Shown piece after piece: positions 1-64,000 of a DNA stretch of 64,000 nt. Location: assembly GCF_947623445.1 (NCBI RefSeq), contig NC_135245.1, forward strand, positions 1,371,501 to 1,435,500, given 5' to 3'. The translations under genes were made by a program, and so were the position numbers. The DNA comes from Clavelina lepadiformis (lineage: Eukaryota > Chordata > Ascidiacea > Aplousobranchia > Clavelinidae). Each line of letters opens with the position of its first letter. Position 1 is the stretch's first letter. The notes beneath the pieces are model-generated. The model worked only from the letters and a program-made list of their open reading frames with translations, did no database searches and was not told where the DNA came from.

Positions 1-1107
1 AGGTCGACGTTTTGACAAAAATCTTTATATTCTTGCTGCCGAACTTCATAACATTTCTCCAGCTGCATATAAAATGGTACGAAAGTCCGGTTCAATTGTT
101 TTACCGAGAGTGGAACTGTTGAAAAAACTACTCTCCTGTAGTTTCCATGATGAAAACTTAGAGCAACTTTTCCAAAAGCTTCAACCTCAGCAGTGTCTCG
201 TCAACATTCTTTTTGATGAAGTAAAGCTCGTCTCGCTCGATGAAGTAAAGATGAGTGTCGTCAACCATGGACCAAGAACTGCACTAGTTTCAAGAAACTT
301 AATGAAACTTGTGACATTATATCCTCTTGTGCATGGTCAGGTGGTCGAGGTCGGACGCAGAAGCTTACTAATCAAACTGCAGAAGCATTTGTAGTGTCTA
401 CAAGAGCCAACATCGAAGCCGCAGAGTTGCTACTGACTCAGCACAACTTCATCTACGTTCTACCTGGTGTGTTTGCTGATGAGGCCCTTGAAAAGTTCTT
501 TGGTCAAGCCAGACAACGCAGTGGAGGTAATTTCTATATTGACATTGTAGATATCAAGGCAGCTGCAAAAACCAAAAATCTCCATGCACTTTTAAAATAT
601 GAGTCAACTCCGTGCGAGTCTCATGATGTGCCTTGCACCTCTAACATTTGCATTGATGATGATCAATTTGACATCACCATTGCTGACACTGAAGACCTAG
701 TGCAATCTAATGACAGTGTCAAGCATAAATGTATTTTTCTAGCTGGATATTTGGAACACAAATATCCAGCTAATATCTTGTGTATCGAAACTGAAAATGA
801 TGACGACCATCGGATTAATTCGGAGTTTCTCACAAACTTAAATAGAGGTGGACTAACTGTACCTCTACTCTCAACAGTACATTTTGTACACTCAGCCTAT
901 AAACTGTTTGGTAAGTGCAACTTGCATTGCTGCCGAGCTCATCTCAGCCATGCTTTGCGTCGTATTGATAGTCCAATGGTTGTAATTCAAGGAGCATGTC
1001 TTACTTTATCAAACATTCTTTTGAAAGCATTTGTGCTTGACAACAGTGACAAAGAAAGACAACTCGGCTGTTTGAGAAGAAAAGAAAAACTCTCTACTAA
1101 AAACTGA
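1..1107 (+). mobile_element. P-element-type DNA transposon remnant, transposase C-terminal part
   Basis: The window opens inside an open frame running from base 2 to 394, and a second frame continues to 1107. The first part contains an FDEVKL stretch like the first acidic site of P-element/THAP9-type transposases. The second part has the C-terminal signature of that family (LPGVFADEALEKFFGQARQ, then GGNFYIDIVDIKAAA). A frame change near base 350 joins VVEVGR to TQKLTNQTAEAF, and the segment between the two conserved parts looks shorter than in intact transposases, so this copy is probably dead. The 5' end, including any THAP zinc finger, lies outside the window. Family assignment is from recalled motifs. 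The terminal inverted repeat was not located. Confidence 0.65.
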
Positions 1108-1153
1108 ACAAGTATCTTTAGTATGCCAACAAGTATTTTGATTACTCATTTCT

Positions 1154-1254
1154 ACAAATTTCATTGTTGTTTGTTGTTGTTTTTCATAGTTGTTTCACAA
1201 ATTTCATTGTTGTTTGTTGTTGTTTTTCATTGTTGTTTCACAAATTTCATTGTT
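1154..1254. repeat. 43-bp tandem repeat, about 2.4 copies
   Basis: Units start at 1154, 1197 and 1240, each beginning ACAAATTTCATTGTT and rich in TTG. It lies just downstream of the transposase remnant and may be part of that element's 3' non-coding end. Confidence 0.8.
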
Positions 1255-1828
1255 CGTGTTGAAATATTCAGGCTAAACTGTCCATGAATACATTTTAATT
1301 CAGTCACAGGGGAACATACTGTGTGTTTCAGTTGTTTAAGTGGGAAAATATGCAATATTTTGAGTGATTTTGGACTATTTTTTCGTGATTTGACCTTTAG
1401 ATGACCTTCAGATGACCTTGTAGAAGGTTAAAAGTATGAAAAAGTAATTCCTCACCCTTCAAAACCCCCCAAGAGACACCAGAATGAAGGTTTTACCATG
1501 TATTTGACACAAATTATGATGGGACCCAAGTTCCAACTTGGGACCCAAGTTCCAGATACCGAGCATAGAAGTTACCAGTCCTTCTATTTAAGGTGTCTAT
1601 GACTTGTGGCGACCAGCGCTCGAGGCGCTACAGAATAGACCTAATTAATTGAAAAGGTTTTTATTGGACAAATATCACAAAGTCATTAGAAACTTTTTGT
1701 CATAGATCTGTCCCTCTTATTCATAATCATATGCCATAACGATTCTTATACGGGTTAAAGTCATCAAAAAATACAAATATAAATAAATATAACACAAAGC
1801 AATATATTTAAAATATACAGCACACAAT
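1255..1828. other. Gene-free spacer with a palindromic direct repeat
   Basis: No coding signal is seen. A 16-bp direct repeat TGGGACCCAAGTTCCA occurs at 1520-1535 and 1539-1554, and the palindrome CCAAGTT-CC-AACTTGG (1526-1541) spans the junction. TTTATT at 1660-1665 reads as AATAAA on the minus strand and is a suitable poly(A) signal for the claudin-like gene to the right. Confidence 0.5.
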
Positions 1829-2426
1829 TTACATAGCTTCATAATTCTGTCGAATATGAAGCCGTAAATAGTAAGTCAGAAAAGTGGCAACACCGTAGCT
1901 AAGAATTGGTGAAAACCATCCTAAAATATATGAAAATCCGTAATCCGAAGGAGATTTCCATTGAAATCCGATTGTGAAAATGATCATTGCTAACCCAGTA
2001 CAACAACCTAAACACACGGAGGCATTAGAATCTAGTCTGAAACGCATTTTCATCAAAGCTTTGTTCAGCTAGTGAAAGCTACAAGACAACTTATCCTAAA
2101 TATAACTTACCCGCAATGGCAAGACAGAAAGTAGTTAAACGTTGACTAAGACTTGGTTCATTGAGATTACGAAACAGAGCCAACCAGGAGATGACTTGGA
2201 AAATTACTGAAATAATTAGTAAAGCTCTAACAGCCTCAAGGAGACCGGTTACTTCGAATCCACTTTGCGAGTGCGAAGAGCATTCAATTTTGTCGCAAAT
2301 TTCCCAAAGTCCGACTGACATCTCTTCGTCGTGTTTCCAATCTTCTGTTGCCAAAGATGCAATAGTCAACGCCAGCAAGCAAGTAATTAAAAACAGCCCG
2401 CTGTGCAAAACCGTCTTCTCATCCAT
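1829..2426 (-). CDS. Claudin/PMP22-like four-pass membrane protein (1), two exons
   Basis: Exon 1 is 2426-2111 and exon 2 is 2007-1829, joined by a 103-bp GT-AG intron in phase 1 (the codon for Gly106 is split). The product is about 164 residues with four hydrophobic segments (roughly 8-27, 65-86, 96-115 and 133-152). It has the claudin-superfamily first-loop signature: Trp30, GLW at 39-41, Cys44 and Cys49. AVRAL at the start of TM2 and GFSYILGW before TM4 recur in all the neighbouring genes. Such proteins usually act in cell junctions or as small membrane adaptors. The PMP22/EMP, claudin and related tetraspan groups cannot be separated by eye. The start is the first ATG of the frame and directly precedes the hydrophobic TM1. 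Confidence 0.87.
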
Positions 2427-3587
2427 CTTGTTTTTTTTTGTAAATTTTTTACCCGTTTTTGGCCCTATGTTAATGGGAACGCTGGCTCCTGTAGAATGTG
2501 CAAGTGAGAAGAACAGCGACTCTCTAACGACAACATATTCTTTTCAAAAGCATCATGTGAAGTAGGCTAGGTTAAGTAGGCAGCTTCATGTGAAATAGGC
2601 TGGATCATGATCCACACCCCAAGCCTAGAACTTTTCTCTATAAGAAGCTTTCCTGTTGTTGTTCGTATTTTTTTACTCCAAGTTGACCCATTATCTTAGC
2701 TCTGCCACCTTGGTGAGGGAATATTAGCCTACTCACTTCGCGGCTTTCGCGACAAAGTTTCTCAACAAAACTATGGTAAGCTATAGTTCTGCGCATTTGC
2801 TAGCAATATTTGTTTGACTGATTAATTATTAACACATTGAACATCATGAATCTTTGGTTTGACAATCACGGGACTTGCAGGTTGAATCCCCTCCGTTTCA
2901 TGCCGACATATGCGATTAAGTCAACACATCTGCTGTCAACCTATTACAAATATCAAGAAAATACATAAAAAAGAATTTATATGATGTCAAATGTTGGAAA
3001 AAAATAAACCCGAACAATATCAAATTAAATTTAAGGTCTTCCTCTGATTTATAAATAAAGACGATTATATTCGATTAACATGACATCACCTATCAACTTT
3101 TTGCTACTGTCTCGAAGATTACAGGTTTCGATTTAGGAGATTTTTTATTGAAAACGTTTTTTTTCTATACCAAACGTTTGTAGTTGCACTGAGTGAATTA
3201 GTTGCAATTACTGGATCATGCCAATGTATTGTAGCTGTATTAGCTTCTTACCCCTAACAGCTTTTTACAGAGAATTTGATTTGTATCGAGTATAAGGTTT
3301 CAAACTCTTTTGTTGACGACGCCGGCAAAATAAAAGTGTTCCCCAACACAGGATGGTTTCAAGTTCCCTAAATGGCCTATCCCTGTCGTACAATTGCGTG
3401 TCGTCCATACTGTATAGTAGCGTAGACTCTGCTGTTACGGTTAACTCGTATAGCGTTGAAATAAATTGTATTTACTGCAGTTGAGATGAATCAGGATGCA
3501 GTGTTAGTTAGACCCCAAGGAGTCTTGCTTTGATGTAGACCTGCTGAAATGCTTTTATTAGATTTCTTTTTCTGTTAAAGCTTAAAA
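2427..3587. other. Divergent intergenic region between claudin-like genes 1 and 2
   Basis: This stretch separates a minus-strand and a plus-strand claudin-like gene, so it must hold both promoters. An open frame at 2161-2565 on the plus strand is the shadow of gene 1. No further coding exon, clear TATA box or repeat was recognised. Confidence 0.45.
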
Positions 3588-4641
3588 ATGGACGACAACA
3601 CCAAACGGTTGGGCTATTTCTGCTTAGTTACTGTTTGCCTGGTTTTAAGCGTGGTCTCCATAGCAACACCGTCCTGGTATGCCAGAAGTGATGTGTATTC
3701 AGGACTTTGGCAAACTTGTGAAAATAATTCTTGTATGGATTTGGATGCGACACCCTTAATACAAATAGTAAGATCATTTCTTTTTGTTGGGATAATTTGT
3801 CAGGTAATATCCGCCGTCCTCGCTTTGACAAAACGTTTCCGAGTTTCTGGCGTCATTCTTGTTATATCAGGTTAGTACAGTATCGAATTAACTGACTCTG
3901 CGTCCTTATGTTTTGTGATTAGGTTATGATTTTTAAATCAATCGACGTAGACGCCCGGAAAGATTTTCCTCTTTAACTTAAAACTTGCTGATTTTCATTT
4001 TAACTTATTATGCAGGAGCCTTGGAAATGGTTGGTCTTGCTATTTATGCGATTGGGATTTTCAACAACGATCTTGGTTATTCCTATTTCCTCGGTTGGGT
4101 CTCTGTATTGCTCAGTTATTTCGGTGGCGTTGCCGGACTATTTCTTTATAGCAGACAAGACGATGCAAATTTGGCGCGCGAGAGATCCTACGCTAGAAGT
4201 GGAGAAAGTGCTGGGGTCTACAACCTCCATCGGCCTGGAGGAAGCACTTTTGTGAACCGAGCAGCACAAGATATAGATGATCGTGATCGTAGTATGAGAT
4301 TAAAGAGAAGTGGAAATGAGGAAGAAAGCGATGCTCAATGCACAGAAGAAGAACACGAGATGGGAAGTGCTTACGCTAATATCGAAGGAGCTGGAGGCGA
4401 AGGTGACGGTTGTGGAGGAGGAGTAGGTCGTGGTGGTGAAGGTTTTGGAGGAGGTCATGGTGGTGGAGGAGATGGTGGTACTGGAGGAGGATGTGGTGGT
4501 GGAGGAGGAGGAGGAGGAGATGGTGGTGGTGGAGGAGGAGGAGGAGGAGATGGTGGTGGTGGTGGAGGAGGAGGTGGTGGTGGTGGAGGAGGAGGAGGAG
4601 GAGGGTGTGGGGGAGATGGCGGAGGAGGTGGTGGAATGTAA
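3588..4641 (+). CDS. Claudin/PMP22-like protein (2) with very long glycine-rich tail
   Basis: Exon 1 is 3588-3870 and exon 2 is 4016-4641; the 145-bp intron is phase 1 and lies where it does in the other family members. The predicted protein is about 302 residues. Trp30, GLW at 39-41, Cys44 and Cys49 match gene 1 position for position. VRSF marks TM2 and GYSYFLGW precedes TM4. After TM4 comes a charged cytoplasmic stretch of about 60-70 residues. About 85 mostly glycine residues follow, with interspersed Asp, Glu and Cys, encoded by GGA/GGT runs (about 4390-4638). The tail stays open to a TAA. Such tails are not a feature of ordinary claudins as I know them. Purine-triplet slippage could make its length variable. 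Confidence 0.85.
4390..4638. repeat. GGA/GGT triplet low-complexity tract inside a coding exon
   Basis: Almost uninterrupted GGN codons encode the polyglycine tail of the 3588-4641 gene. The long open frames here on both strands (Ser/Thr-, His/Leu-, Val/Glu- and Trp/Arg-rich) are shadows of this repeat. Confidence 0.9.
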
Positions 4642-6779
4642 CAAAACTTGCAAGAAACAAGAAAAAGTTTATTGATTGATTACAGATGCTTCTCGGACTG
4701 GTGTTATGAACAAAAACTTTAGCATTCTTCTTCGTGCCTGTGACGTAATGAAGAGATTCAGCAAATATATCGACCCGCCAAAATATGTATTGTGCGTCTT
4801 GCAATAGTGAATAGATATTGCGAATTCAAACCACTGTGAAAAAACAAAACAACAACCTAAGTTCTGTTAATGCGTCCATATGTATTGTGCGTTATTGTAG
4901 CTTTGCATGCTGCGCAAGTGTATCTTCTATTCTGTCCTTGCTTGCCATGATTTGGAAACGGTTTATAAAACGTTCACGATATATATGATGTAATTAAAAT
5001 TAGTTTTCTCGCAAAATAGTAGGTCTCATCACGTACATATTTTTATCCGAATCGAATGACAAAGCATTTTTCTGCCACCTTATGAAAATCCGGTTGTTGT
5101 AAGACTGGTAATTTTTGTTTAATGAACAATTGAGATTTGCTTATTTATCTTAAATAAACTGTGAAAGTGTTCAAACCCTTTCAGCTGCTTTCCTTCAAGT
5201 AGATCCTTAAGGAGAATTTATTTAAATATCTCGGTGGATGCTGAATTTTGTTAGTTATTTAAATTTGTTGTCTATGAAGCTGGAAGAACCTAGAATCTCT
5301 ATCAACAAAAACAGGGGTTATAGGTTTCTGTAACTGGCCTCTGTTATATAATTTTTTGGTATTTCCATAAACTCATTGTTAAAGACAAGAATGGAAACGA
5401 TGCAACTGTATGTGCCATTTTGGGCCCACTCTGGGGAGAGGTTTATTAAATTTATATTTCTAAACGAAAAATTATACTTAAATGCAGTAGAACTGTGAGA
5501 TGCAGAAGTAAAGGGCGAGTGTGGTGATCTATATATCTCGGTATAATTGAATAAAATTCAACAAAAGTTTCAAATCTACCAGTCAGAGTAGACTGAAAGA
5601 TGATCAATAATGTATAGGACTGTTGTTTAAGCCTGGACTAAAAGTAAACTCACTGAGAGAAATAACTCTGACTTACGACTACTGAAACGGAAAACATCGT
5701 AAACAAATGTTTCGACTACGTCAAAACACAGTGACGTCATTTGTGCTACCTTTTTGCGCTACTAATATTGACGCGGCCAATTTAGCGAGTGAGATACGTC
5801 ACAAAGCGAATACTTGCCTAGTGTCAAAACAACATTCACATGTGTCGAAAATAGGTAAAGACACGAAGGTTGTAAACGAAGTAAAGTGGAAGTGACTCAT
5901 CGCATTCTGCTTATCATTATATTTTTCTCGCTGTGAAAAGTTCGCGTCTGAAAGTGACGAGTGAAAAGTTAGACCCAGTAAGTGAAGCTTGTGTCAGATG
6001 ATACAGCTAAGAAGGATGGAAAGTAACGGACAGTCAGTTGTAAACTATGGATCTAAATACTGCTGGCAATGTATTCTATATGATTGACGCTACCCTATCT
6101 AAACCGGGTGCGCGACATTACTATTTTAACTATGTGTGGCCGACACTGCGCACAAATTTTCAATCGGTAATTACTCGAAAACTATATTATCCTATGTTGT
6201 ATGTTGTTTACAATATCCTATATTGTAAACTAATCGGATTTTTACAGGTTAGTAGCAAAAACATCTTGCTTCCTGTATACATCATAATTGTAAAACTAAA
6301 GAAAGTACATTCAGTGTAAATTAAGTATTTCTACAAGTGATACATTTCTAGAAGTTTTTCTTGTTACGCCGCGTCACGCTGCGCGGAAAACCAGCTGACC
6401 GCGAGAAGAGAACGCAAGAAAATAGTTAGTCGAGTTAGTGGTGCGTAAATGAGTAAACAAAAACGAAACGCTTCAATGCGGAGAGAGAGCAAAATTATGA
6501 AAATATGACAATATTTCAAAAATTACAAAATCAAACTTTATAAAACAAACCTGGAAAGATAACTGAACCTTTTTTAGGAAAAGTCACCAAATTTCAAGTT
6601 TCTACAGCAATCAGTGCAACTGTAGGCCACGTTTTGCTGTGATTGTGTGCGGGGTGGGCCACACAGAGTGTAGATAAGGTTGGTAAAGGTATCTTGCTTT
6701 AACGATTTTCTGCTTCTTAGACACTTTTATTTGTTTTATTTCACAGATCTTGCAAGTGAATAAATTTTTTTGATTCATC
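4642..6779. other. 2.1 kb intergenic stretch, no gene recognised
   Basis: Short open frames at 5707-5895 and 6047-6319 have no recognisable domain or splice context and are probably chance. Just before the next gene a pyrimidine-rich run ends in CAG at 6744-6746, about 33 bases 5' of its ATG. This could be a 5'UTR intron acceptor or a spliced-leader trans-splice site. Confidence 0.4.
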
Positions 6780-7624
6780 ATGAAAGACAAATCTAAAATT
6801 ATATTTTTTCTCCCCACAATCTTTGTCATCTTGACTTTGGAAGTAATATCTTTGGCGACACCAGAATGGGCCTATTTGGATATAAAATATGAAAAAGATT
6901 CAGAAAATATCGTTAAAGCCACTTTGGGTTTGTGGAAAATATGCCTGAAGGAAAGCAACATCTCAAACTGCTACGACTTTCCATCCCCGGATTGGAATGA
7001 TCTCGTTCATGACGCAGATGGTCCAAAATCTCCAGCAATAATAGAAGCTACTCGATGGATTTTAACCTCAGTAATTCCCTTCCTCGTTGCATCAGGATTA
7101 CTGCCGATATGGAACCATTACAAAGCTTTTAGTTGGGTGTTTTTGTCAGCAGGTCGATACCCTTGTACAAAATACTAACAGCCAGTCTTGACTGGGTCAA
7201 AGTAATACATCTAGATTTTACCGATTTGTAGAACTGGTTTTATGTAACTTTAATCACATCTATATACTCTGTCTTATTTGCAGGCTTCCTACAGCTTATC
7301 GGAGTGTTTATCTTTACCGGGCACATGTTTGGCAAGATAGGGGAAGGAGGGGCCGGTTATTCATTCTACATTGGCTGGGTTTCGGCCGGGCTCAGTTTTT
7401 TCGTATCTCTCTGGACAGTGATGTCTTTAAACAGGAAGTCTGCTTCAACCGGAAGTGTACGTCCTTACAGTCGTGGCGGTTATGGTGGTGGTGGCGGTTA
7501 TGGTGGTGGCGGCGGTTATGGAGGTGGAGATTTCGGTGGATCGGGAGGATGTGATGGCGGGGGTGGAGGAGGAGGAGCGTGCGGAGGAGGAGGAGGTGAA
7601 TGTGGCGGCGATGGTGGCGGTTGA
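6780..7624 (+). CDS. Claudin/PMP22-like protein (3) with GGY-type glycine-rich tail
   Basis: Exon 1 is 6780-7152 and exon 2 is 7284-7624, with a 131-bp phase-1 intron. The product is about 237 residues. Trp30 is conserved. The first extracellular loop is longer than in the siblings, with GLW at 50-52, Cys55 and Cys64, and about 20 extra residues between the second Cys and TM2. ATRW replaces the AVRA motif and GYSFYIGW precedes TM4. The C-terminal 50 or so residues are glycine-rich, beginning with repeated GGYGGGG units and ending in GGDGGG. The donor is GTCGAT, weaker than in the paralogues. A poly(A) signal AATAAA lies at 7675-7680. Likely a tandem relative of the 3588 gene, because only these two carry glycine tails. 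Confidence 0.85.
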
Positions 7625-10029
7625 TGTGGATTAGGAGGTGGTGAAAAAAGAGAGAAAAAGCTCCTACGCAAACAAATAAAAATTGTAAATAACATTTGGG
7701 AGTATATTTTGCCGATTTTACTTCTTTACCTTGAAGTCAAACTTGAAGCCTCGAAGCCAAATGGAATGTCGAAGATGACTTTTTTCTTTTTTAACATCTT
7801 CTACGCGATCTGATTTATCTTAAAGTTTTATTAAACTTTTGCGTATTTACGTTTTCTGAAGTAATCGCAAAGTGTTTAACCCGCCTCTTGCACTTCGACA
7901 TTATTGATCCTTTTACCTATTTTTGCACTTGCTGTCAAACTGGGGCTATTATTAAAGTTAGCAACAGAAAAAAACATGTGCTGTGTCTTATTGTTATTGC
8001 AAATTTTCATCATGTCACTGGAAATCGACCAGTAACTGGGAAAGTTTCATGGAAAAATTGAGAAATTGAGAGAAATTGAGTAATTTTATCGAAGCGCGTT
8101 GACTTCATGTTCTCCTTTTTTCCTTTTCAGTGCTCACACTTTGCAACTAGACGAGTCTTAAATGCGTCATAATGTAAATAAAAGCGCCATTCAAAGCATA
8201 GTTGTAAAATCGGGACGTACCAAAACAGATGACGCACGATTTAAAATCAGATTATTTTTTAAAAGTGACTTATCGCTTCTGCTTTGGTGATTATTTCCTC
8301 GCACACAACTAAAAATATGAACCACAATAACAAGAAACTAAATTAAGTATAAGGCCGGGCAAGTTGTCGTTTTCTCCTATAACTCGACTTGATTCAGTGG
8401 AGCGAGGACTTTACGCAACGACGCGAAACGTGGTGACTCGACTAGGTTTACGTCAAATACACTTTACTCTAAGCTCTATAACACTCTGTCGCTCTCTTTA
8501 CGATTTGCTGATTTGAGTTCGTTCAAGTTTATAATTTCCATGTTATGTGGCTTCTGTTAGATTCCCAAGTATGACTTTGCTATCTTCTACGAAGTGACTA
8601 TTTCACCGTGTGTAGGTCACGCAGCCTGTCGTTAAAGATAGGCGGTTAGGAGAATGGGTGTGCAAAAAGTTGGCTGAACCTGTATAAGGCTTTATTAGAG
8701 TTATATTTAGATTAAAAGGTGGATTTAGGTTTCGTTTACGATACTATTTTGTAACATTTAACTTAGGCTAACAAAAAACGGTTAAAAATAGTTTCGAATG
8801 CACAATGTTTTCCCGGTGAAACAGTTGCAGCAGTTGCTCTTCTATACTGTAATTAGGATATCGAAAGCCTTATGAGTTGATATCAAATGCGCGCAAGAAA
8901 ATTTTTTCTAAAATTTTCCATTTTTATTTTAACCTTTAGAAATTTTTATCCGTCGAATTTATTGCCTTTAAAGTCGGAGTTCTTCGAATTATTTTTCCAC
9001 TCGCTTCGGCTTAACGGCAAATATGAATATTCCTGTCATTTTTGTCGTAACTATTCCGTAATTTTGCTAAGAGAAACGTCTGTTCTAATACTTTAGTTGA
9101 CAATGACTCAGCCATATCTCGTAGCCGATATAAAAACATGTAATTTGAATTAAATGCAGCCATAAAAGAACTGTATCTGGGTCGAAATTTAAACTGATGT
9201 CATAGCTTACGTATACAAATAAATCAACAGTTGCAAAGTTCAAAAGTTATTTTAGAACAACAATGTCCGTTTAAAGGGTTCAATGCTTCCGTACACAAAT
9301 TTAAAATTATTTTTAGTTGCATTCCGGTTTTTGACGTTAAAATTGTGGCAAACAAACACATGAAAATCATCAACATATTTTATAAACTTCACCATTTGCT
9401 TGCTGGAGACGCTGCGACAACTTGAGACCATTGCGATGCGTTGCCCACTTTATAGAATAAGTACAAACATTTTTCAACTGATAAATTTTGACGAAAATTA
9501 ATTTTGCAAACATTTTGTTCACCGATTTAAGATTACAAAAGTTTCGGCAATGTTTTGTGCTCGATATCTTAAGCCAAATATTGAATCTATTTGACTTTTC
9601 AAAACATCAATATGTATACAAAGATGATAACACGTTCGTTTTGTAATGACAAAAATATACACAGCAATATAGCTGATATATTTTATAAGCTATATGACAG
9701 ATAAGAACAGATCTTACACTTTTGAAATATTACATGATCAAAAAATTTGAAATATTCATATTTGAAATTGTTTCATTTTCAAAACTTGCTACATTGTAAC
9801 AAGTATCATTATTATTTTCAGTAATAAAAATGCAAGATATAAGATGACGCTTGCTTCGACAGGTGTACTGAGAGGCGGCCATCATTATTATCATATAAGA
9901 CATTGTAATAAAAACTTCAACTTTACAGTATGTGGCAAGCTGTTTCCAACGAAAAAAACTTTCAGACAATTTGCTATAACCATAAACGCAATAAATGACA
10001 CTGTTACATCACTGGTACATTGGTTCAAG
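7625..10029. other. 2.4 kb intergenic stretch, 3'UTR plus a dispersed repeat
   Basis: AATAAA at 7675-7680 ends the preceding gene. Apart from the dispersed repeat at 8611-8838 the DNA is AT-rich with only short, unconvincing open frames (8887-9096, 9231-9425, 9730-10053). Confidence 0.4.
8611..8838 (+). repeat. Dispersed repeat, copy 1 (about 230 bp)
   Basis: Closely resembles 12019-12258 in the same orientation. Shared blocks include GTTAAAGATAGGCG, GAGAATGGGT, GCAAAAAGTTG, a GGTGAATTTA-like stretch and CCGGTGAAACAGT. Probably a short non-autonomous transposable element; no terminal repeats were identified. Confidence 0.7.
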
Positions 10030-10747
10030 TCACGTGTAAGCGCCAATAAGTAAATCTTCCCTCTGTGGTCGATGAGCTATTGCAGTGAAGACAGCCAGGG
10101 CAAAGCACAGGCCAGCCGGCAACCAGCCCAGAATAAAAGAAAAACCAAACTCGAATCCTGATTCGGATGACGTCATGTTTATGATGTACGCTGCCATGGC
10201 AACCAAGGTGCAGATTCCTGTGGAATGAAACATTTTAAAATTAGACTTTGATTAAAACATCCCGAAACTGGGGACATACAGTAAATATATAGGGGCATCT
10301 CACTATATAGGGTATATAACACATATAGGCCTATAACACCTAGCAGCAAACGGCATTTGTCAAAGAAAGATATTTATGTAAAAAAAACCGTAATTTTTTT
10401 CTCCTGACGTGGTTTTAGCTCTGACCTGACCATAGCAGCAGAGCCGTGGTAAGTTTTCGATGATAACTTTTGTTGGAAAAAGCGTAAATTATCGAACAAG
10501 TCGACATCGCTTGGCCCACCATCGACATTATAATGAAAGCCCGGACTGCTTGAATATAAGGAGGTTCTTTGATTCCAATTGTTGAAAACGACCTGCAAAG
10601 ATGGCTGACGCAAACTTCCCATAAACCTTGTGACATCTTGTCATGTGATTTATGAATCCAGTCAGTCGTGACGAAAGAGACGAGTGAGAGTGTCACAGAG
10701 CACGTGATGAAAAATATCTCAAAGGAGAGTAGAAAATTTTGATTCAT
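10030..10747 (-). CDS. Claudin/PMP22-like four-pass membrane protein (4), two exons
   Basis: Exon 1 is 10747-10426 and exon 2 is 10217-10030, with a 208-bp phase-1 intron. The product is about 169 residues. I chose the internal ATG at 10747 rather than the far upstream one because it starts MNQNFLLSFE directly before TM1. It also places Trp at residue 30, as in all siblings. GLW is at 41-43, Cys46 and Cys51, followed by RSF; QAVRAF opens TM2 and GFSFILGW precedes TM4. It shares the C-RSF and (I/L)KE motifs in loop 1 with the next gene, which points to a recent common origin. No glycine tail. Confidence 0.86.
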
Positions 10748-11720
10748 GTTTAAAGGAAAAGTGCACAATGACCCATTTAACAAAATCCCGAAATGCTGGA
10801 TGAAGACAAAACAACTATCAAAAACTTTTAATAAATTACATAAATTGCTAAATTGCCCATAAATTTGCTTTGTTTGCTGCACTGTAAAAGCTGGCCGCAC
10901 CTGCACTTCATCATGCTTAGACTGATAAAGTTTCCATCGAAAAATATCTATTTCTCCATTGAAAACACAACAGTTTCACTTTTCTGAAAACACTTTCACT
11001 TAGTCTTTGTTTATGAGTCGTAACTTTCTAACCGACAAACCTTTGATGATGATGATGGCAATATGGCAGTTGACTTGTATATACTGTTCCATTCATGGAA
11101 CAACTTGTTGCGGAATAAGCTATAGTTAGCTCTATAATGCTGATGTATGATATAATGCTTGTTGCTGCATGAATAAACTGTTCCGCTGCTTGTTTCGTTG
11201 TGATGATTTTTTAATAAAATGTTGAATAACAACAGTTTAGTTATTATTTAAAAGTTTTAGAAGAAAACCGATTCGAATCTTACAGCTATCTTACACAAGC
11301 AGCGGCCTGTTGAATACAACAAAACTGCCACATTACTTTCACTCTAACGCAACCAACCTGTGCATAATGCTCCTTGGTTTGTATAAATGCATTGGGCTGG
11401 TTGCAATCTATTTGATTTATACAATACTTGAATACATTGAGCGACATCCACGTTAATCATTTACCACCAAGTAAAGCTTTGATAATATTCTCAACAACGC
11501 AGCTAACGCAAACGAGTTGTATAAACAACGGAACAATATAACTTTGCTGTAACAATCTGTGCTTGGATGTAGTGGTTTTCCATCTGCTGAACACCAATTT
11601 GTTTGAACATAATAGGTTTTATTGAACGATTCATGGAATTATTTACATAATTCTTTAACGTCGTTTTAATTACTGTGGAAACATAATACTATCTGTCTAC
11701 ACACAAATAGAACTTTCAAT
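10748..11720. other. Intergenic stretch between claudin-like genes 4 and 5
   Basis: No coding signal. TTTATT at 11618-11623 reads as AATAAA on the minus strand and probably ends the gene to its right, about 100 bases past that gene's stop. Confidence 0.45.
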
Positions 11721-12761
11721 CTATTCAGGGACAGGATATACGGGTGGGTTTCGTTCCTTGAAACAATAAATGAACCCAGCGATCAAAAAAGAAAAAGCGA
11801 AGTTGATCCACCCCAAGTAGAAGGAATAACCGAAACTGACGGAGAAAGACAAGTGGTATTTGGTGGAAAAAACGATCATTGCGATGAACATAAAGACACC
11901 TGAAAAAAGTATACAGTATACACCAGTCAATAATATACTTACATGCAATTGTAACTTAAATATACTTAAATAATTAAATATAAATATTATTAGTTTTACA
12001 AAGTGAGCGTTTTATCGTAAGTAGACCACGCGTAGCCTGTTGTTAAAGATAGGCGCTTAGGTGAGGAGAATGGGTATGCAAAAAGTTGACTTTAGCTGTT
12101 TAAGGTTATATTTGGGTGTGATCTACTGTGATCTATACATTAGAAGGTGAATTTAAGTTAGGTTTAGGTTACTATGTTATAACATTTGAATTAGGTTAAC
12201 AAGAAACTGTGAAAAATAACTTCGAACGTACGATTTTTTCCGGTGAAACAGTGGCAGCCTAAGCTATATGTTAACTCGAAACTTCTGCAAATGGGTGACT
12301 GCTATTGGAAATGACCTTTTATAGGTGATGTAAAGTAGGTCACTAAGTAGTCACTATGTAGGTATGTCGTCACAAATAAATTTAAGAGTTTGCGTCAAAA
12401 ATCAAATTTAAAATCACGAGTTTAAGAATGGGCTACCTGCTGACATCATAACGGACGATGTGTTTCTGCGGTGGTTACCGGACTGGTTCTTAAATGCCAT
12501 GAGAGTGAGGGCCAAGGCTGTGCATTGGAATATCATGGACATTATACTAAAGGCTCGGACAGCGTCGACATAAGCTGCTTCTTTGAGCCCCAGGTCCCAG
12601 AATGAGCGACATATATTACTGAGACAAAGTTGCCACAGACCAATTGAAGAGTTGTCGTAAGAGGAATGCGCCCAAGCTGCTGTTGCTTGGGAAACGATAG
12701 CTAGGATGAGGGAAACGGAAATCAGAACAACTGTTACTTGAAGCTGTTGGGTCGGATTCAT
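11721..12761 (-). CDS. Claudin/PMP22-like four-pass membrane protein (5), two exons
   Basis: Exon 1 is 12761-12437 and exon 2 is 11899-11721; the phase-1 intron is the longest of the family (537 bp) because it contains a dispersed repeat (12019-12258). The product is about 167 residues. Trp30, GLW at 41-43, Cys46, Cys51 and the CRSFWDLGLKEA stretch parallel gene 4 (CRSFSTIGIKEP). DAVRAF opens TM2 and GYSFYLGW precedes TM4. The C-terminus is short and ends in PPVYPVPE, which is not an obvious PDZ ligand. Genes 4 and 5 are adjacent on the same strand and look like a tandem duplicate pair. Confidence 0.87.
12019..12258 (+). repeat. Dispersed repeat, copy 2, inside intron of claudin-like gene 5
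   Basis: Matches 8611-8838 over about 230 bp with small insertions. It lies in the only long intron of the family, so its insertion explains part of that length. Confidence 0.7.
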
Positions 12762-14416
12762 TTCAAACGCAGTGCTTTGATATTAATTTAAGAAATTCCG
12801 TGTCCTACACAACCTATAGGAAATTAAATAAATCAACTTTTCACCCAAACTTTACCTGGTTTAAATGCTCTTTGATTTATTTTAAAAAAGCACTAAATAA
12901 TAAGAGTAAATAAACATATAACGTGAACTTTAAATCCCCTTTACTGCATAAGCACAAAACTAACTTGGCTCAATTGAAGAATGAACGTAGCTTTACACCT
13001 CATCTGGTTTTATGCTGACATTTTTTCTTGACGTTTTAAAGTACTTTACTATCCGTAACCGGTATACAGCAAAGTTGTTTGAAGTTAATATTTAACCGAA
13101 TATGCAGGATGTATTTACGCCAGGCTAATTAAAGCTTGTTTGTATAGCCAGCTTGCGTATAACAAAAACGGATAATAGTTTATTTCAGGTCGCAATTAAA
13201 ACATTTGGAAATTGTTGTTAAAAATTATCAAAAAATAAAATATAGGCCTATGTGTTTTATCAGCTTGTCTGCCTCAGATTAAGTGATTATAGGCTATTAG
13301 CATACAGTATAACAGCCTATTCCAAGTATATAGATAAACAAAATGTTTGTGTCTTCAGCTAAGGGAACAAGATATCATAACATAAGGACTTTTACAAACT
13401 ATTCTTGTATAACTTTGTGTACTAGCATCAGAAAACTGCCATGATGCAAATCTTTCGGGTTTCTGAAAGCAAAGACAATCGCAAAAGGCAAGACTTTGGC
13501 TTATAATAACCATCGCTCTCCAAACTTCCTTCTTCCAGAAGAAGATTTTATTTTGTAATGGTGTTCGTGTGTGTGTGTGCCTGATGGTACTCACCGCCAA
13601 TGCATAGGCGAATGAGTGGGTCAATAAGAATTATCGGTACTAAAGTCTCTGACAAACTTACCCTATTCAGATAGAATGTCAAATATTTGGCATCTAGCCT
13701 ACACTGTTGTTACAGACTTTACGTAAACCAGTCGATTCAGAGAAGGTTCTAAGACCTATCTATAATCTATGTACAACCTAGTGTGGAGTCGATGTGATTA
13801 CATCAGTAATGTTTAAGACATCCAGTGTGAGAAGCATCTCCACTGGAAGAACTACTTTGAGTTACATGATTTGGGTTTATACTTAGATGGTTTCTGTATT
13901 CAACTGAAAAAGTGCAACATGTGAAAAAATGCGATACCAAAATGCTCAATAACCAATCTTAGAGACATAAAAGCTTTCAACGCTGGTATACTTACAAGCA
14001 ATACCTTAACAAATGTATACGATTGATTGAAACTGTCAATTCAAAATTGATTGACATGCATTGAGGGTTGATCCCATTTCTTGAAACACTATAACTAGCG
14101 TTAACGAAACGCAGTCATTTGCTATAGCGGTAAAATGAAATTCGAAACCTTTGACTGCGCGTTGAATATCGATTACTCTGGTCTGCATGAAAATTTTATT
14201 CTGTATGATGCCAACGTTTTCTAGCTAATTTTGGTGCGCTGATTTAAAAAATGCCATCCTTTTTGGCCTGTCACATCAGGTTTTAAAGTTACGGTCGAAA
14301 AACCGCATAATTTTTCGCTTTTACGTTTTACTACCCACTTTTTTGTCAAAAGGATATAATTTGTCAAGATAAATTTTGTTATCACAACGAGCTACGTATG
14401 TGCATCAAAGCTACGT
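12762..14416. other. 1.65 kb intergenic stretch, nothing recognised
   Basis: AT-rich sequence with one minus-strand open frame (13355-13624) that has no recognisable domain or splice context. No repeat with a partner in the window was found. Confidence 0.4.
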
Positions 14417-15865
14417 ATGTGGTACCAGAAAAAACTCAAGAGCCTTCCCTTTGGCGTCCCTATACGGTATGTAGGGAGCAAAAAAACTATCGAAATGACT
14501 GTTATTTTTGTATGGTGTATTAAAGGGTTTAACAGAAGAAACAAATCCAATATCAAGTACCCTAATTTAAAGTCAGCATTGAGGTCTGTACCACATTGTG
14601 ATAAAATTCCTGTGCCGAATCCTCTAACAGAGATGCAAAGCTCCTCAGAATCTGAAAGAAGTGCAGGTGATGGAGAGCACTATCAGGAAGGAATAAACGA
14701 TGACTCTCCAGAGCTGTGTTCACAAACTCAGCTGAATGATCTCACAAGAGAGTTATATCTTTCAAAAGTATGTGCACAACTTCTAGTGTCAAGATTAAAG
14801 AAAAAGAATCTTCTAGAAAAGGGTACAAGTTTTGCGTGGTACCGCCACAGAGAGAAAAAATTTACAGAATTTTTTAGTAAAGAAAATACTCTGGTTTATT
14901 GGAAGAATGTTCAGGGTTTAGTTGAAACATTTGGGATATCATATTCAGCAGAATATTGGAGACTGTTCATAGATTCTTGGAAGACGAGCATGAAAGCTGT
15001 GTTGTGGTACAATGGGCAAACTGTGCCATCAGTACCTGTTGCACATTCTACTGATATGCCAGAAACGTATGAAAACACAGAAACTCTTTTGCAAATGATA
15101 AAGTACCAAGAGCATAACTGGTTGATATGTGGTGATTTAAAAGTTGTAGCTCTCATACTATACTACACTAAATTTCCCTGTTTTCTTTATCTCTGGGACA
15201 GTAGGGCGGATACTTCCCACTTTACTCGGAAATAGTGGCCAGCAAGAGATGAGTTTCTGCCAGGATCTAAGAATGTAAAGGCACATCCTCTTGTTGCTCC
15301 AGCAAAAGTTTTTTTACCGCCCTTGCACATCAAGTTTGAGTGCATGAAAAACTTTGTGAAAGATATGGACAAATACGGAGAAGGATTTAGGTACCTGCAA
15401 GAAAAGTTTTCGTCTTTATCCGAAGCTAAGCTGCAAGCAGGTATTTTCACTGGACCTCAAATCAGAGAACTGTTGAAGGATGAAGATTTCGAAAAAAAAG
15501 TCTATAACGGAATTGCAAGCCTGGAAGGGGTTAAAAGCTTTTATCCAGCAGTTCCATGGAAATAACAGAGCCTCCAATTACAAACAGCTTGTTACAGATA
15601 TGCTCGATGCCTTTCAAAAACTTGGGGTAGGATGAGCATCAAAATGCACTTTTTACCCTCCCACCTAGACTACTTCCCAAATAACTGTGGGACGTTTAGT
15701 GAGGAACAAGGTGAACGTTTTCACCGCGCGAAAATGGTGATAGAGGAACGCTATCAGGGTAAGTGGAATGTCAGCATGATTGCTGACTACTGCTGGTGTC
15801 TTAAAAGAGAAGACTCTACTAAATATGTGAGAAAATCAGGTAGACACGCATTTTCAATAAAATAG
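14417..15865 (+). mobile_element. Decayed transposon-like ORF of unassigned family
   Basis: Three successive open segments (14417-15235, 15323-15565 and 15632-15865) read as one protein of a repetitive family I recall from several invertebrate genomes. Landmarks in order are YPNLKSALR, ELNDLTRELYLSK-like text, HNWLICGDLKVV, HIKFECMKNFVK, IFTGPQIRELLKD, MSIKMHFLPSHLDYFP, EEQGERFH and ADYCWCLKRE. The copy looks broken, with a few frame interruptions. I cannot name the superfamily; a DNA transposon is the most likely class. A second, older fragment of the same family lies near 41.3 kb. Confidence 0.6.
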
Positions 15866-17223
15866 ATACCGAGGTAGTGAACCGCTGTGCTTTCAATAAT
15901 AATCATTTTACTGGATTGCATGGCTATTGCTGTCATATTTCAAAAATCTTTATTGTTTTATCATAAGAAGACAAAGATGTGTAACAATTCTGTGCAAACT
16001 GTGAATTTTTTCGAGTCAAGCTTGTTGTACACCTTACGTTATTTGCGATTATTCACCAAAAACGCTATATCACGTGTAACAGTTATCTCAAAAACCTGAT
16101 GTGCTAGAATAAAAAGGACCACAGATTCGGAATCAGCGCCCCAAAATTAGCTATGTTTGCATGTTTTTAGTGAAAAAAAAATTTTGAAGTTGAAAAATGC
16201 AGGCCAGTGTTATCGATTGAACAATAAATTATTACGTCACTTATACTTTCTCTTATATTTCCATATAGTTGTTGGTTGATTAATTCCTTTACACACCGCA
16301 CGTTTTCGTTTGAGCAATGGTAGGAATGAAATCTTGCTTAAAGAATGTATTTACGTTGGCAGGGCAACCACTATTAGCATAAGATAAAAACAACTTGATT
16401 ATAAGTTGAAATTTAATTAAATAAAAATATTTTCGTGGCTGCGGTTACGGAAAACTAAACTAGCCCACCTAAATTGGTCGAAGCAATAAAAATGATAAAA
16501 TGCAATAAGAATATATCGCCCAAAAGGTTAACGTACGAGTAAACCCGAAAGTGAAGATTGGGATTGTGCAAACACTTAAAAACGGTCATGCCACTACCGA
16601 TCATTCGATTACGTCATAATCGTAAATCGTAATCATTACGAGCAGGTTTCGATTCATCCCTGCTTCAAACAAAACGTTAGGTAATTAAAGTCGGCAATTT
16701 AATACAATATAGTTGTAGTAAGAAAAAGCACACGAAGCTAGTAATATGGCTGCCGTGGGTTGAAATTAAACGCGCATTCCAGTTTTTGCAATTTATTTTG
16801 TGAAAGAAACAGACGATTGCCTTTGATTTTGACTCATGTATTAGTTTACAAGTACGATTTTGGTTATATAAATCTTACATTATACCATTATTTGTCAACA
16901 ATTAATAAAATTGTTTAGATGCCAACACGTGTCTTGATTGAAGCGCCAAGTAGGTAACAGATATTAACAGCAATACGAAATCAAGGCCACTCAGTACACA
17001 CTAGATTCTGTTAAAAGTTTCGAAGTCACGTAATTGTATTCGACGCCAATACTTTTTATTTTTACGTTAGAAAAAAATCTTCATCATTCGGAAAATCAAT
17101 CTTGTGCACCTTATAATCAAAAATTGTTGGCAATAATCACAAAAATTTATTGAGCGCATCTATTGCTGAAACTCCAGATTAAAAATTAAAGCAAAAGATA
17201 TGTCGACACCTGCATTTTCATTC
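15866..17223. other. 1.36 kb intergenic stretch
   Basis: No gene seen. TTTATT at 17146-17151 (AATAAA on the minus strand) lies about 75 bases beyond the stop of claudin-like gene 6 and is its probable poly(A) signal. The open frame at 15887-16099 is low-complexity and not convincing. Confidence 0.4.
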
Positions 17224-17897
17224 TTATCTATGGAGGCAACCTACGACTATAGACACTAAACCATTTGCGACGGCTGACACCCATCCCAGAACATACGAGT
17301 AGCCGTAAGAAGAAAGCCTGGCCTTCCCGGTGAATACAGCCATTGCTATGACCATGAACAAACCTGCAAAAACAATCAATTTTGCATTTCAAGTTAAAAG
17401 TATTCCTCCATTTTTTCCACATAGACGTAGAAGTACTGTATATGAATTACAATTAATTCTTCTGTAGATAATTTATTTAGTTTGGTTTTATGCTTATATT
17501 AAACTTATCCGTTATTACAAAGTATGTTAAGTTATCAAAACAAGAGGTTCTATAAACAGTGTCTATATATCAACATTTTACCTGCCATTGAAAGAAAACT
17601 GGTGCACATCTTAGGGTGATACTTTGGGTCCTTAAAAGCGTAGCCAATTGCGAAGAGGGCCAGAGCTTGGCTTATAATGGCCAGTATGCTCATCGCCCTA
17701 ACAGCTTCAAAGAAAGGAGGGGCGTCTGTGATGGCGAAACATCTACCGTTGGCACAAGATTGCCATAAACCCAACGACGTCTCGCCAACGCCAGAACCAC
17801 TTACAACCCAAGATGACGTTGCTTCGCTTACGATTGTCAAGATTAAGACAGTCAATGTCAGAATGATTTCCACCGAAAGGGCTACTTTGAGTTGCAT
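17224..17897 (-). CDS. Claudin/PMP22-like four-pass membrane protein (6), two exons
   Basis: Exon 1 is 17897-17582. Exon 2 is 17363-17224; it is only 45 codons plus stop, in a different frame from the longer open frame overlapping it. The phase-1 intron is 218 bp, and the correct frame is fixed by the splice and by the conserved GYSYVLGW motif. The product is about 151 residues, the shortest of the family. Trp30, GLW at 43-45, Cys48 and Cys53 form the claudin signature; EAVRAM opens TM2. It ends shortly after TM4 (GCLHR), so there is almost no cytoplasmic tail. Confidence 0.86.
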
Positions 17898-18277
17898 GTT
17901 ATCTATTTACTTTTTAACACTCGTTTTTCTTAGATCTGAAAAATTGAAGAACGTCTTGAAAAACCAGTTTTTATTGCGTTGATTGCTCAGGATAGTGCGT
18001 ATTTTTCCGCGTTATAACTGCCTTCAAGGTTGAAACTCTCTTAGATATGCGTTTTATGAAACGTATTTTTAAATTCAAGCAGCTTATTACAGCTTAATCA
18101 AACAATCTAAACTTAATCAGCGCCCTTTCGTTTACTTTATAACTTGGAATCCTGTTAAAATGATGATCGCCCATAATACTTTAGCCTCGTGGGAGAGCTC
18201 TTGCAAACATCCAGTACATTATGACTATGCTTTGATTTACGAAGTTACTATAAACCCGCAGTTCCTCCACGTCTTTT

Positions 18278-18680
18278 TTTCTTCCCACCACCACCCGCTT
18301 CACGCAACAAAACATCTAGTAGGCAAATGAAGTAAATATTTGCGACCACATCCGAGCTCAGTTAACGGTTTTTGGTACGTGATAGCAAACAAGTTCTTTT
18401 GGACTTAAAAAATTATGGCTGCAACGATGTAGGCTTTAAATCATCGACATATGCTACTATTGCAAACATTAGGGAATCCAATGTGGTCGCAGGGATCATT
18501 GCTTTGGTTTGAATTATAGTTTAGACAAAGAATGAAAAACGAAAGACAAACCTCCTTATATTGATTATATCTTGGCTGTGGTTACTATACGTCACCCATT
18601 GTTTGAGGTACATTATACTGATAGCGGATTTACTGCTGTAATGCTCATTAAAACGAGATAAGACGATTACAGAAGATAAC
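18278..18680 (+). repeat. Tandem duplication, left unit
   Basis: Begins with a CCACCACCCGCTTCAC block and ends near CGATTACAGAAG. It matches 18801-19345 closely along its length, for example GCTCAGTTAACGGTTTTTGG, GTTCTTTTGGACTT and GTCGCAGGGATCATTG. Confidence 0.8.
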
Positions 18681-18800
18681 CTAACGCTTATACGATGCGT
18701 ACCCTGGGTCTTAAAATGTAGTTTATTGATTCTGTTTGAATCTTTTTACAAATTGTCAGTGGTCGAAGGGGGCGTATAATAATGGCAAAACAAATAACCT

Positions 18801-19345
18801 TTTCTTCCAACCACCACCCGCTTCACACAACAAACCATCTTGTAGGCAAATGAAGCAAATATTTGCGACCATGTCCGCGCTCAGTTAACGGTTTTTGGAA
18901 CATGATAGCAAGCAAGTTCTTTTGGACTTGAAAAATTATGGCTACAACGATATAGGCTTTAAATCATCAACATGTGCTACTATTGCAAACATTAGGAAAA
19001 CCAATGCGGTCGCAGGGATCATTGCCTTGGTTTAAATTATAGTTTAGACAAAAGATGAAAAAGAAAGACAAACCGCCTTACCTTGATGCTGTGGCGAGCG
19101 TTGATTCACCGAGTGTAGAATGTAATCTTAATTGCTTTGGCAAAGCCAAGCGATCAATTAACTTGTTTGTTCGCGTTGATGTTGTTTGTTAATGTTATTC
19201 TAGTTAGTAAAGATACACCGTTACCTCACTACTCTTTTCTGTAGTTACTTAACGTCACCCACTGTTTACGGCGCTTTATAGTGATGGCAGATTTACTGTC
19301 GTGATACTCCTTAAGACAACAATGCAATTACGAAGGGTATCCAAT
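18801..19345 (+). repeat. Tandem duplication, right unit with about 140-bp extra segment
   Basis: Copy of 18278-18680 displaced by about 520 bp. Homology pauses around 19085-19225, where an additional segment of about 140 bp lies, then resumes at the CGTCACCCA block. Confidence 0.75.
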
Positions 19346-20759
19346 ATTATGTAAAGTATTATCATCGTCAACAAATTCAAATTTTTGCAATTGTCTCCCT
19401 TGTGAAGTGGAAATATCCCTGCAGAGATGTTTGAACTCAAGGGTCCAAAATCATCAATTAATCTTATTAATTGATTAATCGGCTCGTCAAAAATTTTCAG
19501 TTTCAGCACACACGAGGGCGTTTTGGCAGATAGCTATGCATGCCAAACTAATAAGGAAAGTAAGCTATTTTTACAAAATCTCAAAATATGTGGGTTATTA
19601 AATTGGTGACGTTTTATATTTTTTGTTACTTTTTGGTTAACCTATAACTTGTAGAGACTGTCCGTTTCACCACGAATAGCTCATTGTTGACAAGACATCA
19701 AGTAAAACATGAAACACTGAAACTGATAATCATGTGCTTCGCCATCTAAGTTGGAAGTGTAATATGTCATTCTAGATTCTATATAAAATTATTTAACCCA
19801 GTTTAAGTGGGGCAACTCTAAGTTGTTTAGCTGAACCAAACGACTTTATTATAAATCGATCCTTGTTCTCGGCTGTGAGTCACCACAGCATTTGCTGCAT
19901 ATTTTCATTGCACCCTCAAATTGACAAGAACATTAAAGTCACTATCCAAGGATCTTCGAATCGAATGCAGCCAATGAGTTTTTTAAAGATTATTATAATC
20001 CAAGATTAGATTAGGCCGATTCTGTTTCCCACTACTATTATTATTAATAGCCGTTAGTAGGTGAATGTGAAAGCGAAATATACAAAAATGCGCTTTTGCG
20101 TTCAGCGGATTATAAAAAATCACTTGAGAACACTGCTGCTTTTTTCCTTTTGTTTGGTGTTTTGCTGCTCGTCAACCTGTGTTTTAATCTGGGCTAGCTG
20201 TCAGTTAAGGACTTTGTAAGGTAGCCTAGGCTTGATAGGTAATGTGCTTGCCATTTTGCACATAAAGTACAGACTCGAAGCCAAGATTTTAAAGTATGGA
20301 TAGATACTGTATCCTGTATAGCTTGTACCATGCAATGACGGTATCTCGCTTTAGGCTAATATCAGTTTCATCGTTGCTGGTCAATTGGCCAGCAATTAAT
20401 AATCAGTACAGTATACGGTATAGATCAATATATAGCCTAATTACTGAATTAATACACCTGCCCTTACTTTGCCAGTCTGCAGGTGCCAGGCAGTAAAACA
20501 ATTAAGTTAAGACGTAAAGTCCCGTCAGTAGAAGAAAGTGTGCACACGCACCAGGTTGGAAAGTTAGCTGTTTTAGTTAAGAAATCCTTCGTACAATAAA
20601 GATGAAACAATACTACAATTGCCATTGTGCGTGCAATTAACTTGTATCCCCGTGCAAAAGGCATCCTAGGCTGTCCTAGCAAACTTTCCAACCTGGCGCA
20701 CACACACATGAGACTCATTAATTTGCCAAACTTGTTCACATTCATGCCTGTTCATAACG

Positions 20760-21700
20760 AACAAGCAAGGTAATTTTTACAAAATCTGATTACTTGTTTG
20801 GCTAATTTATAAAAGAAAAATAAAGAAGCAAGGCTAGGAAGCATTTCATGCGATGTGTACGCCGAAAGTCAGTTTGGTGAAAATTACAAATACCCCAAGG
20901 CCCGAAGACGTCATGCCAACTGCGATTTCTAAAAAAAAACCCAAGTCAGTGCTCAATGTGCTCTTTTTGGTCTAGCAAAGTGAATTTGCAGTCATCAGGT
21001 TGCACCAAGACGTGGATTGGTTTCGTGTCACGCCAAGGCCAAACGGAGTTTATGTCACTTAACCCTTGCTCACGCCAAAAGTCTGGTGTAACTCATGTGG
21101 AATGCACCATGGAAATACATCGCAATTTTACTTCTGCACCTTCCGAGATCTTGGCGATCCTTATACTCTGCAGTCTGGCCCATAGTGGAAAGTGTGGCAC
21201 CTGTACGCATGAGATTCATTAACGCGTACGTCAAGCTTTCTATCTTCATGGTGATTTATGGTATACGATATAAACAAAGAAAAACTGGGTAATTAAACGC
21301 ATAACCACACGACAACACAAATAGCACAACTTCAGGGTGCATTTCGTGTGATGTGCAGAACGAAAATCTGTTTGGCATACATTACTAATATGTACGTTAT
21401 GCCAACTATGAATTTAAAAAAAAGTTGCAGTCTTTTTCGTTTAAACAAGAGAAAAATGAAGGCAAAGTGAGTTTGCAAATTTTCCATTGTTTCAATGTGT
21501 TTACACCAAGACCGGTACCTGCTTCGTGCAATGTCAAGGTCAAATTTACGCCGCTTGACTGAAGGTTAGGTCGAAGATCTTCGGTGTAACTGACATGGAA
21601 TGCACCCTGAGTACAACTGGAAATAGACTTCGCTTTGCATTTTTACAAGCCAAGCACTTTTAGCCTAGATCTGTTTTGCCACCGAGCCAATTATGTGGCA
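20760..21700 (+). repeat. Diverged tandem repeat, two units of about 0.5 kb
   Basis: Unit 1 (about 20760-21290) and unit 2 (about 21300-21660) share spaced blocks in the same order. These are GCATTTC-TG-GATGTG, a run of A with GTCATGCCAACT or GTTATGCCAACT, a GTGTAACTCATGTGGAATGCACC-like block, and CATGAGATTCATTAA (the last also just before unit 1). Divergence is high, so boundaries are approximate. Confidence 0.5.
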
Positions 21701-24509
21701 GCTTTGCAGTCTTGCTCATCTACAGACTAGACTAGAAAGCATGGAATTTTTTCACAAGATCTCGAGGGTGTAGGATGATCAAAATCGGAGTGGGAAATAA
21801 AATGGTGTACCAGGTGCATTTTCCAGTCTGCAATGAAGGTGAGGCAACTTAGGTTAAATGAAAAACTTGCGGGCCGGGCAAATGTAATCTTCCTAAAACA
21901 GAAGACATTGTACTTTTTTTGTTTAAAATCTGAAAGAAAAACAGAAAAGCAATTTTTTCCACTGAAGTTCAGGTTTGAGTGGAGCAAGCACAGTCTTGAA
22001 AAACCTTGATGGGGCAGTTGCCATGCTTTCCAGTATGATCTACAGATTCAGCTTTCAAGAAAACCCTAATTTACAAAATTATGGAAAGTGAAAAACTACT
22101 ACATTATATATATTGTGTATAACTTTGAATTATTTTACTGCAGTGATCTTTGTGAAGAGCGAGTAATCTGTATATGTATACACACAATTGGTGATATTTT
22201 ATGTAATTTCACATTGAAAAATATTTGGTTTTCGTTTACTTTTGCACTCTTAATCTGGATCAAATATTAAGGATTTGTTACATCACAAGTACTTTCCATT
22301 TAGACCTTTACTTGAAAGTGCAAAGGTAATTAATTAATGTGTACACTTACGCAGAAAGCTGTGTTTAGGCAAGATACAACTATGTTTATAAGCCTGTTTG
22401 TGTATCTTGTAGTAAAACTAGTCCATTTTGTAGCCGGTAGTGATATAACATATGAACATAGTTGAATGTGGACAGAGTGGAATCTTGGCTTCTTTCAACA
22501 ACACCAAATGGGCTGCAGCCCTGTTAGAAAGTTTGATATCTGATAGCAATGCAGAAATTTAACTGTTCGCTAAACTTTGCTTGCCCACTTGACTTGGAAG
22601 ACAGTGAACTATATATATTATATATAACTATATATAATAATAGTTGTGTGCTATCAAAGTTATAGTTTATGTTGTGAACAAGGCAAAGGTATTGCCGCGT
22701 TTGAAACATTTTTGTTATGTATTATGTTACTCCACAGTACCAGTATGCAGTATGTTAAGTGGTAGTTGCCCCAAACTGGTTGTGTCATTTGCTGTAGGTG
22801 ATGGTGGCAATATGCCCCAAATGGTATATATAGCAAACTATCGGAACAAGCTTTAGCTATTTTACTGCAGATATAACATGGTTTATTGCTTAACAAGGTG
22901 ATTTTATGATGAACTTGTGCACACAGGGTAGGTAGTTAGGTGAGTGGCATTTCATGTGAATAATGTAACTTGCGTTCACAAAGTTCTACCCCAGAGCTGC
23001 CAAGGTTTGCCGTAGCATGCATCTCATTTCACTGCACTCTGCATATTTATTATGGATTTTATTTCTTTATTGTTGTACGACATGCTCAGGAAAAGGTTTG
23101 TAAATTTTAAGTTCTTTATAATTTCTAGCTTAAATGCATTTTTTTATCTTATTTCTAGCTTAAATGCAAAATTTTCTTATATTTATCCGTAGGCTGTGTT
23201 TATGAAACATATATGAGCATGCAATGTGTAATTATGTACATTATTATATGGCACTCTAGCTCTTGACTGTTATCTATCATGTTATGAAATTTCTTTCATT
23301 TTCATGATAATCTCTTCATGTTAGGAATAGCAAGCAACAAGATGTATTTTTGCTGGATAACAATTATGATTTGGATGACATATTTAAACAATGGCTGAGT
23401 TTATTAAAGTTATTTAAATTTTCTAAAAACAAAGAACCCGCTATTTTGGATCATTTTCAGTGGGGAACTTAACAAGTGAAAGGCTGCAATCTGTAGTTCT
23501 TAGACCTATTTCAAAATTTATTAACTTTCAGATTTTTCTTTATTAAAGGAGAACTGAAGTCATTTTCAACTTATTTTCTAATTAAAAACTCCTCTTGTAA
23601 TTAATTAGTTAATCATCCATTACTGAAGACTTATTAAAATGACTGACCATCGTGCTCGCTACATTTGACGAAAGGAGTTTTCCAACAGCAGCTACTCATT
23701 AATCTGATATGCTCTTGAACCATGTTTGAAAACTAACCAACTAGGTGATGTCACATCGTCCGTTTTTTGTTTAGGTGATGTCACACGTAGTTTTTTGAAA
23801 ACGGATTTGTCAATAACACGAAAGAATAAAGAGAAATTTCGTTTACATTTTTGTAATCAGCAGATTTTTATCCATTTTTAGAAAATAAATTCAAAATGAC
23901 TTCACTTCCCCATCAATACTTACTGCATGGCATATCATCACATTAATGGTGTAATCTTGTTCATCCAAAAGCACAGGATATTCTTCAATTTTTTTGCATC
24001 ATTGGTTGAATATTTGACGCTGAAATTTTCCTTGTTCTGTTCCAAAGCACTTATGCATTCTGTCAGGTGTGACAGTGTGTCTTGGGGTTTGAGTTGTGCG
24101 AGTTAATACTTCAGTGGGAAAACAAGAAATTCTTCGTGACTTGTTTTTGTTGTCACTTGGCCAATTGAATGTTGAATGGCTCTTAGTGGTGATGGATGTA
24201 CCGAGAAATGTTGAGGGAAATATAAGCTACTTTGCTTGGATTTGCCTCCACACTTGAGTTGTCTCAGTTGTAAATCGTTAACATATCAACTTACTGCTAA
24301 GGGTTAGCAAACATGAATGAAGTGACGGCAAAGTCTTTTGCTTATTTGTGCAGCTAATTGTTTGTGTGTAACCAGCAGACTTTTCCATCACATGTTTAAT
24401 GGTTTGTGAACTGATTCGCTGCAACGTTTGTCAAGCTTCAACCCACACTGCAATAAGAGCATTTTCCCAAAGTTTTACTGTGCTTTTAATTTTTGTACTT
24501 TTTTATTAG

Positions 24510-27500
24510 ATGTATCTCTGCCACAAGACCCACTTTTCGATGGCAAAGCCAGTAAATATTTTGACTATTTCCCTTCAAACAATTTAGAGGTAACTATGTT
24601 TTCTTATTTGTAGAATATGATAAAAATTTTGTATGTATATATGTAATGAAATATACATTTGTTGCATAAAAATATTAGCATTTTCATTCCCACATGTGGT
24701 AAGTTTTTAATTACGTGTTTGTCAAATTGTTAACTTACATTAATTGCTTATAACGGTAGTTGATCAACTGAGTGACATTTCATTTGAGTGACAGCTCATT
24801 TGAGTGACACATTTTTTTAACGTTCATTTGAGTGACAAATAATTCATGCTCAACTGAGTGACAGTTCATTTGAGTGACACATTGGTGAGTACTGTTCAAT
24901 TTTCAAACTACAGTAATGGTTGAGAAATGAGTGGCACATATGATATAAATGTAACAGATAACATGGCTTCCATTGCTCTTCACACAAATACAATGGAAAC
25001 CATGTTATCTGTTGCATTTTGCACAACATCACACCAACGCAATAGAAAACATGGCTCTTATCTTATCTGTTGCATTTCACACAACATGGCACAGTTGTTT
25101 TTTTGTAGATAGTACTCTAAACTTTGTCTTGTGTGTGTTGTCATCTGTGCACTTTCTAATTAACAGCAACTGCAACTTAAACAAAAAATGTCAATCTGTC
25201 ACTGAAATGAATTACACAGTCCTTATCAATGTGTCACTCAAATGAATTAAACAGTAGTTATCAATGTGTCACTCAAATGAACTATAATTATGTCACTCAA
25301 ATGAGCTGTCACTCAAATAAACTGTCACTCAGATGATATACAACCGCTTATAACTATATGCTTAGTTAATAATGATCAAAGTATATTAATGTCATATATA
25401 TGATACTGTAGGATCTCCCCAATGCTCCTGTCATTACGAGTTTAGGGCGTACGTCGAAATCAGACACTTATCTTTTATCATGGACATCTGAAGCGAGCAT
25501 AGCTGCAATTCAAGCCTTCTATATCAGATATAAAAAGGTATGTAAACTTTGCGTTTGAAATAATGATGTATTGACTCTGGCCCTTGTATAAGGTTGTTTT
25601 TCAATATGTTTGCTGTTTGTGCACTTAACTAAATACATATTAAGGTTTTGTTTATTTATTTTGTGTTGTTCTCGCTCATCAAGTCCTACTTGGTTGGTTT
25701 TCTTTTTCCCTTACTCGGTACCAGCACTGTGAATAAAGGACTTTGTTGTTTGAAGGGGTAATGAAATGAATGAAAATAAAAATTGGCAGCTTGGTGCCAT
25801 GAGAAGGTTTTGTAAAGGCGCAAATTGGAAAATTATGTTCTAGACTTCCTTTAGGCATCATTAGGCCATCAACATTCCAACTAGGCCTGGAAAATTTGGA
25901 TGGGCCTGCAATGATTAGCATTGCTCACAGACGTATGCTACAGGATGCTTGCCTGCAGGCATACTTAAAAGCTCATTAACTCTGTTCTTCAAGGTAGCAA
26001 CTGATAATTTGTTCGTCGCCTAAGCGAAATGGTTTCTTCTATGACCTTGTCTGATAATCCTTAAGTGTCAGTTTATTTAATTTAAGCACTGGTTTCAAAG
26101 TTTGTCCAACAATTTAAATTACAGTCTTCCAACCAACCATGAAGCACTTATGCACGTGCTAGAAAAACTTATGTGCGGCTTCAATGAAAACCTCCCTTGT
26201 AATGTTTCACACTTAATGACATCCTCACGTAACACGCTGCTGATATTCAAGTAGCATTCCTATACACATCCAACAAGCAGATTTATTCGTGCAAAAACCC
26301 ATGCTACACTGTTTTATGGCCACTTGCAGCATATATTCCAGGCTTACGTGTGTCTTGCAACGATAAACAATGTAACCACGTTGTGTCTTATGTTGACAAG
26401 CTAGACGCTATTATGGTTTGTGTATCCCAAACTATTCCTCACGTACGCTCGGGGAACTGCTGTTGTCAATACGTTTTCTCGACATGCATCACAGCACAGT
26501 TGATGCATAGCCGTGGTTTATTTTGTGGTCCCTGCCATTGTTTTCACTGTCAACAGAGAGCCTCGTCCATCAAAACAAGGGCCCGTCTTTGCGGGGAAAT
26601 CTCCGAAACTTTGTCTTGAGTCAGTTTGCCCGGTGATTGATGGCAGGAATGAATTCTTGTGATGCTCGGTCGCTGCCGTCCAGGCACTTGCGTTTTTTTA
26701 ACTATAATGCTTTGTATTTGGCGTATTGATCCGGCTGCTCGTTAAAGCAGCATAGAGGGCTTTAATTTCTGCCCTAAAGCGATTCAAAGGTTACCGCTCC
26801 ACGACAAACGCTGCAATGTTCTGGACTGCGATTTTACATCGTTATGAAAATAAATTTTAATAAAGCTCCATTCATACTTTCCATCCCCTTTCTATAGCGC
26901 ACCTGTTTTCATTGTTTATTTACCGTACTGTGATTAATACGTTCCTGGTTTTTCGAAGGATCATTTATAACGAAAGCGCTCGCTCTCATTTTAACGCAGG
27001 TTTCATCCAAAGAATGGAAGTACGTATCAGTCCCTGCAAATGGAACATCGCTTCAGCTAAGCGGCCTTGATGGATCGAGCGTGTATCAGGTTGAAATGGT
27101 TAAGATTCTTCTTGATAAGCGCACCAGTCACCCTGCTATGTCGTCGTTTCGAACAGGAAAGGGTGAGCAGCCTGGTGTGGATTACTGTCTCGTATCACCA
27201 TCCATCTATCACCGCCTTGAAATACTTGACTGCTCTACAATTTTAAACCGTATACAACGAACTGAACTTGTAGGGTATCGGTGCACGCCGCGAACGGGTT
27301 CCATTTTTGCCGTTACCTTGCAATATATCTTTCCCATGCCTTAAATTATTTCTTTATCATCAACAGCTCATGGTGGCGCTTCTCTGGCGCCACATCAACC
27401 GAAATTGCCGTCGGAACACGGCTGTAATCGCCGACGTAAATTGCACAAACTCTTGCCGAATTGCACAGACAGATCAGGTGCGTTTGTGGCTATAATTACC

Positions 27501-30500
27501 GGCCAAAGTAGCTTTTTGTTCGTGCCCAAGTGTTTACATGAAACTGAAGACCATCTGTACATTTGTCATTTAACCTTTGGCCATCTGAAATAACATCGTT
27601 GATTTCTGCTTAAAATCGTTGGAATGAGTGACATTTATAACATGCCGTTATTACTAAGGTTAGGTTTAAATTAGTCAATTTTACTTTAAAGGTACAACTT
27701 CGTCCGGTCCGAAAGTCCCAGATGCACCCGAATCCCCCCACGTTACTGTGACGTCACCGAGTTCGGTTACCCTAACGTGGGGGCCCCGATCGAACGGGGG
27801 TTCACCCATCATAGGCTACAAGGTAGGCGAGACAATGTTTACATGTTTACCTAAAATGATCTCAACAACCTATTTCGACTTGATTTCACTGCACTGTTTA
27901 CGCCCGGAGCCGAGTATTCAAGCCAATTTGATTTCTAATGAGATATCACGGAGATAATGACCGATTGTTGTCGATAACCTTGGACTTGGATTTACGAGTT
28001 CTGTTCCAGATACAATTGAGAGCGATGAAACGGCAGAAAAGTGGTTGGAAGAACGTCACCAAGATATCATCGGCCGACACCAGGACCTACCCCATAATGG
28101 GCTTGAAAAGGGGTAAGTTTATTCGCCACGAAAGCTTCATGCCAAAATACGTCTCCGCTAGCGCGTAAAGGTCAGGCCGGGTAAGGTATGAATCAATGTC
28201 ATCAACACGGACCACAGTCTCTCGTTTTTTGTCCCATCTTGGGACGCTTTCATTAACTAATTAAATACCAGTGCCCGAAGAATAATAAAAGCTAATAGGC
28301 ATTGAGTCATTTGAACAAACAGCCGTCACTGCGCGAAAGAATTTAGTGATTTTCTGCAACAGTAAGCTCGCGGCAGTAGCGCTTTTAGAGCTGTCGTGGC
28401 TATCATTCATCTTGCCGTATTCGGATACTTTTTGTTTTAATCAGTTAGTTTCAGATTGCTTTCGTGCTTTCCACGTAAAATTTCTCAAGTGAAGACTCTT
28501 CATTTTCAAGCACCACTTTATCGAGACGTTAACCACCACCTTATGAAATCGAAATGTTTTTCTCAAATTCAAACGTCATTCGTCTATTACTAAGTCTACG
28601 TTGAACTTGCTCTTGATAAAAACACTGGAATTTAATTCAATCAGGAAACCAACAGTTTGATACGAATGAGTGTTAATTTCTGGAATGTTTTTTGTCATCA
28701 CTCTTTTTGTTGTAAACAAAGTGGATTGTTAATCACTTAATTGTGTGTTAATGTTGGCAGTTACTGTTTTGTTGTTGTGTGTTAGTTATTGTTACTCATT
28801 GCTTATTATAACCAACAACTTTTACGTTGCAAAGGGACTTCGTATAAATTCCGCGTGATCGCCATAAACAAAGTGGGTGAATCGACCCCCTCGTCCGCTT
28901 CCTCCCATGAGCCCCTACCCCCTATCGTGCTGACCACAGCCCCCGAAATCACAAACGCAACCATAGCTAACGGGAGTCTCTATCTACAGTGGAGGGTGAG
29001 TTATAAGTGACCAGATTTCAGCAGATGTTGTGTAATTACCAGTCGCAAGTAATCGATTATTTAAACTGTTTGTTAATTAGAATTAATTATTGTGTGAACG
29101 AACTTATCCCTCCCCTGAGCTGTCTTTGAACCATGGTTTTTGGAAGTTATTTTAACCCATTATTTTTCTCTGCATCATGTCACTTTGCATATTATGTTCG
29201 CAACATGCAGCCGCATTGAGGTTATAACTGTAAATACTCATCGCACATGAAAATACGAAAAAAGTGCGCGGCCGTACGACTGTCTATTCCCGCTATTTCC
29301 AACTTCATATTCCCATATTAAGTAAATAAGGTGGACGGTAGTGTATGAAACAGTCCCATTTAGCTACCTTATACTTTCTTCCATAGTACGATGGACCGGA
29401 CTCCTACAATTTCAAAGGCTTTTACCTCAATTACGTTTTGAACCGGAAAAAACACAAGAAAAGGCGAATCAAGAATCCGTCGGTTTCTTCTTACACCTTG
29501 CACAATCTCAAGGGGGGCTCGAGTTATTCGATTAGGCTGCAGGTATAATTCGCAAACACTTCGACTTAACTTTATTAAAGTGTTTTGATACAACGATCCG
29601 GCTGGATGCGTAAAGATGCTGCTGTTGGAGCTTAAAAAGATATACTGTGGCGTGAAATGTGTTTTGTCGATGGTACAGACGTCCACATCGGCCACATCTA
29701 ATCGGCTACAGACGATTTCCAAATGTGATAAATGCTGAGTTAGGCATAAAACCATTTTGCTTAATCGCATTGAATTTCCACTGAAACCCGATAATGCCTT
29801 GTTATAAGTGCCGCTGACTATAGAAGTCCAGCTGGTTCGGTCGCTGAGTCACATGCTGTGGCGAAAGGACCATAGCAGCCCTGTGAATACCCACAGCTGT
29901 TAATAGACGCGTAGCGACCATTCATTCAAGACGCAGCAATGTTGTTGTAGGCCTTCAACGCCCATGGACCGTCACCGCTGTCCAACGAGGTCCTGGTGGA
30001 GGACGATGAAGTGGAATTCCTCTTTGATCTGGAACCTGATCTCTATCATCCGGACCCGTCGTTAATCGGTGAGTTCTGTTGTTTCAATTAGAGGCTGTTT
30101 TGAATTGACTTTGCACCTAACGTTTATTGTATAAGCAATTGGTTTCTGCTATTTAGTTAGCGGTGAAACGCTGGCGGTGGATTTAGATCGAAAATGATAA
30201 CGGTATTATTATCAAAAATTTCGTCCCAAAAACTAAAATTTCAGCAACAGATAACACTTAGAGTCGAATTCGCATATTTTTGTTGGGTCGTTCGGCGCAT
30301 AAGCTACTCAGTCCTGAAGTTCATCGATCTTATTTTTGAGGTTCGCGGTCGCAGTGGTGTTGGCTTCGGTCTTATCGCTGGTGTTGAAAAGTAACGCATA
30401 AGTACATCATATCGAGCCGTGAATTCCGTGATTTTATTCGAACCCTTAAAAGTGATTTCGGCTGTGACCGGGTTCGGTTAAGCTTCTTGCATTTTTATAT

Positions 30501-33490
30501 CTCAAATTAAACTCCCCAAATTTTCTCTCTAAAGCAACGAAAAATGCCAACCATCGACGTAATAGCTCATTGCCCAAGGGGTAAACGAAATCATCGTACG
30601 AAGTAAACACCTGTTTCTTGCATGTGATTAGAGAGCCGGCGTGTAGTTGAGACGACATAGAAAGTTCTCGTTTTAGCCTATTGCCGGAAATGAGTTTGCC
30701 AACATTCAGTCGACTCGGAGAACTTTGACTCTATACAACCACCTGATCTAAAAAGGCGTTTCCCGGAAAAAGATTAAATCTGTCAAATTGATTCCAATAT
30801 AGTTTGTGGGCCAACGATTTTCTTTACCAGTTGCTGACAGATGATGGCGAGTCGGTTCCACATCGAGAAATTTGAACAAGCACCGAACGCGTACGGATCT
30901 TTTTCGGGTTTTTATTAATTTTCTGTGATCTCAATCCAGCTAAATAGCGCGGCAACAAATTAAAAACTTCACAAGGCGGGGCACACGCATAATGAGTCGG
31001 CCAAAGAGCGTTTTAAAAAATTAGCGAGCAAACTCTCATTATAGCGAGCCTCAGCTATACGAGTCCGACCTTTCAGACGTGTCCCAGTGTTCGGCGTAAA
31101 CACTTTTGCCATTTTCTCTTGACTCAGGAGCTATTACGCACGCCTCATTGCTCGCTATTATCGTAAATTGATACCTTTATTTAGGTCGCTTTTCATCCTG
31201 TACCGAACGGGCGTCTTACATCGTCTGTTAAGGTTATTTCGTCAGTTACGAAATTTCCTCAATACTTTTGTTAAAATTAGCGACAAATGACATTCATCGT
31301 ACAAGTCGGCTTTCTTTTCACGTACAAGTCATTCTCCCAGTGTCCCAAATTTAGAACATCGCTGTTACAATTTCTATAAAGAGTTGCGTAATTTAGGAAG
31401 CAATGTGTTCCCTTTGTGACGTCATCATTCCCAATTGACTCGTGTTGTCTGCATTTTCTGAATCATAAAACTTATCAACGATAAACCGTCAGCTTACCGC
31501 GTGCATTCGCTAATGTACTTGATGTACGACCGCAGCTTGTGTAAGGTGACATCACAATGTCAATCCAGGCCATCGTTTAATTATTGATACATTACTTATG
31601 TTGTGCGTTACAGATGGTTGGAACGAAGACAGAGACACCGAAGTGAACAATAACGCCCGCACCCGCTCCTCCCAGAGGGATACAGCTATTTTAATCGCTG
31701 GTGGAGCACTGGGCTTTGTTGTTATAATTCTGGCCGCATCCGCTATCATATACCACAAGAAATTCTCACTGCGAAGTGGACAGACACAAACGGAGTCAAA
31801 ACAAAACGAGTAAGTGGTGATCGTTGGAAAGCTACTTATGATAAACGAAGGTCGTTAGAAATGTGACATCCAAGCCGCTTAATCTAAACACAAAAGCACA
31901 GCCTATGTTTTTGTGCCATATCGGCTATTACTGCGGACGGGCTTTCACATTCCGATGTTCAAAAGCCGATGATAGGACGTCGTACAGACTTAATTTGAAG
32001 CTCAAACACGGGCTGCAAATCGCGCATATCAATTAGTCGTGTCCTCCGGTGAAATGAACTGTTGTAAGCGTATCAGGCGTTACGTTGCGGTCAATGTTGC
32101 TGATTTTCAGCCCGTATTTGACGAAGAATCGTGTAGGTATCTACGATGAACAGTCGGATTTTGTACACTAAGGCGATAACAAATATCACCATCGCCGTTA
32201 ATACGTTAATTGCTCGTCGTCACTCGAAAAGTTTTGTCGCCGTTATGGCGTCCGTATTATTTATAGTATGAGGCAAAATAAATAATCAGGGCCCTTGAAA
32301 AACGAACGTTTTATGACAGATGGCGGCGAATTGGCTGAATTTTGACCTTGGCACTGTAAATGTGTTTTCATCCCGGAGTCGGGAATGAAAGGTTAATAAA
32401 CTTGTCTCTTTTTAAAAACCTTTATTGATCGGCGTTAACAGCTTAATAAACTCTTCCGACTCCCAGCAATAAAAGTGAGCCTATTTCTTCGAAATTCTCC
32501 CTCTATAGTCTATACTGATGTGTATTGAAGTATTGAGTGCGTGCAATAATCGATATAATGGTTGGAAATCTAAGATCTTCCGCCACCCACGACGAAAAGT
32601 TTATTTTATTTTAAATGCCAATTTGGATCAATCGGATTAAGCGGAAGAAACCTTAACGTCTTTTTTTGTCAAAATTCTTTTATTTTGTCATCCGCGCTTA
32701 ATCGCCTTAATGCGTCAACGCTAATTGCTTGTCTTTTCTTTCTGTCTGCAGTTCAAAAGGTCAACGGAAATCTGCCCTCCGGTCAAAGATCACGGGTCAA
32801 CTTTGTTGCACGGACGAGAAGGATGGTAGTAGGGGTCAATGTACCCCCGTTACCCCTCCCCAGTGCGCTTGTTACAGTGGGGCCAATTCGCCCCCCCACA
32901 TCAACGAATCGTGCGGCTTGATGACGGATTGCATGCATTCGAACCGCACCTCCGTCTCCCACACAATCCTGCCCGGTAACGGGGGGTTGCCCTATTCGCG
33001 GGGTGCGGGAAGCCCCATGTATGCGATGGTGTGCGATGGCAGGCAGTTGCAGTGCTGTGCCGCCGCTGGGATCGCTCCGTTGTGGTGGGTCAGGGGTACG
33101 GACGGGGAATTTTGTCACATCATACCCCACGATGCCAAGCCCCGGCAGAAGGCGATCGAGGAATCGGCCCCCGACGATGCTCAGTCCCGGGAATCCCCCG
33201 CCTGCAGTGAACTCCTTATAACGCGCGCCCACGACAGCCACGTCGTGGAATGCACGTTGAACGACAATGACGTCACCCTCAACGTAGCCGACGTTGATGA
33301 CGTCACCCTTAATGTAACCGACGCTGATGACGCCACAGAACATGGTTCCGCAAACGAATCGTCTTCGAGTGACATCGGTGATGAGAGACCTTGTTCAAAT
33401 GTCGTTACGAGTTCCAGAAGTAGTGACGTCACCGAAAGTGCCGATGACGTCGGTAATAGACTTCAAAATGCGGAAACGACGTCAGATTAG
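24510..33490 (+). CDS. cdon/boc: CDON/BOC-type Hedgehog co-receptor, 3' part (three FN3, TM, cytoplasmic tail)
   Basis: Ten coding exons: 24510-24589, 25412-25537, 27000-27162, 27692-27822, 28010-28112, 28835-28995, 29387-29542, 29951-30068, 31614-31809 and 32752-33490. All junctions keep frame and encode about 656 residues. FN3-1 (exons 2-3) has TSKSDTYLLSW and AMSSFRTGK. FN3-2 (exons 4-6) has PDAPESPHVTV, NGGSPI and GTSYKFRVIAIN. FN3-3 (exons 6-8) has GFYLNYV, SYSIRLQAFN and PLSNEV. These follow vertebrate CDON closely as I recall it. A transmembrane helix (AILIAGGALGFVVIILAA) lies in exon 9, and the last exon is a 245-residue cytoplasmic tail with a Cys-rich start. In the family, the third FN3 binds Hedgehog. 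The first exon shown starts in phase 1, so upstream exons exist but were not found. Confidence 0.85.
24755..25345. mobile_element. 591-bp foldback/MITE-like element with 9-bp target duplication
   Basis: Left end GGTAGTTGAT and right end (reverse complement) GGTTGTATAT begin imperfect inverted repeats that quickly become arrays of TGAGTGACA. There are six copies on the left (24769-24878) and about six as TGTCACTCA, one of them variant, on the right (25193-25331). The element is flanked by a perfect 9-bp direct repeat GCTTATAAC at 24746-24754 and 25346-25354. An inner hairpin pairs ACAGATAACATGG-TTCCATTG (about 24955) with its complement (about 24992). It lies in an intron of the CDON/BOC-type gene. 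A 9-bp target site and repeat-built ends recall Mutator-like and foldback elements. Confidence 0.8.
33268..33327. repeat. 30-bp coding repeat with TGACGTCA palindromes
   Basis: Within the cytoplasmic-tail exon a 30-bp unit encoding DVTLNVADVD is repeated as DVTLNVTDAD. Perfect TGACGTCA (CRE-type palindrome) sits at 33268-33275 and 33298-33305, and again at 33424-33431. Confidence 0.7.
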
Positions 33491-34410
33491 ATCAGCTTTA
33501 TCTAGATATTGCACTGTTATTGCGTTTTCGTTTTTTCTTTCAATGAAATACCTCATCGTGAACGGATGAATTTTCTGCGTGGATTTACCCTTTTTGCCCT
33601 TTTTCTATTTTTCTTAAACTTGTTTCAAGCGAGCAGTATTTTTGTATCTTTCGAATCAAGTGAAGTTTCATTTGTTGCGTCCTGATGTCGTCATAATAGG
33701 TCATTAACCATGGGAAGATTTGATCAGATTTAAAACCAGCGTCTTGCATCTGATCCACAGAAGCAGCATTTGCGTTGTCATGGTAGCACGTACGCATAAA
33801 CAATTCCACATTCACCTAAGGTCGCAACACACAACTAGTTGAAATTTGGCATGAAATTACTTCACTCATTCGTGAAGTCGTCGCCACTCTTGCATGACGA
33901 GGTCACGACGTTGCCATTGGAAACCGATGAGTTTTTATTTCATTTGCTTTGTTTTTTAGAAATTGAAATATTTGTTCTTGTTTAGAATTTTTTTCCGTCG
34001 TATTCTTGCTCAGCTAACGCCGGGCCGTGAAGTTTTCATTGCGCTTTTGACTTATTTTTTCGTTCGAATTAAATTAATTTTTTCCCTTGTATTAGTATTG
34101 CTTGTGTCGGAGCCATTTTGTCCCGTATTTTGTCAGCAGTATTTTTTCAGCTGCTCGTTCTTTTGGTCCAAGTTTCGTTTTTCTATTTCTGTGTTCCGCC
34201 TCCTACAAATAGGCAGCATTTTGGTCAAATCTTACCTTATAGTGCGGCATACGTTTGAAATATTGTTGCAATTTAAGTCATTGTAGTTGGTGATGAAACG
34301 AGTATCGTTGGTGCTTCACACTTCATATACGAGCCTGACTTTGTTACCTTTTTTATGGTGCTGTGAAGTGTGAAATTTCAAATAAATGCTTTTGCACACA
34401 AGTTGTCTTC
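33491..34410 (+). other. Probable 3'UTR of the CDON/BOC-type gene
   Basis: T-rich sequence after the TAG at 33488-33490, with AATAAA at 34381-34386. The open frame at 33963-34286 is a product of the T-rich composition. Confidence 0.5.
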
Positions 34411-35135
34411 TCGAATGACATGATTTTTAGAAAGTAAATGGTATGATGTGAAAACCCTCACCTCGGAAAGTAGGAATTTGCACGACAAACTTGCTGATGC
34501 TTCGGTTATCGAGCTCGCTTTTGTGCAAATTGCGATCGAAACACGCATTTTTTACTTGTTGTTTTTTTATTTTTTGTTGACCGAGTTTGGAACTGTTCAT
34601 CAGGTTCATCATCATTCATCAGGAACTGTTCAACTGTCCACTGAACAGCAGCAGGCATCGTTGATGCTTTATCCAAGGACGTCACAGCGGTAGCGCCACT
34701 AGGTATTGAACATTACGGCGCTCTAACCTCTTCCGTTTCCGAAAGCGACGTCATCAGATATATGACAATAACGTCGTTACAAACGTCATCTGGAGTCCGG
34801 AAGGTTTCAATAGAATGTTGAGTCATCATTTCCCTCACATCGTCTTCCAGAAGTTGGAATTAGGAGACATAGCTTCTGTGCCAGTGCAAAGTGCTTGAAC
34901 AAGCCAACAGTTCTTAGCTTAGAGTCGAACTATTCGAATCCTTGTGGAAAACTGTGAGGGTTAAAAGCAGTGAGTGATGTCTCAGAAGTTTTGCAACACT
35001 CTTCACAACCTCGCGATATTTGCTTGGCCGCTTTTGGTCAACCTGGTTTTCAAACCGTTGAATTTTATTGCAAAATTTTACTTTTTCAGTTTTATTTTAG
35101 ACACAGGTACAGTTGTATGTGCTCGAAAATTCAAT
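34411..35135. other. Intergenic stretch before the Ly6/uPAR cluster
   Basis: Promoter region of the first LU gene. No other feature is recognised; short open frames at 34448-34693 and 34970-35210 are unsupported. Confidence 0.4.
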
Positions 35136-36358
35136 ATGCGCCATCTCCCGATCAAAGTACTGTTGGTGTGTCTTTTCCTAAAACAAGGTAAGTCATACTA
35201 TTTAATTTAATAAACATAACCTCGGCTGAACGTATAACGAATTTATTCAACCCACAGGCGCATCTTTGCGTTGTTATGAATGCGAAGATACAGCTGCTAG
35301 ACCGAACTCAGACTGCAAATATCTGAAGCAAAGTTTGAGTAAAGTGAACTTAAATGTGAGCATCATTGAGTGTGCTTCGAATGAGAATTACTGTCAAGTT
35401 TTCAACCGTACAGGAGGTGAGTAATCTTGATGCTTTCCATGTGCATCAGCCATCGCAAAGCTATCTTGTGAGTTGTTAAAAACCTTCCCCGATATTTCGA
35501 ATAGTGTTGCTAAATGACACACCAACGCTGGTGAAAATATGACCTTCCTATAATAAACTAAAGGTGGAAGATGCCAAGGTCGAGTGGAATTATTTCGCAA
35601 ACTACCCCAACCCAAAACGCTGGGCCTAACTTCCAGCTCTGTTATAATAGCGCACCTAAATACTTCGATGCCTTTATTCCTCTGCCCAATAAATGAGCAT
35701 GAACTTAAAAGAATTTAAACTTTTTCTGTGCTTTACTTAACTGACGTAATAGGTCTTGGAGCGTCGGCATTGTTCAGTGGCTATTACGGGTTTTCTCGAC
35801 GATGTTCGTCAAATGCCGATGGAAAAGGATGCGCCAAAGGGGCATTCCACACGACCTGCAATTCATTCTGCACTAGAGGTAAGAATTTCGCAAGATAATG
35901 AGCGTTCAATGAATAGTAGTCGCAAGTATAACAGGCGGCTGACGTACTAAAACGAAAAAGATAGGAGCCTGTATTTTCTAAGTTGAAAAGTTTTGCAATT
36001 GTGACCGATTGAAAGACTTCGGTCGTCGTAATGCTTGGAAATTGCAGTGTTAAAGCCGTTAATTAAATATGCTTTGTTCTACGGACTGGGAACATATTCT
36101 AAAAAGGATTGATTGTAGTTCTAAAGTAAATTCTACGCGTTTGTTGATAAAGAAGCACTGGACACAGTCAAAGATAAGAAGTATGTTGTAGTTATAGACC
36201 GTGCAAATGTACGACTTGCTTTATATTCTTTTTGTCGTCCAGATCTTTGCAACACTGGCGACGGTCTCGGATCAGACGCTTGCCTGCCAAGGGTGTCACT
36301 TTTGTTTCTTACTCCCATGACGTTGATCGCTCTTCTTTTATCTCTGAAGATCGTTTAG
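35136..36358 (+). CDS. Single-domain Ly6/uPAR (LU) protein, GPI-type, four exons
   Basis: Exons are 35136-35187 (signal peptide, MRHLPIKVLLVCLFLKQ), 35258-35416, 35753-35878 and 36243-36358. All introns are phase 1 and GT-AG, giving about 150 residues. The LU domain has ten cysteines, five in each half. The first half starts LRCYEC and ends at the NYC stretch. The second starts RRC and closes with CNSFC then DLCN, the diagnostic end of three-finger folds. After a short spacer (TGDGLGSDACLPR) a hydrophobic tail PMTLIALLLSLKIV ends the protein, as in GPI-anchor signals. A poly(A) signal AATAAA lies at 36371-36376. Expected at the outer cell surface; ligand unknown. Confidence 0.88.
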
Positions 36359-37928
36359 AAGATTTTATCGAATAAACAACTTGTAATGGTCGAGAAACTA
36401 TCAAGGAACTTGCAGCCTTGCAAAGTGTCATTTTCTGTTTATTGAATTGATCTGTTTCGTTCATTAGTCAAGTCTTAATCAATCTGATTGAAGTTTTCTT
36501 TTTGCCTGATTCTCAATTTTGCTACTCCTTTCACCTTCCACTAAGCGCAGTGTTAATTCCTTGATAACGTGGGTTTGAATGTAAGCTGCTGATATGAAAG
36601 CGGCCTGTACTCAGATATGCAGAGAACTTATAGCAGCATACATGTTATACTTTTGATTGTTATTACATTTTACCGAATTTACTGATTAAGTTATAACAAA
36701 TTTGAGTAATAACTTTTGATCTAGAATGGCGCGGCTCTAAAATATCTCGACTTTGGTTGCTTGGAAAATTATTATAATCAGAGTTTTATGAATTAGTCTC
36801 AAGTATTATTTCTACCAAAGTCAATGACTACAGCAATGCTACCAACTCCTTACTCTTATTTTGATGAAGCAACGATAATTAAGTAAGTCCTATAGTCATA
36901 GTGCACCGAGGTCCAAAACTGAAACCACATTACGTGTTGTGCTGAAATTAATCATAAAACTGCAGCACATCGACATTGTTTTAAATAGTCTTTAATCTCA
37001 TTGAACAGAAATTGAATAACTTAGAGAGTTGAGTTATCACCTCAAATCAAAAGCACGATATACTAATCACGTAGGTTAAATACACAAATACATGAAAAAT
37101 CATTCATAATAGCAACAAACGTGTTTGATGGTCAGCCTGCAAACTAAAAACAAATCATGTCGTTAAAAGTAATTTGCTCACTCACAGACCAACATTCCTA
37201 TGTCGGCATCCATCGTTTATTCGTGGCCTAACGAATATGGCACGTGAGACAGGCACCTAGTTTGCAAGAAAACTTTGCAGGGAACGAACTTGGTGTGATA
37301 TGCATTGGCAGTTACAGATTATACAGTAGTTCCAATTGTGATAAACTATGATAATTGTGCAAAATCCTGAATATAAAATCCTGTACATACATATCACGAT
37401 TGTGGGCAATGTTTTGTAAAAAACAAAACACGTCCTTAAAGTCAGCTTTTTAACGTTAATATAGGAAATAGTGTCATTTCCAGCGGATGGTATTTTAATC
37501 TATCTTTAGCACGTACAACCCTAAGTTGTTTATACTTAATACACGATTTTGCTCAGCTAAAGTTTTCCGTGACTTTGCGCCAGTACCTAACTACTGTGCT
37601 AATAAAGATGTTGTTGATAAATCACAGTATTATAAGCGGTGTAGTGTGTGCTGTGTATGACAGACTATAAGACCAGCTCTGCTGTACAGAATAACATCTG
37701 GTTAATTAGTTATTACTTATTACTGCATTTAATTAAATGCAAAATCAGTGTATAGGCTACGTATAAATATGTTTCTTCATAGAACTCTCAACAACCGACT
37801 TACATAGTTAAATATCTCGATTAATTTTATATTTTGTTTAGGTTGGGTGATATTTCATATTTCTTGATGTTTTTTCGTTTGATTTTCTTGATAAGATTTG
37901 AAAGTAACACATCGAACTATCCTCAGCG
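36359..37928. other. Intergenic; right part is the 5' flank of a duplicated block
   Basis: From about 36930 onward the sequence resembles 41870-42960 and, less closely, 50900-51460, upstream of the paralogous LU genes. The duplications therefore carried promoter DNA. Relative to the second copy, this copy lacks roughly 200 bp near 37625. Confidence 0.6.
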
Positions 37929-39879
37929 ATGAAACGTCACATTTTTGGAATCATTTTCATCGCCACAACAGCTGTTTCATGTAAGTTGTATAAAAACGTT
38001 GGCTTAGATTCCTTGCCTGTCTGTAATGATTGAAAGATTCATTATATACTATACATATATTATATGTTATATACTATATACTATACGATTGAAAAGTTAT
38101 ATCCTAATTCTTAAAGGTTATGAAACCAATTAAAGACATAGCAGAAATATTATTGATGGCCTTCTTTGTACCAGGTGACGCGTTACGTTGTTTCCAATGC
38201 GAAATACGCTTTAGTCTGGATTCTCCTGTTGATACATGCATCGGACAAAATGCAACGACATGTCCCGAGGAAGCCAAATTTTGCATTACAAATACCTCAG
38301 CGTCAAGTAAGTTACCAGCTACCAGTAGATATATTGCAAGGCTATACGTCACAGCTGAATGTTAAACATATGGGACTGGTCTGTATTCGATTGATGCAAA
38401 GTCCAAGAAACGTTTTCTTCAACGTGGTTGTTTTATTGTGGACAGTTGCGTCAACCTCGGATATTCTAGGATGTCACATCGGCAATAATTCGTTCCAAGA
38501 TTGCAGGTTAGCTGGTGATGATGAGGTTCATTGCAGTGTTACCTGCGACACAGGTGACAGGACATGAGTTGTCTTAAATGTTTTCTGCAGATACTTAAAC
38601 TAATTGCAACTACGTCACAATAACAGATGGTTGCAACTCGCCATATCCGACGTATGAAGAAGTTCCTCCGCTAGGGCCTGATATCGTTCCACCAATTCCG
38701 CGCATTCCGCCATCGTTACCGCCATTTTCGACGGATGTGCAAACCTCGCCGATTGGACCAACTAACGTAATACCACCAGGAGTCGTGCCATCGTTTCAAC
38801 CCCAGCCACAGCCAGATACAGGTGACATAGGGTTCCTACTAGGAACTGATATAATTCCTCCTCAAACCTCACCGGGAGTTGCACCTCAACCTCAAACCAC
38901 AGCAGGAATCGAACTCGAAAGAGGTACTTGTTATATGTCTTTCTATGTTATATGTGTTGGCAATATAAGTATTTATGTGTCATATCATTTTACGTCCTTC
39001 ATTAACAAATCAAAATTGTTTAAAAAGTTGCAACTTTTTTTAAAAGCTGGACCCGCAACTTGCATGAATCAAGCCTTAAACTTGATAACAAACTTTCTTG
39101 TTTTCTCCTGCCCAGTGGGACTCTATGGGCTGCTTAGGCATATCTACTGCTTTGTGCTTAATCACCCGACTTCTTATGAATAAACTAGTTAACAGCAATT
39201 TTGATATATTAATAACAGCTGTCGGAGAACTTAGCTGTTTCCAATGCTCTATTTTGAACTTCGATACTTTGCCGTTTCCTCTTGATGAATGCGAAGGGGC
39301 TTTCCCGCGTCCTTGCCCTGCTACAGAAGACAACTACTGCGTCATAATCACTACAACTGAACGTAACAATGAACAATTATAGTTTTGAACTTTGACACAA
39401 GAAATCTCATAGCTTCGATTTGAAGCCTCCTATAACTAAATCTTTATTAACAGCCGGTATAAGTTCGGTGGTACGAGCTTGTGATGCGAATACTTCCATT
39501 ACGTCATGTTCGACCGTAGGCCAAGTAAGAACATGTGCCGAATACTGCTCTACAGGTAAAAGTCGTGTCTTTGCTTCCATTTAATTCACGATAACATACA
39601 AAGCACACAATAAATAACCAAAGCAAAATTATCGCAATAACAGGTGGTTGCAACAGTCTGGAAGGCATAATACAAGAAGCTACAACCGTCTCTGATGCTG
39701 GAATGCAAGGCGGTGAAGGTGGCGGTGATGGTTGCGCCGCCAAGAAGGTGCAAATTAGCCATTTTTCTCTGCTCAATATTGTTTTGGATCATGCCACGAG
39801 GACATCTGGCGGTAGTGAAACAACTAATGAAGCAAGTTTGTTCAACAAAGTCATCGGTCTTATAAAGAAACTGTTGTGA
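37929..39879 (+). CDS. Two-domain LU protein (paralogue A), altered C-terminus
   Basis: Seven exons: 37929-37980 (signal peptide MKRHIFGIIFIATTAVS), 38175-38306, 38446-38553, 38627-38923, 39219-39362, 39454-39555 and 39644-39879. All introns are phase 1, giving about 356 residues. LU1 begins LRCFQC and ends CSVTC-DT-DGCN. A proline-rich linker of nearly 100 residues follows. LU2 begins LSCFQC and ends CAEYCSTGGCN, with Gly where the siblings have Asp. The siblings end in a hydrophobic GPI-type tail, but here about 10-11 bases are missing just before the equivalent stop. The tail becomes hydrophilic (ATRTSGGSETTNEASLFNK) and ends in IGLIKKLL. This copy may be secreted, or it may be decaying. 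Confidence 0.83.
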
Positions 39880-40669
39880 ACAAAATCTGCGCCTGTGTCT
39901 TGTTATGAGTTATGTATCAGAGTGTCAGTCATGTAATCAGTGCTAATTGTAAGCTATATGGGTATCGGAGTTTTTTCTTAGTTGTAACTATAACATTCCT
40001 GCTATTATATTGTTGTTATCGCTGCTACTATGTTATGCACTTATTACACAACCAAACAAAAAATTTCTTTCTGGTGTCGAACATTTTTCAACAGTTGTAG
40101 ACTATTTTCAGGGCGCTGAGTCTGAAAAGGGCATTGGCTTTACCGAATTGGCTTTACTTTTTCAATATTCATCTTTTACTATTTTCATTTAATATGATGC
40201 TAACCGCTTATATTGGCTTGTTATGGAGTATAGTAAATTCACAATATTGTGATAGAGTTGATATAAAACTATTCCAAAAACAGGATAAACCTCATTTTGA
40301 TAAGAAAACTATACACCTTGTCATATTTTATCACGCAGATATAGTTATTATAACAACAACAGACGCTTTTTAGACTGATTAATTTCTTACAGCATGACAA
40401 TTCAAAGAAAAGTCGATAAATTCTCCATTCCAACTACTTGTACTCTGGATCACACTGTTCTTGCTAGCAACGCTACGGTAGGTTATGTGCTTGACAAAGG
40501 TTTGATAACTTGTGATTAGCCAAGTCAGTTTACGAATCCTCATCGGCTAGAGGGTAACAGCAGCAGAAATTTTGACTAAATTTGTTACATCTGTGGTGAA
40601 AATATAATACAAAAGCAAAAAAAATTCATCACGAAATTTGTCGAACATGCGTCCTTCCATACTTCATTC

Positions 40670-40726
40670 ACGTTTTGCTCTACAAGGTACGTTTTGCTCT
40701 ACAAGGTACGTTTTGCTCCACAAGGT
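40670..40726. repeat. 19-bp tandem repeat, three copies
   Basis: ACGTTTTGCTCTACAAGGT at 40670-40688, 40689-40707 and 40708-40726 (the last with one change). Confidence 0.9.
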
Positions 40727-41324
40727 ATGCAAAACCTGTGTAGAAGCGCTGATGTCGATGTAAAAATGGAAATAAAAAAACATGAATTTTGGGGTATGGT
40801 GGAGAGAGCCACAAAATCACCACGATGACTGTTATTATTGCATAGGGATGTTGACAGATTTCAAATGTAACAAGAACAAAGGAGAGTATCTTGGCTTGGC
40901 GTGACTGAGGTGACCGCTGCACTCTGAAGGCATTCCTGGTCCTGTCGTGGCATAACTGTCAAATTTTTAAGAATCAAAAACTGAAGAACCACATGAGAAG
41001 TAATGTAGGGAAGCCAACGGTGGTAGTTGCAACGATCATGACAAAAGGTTTTCAACTTTTATAGCCTACCATTCACTCAAGGAGGACTTAGTCAAATACC
41101 ACTGCTATTGTTTTCCTGGTTTGAACACTGAAAAATTTTTAGCATACAGTTTTGATGGCCAAACATTCCCAAACTCATAGTAGACTCAAATGTCACCAGA
41201 AATATTATATCGATACCAAGCTTGCTGTTCGGCCAGTTATGTCATTGTAGTAAATAACGTCTTGCGAAACAACAAAAAATCTATGTTGAATTAGCATATT
41301 GTAAGCTGGACAACTTCCAAGAAC

Positions 41325-41525
41325 TGGGGGAAAATATGAACATCAAAGTACGTTTCCTTCACAGCCACTTCGGTAGATTTACTGAAAAGCTGGGTAATTT
41401 ATTTGCAAAGAGAAAGTTGACAGGCTTCACCAGGCTACAAGTATCATGAAAGAAAGTTGCCTAGTAACGTGAGACCAACACATGATGGCAAGTTATTGCT
41501 GGAACTTCAAACATGGTTGTCCTGA
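41325..41525 (+). mobile_element. Old fragment of the same transposon-like family as 14.4-15.9 kb
   Basis: Reading in pieces gives ENMNIKVRFLHSHFGRF, then FHQATSIMKE, then MMASYCWNFK. These line up with MSIKMHFLPSHLDYF, the ERFH region and the ADYCWCLKR region of the element at 14417-15865. It is strongly decayed, with more than one break; only the C-terminal part is seen. Confidence 0.5.
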
Positions 41526-41657
41526 TGTCCGCTACACAAAGTAGTTATACAAGCTGTCATTCATAATTAACTAATTTTATCATGTTCTGCCATTTCTTGT
41601 GCTACTTTCCCTTTACATTTCACTGATCTTTGCGGTATGAGTAGTGTCTCTTTGCAA

Positions 41658-41732
41658 CAGGTGTGGGCAAACTTTTTGTTGCTGAGCCACTTCGACTCAA
41701 CAACAAGCACTTCCGGGCCACAATAAGAGTGT
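41658..41732. mobile_element. hAT-like MITE end (CAGGTGTGGGCAAAC type)
   Basis: CAGGTGTGGGCAAACTTTTT followed by CCGGGCCACAA resembles the conserved ends of many hAT non-autonomous elements. The other end and an 8-bp target duplication were not found. Confidence 0.4.
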
Positions 41733-42966
41733 TTTGTGGATGTGAACGCCATCATAAGTACAGAAACAATTTAAGCACTGTTAGCAAGCATGGCACAACT
41801 AATTAAAAAGCCAAGAAAAATGAACTATGTTTATGCTGATAAAGTTTATTTTACGATGATTATAACTTTCAAATTAAGACTTTGCCTAGCTTACCCTTAC
41901 TACACGTCCGTATTAAGTTAACACACAAATTATAAAGCACTAAATAATAATCACGTAGGCTTAATACAAAAATACATAAAAAGACATTGGTAAAACTAAC
42001 AAATTGGTCTGCTGGTTAGCCGGTAAATTAAAAAACCAACCAAGTCGTTATAGGTGCTATACTCAATCACAGCCGAACGTTCCTATGTCAGCATTCATGG
42101 TTTATCCGTGGCCTGACTCGTATGTCACACGTGATATGGCTTGCGGAAGCCATAAAGCATTGCTTGATGCACATTTATATATGGCAATGTTTCGTGCAAA
42201 AATCCCGTATATACATTTCACGATTGTGGGAAATGCTTTGAAAAGACAAAACGCGTCCCTTTAATTCAGCTTTTCAGCGCCTTTGCACGGAGTTTAATAT
42301 AAGGAAGTGACGTCATTTCCAGTGGATAGTATTTTAATCTACATTTGACACATACAATACTACGTGCGCAATACTTAAAACACGATTTTGCCCAACAAAA
42401 GTTTTCACAAATTTGCGTCAGAACCTCACAACTGTGCTAGTAAAGATGTTGTTCATAAATCGTTCTCAGAAAATGCTTTTCGGCTGAAATACTTGAAATA
42501 CTTTTGTAATGAAATACTTTTCTGAAAATGTTTCTTAAACGTGTCTAGTAGTCAATCTTTAGAACTCATTTTATAATTTTGAAAACTATTTTTCTTTTTT
42601 GGACTGATTGCTAAACGTGAGTAATTAGGTTTACTGAAAAAGTTTTGAAGTGTCAGCCCATAAGACCAGCCTTGCTGTACAGTATAACATCTTCTTAGTT
42701 AGTTATTCAGTTAGTTATTACTGTATTTCAATAAAAGCAAAATCAGCACATATGATACATATGCATATGTTTTTTTTCAAAAAACTTTCAACTACCAACT
42801 CGCCAAGTTATAATTATAGTTATTTATACTTGCATAATTATATCTATCATTTTATGTTTATATTTTATATTTTGTTTAGGTTTTGTGGTATTTGGTATTT
42901 TAGATGTGATTTTTTTTGGATTTTCTTGATAAGATTTGGAAGTAACACATCGAACTATCCTCAACG

Positions 42967-44802
42967 ATGAAACGTCACATTTTTGGAATCATTTTCATCG
43001 TCACAACAGCTGTTTCATGTAAGTTGTATAAAAACGTTTGCTTAGATTCCTCGCCTGTCTAATATTCTATATAATAATTGAAAGGTTCATTATATACTTT
43101 ATATATTATACGATTATAGAGTTATAACTTAATGCTTAAATTATATGAAACCAATTAAATACATAGCAGTGATATTATTGACGGCCTTCCTTGTACCAGG
43201 TGACGCGTTACGTTGTTTCCAATGCGAAATACGATCTAGTCTGGATTTTCTTGTTGATACATGCAACGGACAAAATGCAACAACATGTCCCGAGGAAGCC
43301 AACTTTTGCATTACAAATACCTCAGCGTCAAGTAAGTAACCAGCTACCAGTAGATATATTGCAAGGCTACACGTCACAACTGAATGTTAAAGCGATAGCA
43401 AACATATGGGACTGGTCTGTATTCGATTGATGCAAAGTCCAAGAAACGTTTTCTTCAACGAAATTGTTTTATTGTGGACAGTTGCGTCAACCTCGGATAT
43501 TCTAGGCTGTCACATCGGCAATAATTCGTTCCAAGATTGCGTACTTGCTGGTGATGATGAGTTGCATTGCAGTGTTATCTGCGACACAGGTGACAGGACA
43601 TGAGTTGTCTTAAACGTTTTCTGCAGGTACTTAAACTAATCGCAACTACGTCACAATAACAGATGGTTGCAACTCCCCATATCCGACGGATGGAGAATTT
43701 CTTTCGCCAGGGCCTGATATCGCTCCACCAATTCCGGCCATTCCGCCTTCGTTACCGCCATTTTTTCCACCGCCATCACCAGATACAGGTGATATAAGGC
43801 CTCCTCCTGGAACTGATATAATTCCTTCTCAAATTCCACCGGAAGTGGAAATTCCTCCGGAACTTGAACCTCCTCCACCACCTACGCCAGGAATTGAACC
43901 AGACAGTATGTTATATGTCTTTCTATGTGTTTGCAATGTAGATATTTATGTGCGATAAATTTTTGCGTCCTTTATTTCAAATCAAACGTTTAAATAGCGG
44001 CAACGTTTTCAAAACCTCGTCCCGCAACTTGCATGAATCAAGCCGTAAACTTGGTAACAAACTTTCTTGTTTTCTCCTGCCCAGTGGGACTCTATGGGCC
44101 GCTTAGGCATATCTACTGCTTTGTGCTCAATCACCCGACTTCTTATGAATAAACTAGATAACATAGTTTGTGATATATTGATAACAGATGTCGGAGAACT
44201 TAGCTGTTTCCTATGCACTACCTTGAATGTTGATACTTTGCCGTTTCCTCTTGATGAATGCGAAGGGGCTTCCCCGCGTCCTTGCCCTGCTACAGAAGAC
44301 AACAACTGCGCCATAATCACTTCAACTGAACGTAAGAATAAACAATTATAGTTTTGAACTTTGACACAAAAATCTCATAGCTTCGATTCCAAGTCTTCTA
44401 TAACTAAATCTTTATTAACAGCTGGTTTTCGTTCGGTGATACGAGCATGTGTTGCGAATATTTCCATTACGTCATGTACGACCGTAGGCCAAGGAAGAGT
44501 ATGTTCCGAATACTGCTCTACAGGTAAAAGTCGTGTCTTTGCTTCCATTTAATTCACGATAACTTACAAAGCACACAATAAATAACCAAAACAAAATTAT
44601 CGGAATAACAGATGGTTGCAACAGTCTCGAAGGCATAATACAAGAAGCCACAACTGTCTCTGATGCTGGAACGCAAGGCGGTGTCGGTGGTGGCGGTGGT
44701 GACGGTGGCGGCGGCGGTGGTGGCGGTGGCGCCGCCAGGCAAGTGCAAGTCCACCACATAGTTTTGCTCAGTGTTGTCTTTGCTCTCCTTTGCCTATCAT
44801 GA
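42967..44802 (+). CDS. Two-domain LU protein (paralogue B), GPI-type with polyglycine spacer
   Basis: Seven exons: 42967-43018, 43200-43331, 43482-43589, 43663-43905, 44188-44331, 44422-44523 and 44612-44802. All introns are phase 1, giving about 323 residues. The signal peptide differs from paralogue A by one residue (Val for Ala). LU1 (LRCFQC to CDT-DGCN), a proline-rich linker (18 residues shorter than in A), then LU2 (LSCFLC to YCSTDGCN). The last exon encodes a glycine-rich spacer (GGVGGGGGDGG and onward), AARQVQVHH, and a hydrophobic end IVLLSVVFALLCLS, a typical GPI signal. Together with paralogue A it is a recent tandem duplicate including both flanks. Confidence 0.87.
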
Positions 44803-46378
44803 CGACATCCAACTGTATCGCAACAATGAATTAAATACGTTTCCACTACAAAGCCATCGCTCCTCTAAAAAACTATTGTAAACAAAATCTGCGGCTGTGT
44901 CTTGTTATGAGTTATATATCAGAGTGCCAGTCATGTAATCAGTGCTAATTATAAGCTATATGTGTATCGGAGTTTTTTCTTTGTTGTAACTATAAAATTC
45001 CTGCTATTATATTGCTGTTATTACAGCTACTGTATTACTATTATTAATTTGTTATAATATTATTATCATTATCTTTACCAATATTACTGCACCTTGAATA
45101 TTATTGTTTTCATAGCATTGTTAACTTGAACATCATAGATTAATAATGTGATCATTGTCTTTAAAAAGCAAACAACATAAAATTAAACAAGAAGTTTCAA
45201 AAATATTCTCAAATCATCTTTGATATAACAAACAACTTATCCATTAATTATTGGAAAACGTCATTCTGACGCAACAAACGACAAATAATAAAAGAAATAA
45301 GACTAGCATTTTTGTCATATCACAGACAGCAGTCGGGTCATAAGTCATAACAGTTACATGTTTTATCAAGAGAATGCTCTAAAAGTTTTCGTGATGCAAA
45401 ATCTACTTTTACGGCCACGTCATAAAGCGATTTGTTCGATCTGTGCGTTCAGAGATTCCTTTGAACACAAACAACTTTTGCAGTTGATTAATTTGTTTTT
45501 TTTTGCGATGTCAAGTTGTTTTTTATCTTCGAAAATAGGAAAATTCCAAAAGGTTGCTCCATCAAGATCGCTGCTATATCTATGCCATAGAAACATCATA
45601 TTATCACCAATCGTGATTATATTCTTCTTCTTTACTTTTGTCTGTGTCTCTCATCTTATAGTATAATATAGTTCTTTCGCCATTTTTATTTCCTGGAGCG
45701 AAATCTAAAGATACTGTAATTATAACCTACTTGGCCATATTTATACTTAAGTCATGCATTCCCGCTTATCTTAAGATAATTCCCCATTAGAATGAAGACA
45801 AGAGTTAAAATAATACAGACCTAAATTTCTGCGAGAACAGAAGGAGATTGTCAACTCATGGAGATGTACATAGGACACAAATCGTCATTTAGGTTTGGAA
45901 TGCGTAATCCTGCGTTCTTCCGATCACGTTTAATTAATCACAATCATTTCCGTTTTTTATTCAAGGCATTGTATTAGAGTTGCGCAGATGTGAATCTTCA
46001 CAGTGGAAACCGGTATTGCTGAAACGGATATCCGTGTAGATTATAAGTAAGCTAAAGTGAGTTAACATGTCTTAATCTTAATATGTCTTGTTAATAGTTA
46101 ATATGTTAACAGTTTGTTAGTATATGGCAAAGTTGATTCGTCAGTGGTCTGTCTTGAATGTTCCCATCAATGTCATCATCGAACAGCAAACGTCACGCGT
46201 TTGCAAGTGACGCATATGTGGGTCATTAGTCATCAAACAGGCGCTTAATTAATCTTTAAAATAGAAAAGGTATTTTACCGTTGCCGCAAACTCATTGCAA
46301 TCAACGGCCTTTCAGGTATGGTAAGAGTTACTTATTTAGAGCACAAAACTGTGTTTGAGCTTCAAATGCAAAACATCT
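44803..46378. other. Intergenic; shared 3' flank then unique DNA
   Basis: 44880-45010 matches the 3' flank of paralogue A. About 45350-45560 resembles about 55350-55560 downstream of paralogue C. The open frame at 45358-45666 overlaps this shared flank and is not supported as a gene. Confidence 0.45.
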
Positions 46379-47700
46379 ATGAAGAGCAAAATAGTTTTAG
46401 CAACGTTTGCAGCGGTTGCTTTGTTCACTTTGAAAGGTGGGTTCTAAAGGTAGAACAAGGTCGTTTGAAATCTGTCGGATTTGCCTATTAATGATAACTT
46501 AGCATTGATAAAAGTATGTCGCATGTTTCACAGAGAGTGAAAAGTTAACTTCTTTAAAATAAATTTCTTTAAAACGAAGTTACAGGTTCATCTGTTCTTT
46601 CATTGTACTCTTTTGAACAGACTTATACCACGGAATGTATACTATACAGTAACTACAATGCTAACTTATCAATTAGCTATAGTTACGAAATCTTCAAATG
46701 GCTAATTCATTCCACGTTAATACTGATACTAATAATAATCGTCTAATTAACTATCTACAGTGAATTCTAAACTGACTGACTCATTTTATGACGTAACAGG
46801 TTGCGCTATAAAATGTTATAAGTGTGTGTCGGGAGGCGACGGTGTTGACGGTGATTGCATGAAAATGGGCGCCAAAGATTGCCCAGAAGACTTTAATTAC
46901 TGCTTGACCACTTCTCTCTTTGTAGGTATGTGAATGACAAATATAGTCCATTCTGTTGCTGTGTAGACAATCGTAAAGAAATATTAAACAGGTCATGTAA
47001 GAAGATGTGATCCACAAAGATTAAACGCTCCCGAAAATTTGTTTTTATGCAGCATTCAGTGTTTATATTTCGATTTTGGCTTAAAATTGTTTGAAATTTT
47101 TGACATTAAATATGGGCTCTTAAAGAGCTACAAAATATCATTAAGACATAACACTGCCAATTACACCTTGCTTGCCATTTCTACATAAATTCAAAGCTTC
47201 TGTAAGTACCAGGTATAAAGGACTACTCACTTATAGCAACCGTGTGACGTCCAATAAGACGATCAAGCTTAATGGTCAAATTTTCTGTATTCTACATGGT
47301 CACAGGTCATGAACCGTTTGCTGTTGAACGAAAGTGCGCCTTGAAACCCACAGACAACAAATGTGTTACAACGGAAGCTTTCAAAGAATGTAGTTCAACG
47401 TGTGATACTGGTGAGTGGTTTCTCAGATTCTATAGTTTTAAGGAAAAGGTAGTTCTAAATGTAATTGGAAACATAATTTAAATAGCGTTCCATGCTGCCC
47501 TAAATGTTCTCTACAAAAATTAGCTAAAAATTCTTTACGTGCGCCTCCAATACGTTCGTGCAATTTTCCTAGATGGCTGCAACCGGCCGAATTCCGCATC
47601 AGATGTTGGGCATCCACTCACTCCATCCTTCATCTTGCTTATCTTGACGTCCTTCTGTTTCATAAATTATTATTGGTCTATCGTGTTTGCTGATCAATGA
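46379..47700 (+). CDS. Single-domain LU protein, four exons
   Basis: Exons are 46379-46436 (signal peptide MKSKIVLATFAAVALFTLK), 46800-46925, 47306-47410 and 47573-47700; phase-1 introns, about 138 residues. The first LU half has IKCYKC and ends at NYC. The second has RKCALKP and ends CSSTCDTDGCN, giving ten cysteines in all. The C-terminus is hydrophobic (SFILLILTSFCFINYYW) and then continues SIVFADQ. This is a slightly unusual GPI signal, because polar residues follow the hydrophobic run. AATAAA lies at 47760-47765. It separates paralogues B and C of the multi-domain genes but belongs to the simple single-domain type. Confidence 0.87.
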
Positions 47701-48060
47701 AGCCTAAATGAGGAAACTGTAAAAACTGTAAAAGATCTTACTATTGTGTATACAAAGAGAATAAAAATACCGACAAAATAATTAATTTGTCCTGATGCGA
47801 TTGTTTAGAGCAGAATGTATCACAATATTCGGTGCAATGGCAATTGTACCAATGCAGTTGGTGTCATGATTTTACAAAAACAATAGATCTGTCGGTCAGT
47901 TTCTCGTCGAGTTTATTGCTTCATCAATTGCAAACATGTAGTTGCTGAAATATTTATGACTTTGTGCTGAAGAAGCACCTGCGCGGATTAAGTTAATGTG
48001 CTGCATTATTCAGTGCGAAATATTCCAACTGCAGGCAACTGTGTGCTTAGCATTTAGAAT
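47701..48060. other. Short intergenic stretch with poly(A) signal
   Basis: Holds the 3'UTR end of the preceding LU gene (AATAAA 47760-47765) and the upstream region of the intronless coiled-coil gene. No other feature seen. Confidence 0.5.
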
Positions 48061-49059
48061 ATGTCGTCGATAAACTCCGCGGCAAACGCATCCAAAGATA
48101 CAGCGATCGACGTTCTTCAAAACGAGGTTCAGAACTTAAAGTTCGAAAACAAACAACTGGCAAGACAGCTCCACATAACTCGTTACACAGCCAAGCACAA
48201 TGCGCAAAAAGCGGTCGGCGATCTTCAAGCTTTCAACATCCAGTTGCAAAAAGACTTGGCAGCCTCTAACAACCGCATCCGTGGTCATGCGAAAAAGATG
48301 AAACAATGTGAAAAGGAAGCCATGAAACAAGAGCAACAAATAACTGAAGCAACAGAGTCGATGATGAGAACTGAGATCAAAATATCGGACCTGGAATCGC
48401 AGATTACGTCATTAAAACAACGAAACGAAAGCGTCGACGAAAAAGTGAAAAACGCCAGGAAAACTTTAAGCGAAAAACAACGAAAACTGGAGCGTAATAA
48501 CAGTTGTTGGAAGAAGGAAGAAATTGCAGGAAAAGAGGCTAATGAGGCGATGAAGAAAATATTTGACGACATTGAAAATCTCAAAGTAAAAGAAAAGGAT
48601 TTGTTAGAAGATTTAAACGATTCAAAGAATCTAAATTTGAAGATAAAAGAAGAAACAAGCCAACTTGAAGACGAACATATAAAGTTGGAGAAACTTTGCG
48701 AAGAAAAGAATTCAATGATCGAAAACTTCAAGCTACAAAACAACCTTGCTGAGAAGAAAAACGCCTCGATTTGTGAAAAGCACAGCCTTACATCGACCAA
48801 GCTCTCAGCTATGCGAAATCTTTTGGAGTCCGGGCAAAATGATGAAGCGTCCACCCAAACCGAACCGTACACAGGCAGTCCTGCTACTTCAGTCAACGCA
48901 AATTTTTCAAGCTTTCAAGAAGGCAACGATCCACGCGGAAGAATTGTGCGGGTCGAAGGTTTAGGCGGAAGTGTCAAGTTCAACCTGGGCAAAAGCTTGG
49001 AAATCAGAGCTTCGAGTTACTCACGATACGTCAGCTTAAACTTAAAGGTTAACAAATAG
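48061..49059 (+). CDS. Intronless coiled-coil protein of unknown function (332 aa)
   Basis: One uninterrupted frame from ATG at 48061 to TAG at 49059. Residues from about 15 to 265 are rich in Glu, Lys, Gln and Leu with heptad spacing (for example LQNEVQNLKFENKQLARQL), so a long coiled coil is likely. There is no signal peptide or membrane segment. After a Ser/Thr/Gln-rich linker the last 45 residues form a compact, probably beta-rich tail (GRIVRVEGLGGSVKF, LEIRASSYSRYVSLNLKV). The rod-plus-tail plan recalls intermediate-filament proteins, but I see no rod-end consensus and do not assign it. AATAAA lies at 49190-49195. It stands out as intronless and intracellular between surface-protein genes, so a retrocopy origin is possible. 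Confidence 0.75.
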   Translation: MSSINSAANASKDTAIDVLQNEVQNLKFENKQLARQLHITRYTAKHNAQKAVGDLQAFNIQLQKDLAASNNRIRGHAKKMKQCEKEAMKQEQQITEATESMMRTEIKISDLESQITSLKQRNESVDEKVKNARKTLSEKQRKLERNNSCWKKEEIAGKEANEAMKKIFDDIENLKVKEKDLLEDLNDSKNLNLKIKEETSQLEDEHIKLEKLCEEKNSMIENFKLQNNLAEKKNASICEKHSLTSTKLSAMRNLLESGQNDEASTQTEPYTGSPATSVNANFSSFQEGNDPRGRIVRVEGLGGSVKFNLGKSLEIRASSYSRYVSLNLKVNK

Positions 49060-50323
49060 TTTAAATTTCTATTAAACGCTGATCGCCCAACGCTAAACTT
49101 GTTGGCGTTTTTGTTTCGCGTTTTTCGATGTTGGCTCATACGTTTCAATACGTTTTCTCGTACGTTCTGAAGGTTTTTAAAGTGAGTTGAATAAATGTAA
49201 GTGTTTCACATCGGCTTTCCACGTGCAAGACAAGGTTACAGTCAATGGATTAATTATAAGAAGTCGGTGCAGTTTTAGCTTTTTTACCTACAAACTCACT
49301 CACTTTTAAACTCACTCTCGAACGAAACGTTTCTGGTTAATAATCTAATAAACGATTTTGGGTGTCTTTTAGGTACCGAATCCAAATCTGCTACTAGGTT
49401 TTTCTATCACGCCTAGATTTTGCATTATTGAAAACGGAATGAAAAATGAATCAGTGCATTTTTATTGCAATGTTCGACGTGTTGTTAAAACAACGCTAGA
49501 GGCTGGAACAGCAATTGTTTCTACAAGACTAAAAATTGCCAAAACCTTCATCAAGACTTCATAGCTTGAAGTATGAGCTGTATTGGAGCCTATATGTTAC
49601 CTCGCTTCGGCGTATTGCCTGCCTTGAGTTATTGTTGGACGAAAACAAATTTTCCTTGGAAAGACGTGAGAGATCTTTTCGTCGTGCAGTCTGTCTATCA
49701 TGCTGTCATCATCTGTCTATCTGTCTGTCTGTCTGTCTAACAGTTCAGAATCTCTCTTCAAGCTTTGCCACAAGTTCGGATGACTTTTAACGTTTGCTCT
49801 TGCACGTTCTGTAGTGAAACAACTGAGCATCGATGGAGTTCGCAGAAACGAAATTGGAAAATGTCAACACGGAATTGGGGATTTTGACCGGCTAGAAAGG
49901 TTGTCTGTGACATTCCATGCCTGGGGCTAGAATATGAGATGTCGATGGTGGTGACGGCTCCAATCCACGGCTTTCGGATTTTTAATCCGCTAATTTTCTT
50001 GAAACGTCCGACACACATTTCTCCAGTAATTTTCTCATCGGTGCAAACAGATAGGCCTACTCTGCTATATCTGCTCTCTGTTATCAACCACAAGTTATCA
50101 TGAACATGAACATGAACATGAACACGGTGGTGAGCAACATGTCAATACTGGAATGTATTTCATCGCCTTCATCGCAATTTGGTGAAAGAAAATGATTTGA
50201 TGAAGTTCGCTGTACGGACAAATATGAGAATACGTTTCACTTCGAGACGTTTTTAATCGGTTTTTAAACATAGTAAAAACGAAATGTTGGTTGAAGCGAG
50301 CGCATATGTTACTCTATTGAGGA

Positions 50324-50342
50324 GGGGGGGGGGGGGGGGGGG
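50324..50342. repeat. Poly-G run of 19
   Basis: Nineteen consecutive G directly abut the left end of a MITE-like element. The length is likely unstable, and sequencing error is possible. Confidence 0.9.
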
Positions 50343-50584
50343 CAGCTATTTTTCGTAGTGGGCCACAACGTACAAATGTAACGATGCTGGTCGGGCCAGA
50401 CAACAGTTAAAAGTGTTTGATTAAATATTTAAAACGTTTTAAAAGATATTTAGAAGATTTAAAAAAAGTTTACTATTTAAAAGAAATAATTTCCTACTTG
50501 ATGAAGTCTGTGCGGGAGGCGAACCACATAAGTAGGTACCGCGTGCCGCGTTCTGGCCAGCGGGTCGTATATTGGCCGCCTCTG
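50343..50584. mobile_element. hAT-like non-autonomous element, degenerate
   Basis: The left end CAGCTATTTTTCG with GTGGGCCACAACG pairs imperfectly with the right end, whose reverse complement reads CAGAGGCGGCCAATATACGA with CTGGCCAGAACG. Ends starting CAG and internal GGGCC blocks fit hAT-type MITEs. No target duplication is visible. Confidence 0.45.
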
Positions 50585-51464
50585 TTTTAGACCCTGTTGT
50601 CAAAACATTTTAGCCTTTCTTTCGATGTAATTGTAAACACGGCGCTGTACAAACGTGCTCGCAAAGACCCAAGAGCATTGTGATGTCATAGATCTTTTGT
50701 GTTTAAGATTAGAACAATGATAAAAATGTAGTATAATAGTGCTATCATTATTAAGTAGGAGAATGTTTCCAGACTAAAAGCAAAAGTTTAGAAGAAGATG
50801 TATTTTAAAAAATTTAGCTGTTTCATTTCACTTTCGGAACACAGAAGTAATTCCTTATAAAGAACGCAGCGATGTGCGTGACTTAGGTGGATTAAAATAA
50901 ATATTTACTGGAAACAGCTTCACTTCCTAAAAGCTTCTGTGCAAAAGATCACTTCATACACGATCTTGTGCAAATAAATTTTTCAAAAATGTTGCGTGAT
51001 GACCAAATCACTAATAAACACGTTTTTGCTAAATCTTACTCAGGAAATGCTTTTCGGTGCTATTTAAACGTGTGTAGCAGTAACTTCCCAGTAGCTATTC
51101 AATAATTTTGAAAACAGTTTTTCTATGTAAACGAATAACTATTAAACCTTTCCAATTAGGCTTACTGGAAACTTTTCTTAGTAGCAGACAATAGGATCAA
51201 TCCTGTTGTGTAGGCATAACATCTGGTTGGTTAGTTATTATTATTAGTTATTACTATTAGTTAGTTATTATTTGAAGAAATGCTAAATTAAACGTATTTA
51301 TCTCTTCAAAAAAGTATAAGTCTCAGAAACCAGCTTACGTGGCTATTGTTAAAGTAATTAACAGTTTATATCTGCTTGAGTTATCTATTATTGTTTGACA
51401 TTTGATGTTTTTATCTTATTGTTTGATAACATTTACTGTATAAGGGCGTTCTTTGTCTTCAGCG

Positions 51465-54400
51465 ATGAAGCTCCTCGCATTTGGAACTATTCTCATAGCT
51501 TCAACTGCTTTCATATGTAAGTTGCATAAAGTTCTTTATTCACATTTCATAGCAACCGATGTGTTCGTTGCTAGCAATACTATTTGTAAAAATAGTATTA
51601 TACGGTAAATACGCCACTAACGCATTAATATACTTTTCCGGGGTCGCGAGCCAAAGAGCTTGTTGGCACAGGAGTTATTTCCTAAACACCGGTTCTCGTC
51701 TTGGAAAACTCTGTTATGTGTAAGGAAAACGTGTCATGGATGGTTTTATTTTTTGTACATGTATTTTGCGACCTAACAACTGGTTAAACAATAAATTTGT
51801 TTGAATTTATCGATTTCCATATAACAAATGGCCTATACTTTTTGAAGATTTCCTTAAATTTTAATGTCGATCGTCAAATTCTTGTTCAAAAGGAATTTGC
51901 TACTGCCAGTAAATTAGCAGAAGTGTAGGCCTTACAAAATTTATCAAAGTAATCTTGAAGTCGATAGAAAAAGCATCTTTTTCAGCACTCCTGTGAAACT
52001 GAGCATGTTGACGTGGGAGTATACTGTAGTTGTCACATGGACTATCTGGGTCTATATGAGGCTGTCTTAATAGTTCATACTGATTAACCACTTAAAGATG
52101 TCGATGAAACTTTTTCCCACAATGTGTAATATTAATTTACAAGTAAAATTTGGAATTTTCAGCCTCGGTCTTGCTCACCAAGCGCAGTTAGGCTACATTT
52201 AGTCGACAGTTAGGCTGCAATTAGGCTACATTTAGGCCTATGTTTGTGTGTTGTAAAACCAAAGACATGGCAGTAATATTATTGACGGCCCTCTTTGTCG
52301 CAGGTGACGCGTTACGTTGTTTCCAATGCGAAATAGGCTTCAGGCAACTGTCAATTTTTGATACGTGCATCGGACAAAATGCCACGTCCTGCCCGGACGA
52401 AGCCAGCTTATGCTTTACAAATACCTCAGCGTTGCGTAAGTTTGTCTGCTAATGCAGCCTCAACCGGTAGCCTAAATGTCATAAGACTGTACGTCACAAC
52501 TGAAATGTAGTGCGCCGGTGACGTAAGACTGATCCGTTTTTAGTTGCAAGGTCCAAGTCAAGTTTTTGTTTTATCGTAAACAGCTGATTCTTTTGTGGAA
52601 GCTCGAGGCTGTCACAGCGGCGATGCGTCCCAAGTATGTGCAAACGATGGCGTTGGACTTGTTTGCAACTCTTTCTGCGCTACAGGTAACACAGGGTTGT
52701 ACGAGTTTTGTTAAATGTTTTCCATAAATACTTTTCAAACTAATCACAAACGTGTTAAAATAACAGATGGTTGTAACTCTCCCTTGTTGGCGGAGTCACA
52801 GCTTCCGCCAGCAATACCATCTGCGCCGCTGCTGCCATTATTGCCACCACAAGGTTTTGTGCCGCTGATACCACCGCGACTCATACCACCACCACCAGGG
52901 ACAGGAGAAATCCAACTCCCAACTGGAACCGATATCATTTCTCTTCCAACTCCGCCAGGAGTGTTACCCCCGCCAAGAATATCACCTACCCCGGGACTTG
53001 AACCCGAAAGTAATATTTGTAACGTGTTCGTGTTTGCATTGTAGATAAAGTGCTTATACTTTTGACAACGTTTTGTGAGTTTGATTGAGAACTCATAGGT
53101 CAAACACTTTGTCTCCTTTCAAGGCATCAAAGCAGCGGCTTTCAAATATCCAGCTGTAAATTTTGTAATCAACCATCGGGTTGTTTTTTGTTCCGTGTGT
53201 GACTCTCCACTTATCTAGGCTGCATTTGCTTAGTGCTTAATCCAGCGAGCATACAAACAAACAACGATGTTGATATATTGATAACAGATGTCGGCGAACT
53301 GAGCTGTTTCCAATGCTCTATTGTGAATGTTGATACTTTGCCGTTTTCTCTTGATGAATGTGCAGGGGCTTCCCCGCGTCCTTGCCCTGCATCAGCCGAC
53401 AACTACTGCGTCATATTCAATTCAACTGAACGTAAGAATAAGTAGAATTATAGCTTTGAAGTATGACGCACAAATTTTACTCAAATCTAACTAGTTGTTT
53501 ATTAACAGCCGGTATTCATTCGGTGGTACGGGCTTGTGAAGCGAATATTTCCATTACGTCATGTTCGATGGTAGGCGAAGTAACAATATGCGCCGAATAC
53601 TGCTCTACAGGTAACAAACAAAAAACACGTAACATTTCATATATTCAGAATATAGTAAAATAAAAAATCAGGATAGCAAGCAATCTAGGGTAATTTTAGT
53701 TTTTATTTCAGTAAATTAACTTTTAGTTCTATTGTAGAGAAATTGAAAATTAAATTTAACCCTACAGTGCTATCCTGCCTTTTTATTATACTATACATTG
53801 ATTATTATAGTGAGTCAGCTTCATATATCGAGATAGATTGTTGACTGCGATATAACTAACAAATATAATATAACTAACAATAGCAATATAACTAACCTAA
53901 GCAAACATATGATAACAACAGATGGTTGCAACGGTCTCGAAGGCATACAGAATACAACAACCGCCCCTATCATAGGGACGCAACCGCCGTCAGGGACAGG
54001 AGGGATAGAGCGTTCAGCCGGAACCGACAAAATCCCTACTCAAAATCCAACGGGACTTGGACCCGAAAGTAATTTTTACAACGAGTCTGCGGGTGTTTGC
54101 ATTTAGAATGCTCCACATGGTTATTTGATAGTGTTTGCTTAGCGCATGGCAACATTATAGGTTTGTGCAAAGAGTTACTGCTGTCAAAAGCTGATAGGCC
54201 TACTTAGGTGTACAGTATTCCGCTTTAAATTTAGTAACTAATTTTCGTGTTGTGTTTGTGACATTTTTTAACTCTACACTTACAGACATCACTTATGCTT
54301 AATCCAGTTAAACTCTAAAAACTAGCAAACAAACAGCGTTTGTGACGTTGACAATAGGTAGCAGCGAACTGAGCTGTTTCCAATGCTCGGTTGTGAATAT

Positions 54401-54928
54401 CGATGCTTTGCCGTTTCCTCTTGATGAGTGTACAGGGGCTTCCCCACTTCCTTGCCCTGTTTCAGCGGACAACTACTGCGTCATAATCACTTCAACTGAA
54501 CGTAAGAATAAATTATAATAGCTTTGAACTTTGGTAAAAATTCGCTTAACTTTCATTCCAAACATTGTTTTAAGCCGGTGTTCATTCGGTGACCCGAACT
54601 TGTCGAGAAAACATAATCACGCCGTCATGTTCGACCTTAGGCCAAGTAATGACATGTATCGAACATTGCTCTGCAGGTAGGAGAAAATAATCTTGCAATA
54701 ACTTACTGTCCACCTATCATGCATCATGCTTAAAAAATGCAGAATAACCAAACAAGCAAAATTATCGCAATAACAGATGGTTGCAACAGTCTCGAAGGCA
54801 TAATACAGGAAGCTACAATCGCTTCTGACACAGGAACCCAAGGAGGTGGCGGTGGCGCCGCCAGGCAAGTGCGAGTCAGCCACTTTGCTATGGTCAATGT
54901 TGTTATAGTTCTTCTTTGCATGCTGTGA
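51465..54928 (+). CDS. Three-domain LU protein (paralogue C), GPI-type, ten exons
   Basis: Exons are 51465-51516, 52304-52435, 52584-52685, 52767-53009, 53288-53431, 53509-53610, 53922-54068, 54358-54501, 54575-54676 and 54777-54928. All introns are phase 1, giving about 439 residues. Signal peptide MKLLAFGTILIASTAFI. LU1 (LRCFQC to CNSFCATDGCN) is followed by a proline-rich linker. LU2 (LSCFQC to YCSTDGCN) is followed by a second linker of about 50 residues resembling the first. LU3 (LSCFQC to HCSADGCN) is followed by a short Gly/Ala spacer and a hydrophobic GPI-type end (FAMVNVVIVLLCML). LU2 and LU3 exons have identical lengths (144 and 102), so the third domain arose by duplication of a linker-plus-LU exon block. 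Confidence 0.87.
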
Positions 54929-55891
54929 GGACATCCAGCGGTAATGAAACAATGAATGAATCATGTTTCTATGACGAAGTCATTGGTCTTGGAAAGGAAC
55001 TAACACGCACAAAACATAATGCTGCAATTTATCGAAATGTATCAAAGTTATCATCATTGTTATTAATCTTATTGCTGTATTTTCATTGTCTTGTAAATTT
55101 TGTCATAACAATGAAGCGCTCACGTGTTGATATTTAAAAACGAGCAACATAACAATAAGAAAATTTAAATTACCAAAAAATATCTAGAACCATCTTATGA
55201 AACACGACTTAGCAGACAATGAAGCAAAACAATCTCTGGTACAAAAAAACATGTGATAAAGAATAAAAGAGAAGAAACGAAAAAGTGTTTTCTGTCTTTG
55301 AAAGCAGACTACCGCGTCGTGTCAGTTAAAACCTTTATATAAAGTGAATGTTTTAAAAGTAATTATGATGCAATGACCGCTTTTACACTAAATCGCTTTT
55401 TTATGCGAGTTGGGAATTAAGACAATCATCGTTTCATCTTTAATTTTTTGTCTCTACCGCCGTGGGGACTTAAACTTAAACTCATAAAATTTTGAAACAA
55501 ATTAATTAATTATCAGTTGTGTTTTTGCACGTGCAAGTTGCTTATCTTAGAAAACTGAAAAAAATTCAAAGATTTACTTCAAAAATTCTGCTATTTTGCA
55601 AATCTAAATTTTTGAGTTGTAAACATAGAACCACATATATGCTGTAAAACACAGGTTTATAAGATATCTATGGTTGTAACGCTGCCATGCGGTTGTAAAG
55701 TGCATTCACAAATTAAATTTATATTTACTTTAATTAGGAATTTTGAACACAATATTCTTATGGCTATGTACATCCAAATATTAGCAAGTGCAATAAACAG
55801 AAAACATTCAAAGGTATGAAAAGGAGATGATTTCTAATCTCATAAATAATTGCGGTTACGATCGGGGTTAATGTGGTGAGTAAATACGTCA
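54929..55891. other. Convergent intergenic stretch between plus- and minus-strand LU genes
   Basis: About 55350-55560 resembles the 3' flank of paralogue B (about 45350-45560). The rest is AT-rich with no gene seen. Confidence 0.45.
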
Positions 55892-57024
55892 TTAGTTGCA
55901 AAAAATTATGAGAGAAAGTAACGAAAACGCTGAAAAGAGGAGAATGCTAGACTTGTGTATATTTGCGGATCCTTTGCCATCTGTTATGTTGCATTCATCT
56001 GTGACGTAAAATAATGATTTTGAGGAAATAAACATTTTAACAAGAAATAAAGCAGAATAAAAATAACTTATATACAAACAAGTGACGTAAATTTATTGGT
56101 CCCGTAACAACGTTTATAGCTTAAGAACGACGCAAACATATTGGATTTGTTTACCTGTTGTACAAGTCTGGGTACATGAAGCTGCGATGCTTTGACCCTG
56201 TGGTATTATTGGGCAGATATTTTGTCCTGGTGAAGCCCTGCATCCACGAATAATAGTTGTTCCTTGGTAACCGGTAGTTGCTGGATTATAAAACAGAAGG
56301 ATAAAAGATTTCAGCCCTTCGAATATCTTTTAAAACCACAGCAATTTCACCTGAATAAGCTGCGCTCACAAAGCAGTAGTCCTGGCCATTCGGACAATCT
56401 TCAATTTTGTCTTCAGTGCAAGAACTTGTAATAGAATCTGCGTTGATGATTCCGCACTGATAACACCTCAGTGAACTACCTAATCAGTAGGGACAAAAAG
56501 GTTTCGTTTTGTAACAAATAACAAGCTGACTACGTCAAGTCAATATATATTTTAACTACAGTGTTACAAAAACTTAAAGTGAATACCTAGCGCAAAGACA
56601 GTGAATACCTCACTTTTCGATGGATAGGCGATTATAGTTACACTCGATGCTTATTTTCAGCATAGAATTATGGCAGTGCATGTAGGCCTACCAGTGAAGC
56701 ATTACCGGTACCGGACTAGGCTAACGACAACGACAAAGACTGACTGCAGAAAATTGTAAGCTATAGTAGGCTATAGCTTAGCACCTAACATTCACAAGCA
56801 AATGCTTCAACTGGAATGCAGGCGACGATCGTTACGTGTTTTAGTACAGCTAAGACCACTTATTGACAGCTTTAAGGTTTAGGACTTTAGGTCAACTTGT
56901 TTTTGGACTCGCCCCTCACTTGAGTAAATATCGTTATGAAACTCGATCAAAATACAACGGTTATATACTTACACAAAGGTAGCAGGAGGGTAACAAGGAT
57001 GGTGGCAAAATGAAAGGTCTTCAT
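55892..57024 (-). CDS. Single-domain LU protein, minus-strand triplet member 1
   Basis: Exons are 57024-56973 (signal peptide MKTFHFATILVTLLLPL), 56479-56351, 56280-56155 and 55998-55892; phase-1 introns, about 137 residues. First half LRCYQC to DYC, second half RGC to CTQTCTTDECN, ten cysteines. The tail after DECN is a short polar spacer and a hydrophobic GPI-type end (SILLFSAFSLLSLIIFCN). Exon sizes (52, 129, 126 and 107) are shared with the next gene. No member of this triplet has linkers or multiple domains. Confidence 0.87.
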
Positions 57025-59281
57025 GATCAGTGAGCAAAACCAAACGGTCGATGTTCTTAAAATGATTTGCGACTTATAAAATCTAGATACAAAAAGAAAG
57101 AATACAATATTAATATTTCTTCAGGGAATGATTCTCACCTTGAACTAACTTGGCTCGTCAATCTATTTCTTATAGTGATCGCCTCCGCGTATAACTATAC
57201 TGTTGTTGTCGTATAGAAGTCATTGCGTTTATATAGAATTCGTTTCAAAAAAATCCAAAAAACAAGTTTAATAGCTTCCCTATTTTGAGTTATGTTATAG
57301 CCTTACTTAACGACATAACCTGTTATAGTGGTTTATACGTTTCAATTAGTCATAACCAGGCTTCGTTTAGTCATCATCTGTTTGTCATCGGCAAACGTTT
57401 ATTTCAATAGATTTCATTCAAACAATATTTATGGTATAATTTTTCAAACTAAAGTGGTAAACTCGCTGCTTCCCACTGTACAGATAGTTTCCATAAAATT
57501 AAACGAATTGGATTTTACGGAAACTTCTGTGACGTCATATATAAGCCAAACGAGGAAAGTTACAAGGGAGAAATGAGTTGTCGATTTAGCGCACGTTTAA
57601 AAAATCACGATCAAATACTGTTCTGACAAACAACATAAATGTCCAATTTTTAGCTTGGGCGGATTCCGATTTTCACTGAAGTGTAAGTGTATAATGAGTT
57701 GTAACTCGTTGGAAGGTTTAATATAAACTGGTTTGCGAACTCAATTCAACCCACTGACGATTCAGCTCAGGACCAGTAAACCCAGGATGATTCAACCCAC
57801 AGATGTTGGCTGGGTCGTTCTGGGTTGAACTGTCCGTGGGTTGAATCGAAGCCCAGCGTCGAATCAAGTAACTTGTTAAGACGGAATTATGAGCTTCTGT
57901 AAAAAATCCTTGTCTTGGTTCTTCTTATTTTTCTGCCACTGTTTAATATTGCACAAGCTTGTGATAGAAATATTGTTGTGGAATAGTAAATCTGCGAGCC
58001 CTTCTCACCGATTAATAAGTCGTGAAAGATGATAAATTGAGCCGGTATGATTACCTAAACGGCTTCATATTCTTACCACATATATCTTTCGTTTTTCGAG
58101 GCCAAACGAGGCCTATACTAAGCTGAGCATGAAGCAAATATAATTCAATCCCGGCGTTCTAAGGTCGATTTTTAACTGTGTCTTTGCATACCTGCTTTTA
58201 CGAGTACAGTGGTAAAAACTAATTAATTAAATTGATACTAAATCCACCCGATAAGTTTGCAATGACCCGGAATGTTGAGAAAAACAGGCACTCAGCAGAT
58301 ACAGCGAACGAGTTAAAAAAAGACATATTTAATTTTTTTATTCGTAAACACAATTGTACTGCGGTAGCCTTTTTGTTGTCTCCAGGCAAAGGAAGGCGAG
58401 CGGGTAAAGTGCGGCCTTCAAGCCACGTGCGGTTCTTTTGAGAGCTTTGTGCGACAGTTTGGCAATTTCATCATTTGCTTGCTACAAGAAAATCATCAAG
58501 CACAGTGCTGGAAAAGGCGTTTAGGTTAACAGAAAAATACCTAAAAATTTAAGTTATTATTTTGCTACCATTAGTTATTACTGGTATATTTGAAGTTGGA
58601 GATTATCGAAAAGGTTGATTTTAAAGTTATAACTAAAGATTTATGCTACTGTTTACTATAATTTTGAGTGTAATGGCTGGCCAGAGTAGTTTTAAGAATA
58701 AGCTTCATTTTTTGAGAAATATCTTAACCAACACCATACAAACCAACTCCAACCATAATTGAATATTGTTTGGTATATTACGTGTTGGTTATAGCTGAAA
58801 AATCCATTTTTTAATAACTTTTTGTTTGGGTTAACACTTTCAACTGACAAAGCTGCCTGTGCTTGTAGTTTGTCTTATTTATTTTTCCACCTGATGCTTG
58901 AAATTTGCTTTTATGACAGCGTGAACCACCCAGTAACTCAGGATAGATGGAGCTATAGAACAGCAGCAGATGTACCAGCAAATGTTTATGACTCAATTTT
59001 TTTTCTAAACATAAATTTGTGGGTCACGTATCATCGCAAGCTTTGATTGGGATTGGCCTAAAACTAACAATATTCATAAACTAAAATGCTGTCATGAATG
59101 TGTTTGCAAAAATTTATTAAAGTGACAACTATATAGGCCCTACATGACTGGGATTATATAATATACGTTAAGTGAAGACCATTCCGAATTAGGAAAAAGC
59201 ATAGAGCTTAGATTATGATGTTATCAAAATGTTTCAGAAATCATTAATTCATTTTATGAAGTCTATTTCATTAACACGCCG
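57025..59281. other. 2.26 kb intergenic stretch with a small inverted repeat
   Basis: A perfect 12-bp inverted repeat lies at 57789-57800 and 57836-57847 (GATTCAACCCAC / GTGGGTTGAATC), within further CAACCCA/TGGGTT copies. No gene is recognised; open frames at 57328-57576, 58232-58441 and 58811-59046 lack support. Confidence 0.5.
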
Positions 59282-60094
59282 TTAGTTGCAAATAATCATC
59301 ACAGAAAGCAGAGTAAACGACAGGAAAAGGAGGATGTTAGCTTGATGCATAGCTATAGAACCATTTCCATCCGTTTTGTTGCATTCGTCTGTAATTCAAT
59401 GCATTGATTTCAGAGTATAATACAATAGAGTACATTTCAAAAACACTTAAAACTACAAACGGTTAATTGATACACCGAACAATTTTACCTGTTGTACAGG
59501 TCTGGGTGCATAAGGTTGCGATGCTTTCACCCTGTGGTATTATTGGGCAGATATTTTGTCCTCGCGTGGCCCTACATCCACGAGAAATAGTTGTTCCTTG
59601 GTAACCGGTAGTTGCTGAAACATTGAAAAAAAGATGAAAACTTAAACGCTTTTAGATTTGTTATAGAAGGGTAATAAACAAAATATCTCATGAAAACATT
59701 TGCCAACTAAAGTATAATACAGCGAGACAACTTACCTAAATAAGCTGCGCTCACAAAGCAGTAGTTTAGGCCGTCTGAACATTGCGCGATTTCGCTTTCG
59801 CTACAAGCTATGCTAATGTTTTGGGCATTGAGGATTGTGCAACTATAACACCTCAATGAGCTACCTATATACGCCAGGATATTAGTAATCAAGATAAATG
59901 TTTATTTATACAAGACCAAAGCTACCAGTAATGCAATCTAATTGCTTCATTTTTTTAAGCATGTTTGTAAATAGCTGATAACGATACAGTTTACAACGAC
60001 AGAAATTAAACAAGTGCAAGAATATACTAATCGTATACTTACACAAAGGCATAAAAAGTGTGAAAAGTGTGATGGCAATTTGAAAGGTTTTCAT
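59282..60094 (-). CDS. Single-domain LU protein, minus-strand triplet member 2
   Basis: Exons are 60094-60043 (signal peptide MKTFQIAITLFTLFMPL), 59864-59736, 59614-59489 and 59388-59282; phase-1 introns, about 137 residues. First half LRCYSC to NYC, second half RGC to CTQTCTTDECN. The hydrophobic end ILLFLSFTLLSVMIICN follows a short polar spacer, as in GPI signals. The second-half exon is nearly identical to those of the other two triplet members (for example TTGYQGTTI and GQNICPIIPQG), while the first half is much more diverged. Confidence 0.87.
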
Positions 60095-61580
60095 GATTAC
60101 ACTAAAAATACCGCGTTAGTCAACTTTTATAAGATTTAGGTTTCTAAAACTATAATAAAAATAAAATATTTTACTCATTCATACGTGATATTATACCTGC
60201 ACAAACAAACTGCTCTATAGTAGATACATCAGTTTCATATAGAACAAAGCCAAAGTTCATAGAACTTGAATTTAAAGTATGTAAAAATCTCTTGATCCAT
60301 GTCTGTACTTTTTATTTTTCAAGAAACTATTTCTTTTTATAAAAACGTGACATGTTGGGATTTTTGCGAAACTTGTCATCTTTTGAAAATCTCACTTGAA
60401 ACTTGGACTAAACAGCAGAGAAAAAATTAGCCCAGAAACGAAATCATCCGTTCCAACTACATTGACTTAACAATTCTCTCGCTTTAATATACGAAGATAT
60501 AGGTTAAAGTACAAGTCCGACATAATGATGTTGCCAGTAATAAATTGTTGAACGACATAATAAATTGTTCTACATAGATGAAGTTTATAACTTCTGATGG
60601 AAATTTGTTTTGTTAACCATTAGACAATTATTGTTTACAAATCCTGTTGAACCCTGTAAGGCAATTTCTATTCAGTACTGTGCTGAGCTCTATTCAGTAC
60701 CCATAGATTTGATCATGAACTGTAAGTCCCTTTGCGTAAATTGTTCTCAAACCAAACTGCTTTACTTTCTACCTTTCCGCTTTCATAAAAATATTACTAA
60801 ACGCTGCAGATCCGATCAGGCATTGTTCCGTTTTGCGCATTCCTTTGACCTGACTGCAACCAAGATGTTGTCTTCAAGGCTGCTGCTGATGTTCTTCGAA
60901 GTGTACGAATGGGGCGTTATTCTTAAACATAACTTGCGTGGGCAGCTTCCCACCACACTTGCTTGATCAAGTGTTAAATTGCCTATGATTAACCAAGCGA
61001 AAGGTATTTTGCAACGTTTAACGAAACCTTGTGCCGATGGTTTTTAAAACAGAGAGTTAGTTTTATTATCGTTGCCAAACACCTGTGCGTCATCGCTAAA
61101 ATGGTTCGGTTTTTGATTTGTGGTAGCAAACGTTAGTTTACGACTTGTATCGACAATTAAGCAGTAACAGGAACAAAACAATCTTAAAAACTGGAAATAT
61201 AATTTTTATTATGATCGAGTTAATGCAAATCTAAACTTTTTACAAATATCATACGGTTGCAACTAATCCATAAAACTTAAAACTAACAAAGTTTATAAAT
61301 TGCCTATGCTCTTATAAAAATGCAGGCGAATATATTTTAAAAATAAAAATACGTGTACAGTATATACACAGTATAACTATAGAATTGTATAACGCACATT
61401 ATTTATTAGCCATTGTTGTTACAAAACTAGCTTGGTGCGAACGTTTTTGTCTTTTCACAACAATAAGGCTGAATTAACTCTCAAATGACAAGTAAACAAA
61501 ATTTAATCATTCAACAATAAAAAGCCAAAAGAAATTATTCCTAATCTCAAAAACCATTTTAGCTAAAAATGCCAGTTCAT
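60095..61580. other. 1.5 kb intergenic stretch
   Basis: A plus-strand open frame at 60610-60966 contains several cysteines but has no clear LU pattern or splice context. Nothing else seen. Confidence 0.4.
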
Positions 61581-62442
61581 TTACAGATCGTTTCGAAGAA
61601 CAATCAAAGAAAATAGCGAAAACGCCGAAAAGAAAAGAATGTTAGACTTGTGCACGTTTGCAGATCCTTTGCCGTCCGTTTTATTGCATTCGTCTATAAT
61701 TCAATGAATAGATTTTAGAGTTATGTTAAATTTAAAAAACAAATATCTATAAAACATTTCACTTAAATATATTGGGCCCGAAACAATCTGTTATTTTTTA
61801 ACTTTTAAGTATAAACGATTTACATATAGATGTACCAAAGTCTAACGATTTTACCTGTGGTACAGGTCTGGGTGCATGAGGTTGCGATGCTTTGACCCTG
61901 TGGTATTATAGGGCAGATATTTTGTCCTCGCGTGGCGCTACATCCACGAGAAATAGTTGTTCCTTGGTAACCGGTAGTTGCTGAAGCATTGAAAAAAAGA
62001 TGAAAACTTGAGCGTTTTTAGATTTGATTTAATTGAAGAACAAACAAGACATCAGATCAAAACTTATCTAAACTAATGTGAAGTAATACAACGAAGCAAT
62101 TTACCTGAATAAGATGCCCTCACGAAGCAAAAGTTCTGGCCGTCTGGGCATTGCGTGATGTCACCGTCACTGCAAGTGACGTTGATTTATTGGGCCGAGA
62201 GGGTTGTGCATTTATAACACCTCAAAGAGTTACCTACACCGAAATAAGGTGAGTTATATACATTATTTTTTCGTTTTGCAATTAGAAAAATAACATTATC
62301 TAATGGTAAGTGAATATTTGCTTTATGAAAAGTTGAAGTAAATTAACAACCACAGTCATAAACTTTCAGCAAATATAAGTAAATACTTACATAAAGGCAA
62401 CAAAATTGTGCAAATTGCGATGACAATACAAAACGTCTTCAT
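61581..62442 (-). pseudogene. LU triplet member 3, premature stop in the first-half exon
   Basis: Exons are 62442-62391 (signal peptide MKTFCIVIAICTILLPL), 62233-62105, 61980-61855 and 61693-61581, with all splice sites and phases kept. In the exon encoding the first LU half (LRCYKC to NFC) the codon after SAQ is TAA. Member 2 has Asn at that place; the cysteine spacing is unchanged, so this is a single substitution. The second half (GCSATRGQN to CTQTCTTDECN) and the hydrophobic end (ILFFSAFSLFSLIVL, then RNDL) are intact. Either a young pseudogene, a null allele or a sequencing error; the rest of the gene shows no decay. Confidence 0.8.
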
Positions 62443-64000
62443 AATTAATCTGTTAATAATTCACGCCACAAAACCCTATAAAAATAGAGATTTTTAAAGT
62501 TAAAAAGTGTGTTAATTTTTGCATACATCTTACCTTATGGAACTTATAGTCGAATATTAACAGGGGTTATTAATAAATTTGTAGTTGTACAGTAGCAGGT
62601 AGTACAGAGATATTATAATTTATCAGTACCTGACTTGAAATGTTTAGATTATATGTGTCAAAATATTTTGTAGTAACCATAGTAACCATAGTAACCATTT
62701 ACACTCTAGGACTCTAGTTAATTATAGCTAAGCCATACTATAGTATCAGATAACGATTACAACCATAGTCTAGCGGCAGCATTAAGAGCTAACGTTTTAA
62801 CAGGAAATAAATTATTTCAAAAACGTGGGAGTAACCTGCAACCATTTCCGGAAAGTACAGTCATCTCTCGTGATACATGAGTCATGCAACAGAAATACAC
62901 CGAAAAGTTTACAAATTTGCATGACGCACAAATCTATGATTCACGACGAGGTCTTTCATCGTCGAACGTAAATATTTTTCTGTTACATCCTGTATAATTG
63001 AAGTATGGCAAAGCTAAGGTAAATTGGATATTGATATGATATTGTCAACAACAACTGACAATCAAAAGTAAAGATCGAGCAGGAGTTAAACCTCATATCT
63101 ATAGGATGAAGGCCTACACCACATATGTGTAGTAATGTATATATCTATAATGATTTATCGGTAACTAAATTCTACTCTAGCTTTGTAAGTGAACAACTGA
63201 CTTCGTATAATAGGCTATTTTTCAATATAATCCAAACAACATTGTAATCTTTATAAGTTCCTATACTAATAGCCTGCCCCCTTACAAGCTGAGCCAATTA
63301 GTTCCCAGTAGTATTGAACCTTTATGCTACGCTTTTACCTGAAGTAAATGATAAGAAAACATTTATTGACTGTCTTATCAGCTAACTGGTTCATGGCTAC
63401 ACTGACAGTGAACCATTTACAATTAGATTCCAGTACAAAGAACTAGACGTACTTATACTGCTGGAAGAAATATTTGTTTTTATAAATGTGTACCCTGTGG
63501 GCATTACTAAGAAACTATATCGTTATCTCATGTGATACCTAAGTCACGCAAACTAAGAAAGCAGTCAATATGACGCAACCGATTTAAAAAACGTGTAGGA
63601 TATGACGTATGCTTAACTTTGATTCGCAACGAATTCTTCTATTGGTAAACACAATTGTTTTAGTATCACAATAACCTACAGGCCAATAACCCCATGTGCC
63701 CAATGACATAGCTGAGATTCTATTGATGTCTATGTCATATGATATGATGTCTATGTCATATCGTTTAACGACGTTTAAAAGTGATCACTGTAGGCTACGT
63801 TCGATTCTTTTTCAAAACAACATTGAGGTGAAGTTTCTAGTAACTCGGCTCTAAGTGTCTTAAGCTTGGTCACACATTTTACTAACAGTAGGCTATAATT
63901 TTCTTACAGAGTTTCTTAATTTATCTAGACACGAACTTCGTCTTTTAAACTAAAGTTTACTGAAAAATGCAAAATTAACTTTTTTTTACTCAAATTAACA
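62443..64000. other. 1.56 kb right-edge stretch, no gene seen
   Basis: AT-rich. Holds a 9-bp tandem repeat AGTAACCAT (three copies, 62672-62698) and a short direct repeat GATGTCTATGTCATAT near 63725-63762. The first about 100 bases should contain the promoter of the LU gene at 62442. Confidence 0.5.

Follow-up and report, generated by a model that had tools for sequence, protein, structure and literature searches.

The locus described here raises the question of whether the long glycine-rich ends of two claudin-like genes, P1 and P2, are genuine protein, and what such a tail might do on a tetraspan membrane protein. Both genes lie on the plus strand of a 64,000-nucleotide stretch of the Clavelina lepadiformis genome (contig 6, which is chromosome 6, 1371501-1435500; hereafter the window), and the genome searched comprises 209.06 Mb in 95 contigs. 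Each gene is modelled as a complete ORF interrupted by one GT-AG, phase-1 intron, with P1 (3588-3870 + 4016-4641) encoding 302 aa and P2 (6780-7152 + 7284-7624) encoding 237 aa:

3588..3870, plus strand: P1 exon 1, with TM1, extracellular loop 1 (W-GLW-C-C, NNS sequon), TM2 and the start of TM3 (gene model, PF00822, hydropathy)
4016..4641, plus strand: P1 exon 2, with the remainder of TM3, TM4, a linker of ~80 residues and the glycine tail (gene model, hydropathy)
4387..4638, plus strand: P1 glycine tail, 84 residues with 67 Gly, 3 Cys and 1 Phe; longest Gly run 18
6780..7152, plus strand: P2 exon 1, with TM1, a longer extracellular loop 1 with an NIS sequon, TM2 and the start of TM3 (gene model, PF00822, hydropathy)
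7284..7624, plus strand: P2 exon 2, with the remainder of TM3, TM4, a short linker and the glycine tail (gene model, alignment)
7475..7621, plus strand: P2 glycine tail, 49 residues with 36 Gly, 3 Tyr, 1 Phe and 3 Cys, in a glycine-loop pattern and with an order common to P3 (see below)
7675..7680, plus strand: AATAAA, candidate poly(A) signal, with its first base 51 bases downstream of the P2 stop codon; the tail would be inside the transcript

The first-pass annotation had described both proteins as running past TM4 into glycine tracts that stay open to the stop. This holds for both genes, with the qualification that the P1 tract does not directly follow TM4: by hydropathy, some 80 mostly polar residues (139-218) intervene, as against a spacing of ~15 residues in P2 as judged from hydropathy and alignment.

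P1 and P2 match PF00822 with 44.0 and 38.8 bits respectively, both over the cut-off of 26.7, and the residues W30, G50-L51-W52, C55 and C64 (P2 numbering) are invariant in all eight aligned genes. Hydropathy yields four helices in P1 and in a third tailed gene, P3, and three over threshold in P2, the TM4 of which was placed by alignment with P3. In searches against solved structures, the family profile recovered MP20/LIM2 as the best match, followed by the TARP gamma subunits and then the claudins. The P1 core alone recovered LIM2 (E 1.2e-5), P2 alone gave no confident match (best E 0.16), and the P2 tail alone matched no solved structure; matches of whole P1 to glycine stretches of unrelated chains (E 0.03 or worse) were dismissed as composition only. 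The genes are thus best called members of the PMP22/MP20/claudin superfamily. Classical claudins end in a YV-type PDZ ligand, whereas P1, P2 and P3 have the glycine tail in its place and terminate in GGGM, DGGG and GGDC respectively. The label 'junction-type' given to these proteins earlier is therefore not upheld, as the closest solved relative is MP20/LIM2 and none of the three tailed proteins has the YV-type end. Superfamily homologues have both their N and C termini in the cytosol. Taken together, the four helices, the TM1-TM2 loop with its W-GLW-C-C signature and sequons, and the family homology imply that the glycine tail would be situated inside the cell.

P3 was recovered in a genome search with the P2 core as the query and lies on the minus strand of the same chromosome (exons 1242981-1242609 and 1242438-1242128), 135 kb from P2. 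Besides P2 itself, that search returned P3 as the single close relative, along with weak hits to a further family member, M5 (E 0.015), and to P1 (E 0.22); a genome search with P3 at E up to 1 returned P3 and P2 only. Using the eight cores as tblastn queries (E at most 0.01) uncovered no further member between 1236001 and 1372000. The P3 tail comprises 40 residues, of which 28 are Gly, 2 Phe and 3 Cys. A genome search with only the P2 tail found just P2 itself and missed P3, and is therefore uninformative regarding the frequency of such tails.

The other plus-strand frames of the glycine repeats are, for the most part, also free of stops; hence, an open glycine frame is weak evidence for coding, and we rejected it as proof. 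The comparison of P2 with P3 bears on the issue at the codon level. Across 187 codons the cores are 51% identical (dN 0.363, dS 1.177, dN/dS ~0.31), and across 39 aligned codons the tails are 77% identical (dN 0.22, dS 0.78, dN/dS ~0.28). Of the 32 differences between the tails, 16 are non-synonymous, where the numbers of sites predict 72% (binomial P 0.007). As repeats can align too well, and as aligning triplet repeats tends to produce matches in phase and may depress dN, these values were accompanied by shuffling and codon-blind controls. When the P3 tail was shuffled, the score of the real P2-P3 alignment was reached in 2 of 2000 cases. A codon-blind nucleotide alignment of the two tails places gaps of 12, 6 and 6 bases, all in-frame, with 3 mismatches at first, 5 at second and 13 at third codon positions (36 sites each). 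Gaps and mismatches were unchanged under a second set of parameters; under a third, the gaps were 6 and 6 bases and the mismatches 6, 8 and 16 (39 sites each). The aligned bases all fall in one phase, which triplet repeats would favour too. These observations suggest that at least the tail matched between P2 and P3 is probably a real protein segment under selection and not a junk repeat. The fusion of a tetraspan with a glycine tail proposed in the first-pass annotation is very probably true coding sequence, with the P2 tail having been kept in P3 even as about half of the core changed.

The P1 tail presents a contrasting picture. It shows no homology in order: the score of its alignment with P2 was equalled in 222 of 2000 shuffles, and that of its alignment with P3 in 1247 of 2000. 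Its codons include 37 GGA and 26 GGT, which form GGA/GGT blocks of period 27-30 bp. In 78 of 84 codons the third base is A or T, as in a plain GGW array, and departures from GGW number 8, 13 and 6 at positions 1, 2 and 3 (n=84); we rejected an argument for coding from third positions in this tail, there being no excess over such an array. The P1 tail thus looks like an expanded repeat. The difference in repeat style noted at the outset is confirmed: the P2 tail, which starts in the GGYGGGGG style, and the P3 tail are punctuated by aromatic residues, and that of P1 is nearer to pure poly-Gly.

Five related genes lack the glycine tail, four of them in the window:

1829..2426, minus strand: M1, related two-exon tetraspan (exons 2426-2111 and 2007-1829)
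10030..10747, minus strand: M2, related tetraspan (exons 10747-10426 and 10217-10030)
11721..12761, minus strand: M3, related tetraspan (exons 12761-12437 and 11899-11721)
17224..17897, minus strand: M4, related tetraspan (exons 17897-17582 and 17363-17224)
near 2.32 Mb of chromosome 6: M5, related two-exon gene

All five stop at most about 20 residues past TM4, and a single GT-AG, phase-1 intron occupies the aligned place in all eight modelled genes. A remnant at about 13466-13867 on the minus strand, which resembles M4 exon 1 in two pieces, one of 55 bases (78%, E 2.6e-9) and one of 44 (75%, E 7e-4), is probably a claudin-like pseudogene; it is too decayed for the tblastn search with the eight cores. 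In a tree of the cores, P1, P2 and P3 stand apart from M1-M5 with support of 96/95; adding LIM2 lowers this to 87/89, and a simpler model to 64/55. When P2 and P3 are left out, P1 instead joins LIM2 (57/76). A single gain of the tail in the P1+P2+P3 group would be the simplest account, and P1 may have made its own, separate gain.

A PF00822 search of the genome yielded 48 hits with E no higher than 1; 13 of these exceeded the cut-off, and a locus was cut out for 30, the remaining 18 having none of their own, although some fall within stretches covered in another way. When the loci from this search were pooled with those from the P2-core search and the placement of the window, setting aside the window genes and two P3 duplicates left 29 loci, including those of P3 (L032) and M5 (L046). 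The other 27 have 0-4 Gly in frame past the matched stretch; several of them are weak matches or internal or first exons, so that the C-terminus is not visible in all. A six-frame scan for at least 14 Gly per 25 residues, covering loci L001-L062 and the window, picked out P1, P2, P3 and an ORF at 44563-44802 (plus strand) alone. Within 203.5 kb (the window plus loci L049-L063, 500 bases counted twice), runs of at least seven GGN triplets occur in P1 (three runs), P2, P3, that ORF (44704-44730) and at 50321, and nowhere else, which is more than chance would give; the last is a plain poly-G run (50321-50342) rather than a GGN codon repeat. The ORF at 44563-44802, together with its look-alike at 39595-39879 (plus strand), is the last ORF of a repeated Cys-rich gene, possibly of the Ly6/three-finger type, three pieces of which matched nothing in Pfam at E 0.01. 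Its glycine tract is followed by a terminal hydrophobic stretch resembling a GPI-anchor signal.

Long C-terminal extensions on this fold are already known. MP20/LIM2, the lens fibre membrane intrinsic protein (PDB 9cbv; profile E 2.2e-17), aligns through the GLW motif and the two-Cys loop, and the match stops at residue 207 of its 218-residue chain, leaving no long tail there. The TARPs or calcium channel gamma subunits belong to the same superfamily (gamma-2, profile E 3e-11), and the gamma-8 chains, which are 422-423 residues long, are matched no further than residues 223-224; neither P1 alone nor P2 alone matches gamma-8. The gamma-8 tail contains low-complexity stretches. The chains of claudin-18, -19 and -15 share the superfamily fold and W-GLW-C-C (profile E 1.7e-8 to 8e-6). 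Synaptophysin, a tetraspan of the MARVEL family whose cytosolic tail is rich in Gly and Tyr, is an analogue of the tailed proteins with a different repeat. In terms of pattern, PMC4504709 describes glycine loops as poly-Gly broken by aromatics at intervals of 3-6 residues in the keratin head, and as stretches of 6-12 mainly Gly residues between aromatics in the keratin tail, and an adhesive 'molecular velcro' role has been attributed to them there. P2 displays such a pattern with four aromatics (Y-5G-Y-5G-Y-GGGD-F) and P3 with two (F-7G-F), whereas P1, with one Phe per 84 residues, does not. By this description, the ends of keratins 1/10 and loricrin resemble P2 and P3 in combining poly-Gly with regular aromatics, which are wanting in P1; these are not membrane proteins, and the likeness is one of pattern and not of homology. 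Titles and the opening parts of abstracts among open-licence PMC papers yielded no description of a claudin-superfamily protein fused to a glycine tail, and so do not contradict the first-pass remark that no family with such a fusion was known.

As P2 and P3 fit the glycine-loop pattern, with its attributed velcro role, we prefer a proposal in which P1, P2 and P3 represent a tetraspan lineage with a cytoplasmic, low-complexity glycine tail, contacts of which cluster the tetraspan; we assign this a probability of roughly 0.4. Under this proposal, the last exon of each gene would encode the cytoplasmic tail, which would act as a flexible glycine-loop segment; through its aromatics and Cys residues, tails would bind weakly to one another or to Gly-rich proteins of the cytoskeleton, and these contacts would cluster the tetraspan in the membrane, replacing a scaffold bound through a PDZ ligand. 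The P1 tail is probably of the same kind, in an expanded, aromatic-poor form that would serve more as a spacer. A more specific version, in which the tails self-associate as a glycine-loop 'velcro' and cluster tetraspans without PDZ scaffolds at junctional or cortical sites, with P2 and P3 as stickers and P1 as a spacer partner, appears doubtful at present.

Nearly as likely as clustering, and a better account of P1 taken alone, is tolerated triplet expansion, whereby a little-constrained cytosolic C-terminus gathers GGN repeats that are translated and do little. The block-wise GGA/GGT arrays of P1, with their short periods, and the want in its tail of both a third-position excess over GGW and homology in order are what such a process would leave, and the glycine tract that is long in the ORF at 44563-44802 and short in its look-alike (a likeness judged by eye) is consistent with it. 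However, it does not readily explain the common order, in-frame gaps and third-position excess of the P2-P3 tails, nor why the remaining excised loci of the claudin superfamily show no Gly-rich stretch, either within them or alongside. The codon pattern of P2 and P3 also led us to reject microsatellite sequence as the whole explanation: that the tracts are non-coding, lying in a 3' UTR or being spliced out, is very unlikely, for even though the other plus-strand frames of the repeats are largely open, the sequence is stop-free from TM4 to the tract in P1, P2 and P3 with the glycine frame used in 3 of 3, and the AATAAA follows the P2 stop. It is consequently unlikely that the tract proves to be a microsatellite, as the earlier refuting condition had it, in P2 and P3; the sequence pattern of P1 taken alone leaves room for it.

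The repeats might act as nucleic acid, with G-rich RNA or DNA quadruplexes regulating expression and the protein tail as a by-product. The sense-strand GG runs with one-base spacers in P1, P2 and P3, as read from the codons, would suit this; nevertheless, P2 and P3 diverge most at third codon positions, which is a better fit to selection on protein, and we consider this idea quite unlikely. An extracellular tail tying the cell to the tunic, a link suggested in the first-pass annotation, draws on the resemblance of GGYGGGG to silk- or matrix-type glycine proteins, the analogy made there, and on nothing else. The four helices and the W-GLW-C-C loop with sequons between TM1 and TM2 point to a cytosolic C-terminus, and on this topology we rejected the tunic link, which would be the least credible of all these explanations.

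Should a maintained glycine-loop tail on a claudin-superfamily tetraspan prove true, it would join two fields studied apart, namely that of barrier and adhesion tetraspans and that of low-complexity self-associating segments of the keratin/loricrin type. P2 and P3 offer a natural comparison, with the order and frame of the tail kept and the core diverged by half, and P1, adjoining P2, provides a contrasting, nearly pure poly-Gly version. If the velcro reading were true, it would constitute a second, low-complexity route to cell-sheet cohesion in chordates.

Two further features lie among the untailed relatives in the window. Between M3 and M4, three adjoining long ORFs (14360-15865, plus strand) are possibly a mobile element or its remains; a Pfam search with two of them gave no match at E 0.01. 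About 0.6 kb past the 3' end of M1, positions 1149-1254 carry a tandem repeat with a 43-bp unit.
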